From Actinomycetota bacterium (GTDB taxonomy: Bacteria; Actinomycetota; Thermoleophilia; Gaiellales; Gaiellaceae): 20,108 nt of DNA. Shown here piece by piece: positions 1 through 20,108 of this stretch. The position numbers and the translations under genes were made by a program. The notes beneath the pieces were generated by a model, which searched no databases, was not told the origin of the DNA, and worked only from the letters and a program-made list of their open reading frames with translations. The first letter of the stretch is position 1; each line of letters begins with the position of its first letter. The stretch lies in NCBI GenBank assembly GCA_003170995.1, contig PMXT01000050.1, positions 1-20,108 of the forward strand. Direction: 5' to 3'.

Positions 1-840
1 CAAGCCCCACTCGAAGCGCGAGCGGAGTCGAGGCTCGAGCGTCGCGAGCTCACGAGGTGGCCGGTCGGAGCTGAGTACAACTTGGCTCCCGGCCTCGAAA
101 AGGGCGTTGAAGGTATGGAAGAACTCCTCTTGGATCCGCTCTTTGCCCTCGAAGAACTGGAGATCGTCGACCAGTAGTACGTCGTAGTGGCGGTAGCGCT
201 GCTTGAAGCTGTCGATGCGCTTGTCGCGGAGCGAGTCGATGAAGTCGTTCATGAAGCTCTCGCTGGTCACGTAGAAGACGCTTGAGTTGCGTGAGTGCTC
301 GGAGACGTAGTGGGCGATTGCGTGCAGAAGATGGGTCTTGCCAAGGCCGGTGCCGCCGTAGATGAAGAGCGGGTTATACGCTCGGGCGGGTCTCTCGGCG
401 ACGGCGAGAGCGGCCGCATGCGCAAAGCGATTCGACGACCCGATGATGAAGAGCTCGAAGGTGTACTTCGGGTTGACGCCGGTAGGTGATGTACTAACCT
501 GGCCTCGCTCCGGCTCGGGCGTCGAGGGCTCGGGCGTCGAGGGCTCGGCGACCAGCGCTTCCAATGGATCGACCACCGAGAGCACAACTCCGCACTCGCG
601 GCCGGCCAAATCCCTGACAGTGGCGTGGAGGAGATCAAGGAAATGCCCCTCGATCCACTCGCGAGTGAACTCGTTCGGCACAGACACGACAAAGAAGTCG
701 TCGGTTAGCTCGCTTCCTGCGGCCGCACCAAACCAGGTCTGGAAGGTGGCTTCGCTGAGCGCCTCACGAAGTCGCTCGGCGACTGCGGCCCAGAGATTTC
801 CGGCGTTGTCTAGTAGTGAGGATTCCACGCGGTTGACCAT
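1..840 (-). CDS. dnaA: Chromosomal replication initiator DnaA (N-terminal 280 residues; cut by window edge)
   Basis: Initiator ATPase that binds DnaA boxes and melts oriC. Reading the reverse strand from the ATG at 838-840 gives 280 codons with no stop before the window edge, so domain IV (DNA binding) lies outside. Visible parts: domain I at residues 1-90 (ATFQTWF motif), a short proline/glutamate linker at about 95-122 with a repeated EPSTP, then the AAA+ domain with [13 protein letters not shown] (132-144), Walker [10 protein letters not shown] (162-170), Walker B LLVDD (222-226) and sensor-1-like LSSDR (256-260). An in-frame stop at 874-876 lies 11 codons upstream, which fixes the start closely. 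No clear Shine-Dalgarno precedes it; a hairpin occupies that spot. It diverges from rpmH across the origin, the classic actinobacterial layout. Confidence 0.97.
512..541 (-). repeat. 15-bp tandem repeat encoding the DnaA linker
   Basis: Two exact copies of GGCTCGGGCGTCGAG (512-526 and 527-541), plus a partial third copy, code for the EPSTP repeats of DnaA domain II. This linker is variable in length across bacteria, so copy-number change here would probably be tolerated. Confidence 0.85.
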
Positions 841-844
841 CCAT

Positions 845-860
845 CCGCCGTCGAAGGCGG
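845..860 (-). promoter_or_regulatory. Hairpin in the dnaA leader
   Basis: CCGCC (845-849) and GGCGG (856-860) form a five-pair GC stem with a six-base loop, ending five bases before the dnaA start codon. It sits where a Shine-Dalgarno would be expected, and none is seen. A role in limiting dnaA translation is inference. Confidence 0.4.
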
Positions 861-966
861 AAGTGCGAGCATATCAGCGTCGCCGCAGCCGAACAACGGT
901 CATATGTATACAGAGCGGCGGTCGTAGAAACACACATTATGCAGGAGTTTTGAAGCGTCCACACAA

Positions 967-975
967 TAATCCACA
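967..975 (+). promoter_or_regulatory. DnaA box, one mismatch
   Basis: TAATCCACA differs from the consensus TTATCCACA at one position. It faces the box at 978-986, making a head-to-head pair with a two-base gap. Confidence 0.65.
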
Positions 976-977
976 GG

Positions 978-986
978 TGTGGAGAA
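978..986 (-). promoter_or_regulatory. DnaA box, one mismatch, reverse strand
   Basis: TGTGGAGAA on the forward strand reads TTCTCCACA on the reverse, one mismatch from TTATCCACA. It is paired head-to-head with the box at 967-975. Confidence 0.6.
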
Positions 987-1056
987 CCTTCTCGACCTTA
1001 CGGCACTAAAGGCCTTTTTGCGGGCACTGAGCAGATCACGAAGCGGCAAAATGGAC

Positions 1057-1065
1057 TGTGGATAA
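1057..1065 (-). promoter_or_regulatory. Perfect consensus DnaA box, reverse strand
   Basis: TGTGGATAA is the exact reverse complement of TTATCCACA. It is the strongest DnaA site in the window and lies 23 bases before a candidate rpmH -10 element, so bound DnaA could also affect rpmH transcription (inference). Confidence 0.85.
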
Positions 1066-1087
1066 CTTCTATCTCGCGAGGCTCGTC

Positions 1088-1093
1088 TATACT
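1088..1093 (+). promoter_or_regulatory. Candidate -10 element for rpmH
   Basis: TATACT, one mismatch from TATAAT, lies 50 bases upstream of the rpmH start. The -35 position (around 1063-1070) has no good TTGACA match, so the promoter is tentative. Confidence 0.4.
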
Positions 1094-1099
1094 GGCGCA

Positions 1100-1120
1100 C
1101 GCCCATTGAACGCCCATTGA
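1100..1120 (+). repeat. Direct repeat in the rpmH leader
   Basis: CGCCCATTGA occurs twice (1100-1109 and 1111-1120), separated by one base, i.e. one helical turn apart between candidate -10 and start codon. This could be a binding site or chance; nothing else supports a role. Confidence 0.5.
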
Positions 1121-1142
1121 CCTCTCTAGGATCAGCGAGACC

Positions 1143-1277
1143 GTGAAGCGGACATATCAGCCAAACGTACGCCGCCGAAAGCGCAAGCATGGATTCCGCG
1201 CGCGCATGAAAACGCGGGCCGGGCGGCTGGTCCTGAAGCGCCGCCGAGCCCGTGGTCGCAAGCGGCTATCGGCGTAG
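1143..1277 (+). CDS. rpmH: 50S ribosomal protein L34
   Basis: Small basic protein of the large ribosomal subunit. The 44-residue reading frame begins with the typical [20 protein letters not shown] and ends KRLSA; the length matches the family. The start is GTG at 1143; a weak AGGA sits about 11 bases upstream. It is first in the forward gene group and lies 19 bases before rnpA, as in most bacteria, where L34 and the RNase P protein are co-expressed. Identification is secure because L34 is highly conserved. Confidence 0.97.
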
Positions 1278-1296
1278 TCTGAGCGAGGCGTGCAGG

Positions 1297-1638
1297 ATGG
1301 AGCGCCGGTACCGTCTCTCGCGGTCGCGGGATTTTGACAATGTCTACCGCCATGGCCGCTCGACTTCGACTCGCTTTTTCACGCTACACGCGTTTCCGCG
1401 CGAGGATGCAAGCAGTGAGCCACGGTTGGGGCTGGCGATACCGAAGAGCGTCGGTACGGCCGTCAAGCGAAACCGGCTCAAGCGCATGCTTCGAGAGGTG
1501 TGGCCGATGAAGGATCGCCGCAGGGGTTTCGACTACGTGCTCGTCGCGCGGCCCGGCCTGGCCGAGACCGTGGAGGCGCGGGGCTTCGACTGGCTGAGCG
1601 AGCGCGTCGACGAAGTAATGGAAAGGGCGGGCTCGTGA
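1297..1638 (+). CDS. rnpA: Ribonuclease P protein component
   Basis: Protein subunit of RNase P, which together with the catalytic RNA trims 5' leaders from tRNA precursors. The 113-residue product opens with the typical RYRLSRSRDFDNVYRHGRS, contains the GLAIPKSVGTAVKRNRLKR stretch with the family RNR signature around residues 57-68, and has the usual size. The reading frame is open further upstream to a GTG at 1252, but that would overlap rpmH; the ATG at 1297 with purine-rich AGG just before it gives the normal N-terminus. Its end overlaps the start of yidD by four bases (GTGA), suggesting coupled translation. Confidence 0.95.
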   Translation: MERRYRLSRSRDFDNVYRHGRSTSTRFFTLHAFPREDASSEPRLGLAIPKSVGTAVKRNRLKRMLREVWPMKDRRRGFDYVLVARPGLAETVEARGFDWLSERVDEVMERAGS

Positions 1639-1898
1639 AATACCCGGCGATCGCGCTCGTCTATCTATATCGGTACACGCTCGGCCTGCTCTTTCCGGCG
1701 AGCTGCAAGTACTACCCATCCTGCTCGAGCTATGCGATTGCGGTGCTTAGGCGCTACGGCTTTGTGCGCGGAACGCTCCTAACCGGCTGGCGGCTCCTGC
1801 GCTGTAACCCCTGGAGCGCAGGTGGTGTGGACAGGCCCGAAGATGCACGGCTGTTTGGGCGGCCTTGCCATTCACGCAGGGGGCACGTGACGTGCTGA
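1635..1898 (+). CDS. yidD: Membrane protein insertion efficiency factor YidD
   Basis: Small membrane-associated protein that helps the YidC/Sec route of inner-membrane protein insertion. The 87-residue product has the family core: YRYTLGLLFPASCKYYPSCS, a Cys-rich patch with the SCKYYPSCS motif, then GWRLLRCNPWSAGGVD (third conserved Cys; CNPW/F-x-x-GG-D signature). The GTG at 1635 overlaps the rnpA stop and has AAAGGGCGG upstream as a ribosome binding site. The frame is open upstream to 1500 inside rnpA, but no family homology is recognisable there. It overlaps the chosen yidC start by seven bases. Confidence 0.95.
   Translation: MKYPAIALVYLYRYTLGLLFPASCKYYPSCSSYAIAVLRRYGFVRGTLLTGWRLLRCNPWSAGGVDRPEDARLFGRPCHSRRGHVTC
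1878..1883 (+). promoter_or_regulatory. Ribosome binding site deciding the yidC start
   Basis: AGGGGG inside the end of yidD lies eight bases before GTG 1892, favouring that start over the in-frame TTG at 1865. Confidence 0.6.
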
Positions 1899-2740
1899 TC
1901 CTGGCCAACATCCTCGGCTTCCTCAGCCCGCTCGAGAATCTATTCCGGGCTGTACTCGACTGGCTGCACTACAGCGGTCATCTCTCCTGGGCCTGGGCGA
2001 TCGTGGCGCTGACGGTGATCGTGCGCATCCTGATCGTTCCGCTCACCGTCAAGCAGATTCACTCGATGCAGAGCCTGCAGGCGCACGCGCCCGAGATGAA
2101 GGAGATCCAGAAGCGCTACAAGAACGACAAGCAGCGCCAGCAGCAGGAGTTGATGCGCTTCTACAAGGAGAACAACATCAACCCGATGGCCTCCTGCCTG
2201 CCGATGCTGGCGCAGTTCCCGGTCTTCATTGCTCTCTACAGGGTTCTGCGCTCGTTCGCGAGGAACCTGCCATGCAATCTCCCGACCCCTAAGGGCGAGA
2301 AGGCCGGCTACGCATGCGTTGCGCGTGGCGACTTCTCCTGGCTCGGGCACAACTTCTTCCCCAACATCGCCGACAACATCACCGCGCATTGGAGCGGCTA
2401 CTTGCTGCTCATCATCTACGTCGGCAGCCAGATCGCGGCGACCATGTTCATGTCCTCTTCGGCTCAGAAGTCGCAGCGCGTGATGATGATGGCCCTGCCC
2501 TTCATAATCCTGCCCTTCATCCTCGGCTTCCCCACCGGCCTCGTCCTCTACTGGGCGACGACGAACCTCTGGACGGTCGGGCAAGGCCTGATCACGCGAT
2601 CTCTGATTCCCAAGCCCGCACCCCCGGTGAAGAGATCGTCGCGCACCCCCGCCGCCGAGACGAAGCAGCCGGAGGCGGACAAACGGCCGGCGCAACCTCC
2701 GCGACGGGTCAAGCGCAAGAAGAAGGGTGGCCGCAGGTGA
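1892..2740 (+). CDS. yidC: Membrane protein insertase YidC/Oxa1 family
   Basis: Inserts and folds proteins in the cytoplasmic membrane, with or without SecYEG. The 282-residue product is of the short Gram-positive type, without the large periplasmic domain of proteobacterial YidC. Visible features: a hydrophobic segment at about 32-52 holding the conserved Arg (VIVRILIVPL, R45), a charged cytoplasmic hairpin at about 66-95 (EIQKRYKNDKQRQQQE), the NPMASCLPMLAQFPVFIALY segment (97-116), further membrane segments near 168-186 and 200-235 (FPTGLVLYWATTNLW), and a basic Lys/Arg/Pro-rich tail (240-282) that likely contacts ribosomes. A TTG start at 1865 is possible but has a poorer ribosome binding site. 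It overlaps jag by four bases. Confidence 0.96.
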   Translation: MLILANILGFLSPLENLFRAVLDWLHYSGHLSWAWAIVALTVIVRILIVPLTVKQIHSMQSLQAHAPEMKEIQKRYKNDKQRQQQELMRFYKENNINPMASCLPMLAQFPVFIALYRVLRSFARNLPCNLPTPKGEKAGYACVARGDFSWLGHNFFPNIADNITAHWSGYLLLIIYVGSQIAATMFMSSSAQKSQRVMMMALPFIILPFILGFPTGLVLYWATTNLWTVGQGLITRSLIPKPAPPVKRSSRTPAAETKQPEADKRPAQPPRRVKRKKKGGRR

Positions 2741-3414
2741 GCGAAGAGCTTCGCGCCGAGGCCGAAGGAATCGACGCCGAAGAAGCTCGCGCGCGAGCTC
2801 TGGCCGAGATCAAGCGCCAGGCGCCCTGGATCGATGAGGAGTCGATCTCGGTGCAGCTGGTGGAAGAGGGCGAGCGCGGATTGCTGGGCATCGGCTCGCG
2901 CCCGGCTCGCGCCGTTGCGTTTGCCCGCGTGTCCGAGCCTCCGGCTCGTGAAGAGAACGAGCTCGCATCCTCACTGCGCGCCTACGCCGAGCTGATCGTT
3001 TGCAACATCGCGCCGGATTCACATGTCGAGCTGAGCGAAGAAGCGGAGACGATAAGCATTCGGTTTTTCGACGGCGATCTCGGCGTTCTGATCGGCCGGC
3101 GAGGTCAGACGGTAGACGCCATCGAACAGCTCGCAAACGCGATAGCTCACAACCAGGAGGGCCTGGACGCCAAGCGAGTTACGGTCGATGCGGGTGGATA
3201 TCGTGAAAAGCAGAAAGCGACCCTCAGCTATGCGGCCCTGCAGGCTGCTAAACGAGTCACCGCCAGTGGCGAGCCGCAGGCTCTCGAGCCGATGAGCGCG
3301 TACGAGCGCCGACTGGTGCACGAGCGCCTGAAGGACTACGCAGGAGTGACCACGACGAGCGAGGGAAACGATCCGAGCCGCTACGTAGTCGTCCTTCCGG
3401 CGGATGCCGACTGA
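2737..3414 (+). CDS. jag: Jag/KhpB-type RNA-binding protein (Jag-N, KH, R3H)
   Basis: Cytoplasmic RNA-binding protein usually encoded next to yidC; KhpB homologues bind RNAs that affect cell elongation and division. The 225-residue product has a Jag_N-like domain at 1-62 (GLLGIGSRPARAV), a KH domain at about 80-150 with GRRG (120-123) as the GXXG loop, and an R3H domain at about 155-221 with the R-x3-H motif (R191 to H195). GTG 2737 overlaps the yidC stop (GTGA), and GAAGGGTGG lies upstream as ribosome binding site. The frame stays open upstream to 2314, but that part is the yidC shadow. It overlaps rsmG by 11 bases. Confidence 0.94.
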   Translation: MSEELRAEAEGIDAEEARARALAEIKRQAPWIDEESISVQLVEEGERGLLGIGSRPARAVAFARVSEPPAREENELASSLRAYAELIVCNIAPDSHVELSEEAETISIRFFDGDLGVLIGRRGQTVDAIEQLANAIAHNQEGLDAKRVTVDAGGYREKQKATLSYAALQAAKRVTASGEPQALEPMSAYERRLVHERLKDYAGVTTTSEGNDPSRYVVVLPADAD

Positions 3415-4018
3415 GCTTGACCCGCGGCTCGAGCGCTGGCTAGACGCTCTACTCGGCACGCCCGGGCTGACCTCGATCCGCGACCGCGAACAGGCCTGGC
3501 GCGAGCATGTACTCGATAGCCTGCAGGCGGTCCCGCTCGTCGCCCGCTTTGCGGGCTCCATCGCGGACGTCGGCTCGGGCGGGGGAGCGCCGGGGATACC
3601 GCTCGCGGCTGCGTTCCCCGCGCGCGAGTTGACACTGATCGAGTCGCAGAGGCGCAAGTGCCGCTTTCTCGCGCGCTTCGAATGCGACTTCCCGAATCTG
3701 AGGATCGTCTGCGGCCGCGCCGAGGAGCAGGCGATCGATGTCTTCGGTGTGGTCGTGGCCAAGGCGCTCGCTCCGCCGGCAATCGCGCTGGAGTGGTGCC
3801 TCCCGCTTGTCGAGCCCGGCGGTGCGGTGATCTTGTTTACAGGCTCACTCGACCGAGATCTCGGTTCGGTGGCGCGCCTGCTCGGTGGCGGCGAGCCCGA
3901 GCTTCATCGAGTCGCAGGGTCGAGCGAGCGTCTGCTAATGGTTGTTCCGAAGCTCGAGCCGACCCCTTCGGGCTTCCCTCGCAGACCCGGAATGGCGAGG
4001 AAAAAGCCGCTGGGATGA
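3404..4018 (+). CDS. rsmG: 16S rRNA (guanine-N7) methyltransferase RsmG
   Basis: SAM-dependent methyltransferase that modifies G527 of 16S rRNA (E. coli numbering); its loss gives low-level streptomycin resistance in several bacteria. The 204-residue product has the SAM-binding motif IADVGSGGGAPGIPLA (53-68), the downstream acidic residue in LTLIESQRRKCRFL, and the RAEEQA segment. The region before the motif (REHVLDSLQAVPL) matches the family. It starts inside the jag end and is followed by a 40-base gap to parA. Genes mnmG/mnmE, common neighbours elsewhere, are absent, as is usual for actinobacteria. Confidence 0.95.
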   Translation: MPTELDPRLERWLDALLGTPGLTSIRDREQAWREHVLDSLQAVPLVARFAGSIADVGSGGGAPGIPLAAAFPARELTLIESQRRKCRFLARFECDFPNLRIVCGRAEEQAIDVFGVVVAKALAPPAIALEWCLPLVEPGGAVILFTGSLDRDLGSVARLLGGGEPELHRVAGSSERLLMVVPKLEPTPSGFPRRPGMARKKPLG

Positions 4019-4058
4019 AGGCCGAGCTTGTCCGTGCTCGCAAGTAGAGTGGAGCCGC

Positions 4059-4814
4059 ATGTCAGGCCACATCTACGCAGTAGCGAACCAGAAGGGCGGC
4101 GTCGGCAAGACGACGACCGCGATCAACCTGGCGGCCTGTCTGGCGGAGGCCGGCGAGCCCGCTTTAGTAGTAGATCTCGACCCTCAGGCGAATGCGACCT
4201 CGGGCCTCGGCGAGCGTGCGAACGGGACGTCTTCGTACGACTTGCTCGATGGTGCGTCGCTCGATGATCTGATCAGGCGGACCCGTTTCGCGAACCTCGA
4301 TCTCGTCCCGGCCAAGGCGGACCTCGCGGGCGCGGCGGTTGAGCTCGCCCAACACACGGGCGGCGATCGCTATCTGGCCGACTCACTGAACGAGGCAACC
4401 ACTCGCTACCGCTTTGTCTTTCTCGATTGCCCGCCCTCACTTGGCCCTCTGACGGTGAATGCGCTCGCGGCTGCCGATCGCGTGCTGGTGCCGGTGCAGG
4501 CCGAGTACTACGCACTGGAGGGCCTCTCGCAGCTGATGCGCTCGATCGAGCTCGTCCGCCGAAGCCTCAATCCGCGTCTGGCGATCGGAGGGGTGTTGCT
4601 GACGATGGTGGACGGTCGAACGAGGCTTTCGGCCGATGTCGCCGCGGAGGTGCGGCGGCATTTCGGCGAGCTCGTGTTCAAGACCACCGTGCCACGCTCG
4701 GTGCGACTGGCCGAGGCGCCCAGCTTCGGGCTGCCGGCGATAGTCCACGACCGGCGCTCGTCGGGTAGCGAGGCCTATTGGAAGGTGGCGATGGAGCTTG
4801 TCGAGCGCGCTTGA
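4059..4814 (+). CDS. parA: Chromosome-partitioning ATPase ParA/Soj
   Basis: ATPase that works with ParB to segregate the origin region. The 251-residue product begins with the deviant Walker A motif QKGGVGKTTTAINLA (11-25; K12 and K17), followed by VVDLDPQANATSGLG (A' motif) and FLDCPPSLGPLTVNAL. The size is typical of the short chromosomal Soj type without an extra N-terminal HTH. ATG 4059 has GGAG six bases upstream; the open frame continues back to 3942 but overlaps rsmG and lacks similarity. Its stop is 147 bases before the parB start, longer than usual for this pair. Confidence 0.96.
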   Translation: MSGHIYAVANQKGGVGKTTTAINLAACLAEAGEPALVVDLDPQANATSGLGERANGTSSYDLLDGASLDDLIRRTRFANLDLVPAKADLAGAAVELAQHTGGDRYLADSLNEATTRYRFVFLDCPPSLGPLTVNALAAADRVLVPVQAEYYALEGLSQLMRSIELVRRSLNPRLAIGGVLLTMVDGRTRLSADVAAEVRRHFGELVFKTTVPRSVRLAEAPSFGLPAIVHDRRSSGSEAYWKVAMELVERA

Positions 4815-4961
4815 TTGCAGGCTGACCGGCCCCGCTCGCCCCCCGCTGGCGGCTGCAAAGCCGCGCGATGCGGCGTCCTCAGTCGCATCCGTAGTCTCCG
4901 GCTACGAATGCTCCCTGCGTCCTTGCCTCACTTGCTTTTCGCTCGCCATCGGAGGACGTTC
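4815..4961 (+). promoter_or_regulatory. parA-parB gap with stable and mutually exclusive hairpins
   Basis: Three stems are visible. GCGGCT/AGCCGC (4849-4854, 4859-4864) closes a GCAA tetraloop. GATGCG (4867-4872) pairs with CGCATC (4884-4889). GCATCCGTAG (4885-4894) pairs with CTACGAATGC (4902-4911) with one mismatch. The last two share bases 4885-4889, so they cannot form together. The region is open in the parB frame back to 4815 but reads as low-complexity sequence without ParB similarity. It may be a repeat-type palindrome (REP-like) or a leader controlling parB; the sequence alone does not decide. Confidence 0.45.
4951..4955 (+). promoter_or_regulatory. Ribosome binding site deciding the parB start
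   Basis: GGAGG lies six bases before GTG 4962, the best-placed Shine-Dalgarno in this gap. It favours that start over the upstream TTG at 4815. Confidence 0.75.
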
Positions 4962-5810
4962 GTGACCAGTCATCCTGCCGGTCGAAGAGGCCTTGGACGG
5001 GGGCTCGAGGTGCTGGTCGGCGGCGCCGGCGAGTCCGAGCTGGTGCATCTGCCCCTGGAGATGATTCACGCCAACCCGCGCCAGCCGCGTAAGGCATTCG
5101 ACTCGGATGCCGCCGCCGGGCTCACTGCCTCGATCAAGGCTCAAGGTCTATTGCAGCCGCTCATCGTGCGCTTGCGAAAGGAGGGCGGCTACGAGCTGAT
5201 CGCCGGCGAGAGGCGCCTGCGCGCCGCCCGCGGTGCCGGCCTCGCCACGGTACCGGCCGTGGTGCGGGAGGCCGACGACCGCGAGAGCCTCGTCCTTGGC
5301 CTGGTCGAGAACGTCGCCCGCGAGCAGCTGTCACCGCTCGAGGAATCTCGTGCCTACGCTGTGCTGCTCGACGAGTTCGGACTCTCGCTGGGTGAGATCG
5401 CCGACCGGGTCGGGCGCTCGAAGCCCTCGGTCTCGAACCGGCTGCGCCTGCTCGAGCTCCCCGACGAGGTACTGGAGATGCTTTCCTCCGGCGAGCTGAG
5501 CGAGGGGCACGCCCGCGCCGTACTCGCCCTGCCCGACCACGACGCCCGCAAGGCGCTAGCCCGCCGCGCCGCGAAGAGCGGAATGTCCGTGCGCCAGGTC
5601 GAGCAAGCCACCCGCGACGGCGGCGCCCCGCGCCAACGCCGCCCTCGCCCCGAATCGCTCGACCCCGCGCTCGCCTCGCGCGCGGCCAGCGCGGCCGAGA
5701 AGTTAACCGGCCTAAACGCTCGCGTGAGTCCGGGCAAGCTCGAGATCCGCTTCGCGAGCGAGACCGAGCTGGCCGAGCTGATTGAGTCGCTCGAGCGAGC
5801 GGCCGAATAA
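4962..5810 (+). CDS. parB: Chromosome-partitioning protein ParB (Spo0J family)
   Basis: Centromere-binding protein that loads at parS sites, spreads as a CTP-dependent clamp and recruits SMC. The 282-residue product starts with GRRGLGRGLEVL, a typical ParA-interacting tail. It then shows ANPRQPRKAF (37-46), the GERRLRAA box (82-89; the GERRxR nucleotide-binding motif), ENVAREQLSPLEE (116-128), and a helix-turn-helix at about 141-165 (SLGEIADRVGRSKPSVSNRL) that would read parS. The C-terminal region (250-282) is a short dimerisation-type helix. No canonical parS (TGTTTCACGTGAAACA) was seen in the window; only an off-spaced relative at 18894. Confidence 0.96.
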   Translation: MTSHPAGRRGLGRGLEVLVGGAGESELVHLPLEMIHANPRQPRKAFDSDAAAGLTASIKAQGLLQPLIVRLRKEGGYELIAGERRLRAARGAGLATVPAVVREADDRESLVLGLVENVAREQLSPLEESRAYAVLLDEFGLSLGEIADRVGRSKPSVSNRLRLLELPDEVLEMLSSGELSEGHARAVLALPDHDARKALARRAAKSGMSVRQVEQATRDGGAPRQRRPRPESLDPALASRAASAAEKLTGLNARVSPGKLEIRFASETELAELIESLERAAE

Positions 5811-5822
5811 CTACCACCGTTC

Positions 5823-6236
5823 GTGAGCGACCCGCTAGTCACTCCGCCGCTACTACGCAAAGTCGACTGCATCCGGCTCGCGGTCGATAACCTCGACGCG
5901 GCGATCGCCTTTTACCAAAGGCTCGGTCACGGCCTGATCTGGCGCCGCCCAACGGCGGCGGGGCTTCACTTCCTCGATTCGGATGCTGAGCTGGTTCTCC
6001 AGACTGAGCAGCTCGGCATCGAGGTTGATCTCCTGGTCGATGACGTCGAGCGCGCCGTAGAGCGGTTCGTCGTCGCTGGAGGAACTCTCGTCAGCGGCCC
6101 CTTCGAGACCGAGATCGGCCGCTGCGCCGTGGTAGCCGATCCCTGGCGGAACACACTCGTGCTGCTCGACATGAGCCAAGGGTCATTGCCGGAAACGCGA
6201 AGAGAAGAAAACTCTGTCACCGACGGGAGTGGGTAG
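5823..6236 (+). CDS. VOC-fold (glyoxalase/bleomycin resistance-like) protein, substrate unknown
   Basis: The 137-residue product has the babbabb-type VOC pattern: a first strand DCIRLAVDNLDAAIAFYQRLG (about 15-35), a middle GLHFLDSDAELVLQ, and the typical end CAVVADPWRNTLVLLDMSQG. VOC proteins are metal-dependent lyases, dioxygenases or binding proteins. The usual first metal ligand His/Gln in the opening strand appears as Arg here, so enzymatic activity is uncertain. The GTG start at 5823 is 12 bases after the parB stop and has no clear ribosome binding site, so translation may depend on parB. The last 20 residues (PETRREENSVTDGSG) are low-complexity. Function is not recognisable beyond the fold. 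Confidence 0.75.
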   Translation: MSDPLVTPPLLRKVDCIRLAVDNLDAAIAFYQRLGHGLIWRRPTAAGLHFLDSDAELVLQTEQLGIEVDLLVDDVERAVERFVVAGGTLVSGPFETEIGRCAVVADPWRNTLVLLDMSQGSLPETRREENSVTDGSG

Positions 6237-6306
6237 CGAGACCGAACCGACGGAGCCGGTCACGCCCGGCCGGTTGGTGCGCCGGCCAAGCTCGATTCAT
6301 GGAGGC

Positions 6307-6400
6307 GCCTCTCGCGTTCTCGGGGCGCCAGCGGTGTCAGGGGCTCCGGGCGGCCAGTCACGCCCGGCCGGTTGGAGCCCCGGCCGAGAGCGCGAGATGG
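6307..6400 (-). repeat. GC-rich foldable repeat, copy 1
   Basis: This 94-base unit shares most of its sequence with 7675-7803: both begin GCCTCTCGCGTTCTCGGGGC and end GCCCCGGCCGAG-nn-CGCGAGATGG. The ends are complementary to each other (CTCTCGCG with CGCGAGA; CTCGGGGC with GCCCCGGCCGAG), so each copy can fold into one long stem. Copy 1 lacks an inner hairpin of about 35 bases present in copy 2. Strand is given relative to the tRNA next to copy 2. Confidence 0.8.
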
Positions 6401-6471
6401 ACATTCTTGCGTCTTATTCGAACGCCACAAACCTCACAAAACTTGCTGGAGAGCTCGGGCTCGCGTCGTAA
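6397..6471 (+). pseudogene. Truncated helix-turn-helix-like fragment
   Basis: ATG at the end of repeat copy 1 opens a 24-codon frame reading MDILASYSNATNLTKLAGEL, ending GLAS before two consecutive stops (TAA TAG). The pattern, a helix with IL..Y followed by N-L-T-K-L-A-x-E-L-G-L, resembles the first helices of a winged or simple HTH domain, cut before the recognition helix ends. It could be a remnant of a transferred regulator or chance. Confidence 0.25.
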
Positions 6472-6489
6472 TAGAAGGGCCGACTTCGA

Positions 6490-6519
6490 CTTTACAGCAC
6501 AGTCTTTTGTGCTGTAAAG
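6490..6519. repeat. Perfect 12-bp inverted repeat with 6-base loop
   Basis: CTTTACAGCACA (6490-6501) and TGTGCTGTAAAG (6508-6519) are exact reverse complements around GTCTTT. It lies 29 bases past the stop of the reverse-strand gene at 6548 and may stop its transcription, but no T-run follows on either strand. The 12-6-12 layout also resembles recombinase core sites or operator palindromes. It is AT-richer than its surroundings. Confidence 0.75.
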
Positions 6520-6547
6520 AGCCTGGAAAACGGTAGCACTTGTTCGC

Positions 6548-7594
6548 CTAAAACGGCGCAAGCTGCTCGCCGCCTATCAAAACAGCCTCAGCCTCTTGGT
6601 AGGGATTATTCATTGCCGCCGTTTCAAGGAATGTCATGAAGAGCCGATCGAGAGGCAGTTCTTGCTGCCGTAGGCTTGATGGATGGTGCGACTCAGCGAC
6701 AGTTTTCGAGAAGGTAGCGGAGACGAACGATGCCGGTCTCGGGTCTGGCGAATCAGCGGTGGAGAACCCGCGGAAGAGAAAGATAGGTTGGCGGGTCCGT
6801 GACCAGAGCGCTTGAGTGAACGCAAGACGAGCCAGGAGGTGTTCGGCGCGACGCGTTTTCGACCATCCGCCTTCGAAGAGCTTGCGATCCCGGATGATCT
6901 TCCCCTCAAACCGACACAAGCCAAGTTCGGCTAGAACGATCGCGTGTCCCTTGACGTGCTCGCCCGAATGAGGATTGCTGACATAAATCGTGGCGAACTC
7001 GGAGTCCATCCGCTCGAGCTTACGCTGGCGCAGATACTCTCGAGCAAGCTCGAACAAACGAGCCTCGCCACAGCGCGCCTTGATGTACGACGACAGGTCA
7101 AGCTCGTCTGTCGCTTGGTGAGCACCGAGCCACCGAGTGGCTAGCAAGTGCTCGCGTCTGAGCTTCTCGAGCGTACGCTCTCGGATCTCTGAATCAACCT
7201 CGATCGTCATGGGTTGGTTGAGTTCCCGTATACGGCGCTCGAGGTCGCTGACCGTCTTAGGAGGCGCAATACGACTATTTGTCTCGAATTGATAGCGATC
7301 GACATTCTCAAGGGGCACGAGCCAATGCGCTCCTTTGTCTTCGAACGCTTGAATCTCGACCTCGAAATAGCCACGGAGCCCATCGATCCCCGCGATTTCT
7401 ATAGGAGTGCGGCGTGCATCAAGCAGCCGTCCCTTGTTTCCTCTAACGAGATACCGAAGCTCGGCTGGTAAGAAGTCGGAATCAGGCCGCGGATTCGGGT
7501 CAGTTAGGTAGATCGAGCTGGGTGGCATGACTAATCCAGCGTACGACAGATCTTTGTCAGACAACAAGAACCGCGGCCCGTGAGCCGTAGGCAC
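6548..7594 (-). CDS. Uncharacterised protein with candidate C-terminal ADP-ribosyltransferase (R-S-E) domain
   Basis: I do not recognise the full-length family. From GTG 7594 the product has 348 residues; an ATG at 7526-7528 (residue 23) is an equally plausible start, and neither has a clear ribosome binding site. Residues 42-106 look like a small beta-rich domain (RYLVRGNKGRLLDARRTPIE, then AHWLVPLENVDRYQF). Residues 112-200 are helical and charged. The C-terminal part contains, in order, IFLFRGFS (R275), FVSATFS (S292-T294-S296) and YQEAEAVLI (E334-x-E336), the order and spacing of the R-S-E active site of mono-ADP-ribosyltransferases. No signal peptide or membrane segment is evident. GC is visibly lower than in neighbours: 48% over 7261-7320 by hand count against 70% over 5281-5340 in parB. 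It is a single gene lying between two direct repeats. Confidence 0.8.
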   Translation of the reverse strand: MPTAHGPRFLLSDKDLSYAGLVMPPSSIYLTDPNPRPDSDFLPAELRYLVRGNKGRLLDARRTPIEIAGIDGLRGYFEVEIQAFEDKGAHWLVPLENVDRYQFETNSRIAPPKTVSDLERRIRELNQPMTIEVDSEIRERTLEKLRREHLLATRWLGAHQATDELDLSSYIKARCGEARLFELAREYLRQRKLERMDSEFATIYVSNPHSGEHVKGHAIVLAELGLCRFEGKIIRDRKLFEGGWSKTRRAEHLLARLAFTQALWSRTRQPIFLFRGFSTADSPDPRPASFVSATFSKTVAESHHPSSLRQQELPLDRLFMTFLETAAMNNPYQEAEAVLIGGEQLAPF

Positions 7595-7674
7595 CGCGTC
7601 TTCGCGCGAACGACGTATTGAAGGATGAAGTGATCGTAAGGGAGCGCCATCCGCGGTGGCCCTCGTAAGAATAA

Positions 7675-7803
7675 GCCTCTCGCGTTCTCGGGGCGCCGCT
7701 GAGTGTGCGGCTCCGTAGAGCGGCGTGCGCTCAGCGGCGTCAGGGGCTTCGGGCGGCCAGTCGCGCCTGACCGGTCGGAGCCCCGGCCGAGTGCGCGAGA
7801 TGG
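7675..7803 (-). repeat. GC-rich foldable repeat, copy 2, abutting tRNA-Ile
   Basis: This is the longer copy (129 bases) of the repeat at 6307-6400, in the same orientation. Besides the outer complementary ends it contains an extra inner palindrome, GCCGCTGAG with CTCAGCGGC (7695-7736 region). Its GAGATGG end runs into the discriminator/acceptor end of the tRNA-Ile gene. Read in the tRNA direction the repeat follows the tRNA directly and is itself followed by TTATTCTT, so it could act as the tRNA terminator. Confidence 0.8.
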
Positions 7804-7874
7804 GCGATGGTGGATTCGAACCACCGACCTCCGCCTTATCAGAGCGGCGCTCTAACCGACTGAGCTAATCGCCC
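7801..7874 (-). tRNA. tRNA-Ile (anticodon GAT)
   Basis: The reverse strand folds into a complete cloverleaf: acceptor GGGCGAT/ATCGCCC, D-stem GCTC/GAGC, anticodon arm CCGCT-CTGATAA-GGCGG with GAT at positions 34-36, variable AGGTC, and T-arm GGTGG-TTCGAAT-CCACC. The discriminator base is A. CCA is not encoded; the next bases are TCTCGCG, so CCA must be added enzymatically. A -10-like TATCAT lies just upstream. Confidence 0.98.
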
Positions 7875-7884
7875 GCGGCTGGGG

Positions 7885-7890
7885 ATGATA
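7885..7890 (-). promoter_or_regulatory. Candidate -10 element for tRNA-Ile
   Basis: On the reverse strand this reads TATCAT, ten bases before the tRNA 5' end. No strong -35 is visible at 16-18 bases further up. Confidence 0.4.
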
Positions 7891-7963
7891 GCGAGCAAAA
7901 GGGCTTGGTGTGAGCGAGCGTCGAGGTTGAAGGTTCTGGTGTTTCCGCCGATAACTCCGAGGC

Positions 7964-7969
7964 TACAAT
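7964..7969 (+). promoter_or_regulatory. Candidate -10 element for the DUF151 gene
   Basis: TACAAT, a good -10 match, lies 18 bases before the start codon. The -35 position (7941-7946, GTTTCC) is poor. AAGGCGGGG (7972-7980) follows as ribosome binding site, so any leader would be very short. Confidence 0.45.
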
Positions 7970-7987
7970 CGAAGGCGGGGCCGAGCG

Positions 7988-8503
7988 ATGGTCAGGATGG
8001 AGATTTACGGGGTGAGCTTCGATCTCGTCGGCAAGACGCCGATTGTCCTGCTGAAGATGGTCGAGGGAAACAAGTTTCTCCCCATCTGGATCGGGCATCC
8101 CGAAGCGGCGGCGATCTTGATGAAGCTTCAAGACGCTCCCGTCCCGCGACCGATGACGCACGACCTGGTCACCGACATAGTTGAGCGGCTCGGCGGCGAA
8201 GTGGTCTCGATCGCCGTGACCGAGCTCCGCGACAGCACCTTCTACGCCAGCATCACCGTGCGTCAGAACGGCGGTGAGGTCGAGATCGACTCACGTCCCT
8301 CCGACGCGATAGCGATCGCCATCCGCGTCGATGCGCCGATTTTTGTCGCCGACGAGGTGATGGACGAATCGGCAGTCGAGTTCGAAGGCGAGGACGTGAG
8401 CGAGGAGGAGATGGTCGCCCAGTTCAAGCAGTTTCTCGAAACCGTCTCACCTGAAGAATTCGCTCTTGGTGGAGAGGGCGAAGAGGGCGAAGAGGGAAAC
8501 TAG
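7988..8503 (+). CDS. DUF151 / bifunctional nuclease family protein
   Basis: The 171-residue product matches the BFN (DUF151) family: FLPIWIGHPEAAAI near residue 31, RPMTHDLVTDIVERLGG (about 54-70), then a beta-strand pair (TFYASITVRQNGGEVEIDSR) and the family hallmark RPSDAIAIAIRVDAPIFVAD (103-122). The plant founder was described as a nuclease with RNase and DNase activity; the bacterial role is not settled. After the domain comes an acidic tail (EEEMVAQFKQFLE and EGEEGEEG), encoded partly by a nine-base tandem repeat at 8474-8496. ATG 7988 has a good upstream ribosome binding site; ATG 7997 is an alternative. It converges on the chorismate mutase gene, sharing CTAG at the stops. Confidence 0.92.
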   Translation: MVRMEIYGVSFDLVGKTPIVLLKMVEGNKFLPIWIGHPEAAAILMKLQDAPVPRPMTHDLVTDIVERLGGEVVSIAVTELRDSTFYASITVRQNGGEVEIDSRPSDAIAIAIRVDAPIFVADEVMDESAVEFEGEDVSEEEMVAQFKQFLETVSPEEFALGGEGEEGEEGN

Positions 8504-8784
8504 TTTTCGCGCGCGGCCTCGTGCTTGCTCAGCCTGAGCACCGTCTCGAACAACTCTAGGAGCGCTTCGTCGGAGATCGCCCCGCCGTTCGCCTGACGCC
8601 ATTCTTCGAGCAGCAGCAGCTCGCGCTCTGGATCGACGAAGTCGTATCCACGCTCGGCCTTGTGGCCTCTGATCTTCACCGCGACTTTGAGCCGGCGAGT
8701 GAAGGCCGCGAGCAGGTCGCGATCGGTGGCCGCGATCTCTTCTCGCAATGCCAGGAGGACCGGGTCGCGGTTTCTAGCGTTCAT
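8500..8784 (-). CDS. Chorismate mutase, AroQ type (single domain)
   Basis: Would convert chorismate to prephenate in phenylalanine/tyrosine synthesis, in the cytoplasm. The 94-residue all-helical product fits the AroQ-alpha size and shows LREEIAATDRDLLAAFTRR (13-31), a Lys-rich helix start VKIRGHKAERG (36-46), DFVDPERE (48-55, matching the conserved D-x-x-R-E active-site turn), and a C-terminal helix LFETVLRLSKHEA with the conserved Ser. The residue four after that Ser, Gln in E. coli, appears as Ala here; this may be alignment slip. The start is ATG 8784 or the ATG 8805, both without a clear ribosome binding site. No other aromatic gene is nearby. Confidence 0.85.
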   Translation of the reverse strand: MNARNRDPVLLALREEIAATDRDLLAAFTRRLKVAVKIRGHKAERGYDFVDPERELLLLEEWRQANGGAISDEALLELFETVLRLSKHEAAREN

Positions 8785-8844
8785 CGGGCGCAGATCGTAG
8801 CCCATGCGCGACTTGATCACCGTCGCAAACGAGGCGAAACGAGA

Positions 8845-8891
8845 TGGGAGATGGGGGATTCGACCTCGGTGCCTCTCGCGCTTTCGGGACA
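8845..8891 (-). pseudogene. Probable remnant of a tRNA-Ser 3' half
   Basis: On the reverse strand this reads TGTCCCGAAAG, then CGCGAGAGGCACC, then GAGGTCGAATCCCCC and ATCTCCCA. This matches the order long variable arm, T-arm and acceptor end of a class II tRNA such as tRNA-Ser, but the T-stem is mispaired, one T of TTCGAAT is missing, and no 5' half follows. It contains GCGAGAGGC, also found at the end of the two GC-rich repeats, and is followed by CCATCTCG as in those copies. Confidence 0.4.
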
Positions 8892-8897
8892 TCGCTG

Positions 8898-8955
8898 GCG
8901 GTACGAGCCCGGAGAGAACAGTGTGGGCACACGGGCTCGCAGAGGATCGTACCGC
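8898..8955. repeat. Large compound hairpin downstream of the L,D-transpeptidase gene
   Basis: GCGGTACGA (8898-8906) pairs with TCGTACCGC (8947-8955). Inside, CGAGCCCG (8904-8911) pairs with CGGGCTCG (8932-8939), and GTGT/ACAC (8921-8924, 8929-8932) closes the tip. The stems partly compete. No T-run follows, so it is not a textbook terminator for the reverse-strand gene ending at 8976. Confidence 0.65.
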
Positions 8956-8957
8956 TG

Positions 8958-8973
8958 GCCTAGCGAAATAGGC
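8958..8973 (-). terminator. Small hairpin just after the L,D-transpeptidase stop
   Basis: GCCTA/TAGGC with a six-base loop lies two bases beyond the reverse-strand stop codon. A stem of five pairs without a T-run is weak support for a terminator on its own, though it is backed by the larger hairpin beyond it. Confidence 0.3.
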
Positions 8974-8975
8974 TC

Positions 8976-10139
8976 TTAGTAGTGGATGTAGACGCGTGAG
9001 TTGAGCGATATCAGGCCGTAGAGATGGGGAGCGATCCACATCGGTACGCGCACGCAGCCGTGAGAGGCGGGGTAAGGAGGCACGTCGACGTAGCCATGGA
9101 TGGCGAACGCCCCGGTGAAGTAATTCGAGTAGTACATGACAGCTCCGCCTGGGACCTTGCTGTAGACGTGGAACACGCCAATCGGCGTGTTGCCCGTCGC
9201 CCCGGTCGAGACGGGCACGATCAGCGTCACCTTGCTTTTACGCACGACGAAGAGAATCTGTTTGGTCTTGTTGACCTCGATATAGGTTCCCCGCAGGCGT
9301 GGCCGCGGTGGCTCAGAGCGCCCGAGCGCACGCCAGGCGGCAGCGCTCATCCTGCCGCTGCGCGAGAGACCGGCGAGCTTCTGAAGTGCGTAGACAGCCT
9401 CGAGTGTATCGGCGCCGAAGGCCGAATCAGCGTGGAGAAGAGCAAAACGGTGGGCAATCAGCTCGCGCTCGAGCAGGCGGACGCCACGGCCGTGAGAGCC
9501 CAGGTGGAGCGAAGGCGCGCTCACTCCAAAACGAAGCTCACGAGCGATCTGCGTGTAGCCGGTATTCGGCTCCACTTCGACCCAGGCCACGTACCTTGCC
9601 GCCTTCGAGAGCGTGAGCGCGAACGGCTTGCGGGTCGTTACGAGGCGACTCCGAACGCGATGGTGGCCCCGAATGACGATCAGGCGCAGCTTGCCCGCCG
9701 TGGCGGGCTGGATTCCGGCGCGAAGTTGGAGAGGTTGACCTACTACCCGATCGCCTTGTAACGAAGCGGTGATGATCGGGCGTATCCGAGCGCTCACGGG
9801 AGCCGATTCCACCGAGCCCGAGCGCGCGACGTAGGGGCCGGGGCTCACGAGCCGGAGGTTGAAAGAGAAACCACCGTCAGCGGCGGTCTGCGCCTGCGCG
9901 ACCACGACGCCATCGCGAACCAGGTCGATGTCGACACCCGCTCTTGCAGGAGTCAGCGCCCCATTTATCGAGGCCATTTGGTTGTAAGGAGTCACGCTCG
10001 GCCGCGAGAGTGAAAGCGTATCCGTGGCAGTAGCCACAGAGTCGTCGAGGGAGTTGGAACGAGCGCCTGCGTGTGCCGGGATCGTCGTTCCGGCTGTTGC
10101 GATGAGAACGGTGGCAATGAGGAAGAGGGGGGCGCGCAT
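8976..10139 (-). CDS. Secreted L,D-transpeptidase (YkuD) with peptidoglycan-binding domain
   Basis: Cross-links or modifies peptidoglycan outside the membrane. The 387-residue product starts with a signal peptide (hydrophobic 4-17, AHA cut near 24). It is followed by two or so beta-rich segments of the Ig-like kind (about 45-210), a PG_binding_1 domain (about 213-272, LHLGSHGRGVRLLERELIAH) and a C-terminal YkuD domain (about 288-387). The catalytic motif is complete: H348-G and S359-H-G-C362-V-R364. Start ATG 10139 has no clear Shine-Dalgarno. It lies 46 bases after the CPBP gene on the same strand, so the two may share a transcript. No penicillin-type SxxK motif is present, as expected. Confidence 0.94.
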   Translation of the reverse strand: MRAPLFLIATVLIATAGTTIPAHAGARSNSLDDSVATATDTLSLSRPSVTPYNQMASINGALTPARAGVDIDLVRDGVVVAQAQTAADGGFSFNLRLVSPGPYVARSGSVESAPVSARIRPIITASLQGDRVVGQPLQLRAGIQPATAGKLRLIVIRGHHRVRSRLVTTRKPFALTLSKAARYVAWVEVEPNTGYTQIARELRFGVSAPSLHLGSHGRGVRLLERELIAHRFALLHADSAFGADTLEAVYALQKLAGLSRSGRMSAAAWRALGRSEPPRPRLRGTYIEVNKTKQILFVVRKSKVTLIVPVSTGATGNTPIGVFHVYSKVPGGAVMYYSNYFTGAFAIHGYVDVPPYPASHGCVRVPMWIAPHLYGLISLNSRVYIHY

Positions 10140-10185
10140 TCGAGTGGAGAATACCGGGCTTGCTGGAGGGTGAGCAGGCCGAAAG

Positions 10186-10854
10186 TCAGATCGCGTAGGC
10201 GAGTGCCACCACCAAGCCGTTGTAGAGTCCGTGCACGATCATCCCAGGGATCACGCTGTCTGAGCGCTCGCGCAGGTATCCGAGCCCGATTCCGAAAACG
10301 AAGAGAGGAAAGATCGCGGCCGGAAGTCCGTGCATGAGCGCCCAGGCGAGTGCCGGAATGGCGATCGCGGCTACCTGTCCGAAAGGCCGGAAGAGGCCGA
10401 AACCGATGCCGCGGATGAAGAGCTCCTCGGCAATCGGGGTGAGCAAAGTGAGAACGAGCACGCTGGCAATGAAGGGCATGAGCCTCCCCGATTGCCAGTG
10501 TCCGTTCAGGAGACCCTGCTCGCGGCTGGGGTCGCCGCCGAGGCGGGCGACGAAGAGACTCGCTAAAACGCTTCCTGCGATGGCGAGCAATCCCAGCCCG
10601 ATAGCGGTTAGTAGTGTGATTCTTGGACGTCGCAAGGCGCGAAGCTCCGGGAACCCGTTCGAGATGGCGAGCGAGATGGCGATCCAGATAAAGAGGAAGA
10701 CCGCGTTCCCGAAGGCGAACGACCACTTAAAGATCTCATCGCCAGAAGAGCTCGTAGTCCCCGCGGCGAAGTAGGTGGAGAAGCTGATCGAACTGACCAG
10801 TGCGACGATGAGCGCCCAGATCACGAGGCGACCTTTATCCGGCCGTTCGTTCAT
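10186..10854 (-). CDS. CPBP family intramembrane glutamic endopeptidase (CAAX protease-like)
   Basis: The 222-residue product is a multi-pass membrane protein (about six hydrophobic segments, e.g. 9-28, 46-65, 80-102, 126-142, 160-176, 183-194). It carries the three CPBP motifs: E143-E144-x3-R148 (AEELFIRG), ALAWALMH with H175, and H208-x3-N212 (HGLYN). Family members are Glu-dependent membrane proteases, some used in CAAX processing, others linked to bacteriocin immunity; the substrate here cannot be read. ATG 10854 has AAGGA nine bases upstream and overlaps the stop of a possible 29-codon gene by four bases (ATGA). Confidence 0.92.
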   Translation of the reverse strand: MNERPDKGRLVIWALIVALVSSISFSTYFAAGTTSSSGDEIFKWSFAFGNAVFLFIWIAISLAISNGFPELRALRRPRITLLTAIGLGLLAIAGSVLASLFVARLGGDPSREQGLLNGHWQSGRLMPFIASVLVLTLLTPIAEELFIRGIGFGLFRPFGQVAAIAIPALAWALMHGLPAAIFPLFVFGIGLGYLRERSDSVIPGMIVHGLYNGLVVALAYAI

Positions 10855-10940
10855 TCAGACGATTCCTTCAGCGCCGCATCGAGGGCGATATACGTCCCGT
10901 AAGCACCGACGGTAACGCAGTCGAAGTCAGCGAAACGCAT
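10851..10940 (-). CDS. Possible 29-residue small protein, HAD-start-like, between lipoprotein and CPBP genes
   Basis: The frame starts with an ATG (10938-10940) inside the end of the lipoprotein gene, 14 bases before that gene's stop is passed, and ends with a TGA overlapping the CPBP start (ATGA). The product reads DFDCVTVGAYGTYIALD near its start. This resembles the opening of type II haloacid-dehalogenase proteins (typically FDxxTFDCYGTLID), but both catalytic Asp are replaced (VGAYG). It has no clear ribosome binding site of its own. It may be a coupled small gene, a decayed HAD gene, or chance. Confidence 0.35.
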   Translation of the reverse strand: MRFADFDCVTVGAYGTYIALDAALKESSE

Positions 10941-11832
10941 TGGGATGGAAGGCCGCAGCGAGATCACGCAAGCCGTCCACGGCCTGGGGCCCGGGTTCGA
11001 GTAGTTTCATGTCCACGCGCACGAGGCGGGCGGTACGAACAGCGGGAAGCCAGCGCGTAGCAGGATTGCGCCGCAACTTGGCGATAGTCAGGCGCGAATC
11101 GGTGCCGATGACGAAGACCTCCGGACGAAGTCGACGCAAACGCTTGAACGGGAAAGGCCCTTCTTGTACGTCAGGCCCAGCCACGTTGGTGCCGCCCGCC
11201 TCGCCGATCAAGCTGCCGATGAAAGAGCTGTCCGAGACGGTGGCGAAGTGACCGAGATCGACAAAGACGCGCACCGGCTTTGCGGCAGCGAGGGCTATCT
11301 GGACTTTCTCGCGCCTCTCGGCCATCTGCTTCCTCTCTATTCGTCCTCGAATCGGCGCACCTGCGAGCAGGCTGGTATCCGACAGTGCCTGCTCGATCCC
11401 GCCGAGCGTCCGATCGGGCACGACATAGACGGCGATGCCGAGGGCTCTCGCGTGGTTGATAGCGATCGCGGCGATCTCCGAGCTGACGAGAATGAGCTGA
11501 GGCTTTGCCCTGCGTATCAGGCCGAGATCTAGCCCGCCACTACCCGTGCCGACTCGAATCACCTGAAGCGCTAGCGCCGAGGCGAGATCGACAGCTGCGC
11601 CACCGGCGACCGCGATTGACTCGGGCCTGGCTTTCAGAGCGACGAGTCGCCCATCTGCGTCACGAACCGACACCGGATAGAGGGGAACGCTTGCGCCGGT
11701 CGGCTCCGACTTCTCGCCGCAGGCGCTCAAGGTGAAGAGAGAGACAAGGGCAAGCGAGAGCGCAAGTAGCGGGAGTCGATGCGAAAGCCTCGCGCTCGAG
11801 GGCCGACGACGGGCTGCACGAAGCGTTTGCAC
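10927..11832 (-). CDS. BtuF-like periplasmic-binding lipoprotein (iron-chelate/cobalamin type)
   Basis: Extracytoplasmic binding protein of the class III ABC-uptake fold, anchored by lipid. The 301-residue product has a basic N-terminus, a hydrophobic stretch (20-34) and a lipobox LSAC with C38. It then shows PESIAVAGGAAVDLASAL, where the family usually has RIVSL.PS.TE, followed by LIRRAKPQLILVSSE (the 'KPDLIl' element) and TLGGIEQALSDTSLLAGA. No permease or ATPase gene is next to it, so it may serve a transporter elsewhere or have lost transport. The GTG start has no clear ribosome binding site. The 98 bases to the divergent MscS gene hold no obvious promoter. Confidence 0.85.
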   Translation of the reverse strand: MQTLRAARRRPSSARLSHRLPLLALSLALVSLFTLSACGEKSEPTGASVPLYPVSVRDADGRLVALKARPESIAVAGGAAVDLASALALQVIRVGTGSGGLDLGLIRRAKPQLILVSSEIAAIAINHARALGIAVYVVPDRTLGGIEQALSDTSLLAGAPIRGRIERKQMAERREKVQIALAAAKPVRVFVDLGHFATVSDSSFIGSLIGEAGGTNVAGPDVQEGPFPFKRLRRLRPEVFVIGTDSRLTIAKLRRNPATRWLPAVRTARLVRVDMKLLEPGPQAVDGLRDLAAAFHPNAFR

Positions 11833-11930
11833 TACGCCACGATGATATCGAGGCCGCCTCGCTACGGCCTTTTGTACGCGGCCACCGAAACGCTCTGAGG
11901 AAGTCGCGCGCCTTCGTTGAATAGGAGGCT

Positions 11931-12656
11931 ATGCCCCATTGGCAGCGACTGGCCATTCTTGGCGCCGTAATCGTGCTCACACTTCTCCTCTCGGAGATCG
12001 CCGATCGTGCACTCGCACGACGAAAGCTCGATCCGAGCGCGATCACCCGTTATCGAATACTCAGGCGCAGCGTTCGCGCGGGTATCGTTTTTGTGGGCCT
12101 ACTCTCGGCTCTCCTCGTCATTCCCCAGGTGAGGGCGGTCGCGGGGGGGATCCTCGCTTCTTCGGCCATCATCGGCATCGTCTTTGGCTTCGCCGCGCGG
12201 ACGACGATCGCCAATGTGATCGCCGGGCTGATGATCGCCACGACTCAGCCGCTGCGGCTCGGAGATGTGATCGAAACCAGCGGCGAGCGAGGCGTGGTCG
12301 AGGAGATCACCCTCAACTACACCTTTATCCGCCTGGGTGACGGCTCGCGGTTCGTGATACCGAACGAGAAGCTCGCCTCCGATACTATTAAGAACTTCTC
12401 GATCCGAGGGCATGAAACGCTTGCCGAAGTCAGTGTGCAGATTCCGATCGGGATCGATCTCGAGGAGATCGTCACCGGTTTGGAGGAGGCGCTTGCAGAC
12501 GAGAGGGGGCTCGAGGTCTACGTGAGTGACCTATCCGACAAGGCGACGATTCGCGTACGAGCGGTCGCCCGCGACGCCGCGTCCGCCGATGAGCTCGAGA
12601 GAGCCTTGAGACTGCGCGTGCACGAACGGCTGCGTGGTGAGGGAGTGCTCGCGTGA
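11931..12656 (+). CDS. MscS-type small-conductance mechanosensitive channel
   Basis: Releases solutes when membrane tension rises in osmotic downshock. The 241-residue product has three hydrophobic segments: TM1 about 7-27, TM2 about 49-72, and the pore-lining TM3 about 75-103 (SAIIGIVFGFAARTTIANVI). The conserved MscS beta domain follows, with QPLRLGDVIETSGERGVVEEI (107-127), TFIRLGDGSRFVIPNEKL and a C-terminal alpha/beta part. It is smaller than E. coli MscS (286) mainly at the N-terminus. AGGAGG (11923-11928) lies only two bases before ATG, unusually close. The stop overlaps the start of the penicillin-binding protein gene by four bases (GTGA), suggesting coupled expression of channel and wall synthase. 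Confidence 0.93.
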   Translation: MPHWQRLAILGAVIVLTLLLSEIADRALARRKLDPSAITRYRILRRSVRAGIVFVGLLSALLVIPQVRAVAGGILASSAIIGIVFGFAARTTIANVIAGLMIATTQPLRLGDVIETSGERGVVEEITLNYTFIRLGDGSRFVIPNEKLASDTIKNFSIRGHETLAEVSVQIPIGIDLEEIVTGLEEALADERGLEVYVSDLSDKATIRVRAVARDAASADELERALRLRVHERLRGEGVLA

Positions 12657-14857
12657 GCCCGCCTTCTCGACGGAGAAGACCAAGCTCACCGCGGCGCGCT
12701 CGTGCGAGCAACGCGTACACCGACGCGCAGCGTCGCCGGCGCCGCCATCACGCTCGGCTAAAGCGCCGCCGCCGTACCAAGAGGATGATTCTCGGCGTTT
12801 TCGGCGGCGCGGCGGTTCTCCTCGCCGTAGGTGTCATCACCGGTGGCGGGGTCGTCTTCACCAGGTGCAGCCTCTCCTCGCTGAAGCCGGCGGCGATCGG
12901 GGAGAACTCCTTTGTCTATGCGGCTGGCGGCTCGCTTCTCGGCGCGATCCCCACGGCGCAGAACCGTCAGGTAGTGGGCTGGAACGAGATTTCACCGTGG
13001 ATGCCAAAGGCCGTCGTTGCGATCGAAGACAGGCGCTTCTACGAGCACGGCGGCGTCGATTATATTGGGATAATTCGAGCCGCCATCGCCGACCTTCGCG
13101 CGCGCAAGGCAGTTCAGGGCGCATCGACGATCACCCAGCAGCTCGTTCGCAATCTCTACATCTCCAATCGCGAGCGCACGGTGAGTCGCAAGCTGAAGGA
13201 AGTCTGCTTGGCACGCAAGCTCGATCAGGCCTGGTCGAAGCAAAAGATCCTGACCGCCTACATGAACCAGGTTTTCTACGGCTCGAACGCCTACGGCGTC
13301 GAGGCCGCAGCCGAGACGTACTTTTCGAAGCACGCGAGCCAATTGACGCTGCCACAAGCGGCGCTTCTCGCCGGTCTGCCCCAGGCGCCGAGCGACTACG
13401 ACCCGTCTTACAACAAGCCGGCTGCGCTGACACGCCGGAATGAAGTGCTGAAGGCGATGCTCGACACCAAGGACATCAGTCGCAAGCAGTACAAGCGCGC
13501 CATCGCCACGCCGATCCACCTCAAGTCCGGAGAGATCTACAAGAACATCAGGGAGCCGTATTTCTTCAGCTACGTCACCGCTCAGCTGGTCAAGCAGTAC
13601 GGAGCCGAGACCGTGCGCTCGGGGGGCCTCAAGGTCTATACGACGATCAACCCGCGCATGCAGCGACTGGCCAGGAAAGCGATTCGCGACAATCTCTACT
13701 ACAGCACCGATCCCGCCTCCGCGATCGTCGCCATCGACCCGCGGACGGGCGCCATCAAGGCGATGACGGGGGTCATTCCGGGGAAGTCGAACAACCAGTT
13801 CAACCTTGCCGCGCAGGCCAAGCGTCAACCGGGCTCGACGTTCAAGGTTTTCGTCCTGACGGCGGCGATCGCGCAGGGGATGGACCCGTACAGCACCTAT
13901 TACACCTCGGCGCCGTTCACCTACCAGCCTGACTCAGGCAGCGCGCCCTTTACCTTCCACACCTACGACAACACCTATGCTGGCTCGATCTCTGTGGCGA
14001 GCGCGACTCTGATGTCCGACAACACGGTTTACGTCCAGCTGGGACTTGATACGGGGCTCCAGGAGGTCGCCGATATGGCGTACAAGCTGGGTGGTATCAA
14101 TATTCCGGCCGACGGGATCGTCCCCGCGATGGCGCTCGGAACTGCCGCCGTATCGCCGCTTCAAATGGCCAGCGCCTACGCGACGCTCGCGGCCGGCGGC
14201 ATCCGCTCCGAACCGCTCGCGATAACGAAGGTCGCTCTGCCCGACGGCACTGTTGATCGGAGCGCCGGCTGGGGCAAGCCGCGTCACGAGCGGGTGATAC
14301 CAGACTGGGTCGCCTACGAGGTGACCAAGGTGCTCGAGCAGAACATGCTCAGCGGAACTGCTGTCGGGGCGTATTTCGGCCGGATAGCAGCGGCCAAGAC
14401 GGGAACGACTGACAATCACGCGGACGGTTGGCTCTGCGGCTACACGCCTCAGCTCGCGACCGCGGTTTGGATGGGGTTTCCGGGCGGAGAAATTCCGATG
14501 TACTCCGTACACGGGGTTGCCGTAGCGGGAGGCAACATTCCGGCCTCGATCTGGCACGACTTCATGGCGGCCGCGATGGCGAGCATGCCGATGCGCGACT
14601 TCTCCACCCCCACGACCGCGGCTAGGTTCGTCATCTGGTCGAAGGGAAGCTACGGTTCCCTGGGCTCTGCGACGACCACCTCGTCGGACACGACGGGCGC
14701 GGCTACGACGAGCGCGACGAAGCGCGTGACCACGAAGCGCGCGACAACCACGAAGACGACCACACCTCCACCGACAACGACTTCTACGCCGGTGACAACA
14801 ACCTCGACTACGCCGGTGACAACAACCTCGACTACGCCGGCGTCGCCGAGACCCTGA
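12653..14857 (+). CDS. Bifunctional class A penicillin-binding protein (glycosyltransferase GT51 + transpeptidase)
   Basis: Polymerises and cross-links peptidoglycan outside the membrane. The 734-residue product has a very Arg-rich cytoplasmic start (6-45), one membrane anchor (46-70), a GT51 domain (about 95-275) with EDRRFYEHGG (catalytic E125) and GASTITQQLVRNLY, and a transpeptidase domain (about 352-620). The active-site set is complete: S395-T-F-K398, S455-D-N457 and K582-T-G-T. The tail (about 660-734) is Thr/Ser/Pro-rich with a tandem repeat, probably a wall-spanning or glycosylated stalk. GTG 12653 overlaps the channel gene. Its stop is five bases from the stop of the convergent M28-like gene, with no room for a terminator. 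Confidence 0.96.
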   Translation: MSPPSRRRRPSSPRRARASNAYTDAQRRRRRHHARLKRRRRTKRMILGVFGGAAVLLAVGVITGGGVVFTRCSLSSLKPAAIGENSFVYAAGGSLLGAIPTAQNRQVVGWNEISPWMPKAVVAIEDRRFYEHGGVDYIGIIRAAIADLRARKAVQGASTITQQLVRNLYISNRERTVSRKLKEVCLARKLDQAWSKQKILTAYMNQVFYGSNAYGVEAAAETYFSKHASQLTLPQAALLAGLPQAPSDYDPSYNKPAALTRRNEVLKAMLDTKDISRKQYKRAIATPIHLKSGEIYKNIREPYFFSYVTAQLVKQYGAETVRSGGLKVYTTINPRMQRLARKAIRDNLYYSTDPASAIVAIDPRTGAIKAMTGVIPGKSNNQFNLAAQAKRQPGSTFKVFVLTAAIAQGMDPYSTYYTSAPFTYQPDSGSAPFTFHTYDNTYAGSISVASATLMSDNTVYVQLGLDTGLQEVADMAYKLGGINIPADGIVPAMALGTAAVSPLQMASAYATLAAGGIRSEPLAITKVALPDGTVDRSAGWGKPRHERVIPDWVAYEVTKVLEQNMLSGTAVGAYFGRIAAAKTGTTDNHADGWLCGYTPQLATAVWMGFPGGEIPMYSVHGVAVAGGNIPASIWHDFMAAAMASMPMRDFSTPTTAARFVIWSKGSYGSLGSATTTSSDTTGAATTSATKRVTTKRATTTKTTTPPPTTTSTPVTTTSTTPVTTTSTTPASPRP
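14785..14840 (+). repeat. 24-bp tandem repeat in the PBP tail
   Basis: Two exact 24-base copies (14785-14808 and 14809-14832) plus eight bases of a third code for TPVTTTST-type repeats of the Thr-rich tail. Being in frame and exact, the copy number is likely to vary between strains. Confidence 0.85.
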
Positions 14858-14862
14858 CGAGA

Positions 14863-16752
14863 TTAGTTGCTGTGCGCTTGACGTGCAGCTCGAGCTTTGC
14901 TCCAGTACTGCGGCAAGAGAGCGACACGGCGAGCGATTCGTCGCGGAAGCGTGGTCTCTGGACGCTCACCAGCGGCCGGATACGGTGCGTACCGACCGAC
15001 GCTGAGAGCTGCGAGCTGGGCCGTCGCGGCGGCGAGAATGGTCGTGACGATTAGGAACGAGAACCTGATATAGCCGACTGCCGCTAGCTCCGACACGTAC
15101 CAGACCACGCTCAGACCGAGGTGTAGGCGCGATGCCAGCTCCCAGTAGACGAGGAAAGGCCCGAGAAGCCCGGCGGCGAGTAGCGCCAAGCAGGCCCAGG
15201 GTCGATAACGGCGTAGTTGGGGCATCCAGATCCAAGCGTGAAGTGGTGGCAGCAAGAAGAGAAGCGCGTAGCCGTTGAGCCAAGCGACAGCCAGCGAAGC
15301 ACCCGCGACTACTAATAGCGCGGAGGCATAGCCGGCCAATTCCTCTTCCGCGCTCACCTCCTTTCGTGGGAGCAGACGATTGCGAGTCAGCAGCCAAGCG
15401 CCGAAGGCTAGAAAGGCGAAGACGACGATGGCCGCGAGCGGCAAAGATGTTGCGGCGGAACTATCCGGCGACACTGGCCTACCGGCGCCTTTGGGCCAGA
15501 GCCCGATCAGGGCGAAGAGCCAGAACAGCGCGAGTAGAGAGAACCAGAAGCCGAGTCTACGGCCGAGACTGCGCAGCGCCGGTCGGAACGCGAAATGGCG
15601 GCGCCGGCAGCGCGCGAAGAGATCGACGATGGCCACCAAAGCGGGAATGAGCGAAGCGAACAGAAGGAGCTGAATCGCCCAGCCGTGAACGAAGCGCCCG
15701 CCTAGGTAGATGTAGGAGGCGTTACTAACGCGAGGCTCTGGGGCGCCCTGATCGAGCGCGGCCAGCAGTTGCTCACTGGCTTGTCCGATTTGGGTCAAGT
15801 GCGCTTTTCGCAAGTGCGATTTCGAGATGTTTTCGGGCGTGTCGGTGAGCGGGTTGGGGTACCTGTCGCCGGCAGTGGTGAACGTGATGGCGGGGATACC
15901 GCGAGTTACGAAAGGAGCTTGCTCGTAGAGGCTGAACGGAAGGGCCAGATCGAGCAGCTGATGGACGGGGCTCGTGTGTGTGATGACGGCATCAGGCTGC
16001 GCGTTGAGAAGTCGGTACGCAGTTGCGACCAGGAAGGGAGAAGACGAGTTAGCCGAATCACCGTTGAAGAGCACCCGCGGCTTTCCAGTGCCGGCGATAG
16101 AGTCGAGCACGATCACCGCGGCAACGCGTTGCTTGGTGCTTTGGAGTTTGGCGAAGCGCTCGGCCCCAATCGCGCCGAAGGCTCCTCCATCCGTGGATAG
16201 GAAGACGATCGTGTGTGCTGGCTGGGGCGGGGAGACGTATCCGGGTTGGTCTTGATACGCGCGCGCCAGCTCGAGCATCGAGGCCGTACCAGAGGCGTTG
16301 TCATTGGCCCCTCCCCCTTGGCCGCTGTTGTCGCGATGCGCTAAAACGACGATCTCGGTGGAGGAGCGGCCGCGAACCGTAGCGCTGATGTTGGACAGGC
16401 TGACGTTGCCGAGACCCGGAATACGAGCGTCGAAGCGGTCGACCTGCGCGCTAAGCCCGAGCTCTTTGAACCGGCCTTTGACCCAGTCGCGGAGCGCCCC
16501 GCTGCTCGTCGCGTCGGGGCTGCGATTGGGGTACTTGAGGACGAGCTCCTCTCCTAGCGTCTGGACAACCGCGCCGCGATCGAAGGAGGCGAATAGAGTT
16601 GGCACTGCAAGCGTCTGCTGTCGAGCGGCGCTGAAGGCGACAATGAGAAGAGGGATCACCACAACGAACCAGGCGCCGCGATAGATCCGAGCGCTGAGCG
16701 GTCGCTCGAGCGAACCGGGTCGCGGCCTCATCGCCCGTGGTCTTCGCCGCAT
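14863..16752 (-). CDS. Membrane protein with M28 peptidase-like domain, active-site Glu pair missing
   Basis: The product has 629 residues from ATG 16752 (GGTGA upstream as ribosome binding site); GTG 16764 would add four. A membrane anchor near 28-45 leads to an extracytoplasmic M28-like domain (about 60-330). That domain keeps AHRD (H139, D141), GANDNASG (D151) and VIVLDS (D217). However, the usual catalytic/metal Glu-Glu is replaced by STDGGAFG (186-193), and the usual final His before the L-x-DTPENI segment is not seen (YPNPLTDTPENI). About seven hydrophobic segments follow (350-605). M28 enzymes are zinc aminopeptidases; this one may be inactive, use other ligands, or bind rather than cut. 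It is divergent from the response regulator gene. Confidence 0.85.
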   Translation of the reverse strand: MRRRPRAMRPRPGSLERPLSARIYRGAWFVVVIPLLIVAFSAARQQTLAVPTLFASFDRGAVVQTLGEELVLKYPNRSPDATSSGALRDWVKGRFKELGLSAQVDRFDARIPGLGNVSLSNISATVRGRSSTEIVVLAHRDNSGQGGGANDNASGTASMLELARAYQDQPGYVSPPQPAHTIVFLSTDGGAFGAIGAERFAKLQSTKQRVAAVIVLDSIAGTGKPRVLFNGDSANSSSPFLVATAYRLLNAQPDAVITHTSPVHQLLDLALPFSLYEQAPFVTRGIPAITFTTAGDRYPNPLTDTPENISKSHLRKAHLTQIGQASEQLLAALDQGAPEPRVSNASYIYLGGRFVHGWAIQLLLFASLIPALVAIVDLFARCRRRHFAFRPALRSLGRRLGFWFSLLALFWLFALIGLWPKGAGRPVSPDSSAATSLPLAAIVVFAFLAFGAWLLTRNRLLPRKEVSAEEELAGYASALLVVAGASLAVAWLNGYALLFLLPPLHAWIWMPQLRRYRPWACLALLAAGLLGPFLVYWELASRLHLGLSVVWYVSELAAVGYIRFSFLIVTTILAAATAQLAALSVGRYAPYPAAGERPETTLPRRIARRVALLPQYWSKARAARQAHSN

Positions 16753-16778
16753 TGAGACTCTCACCGTCCAGCTATAGT
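16752..16778 (+). promoter_or_regulatory. Candidate promoter of the two-component operon
   Basis: TTGAGA (16752-16757) and TATAGT (16773-16778) are good -35/-10 matches with a short 15-base spacer, 22 bases before the response regulator ATG. The reverse strand over the same bases reads TACTAT, a possible -10 for the divergent M28-like gene, so the two promoters would overlap and compete. Confidence 0.45.
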
Positions 16779-16800
16779 AGGCATCAAGCTGGGACTAGGT

Positions 16801-17496
16801 ATGCAGGACTCTCCTACGATCCTTCTCGTCGATGACGAGGACGCGATCCAGAAACTGCTCTCTTTTCCGCTGCAAAAAGATGGATATCGAGTCGTCGAGG
16901 CGCGAGATGGGGAAGCCGCCCTGAGTCGCTTCGACGAAGAAAAAGTCGACCTCGTCGTTCTCGATCTCGCACTGCCAAAGCTGGACGGACTCGAGGTTTG
17001 CCGACGTTTACGTGTGCGCAGTGCTGTGCCGATCATCATGCTGACTGCTCGCGACGAGGAGATCGACAAGGTGATCGGTCTCGAGATCGGCGCCGACGAT
17101 TACATCACCAAGCCGTTCTCGATACGCGAGTTCCGCAGTCGAGTTCGCGCACTGCTCAGGCGAGCATCTCTGACACCGACGACAAGCGCTGACGAAGAGA
17201 TCGCAGTAGGTCCCCTTCGCATCGATCGAGCACGGCGACGTGTCGAGGTAGGCGGCCGGACTCCAGAGTTGACCTATGTGGAGTTCGAGCTGGTGCAGAT
17301 CCTCGCGGAGCAGCCAGGGCGAGTGTTTTCCAGGTCAGACTTGCTCGAAAAGATTTGGGGTAGCTCGCAATACCGAGATCGGAGGACGGTGGACGTTCAC
17401 GTGCGCCATCTTCGCGAGAAGCTCGAGCGTGATCCAGGCAAGCCTGAGCTGATTCTCACCGTCCGCGGCGTCGGCTATCGCTTCCGCGAGCCATGA
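16801..17496 (+). CDS. OmpR-family response regulator
   Basis: DNA-binding transcription factor controlled by phosphorylation. The 231-residue product has a receiver domain (6-120) with the acidic pair D11-D12, phosphoacceptor D55 (VVLDLALPKLDG), the conserved Thr in MLTARD and Lys in ITKPFS. The winged-helix output domain (about 134-231) shows LTYVEFELVQILAEQPGRVF and the hallmark RRTVDVHVRHLREKLE, ending VRGVGYRF. Its stop overlaps the kinase start (ATGA), so the two are one operon. The target genes cannot be read; the divergent M28-like gene and the nearby wall genes are candidates by position only. Confidence 0.96.
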   Translation: MQDSPTILLVDDEDAIQKLLSFPLQKDGYRVVEARDGEAALSRFDEEKVDLVVLDLALPKLDGLEVCRRLRVRSAVPIIMLTARDEEIDKVIGLEIGADDYITKPFSIREFRSRVRALLRRASLTPTTSADEEIAVGPLRIDRARRRVEVGGRTPELTYVEFELVQILAEQPGRVFSRSDLLEKIWGSSQYRDRRTVDVHVRHLREKLERDPGKPELILTVRGVGYRFREP

Positions 17497-18887
17497 GAGT
17501 ACTGCGCAGCCTCAGCGGCCAGCTCATTACGGCGCTGGTAGTGCTCGTCCTCGTCGCACTGGCGACGAGCTATCTGGTCGTGGTCCCCACGCTCGATAAC
17601 CAGCTCGTCTCGAACCGGTTGGACGAGCTCCAGCGCTCGACCAGTGGGATCGTCGGAGCGGTAGCCAGTGGGGATGATTTATTCCTGCAGTCTCGGGTCG
17701 AGAACAGCGCCTCGGCGCTCGATGTTCGAATCGTGGTTTTTCAAGAGCTGGGGCCCCCGCTGCAGCTCTTCGTGATGGCCGACTCTCTTCGCGCCAGTCC
17801 GAGTGCAATCAAGCGCGATCGAATCGCTCTCGACGCCGCAGAGAGCGGGCGATTAGCGCGCGGAACCGTGAATCGAAGCGGTACTGAGCGCGCCGAGGTG
17901 GCAGTACCAATTTCGGGGACATCCGAGCTAGTGCTTCTATCCGGCTCTCTCAGCGAGGCGAAACAGAGCGTGGAGGCCGTGCGCCGGCAACTCCTGTTCG
18001 CGGCCATTCCCTCTCTACTCATAGCGCTCGCAATCGGCGTTCTGGGCGCTCGCCGGCTCACCTCGCGTATTCGACGCCTCGAGCGTGGTGCCGATCGGAT
18101 TGCCGCCGGCTCGCTCGAGCAGCCGATCGAGGAGGAGGGGGAGGATGAGGTCGGGCAGCTTGCGCAGAGCTTCGAGCGCATGCGCCAGCGCCTCGCTCAA
18201 CTGGACGAGGCGCGCCGCGAGTTCATCGCCAACGCGTCTCACGAGCTACGAACGCCCATCTTCGCTCTGTCGGGCTCTCTAGAGCTCTTGACCGAGGAGG
18301 AGATGGATGAGACCAACAGGCGGGAGTTCTTGGAGACGATGCGCGGTCAGGTGGAGCGTCTGAAGAAGCTGGCAACGGCGCTGCTCGATCTCTCGCGACT
18401 CGACGCGGGCAAGCTCGATCTGATACCGAGACCGCTGGCTCTCGCTCCTTTGGCCGAATCGCTGAGACACGAGTTCGAAGCTGCAGCGGAGCTTTCCGGG
18501 CACCCGCTTTCGATCTCGACCCAAACCGAGACGATCGCCGAAGCCGACGAGCAGCGAACTCTCCAAATCGGCCGGATACTGCTCGAGAACGCGCTGATTC
18601 ACACTCCGCAAGGGACTTCCGTCTCGGTCGGCTCGGCGGAGGAGGGCGGTCGCGGTCTTCTGATCGTTGAGGACAGCGGTCAGGGATTAGCGGTCGACGG
18701 GCAGGAGCGGGTGTTCGAACGCTTCTTCCGTCTCGAAGGCGAGAAGTCGTCGGGCAGTGGTTTGGGACTCGCGATAGCCCGTGAGTGGGCGCGACGGATG
18801 AATGGCGATCTGACGCTGGAGTCGCAGCCCGGAGAGACGAGGTTTGTGCTTTCGCTACCGCTCTCGAAGAGCGAAGACGCTGTATGA
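17493..18887 (+). CDS. Sensor histidine kinase (HAMP, HisKA, HATPase)
   Basis: Partner of the upstream response regulator. The 464-residue product has TM1 (about 10-32), an extracytoplasmic sensor part of about 135 residues without recognisable domain (33-165), TM2 (about 167-186), a HAMP linker (187-238, ending ERMRQRLAQLDEARREF), HisKA with phosphoacceptor H250 (ANASHELRTPI), and an ATPase domain with N-box LLENALIHT (N366), G1 DSGQGL (394-399) and G2 GSGLGLAIA (421-429). All catalytic boxes are intact. ATG 17493 overlaps the regulator stop. After its stop comes a 199-base gap with a CACGTG-centred palindrome. Confidence 0.96.
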   Translation: MRVLRSLSGQLITALVVLVLVALATSYLVVVPTLDNQLVSNRLDELQRSTSGIVGAVASGDDLFLQSRVENSASALDVRIVVFQELGPPLQLFVMADSLRASPSAIKRDRIALDAAESGRLARGTVNRSGTERAEVAVPISGTSELVLLSGSLSEAKQSVEAVRRQLLFAAIPSLLIALAIGVLGARRLTSRIRRLERGADRIAAGSLEQPIEEEGEDEVGQLAQSFERMRQRLAQLDEARREFIANASHELRTPIFALSGSLELLTEEEMDETNRREFLETMRGQVERLKKLATALLDLSRLDAGKLDLIPRPLALAPLAESLRHEFEAAAELSGHPLSISTQTETIAEADEQRTLQIGRILLENALIHTPQGTSVSVGSAEEGGRGLLIVEDSGQGLAVDGQERVFERFFRLEGEKSSGSGLGLAIAREWARRMNGDLTLESQPGETRFVLSLPLSKSEDAV

Positions 18888-18893
18888 GCGCCG

Positions 18894-18913
18894 CCGTTTT
18901 CACGTGGAAACGG
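18894..18913. promoter_or_regulatory. parS-like palindrome with widened arms
   Basis: CCGTTTTCACGTGGAAACGG is a near-perfect 20-base palindrome (one mismatched pair) around CACGTG. The ParB site core GTTTCACGTGAAAC becomes GTTTTCACGTGGAAAC here, i.e. one extra base pair between core and each arm. It starts seven bases after the kinase stop. It could be a degenerate parS, another regulator's operator, or a hairpin ending the kinase operon. Confidence 0.5.
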
Positions 18914-19063
18914 GACGTGAGACACGACCGAAACTCGACCTTCGCAGCAGCTCGCCATAGTTACGGCTCATCTCGAAGAGCCACGCCCGATGCAGGAGCT
19001 GCATGATTGGTGGGCAGCGAGGGAATACACTGCCCGCGGTTGTCGTATCCTGGCGCTAGATTC

Positions 19064-19077
19064 GTTCGGGATCGAAC
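19064..19077 (+). promoter_or_regulatory. Small hairpin before the RsbW-like gene
   Basis: GTTCG (19064-19068) and CGAAC (19073-19077) pair around GGAT, nine bases before the ATG, in the place of a ribosome binding site. No Shine-Dalgarno is seen here. An effect on translation is inference. Confidence 0.35.
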
Positions 19078-19086
19078 AGCGACGCG

Positions 19087-19506
19087 ATGTTTACGATGAG
19101 CTCTGAAAAAGCGGTCATAAACCTGACGATCCCGGCGAAAGCCGAGTACATCACGCTTGGGCGCTTGGCGCTGACGGCGCTAGCGCGCGTGCGCGAATTC
19201 CCCGAAGAGACGCTCGCCGATCTCAAGCTCGCACTGACCGAAGCCTGCTCGAATGCGATCAGGCACGCCTATAGGACCGATGAAGGGACAGTGGAGATTA
19301 TCTACGAGCTCGAACCCGACCGGTTGATCGTTGAGGTCTGTGACCAGGGGCGCGGCTTCGTACCCCCGAGTGGCCTCGAAGAGATCGACTTCGGGGAGGG
19401 CGGGCTCGGGATCGCAATCATTCGAGAGATCGTTGACGATCTCGAGATCAGCGAGAAGATAGGCGGCGGATCACGTCTTCGATTCGAAAAAAGACTCGGC
19501 TCCTAA
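19087..19506 (+). CDS. RsbW-like ATPase / anti-sigma serine kinase
   Basis: Proteins of this type (HATPase_c_2) bind and hold a sigma factor and phosphorylate an anti-sigma antagonist. The 139-residue product fits the family size. The N-box is LALTEACSNAIRHAY (52-66), the G1 box VCDQGRGF and the G2 region GGLGIAIIREIVDDLEIS. The start is ATG 19087 or ATG 19096, both lacking a clear ribosome binding site. No sigma factor or STAS antagonist gene is adjacent within the window, so the partner must be encoded elsewhere. It is 53 bases upstream of the trehalose synthase gene on the same strand and may be co-transcribed with it. Confidence 0.9.
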   Translation: MFTMSSEKAVINLTIPAKAEYITLGRLALTALARVREFPEETLADLKLALTEACSNAIRHAYRTDEGTVEIIYELEPDRLIVEVCDQGRGFVPPSGLEEIDFGEGGLGIAIIREIVDDLEISEKIGGGSRLRFEKRLGS

Positions 19507-19559
19507 AAGAAGTTCGCTCGGGTGAACGACAAAGATCCCGGCGGGCACGCCCGGGGACG

Positions 19560-20108
19560 ATGTTGCAGCTCGTGAACACCGGGCACAAGTCGCTGGGCGA
19601 CTACGCGTCGATTGTCTCGCGCGGCTTGATGGAGGAGATAGGGCGCCTCGCCGAGTCAGTTCGCGGTCTGCGCGTCTTGCACCTATCGGCGACGGCGTTC
19701 GGCGGAGGTGTCGCTGAGATTCAGTACACCCTCATTCCGCTTATGCGCGACGCCGGGCTCGAAGTCGAATGGCGAATCATCCACGGGCAGGAGGAGTTCT
19801 TCAACGTTACGAAGGCCGTTCACAACGGGCTTCAGGGCGACCGCCTCGGTCTATCGCAAGAGGACCGCGAGATCTTCCGTCGTTACAACCAGCTGAACGC
19901 AGCGCAACTCGACGACTCGGACTACGACGTGATCATCGTCCACGATCCGCAACCAGTTGGCATGATCGATCACTTCTCTTCCTCAAAGGCGAAGTGGATC
20001 TGGCGCTGCCACATCGACCTTTCGGAGCCGAACCCCGACGTCCTCGATTTCCTGGCGCCGTCGATATCGCACTACGACGCGATGATCTTTCACCGCGAGC
20101 AGTACGTT
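19560..20108 (+). CDS. treT: TreT-type trehalose synthase, GT4 glycosyltransferase (N-terminal 183 residues; cut by window edge)
   Basis: Would make trehalose from NDP-glucose and glucose in the cytoplasm. From ATG 19560 the frame is open to the window edge for 183 codons. Recognisable blocks: the glycine-rich loop LSATAFGGGVAEI (about 44-56), IPLMRDAGLEVEWRIIHG, EEFFNVTKAVHNGLQG, DYDVIIVHDPQPVGMI and WIWRCHIDLSEPNPDVLDFL. These match the N-terminal domain of archaeal and bacterial TreT proteins and set it apart from the OtsA and TreS routes. No in-frame alternative start lies upstream; GGGGA precedes the ATG closely. Trehalose protects against drying and osmotic stress, which fits the RsbW-like neighbour (inference). 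Confidence 0.9.
   Translation, partial: MLQLVNTGHKSLGDYASIVSRGLMEEIGRLAESVRGLRVLHLSATAFGGGVAEIQYTLIPLMRDAGLEVEWRIIHGQEEFFNVTKAVHNGLQGDRLGLSQEDREIFRRYNQLNAAQLDDSDYDVIIVHDPQPVGMIDHFSSSKAKWIWRCHIDLSEPNPDVLDFLAPSISHYDAMIFHREQYV

Follow-up and report, generated by a model that had tools for sequence, protein, structure and literature searches.

An unnamed bacterial protein family combining a predicted Tudor/SH3-like barrel with an ADP-ribosyltransferase-like C-terminal part

A minus-strand gene of the window—the whole 20,108-nucleotide stretch analysed, from a genome of the Gaiellaceae—most likely encodes an intracellular enzyme that attaches ADP-ribose and belongs to an unnamed family found in a few distantly related bacteria. 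The enzyme class is ordinary; the family and its architecture are new in the libraries searched. Eight members were found, and computation shows a two-domain model with a predicted N-terminal Tudor/SH3-like barrel and a C-terminal part of the R-S-E (cholera-toxin-like) ADP-ribosyltransferase (ART) kind. The best explanation of the whole, which we consider probable, is a cytoplasmic R-S-E enzyme that is aimed or switched by its barrel and carried as an accessory conflict or stress gene.

The gene lies in an open reading frame of 348 codons (positions 6548–7594) in the list of window frames. The first-pass annotation had given this frame without a strand; it is real and runs on the minus strand, the plus-strand reading being interrupted by stops. 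M23 of the frame is the likely start because the relatives' proteins begin there in the alignment, and residues are numbered below in the resulting 326-residue form, in which R253, S270, E312, and E314 correspond to R275, S292, E334, and E336 of the 348-residue frame. No clear ribosome-binding site was seen by eye upstream of either start. The GC content of 56.7% is the lowest among the 18 window genes measured (the remaining genes have 58.1–71.1%), in keeping with the earlier description as a lower-GC gene. The inverted repeat downstream is a possible terminator or operator; a terminator search did not call it as a terminator. The features are listed in Table 1.

Table 1. Positions of the gene, its predicted parts, and nearby elements in the window (residues in the 326-residue form, 348-residue numbering in brackets)
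Feature	Position	Strand	Remarks
ART gene, 326 aa	6548..7528	-	most likely start ATG at 7528; stop codon 6548-6550
N-terminal Tudor/SH3-like barrel (predicted), residues 19-84	7277..7474	-	
Middle part, variable, mostly helical, residues 85-182	6983..7276	-	structure model and 8-row alignment
C-terminal ART-like part, residues 183-326	6551..6982	-	alignment, structure model, structural match
Region 1 Arg, R253 (R275)	6770..6772	-	invariant 8/8; modelled strand 249-255
Region 2 Ser, S270 (S292), within F-V-S-A-T-F-S	6719..6721	-	invariant 8/8; modelled strand 268-272
Region 3 E-x-E, E312-A-E314 (E334, E336)	6587..6595	-	both Glu invariant 8/8; leads into modelled strand 314-318
Perfect 12-bp inverted repeat, 6-base loop	6490..6519	.	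28 bases beyond ART stop codon
tRNA-Ile (GAT)	7801..7874	-	upstream of ART gene, same strand
Dispersed intergenic repeat, copy between VOC and ART genes	6307..6400	+	
Dispersed repeat, second copy, between ART gene and tRNA-Ile	7675..7803	+	72 nt at 90% identity and a 23-nt identical block

The alignment of the eight members features 44 identical positions. These are distributed as 2 of 26 in residues 1–26, 18 of 58 in residues 27–84, none of 98 in residues 85–182, 14 of 66 in residues 183–248, and 10 of 78 in residues 249–326. The strongest motifs of the family, GNxGRLLDxRRTP and FEDxGAxW, are N-terminal. The C-terminal part is opened by the conserved block VSNPxSGExVKGHAIVLAELGL (residue 183 onward). 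A fold predicted from the single sequence was discarded (pLDDT 34.6).

In excerpts of PMC3000352, R-S-E enzymes are defined by [YFL]-R-X at a strand end, by [YF]-X-S-T-[SQT], and by [QE]-X-E before a strand. LFRG, SATFS (S292/T294/S296), and QEAE are present at the residues previously assigned to them, and R253, S270, E312, and E314 are identical in all members, including the three residues whose conservation among homologues had been at issue (R275, S292, and E336). Region 1 reads [FY]-R-G throughout, in agreement with the published pattern, and region 3 likewise agrees, with E-A-E in seven members and E-K-E in one. Region 2 reads F-x-S-[AWT]-[TS], so that F-x-S-x-[ST] occurs in 8/8, and the textbook S-T-S is found in the copy of genome G945 only, the strict pattern thus being present in 1/8. 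Once the family was known, a looser motif, [YFL]RG..F-x-S-x-[ST]..[QE]-x-E, was fitted to it. All eight members contain this motif, whereas none of the 382 other long frames of the loci studied and 7 of 5000 shuffled versions of the window protein do. Under the stricter pattern of the published type, in which region 2 is [YF]-x-S-T-[SQT], the matches are one member (not the window protein), 1/382 frames, and 17/5000 shuffles. Members were recruited by whole-protein or profile similarity, and the contig scan described below used two peptide patterns outside the R, S, and E motifs. The agreement goes beyond chance, the four residues being identical in all eight members, and the R-S-E-like reading of the first-pass annotation is supported.

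In the structural comparison, the strand pattern agrees and, among the 50 structures listed by Foldseek for the model, the one that covers the C-terminal half is the ART Vis of Vibrio splendidus (PDB 4xzj), but neither Foldseek nor sequence-profile searches gave a significant match to a solved ART. Vis and the family have in common the order aromatic-R-G, F-x-S-x-[TS], E-x-E (PMC3000352, excerpts). The same excerpts describe Vis as having one domain and a signal peptide, whereas the family has a predicted barrel; region 2 also differs, and the family profile misses Vis by sequence. ModA and ModB of phage T4 are likewise intracellular enzymes with R..S..E-x-E, and the invariant positions of five ModA/ModB-type proteins include R72, S96, E163, and E165. 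The C-terminal profile aligns with them in hhalign over 16 columns, which contain the region 1 LYRG of both sides, with a score of 23.0 (30 column shuffles reach at most 17.3) and a probability of 3.7% (A6; 2.3% for A5). The match amounts to a likeness where one would be expected, short of homology by profile. In contrast to the family, ModA and ModB have approximately 200 residues with no barrel seen, and the family was not found in the phage and viral collections searched. The barrel has no sequence match to Tudor/SH3-like barrels such as those of SETDB1, BAHCC1, KOW, and the C-terminal domain of UvrD, and its two motifs are particular to this family.

Profile comparison with ART families, one of the checks that the first-pass annotation had named, came back empty: ADPrib_exo_Tox and the other curated ART families are unmatched. 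The window protein has no match in Pfam, NCBIfam, or PADLOC at E ≤ 10, and seven members (all but the G945 copy) match no ART model in Pfam and NCBIfam at E ≤ 1; their matches there are to unrelated models, each in a single member, at E 0.03–0.2. PADLOC reports nothing for the four members scanned (window, L038, L039, and L040). PHROG matches to five families, each in one of seven members with a best E of 0.004 (phrog_21112, approximately 29 residues), were taken as chance. Sequence searches of solved structures gave unrelated matches at E 0.26–0.58 for the single protein and only matches at E > 1 for the whole-family, C-terminal, and barrel profiles, the best for the barrel being an unrelated protein at E 1.5. 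No relative was found in phages by tblastn of the window and L038 proteins, in plasmids by tblastn of the window, L038, and L039 proteins, or in viral contigs by pattern scans. A search for the barrel joined to other proteins matched 1 of 149 genomes, by the window's own gene. PF03496 was not found in 149 genomes of the class, a result made uninformative by 14 control genomes that were silent too. The open-licence PMC literature yielded no printed family name and no paper joining a bacterial ADP-ribosyltransferase with Tudor and SH3-like domains, the latter being weak evidence of absence.

The family consists of the window gene, the G945 copy, and six loci obtained by scanning species-genome contigs (84,980 species) with two peptide patterns: a Thermoleophilaceae MAG (L035), a Solirubrobacterales MAG (L036), Candidatus Solirubrobacter pratensis (L037), Methylosinus sporium DSM 17706 (L038), a Spirochaetales MAG (L039), and an Acidimicrobiales MAG (L040). 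The members span four classes in three phyla, and there are at least eight, since the scan is restricted by its two patterns. The earlier label of an orphan therefore holds for the window protein in Pfam, NCBIfam, and PADLOC and fails in genomes. Whole-genome searches of the class (399 genomes) gave two matches at E ≤ 0.001, one in the window genome and the other in the Solirubrobacterales genome G377 (E 7.7e-82, 47%), which shares the class of the window genome and differs in order. The copy of G436 came from 2/146 genomes of the family of G377, G377 included, and that of G945 from 2/247 genomes of the class to which G711 belongs, with G711 itself counted; the G377 and G436 copies are two of the six scan loci, the protein being the same in each case. 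The seed alone was matched among relatives (1/101), in the phylum sample (1/296), in the order of the Methylosinus genome (1/297), and in the class of the Spirochaetales genome (1/198). The other five genomes of the window's genus, 77–93% complete, have no match to the gene. Weak first-look matches (E 0.0014–1) in 57 of 59 genomes, all but G000 and G377, were rejected as members where examined: by eye, those in L012 and L025 (two of four at residues 21–49) are ketoacyl-synthase-like ORFs and L004 has no ART-like ORF.

Computation thus shows a sporadic presence, and we propose an accessory gene that is gained and lost between genomes. The Actinomycetota copies have 40–55% identity among themselves, the Methylosinus copy 34–39% to those, and the Spirochaetales copy 27–33% to all. 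As identity tracks taxonomy loosely, the data are compatible with an old spread followed by many losses and equally with transfer between relatives. An integron cassette was rejected for the Spirochaetales copy (shuffles predict 1.8 attC-like core pairs and none occur), and no repeated element was recognised at gene ends.

In the window, the gene is located between a glyoxalase-like VOC gene and tRNA-Ile. The same VOC gene occurs without the ART gene in G005 of the genus, where 342 bp follow it before tRNA-Ile. The stretch before tRNA-Ile measures approximately 0.3 kb after parB in G002, 2.8 kb in G004, and 6.5 kb in G003, where it contains other genes. In G001, parB is outside the 6.5 kb examined. 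Neither the content nor the length of the interval from parB to tRNA-Ile (window 5810–7801), near yidC/rsmG/parA, is constant across the six genus genomes. The dispersed repeat is GC-rich and intergenic and is matched 20 times in the 1.9-Mb assembly (12 times at ≥57 bits, query included), and pieces of it also occur in the corresponding interval of G003, G005, and G002, which lack the ART gene. In G377 (L036), the relative comes after tRNA-Arg; tRNA adjacency as a rule was rejected, as it holds in 2/8 loci, the other six having no tRNA in the stretch examined, and is only a hint.

The remaining neighbourhoods are diverse: of the gene types seen next to or near the gene, none recurs beyond two of the eight loci (two have HipA and two an adjoining VOC gene). 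Within 8 kb, the Acidimicrobiales copy has PsyrT (E 2.5e-217), HipBA, and one protein each of the HD_4 and Fic/Doc types, possibly a defence/toxin-antitoxin cluster around it (L040 41–6229 and 12390–12782). The Thermoleophilaceae locus (L035 240–5738) carries a 1394-residue ATPase (NACHT sub-threshold in Pfam, weak Avs2 match) beside a HipA_C protein. The latter has no match to the HipA N-terminal domain, and its pairing with the ATPase is unusual. The Methylosinus copy adjoins prephenate dehydrogenase and a VOC gene, the Spirochaetales copy a GNAT acetyltransferase, and that of L047 lies between GntR/solute-binding protein and succinyl-CoA ligase genes. In Ca. S. pratensis (L037 7288–9757), the ART gene shares four bases with each neighbour, at its start with the stop of a sugar transferase gene and at its stop with the start of a gene for a PfkB kinase, which suggests translational coupling. 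Reading the ORFs of the eight loci and scanning 19 chosen neighbours with Pfam revealed no antitoxin or immunity gene conserved at an adjacent position, as had been noted for the window, and no ADP-ribosylhydrolase was seen among the neighbours examined by eye and, for the 19 genes, with Pfam.

Enzyme activity is very likely, and the protein would be a soluble cytoplasmic mono-ADP-ribosyltransferase of R-S-E type. Arg253 and Ser270 would hold NAD+ and the active site, Glu314 would act on the nicotinamide ribose, and Glu312 would steer the target arginine side chain. The attacking residue is Arg where the enzyme has E-x-E and Asn, Gln, or Cys where it has Q-x-E (excerpts of PMC3000352), and, with E-x-E in 8/8 members, specificity for arginine is favoured. 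The barrel would be non-catalytic and is reasonably likely to serve in aiming or sensing: by binding a conserved partner or signal, it would aim the enzyme or switch it on, which would account for the cell's tolerance without an antitoxin. Given the lack of a recognised export signal and of an immunity gene and the conserved predicted barrel, its site of action is most likely the producing cell. Use in conflict or stress, such as phage infection or damage, with modification of a host or invader protein, would come first among the possible roles and is, taken by itself, an even call. The sporadic spread and the pair of loci rich in conflict genes speak for phage defence or stress arrest, the coupled operon of L037 for metabolic regulation.

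A housekeeping-style regulator—an arginine ADP-ribosyltransferase tuning an own metabolic enzyme or a ribosomal or transcription protein, with no conflict role—is a reading of some weight, if an unlikely one. DRAT, which acts on nitrogenase reductase, is the model for it. It is consistent with the lack of a recognised antitoxin, the overlaps in L037, and the resemblance of the predicted barrel to Tudor/KOW domains, which in some cases bind the machinery of transcription or the ribosome. However, three new members in 1,677 genome searches (seeds left out, samples overlapping) are unlike a core regulator, and the lack of a neighbour shared by more than two loci and of an ADP-ribosylhydrolase among the neighbours examined argues in the same direction. 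ART domains are common in bacterial toxins, and toxin-antitoxin-like genes near two loci and the sporadic occurrence point toward a toxin of a toxin-antitoxin pair or of a polymorphic cassette, directed against kin or the own cell; this is improbable, as no conserved adjacent antitoxin or immunity gene was found in the eight loci, Pfam finds no trafficking domain, and the N-terminus is predicted to be a folded barrel from approximately residue 19. Another fold, with R, S, and E-x-E conserved for different reasons, fits the lack of a significant match to a solved ART and the strict region 2 pattern missing in 7/8, and is rendered equally improbable by the order, spacing, and strict conservation of the four residues, the strand pattern, and the fact that the lone listed match of the C-terminal half is an ART.

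The preferred reading, a barrel-directed cytoplasmic enzyme of conflict or stress, has a more specific form that is speculative: a single-gene immune effector whose barrel recognises a conserved phage-attack cue or a conserved core machine (RNA polymerase or ribosome) and whose ART part modifies an arginine of it, shutting down the cell without an antitoxin. CmdTAC, an mRNA ADP-ribosyltransferase defence system of more than one component, CmdT and CmdA among those named (PMC11618068), is alike in the possible role only, an ADP-ribosyltransferase acting against phage; in contrast to its multiple components, the family is a lone gene, and PADLOC is silent on the four members scanned.

If the preferred reading is right, this is an ART family without a model in Pfam, NCBIfam, PHROGs, and PADLOC, as far as members were scanned, in which conservation is denser in a non-catalytic barrel than in the catalytic part. 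The barrel would then be a handle on how ADP-ribosyltransferases acting in their own cytoplasm are aimed or silenced without an antitoxin, in a small protein with four testable residues. The gene makes a good candidate for a stress or anti-virus effector that has so far escaped recognition.
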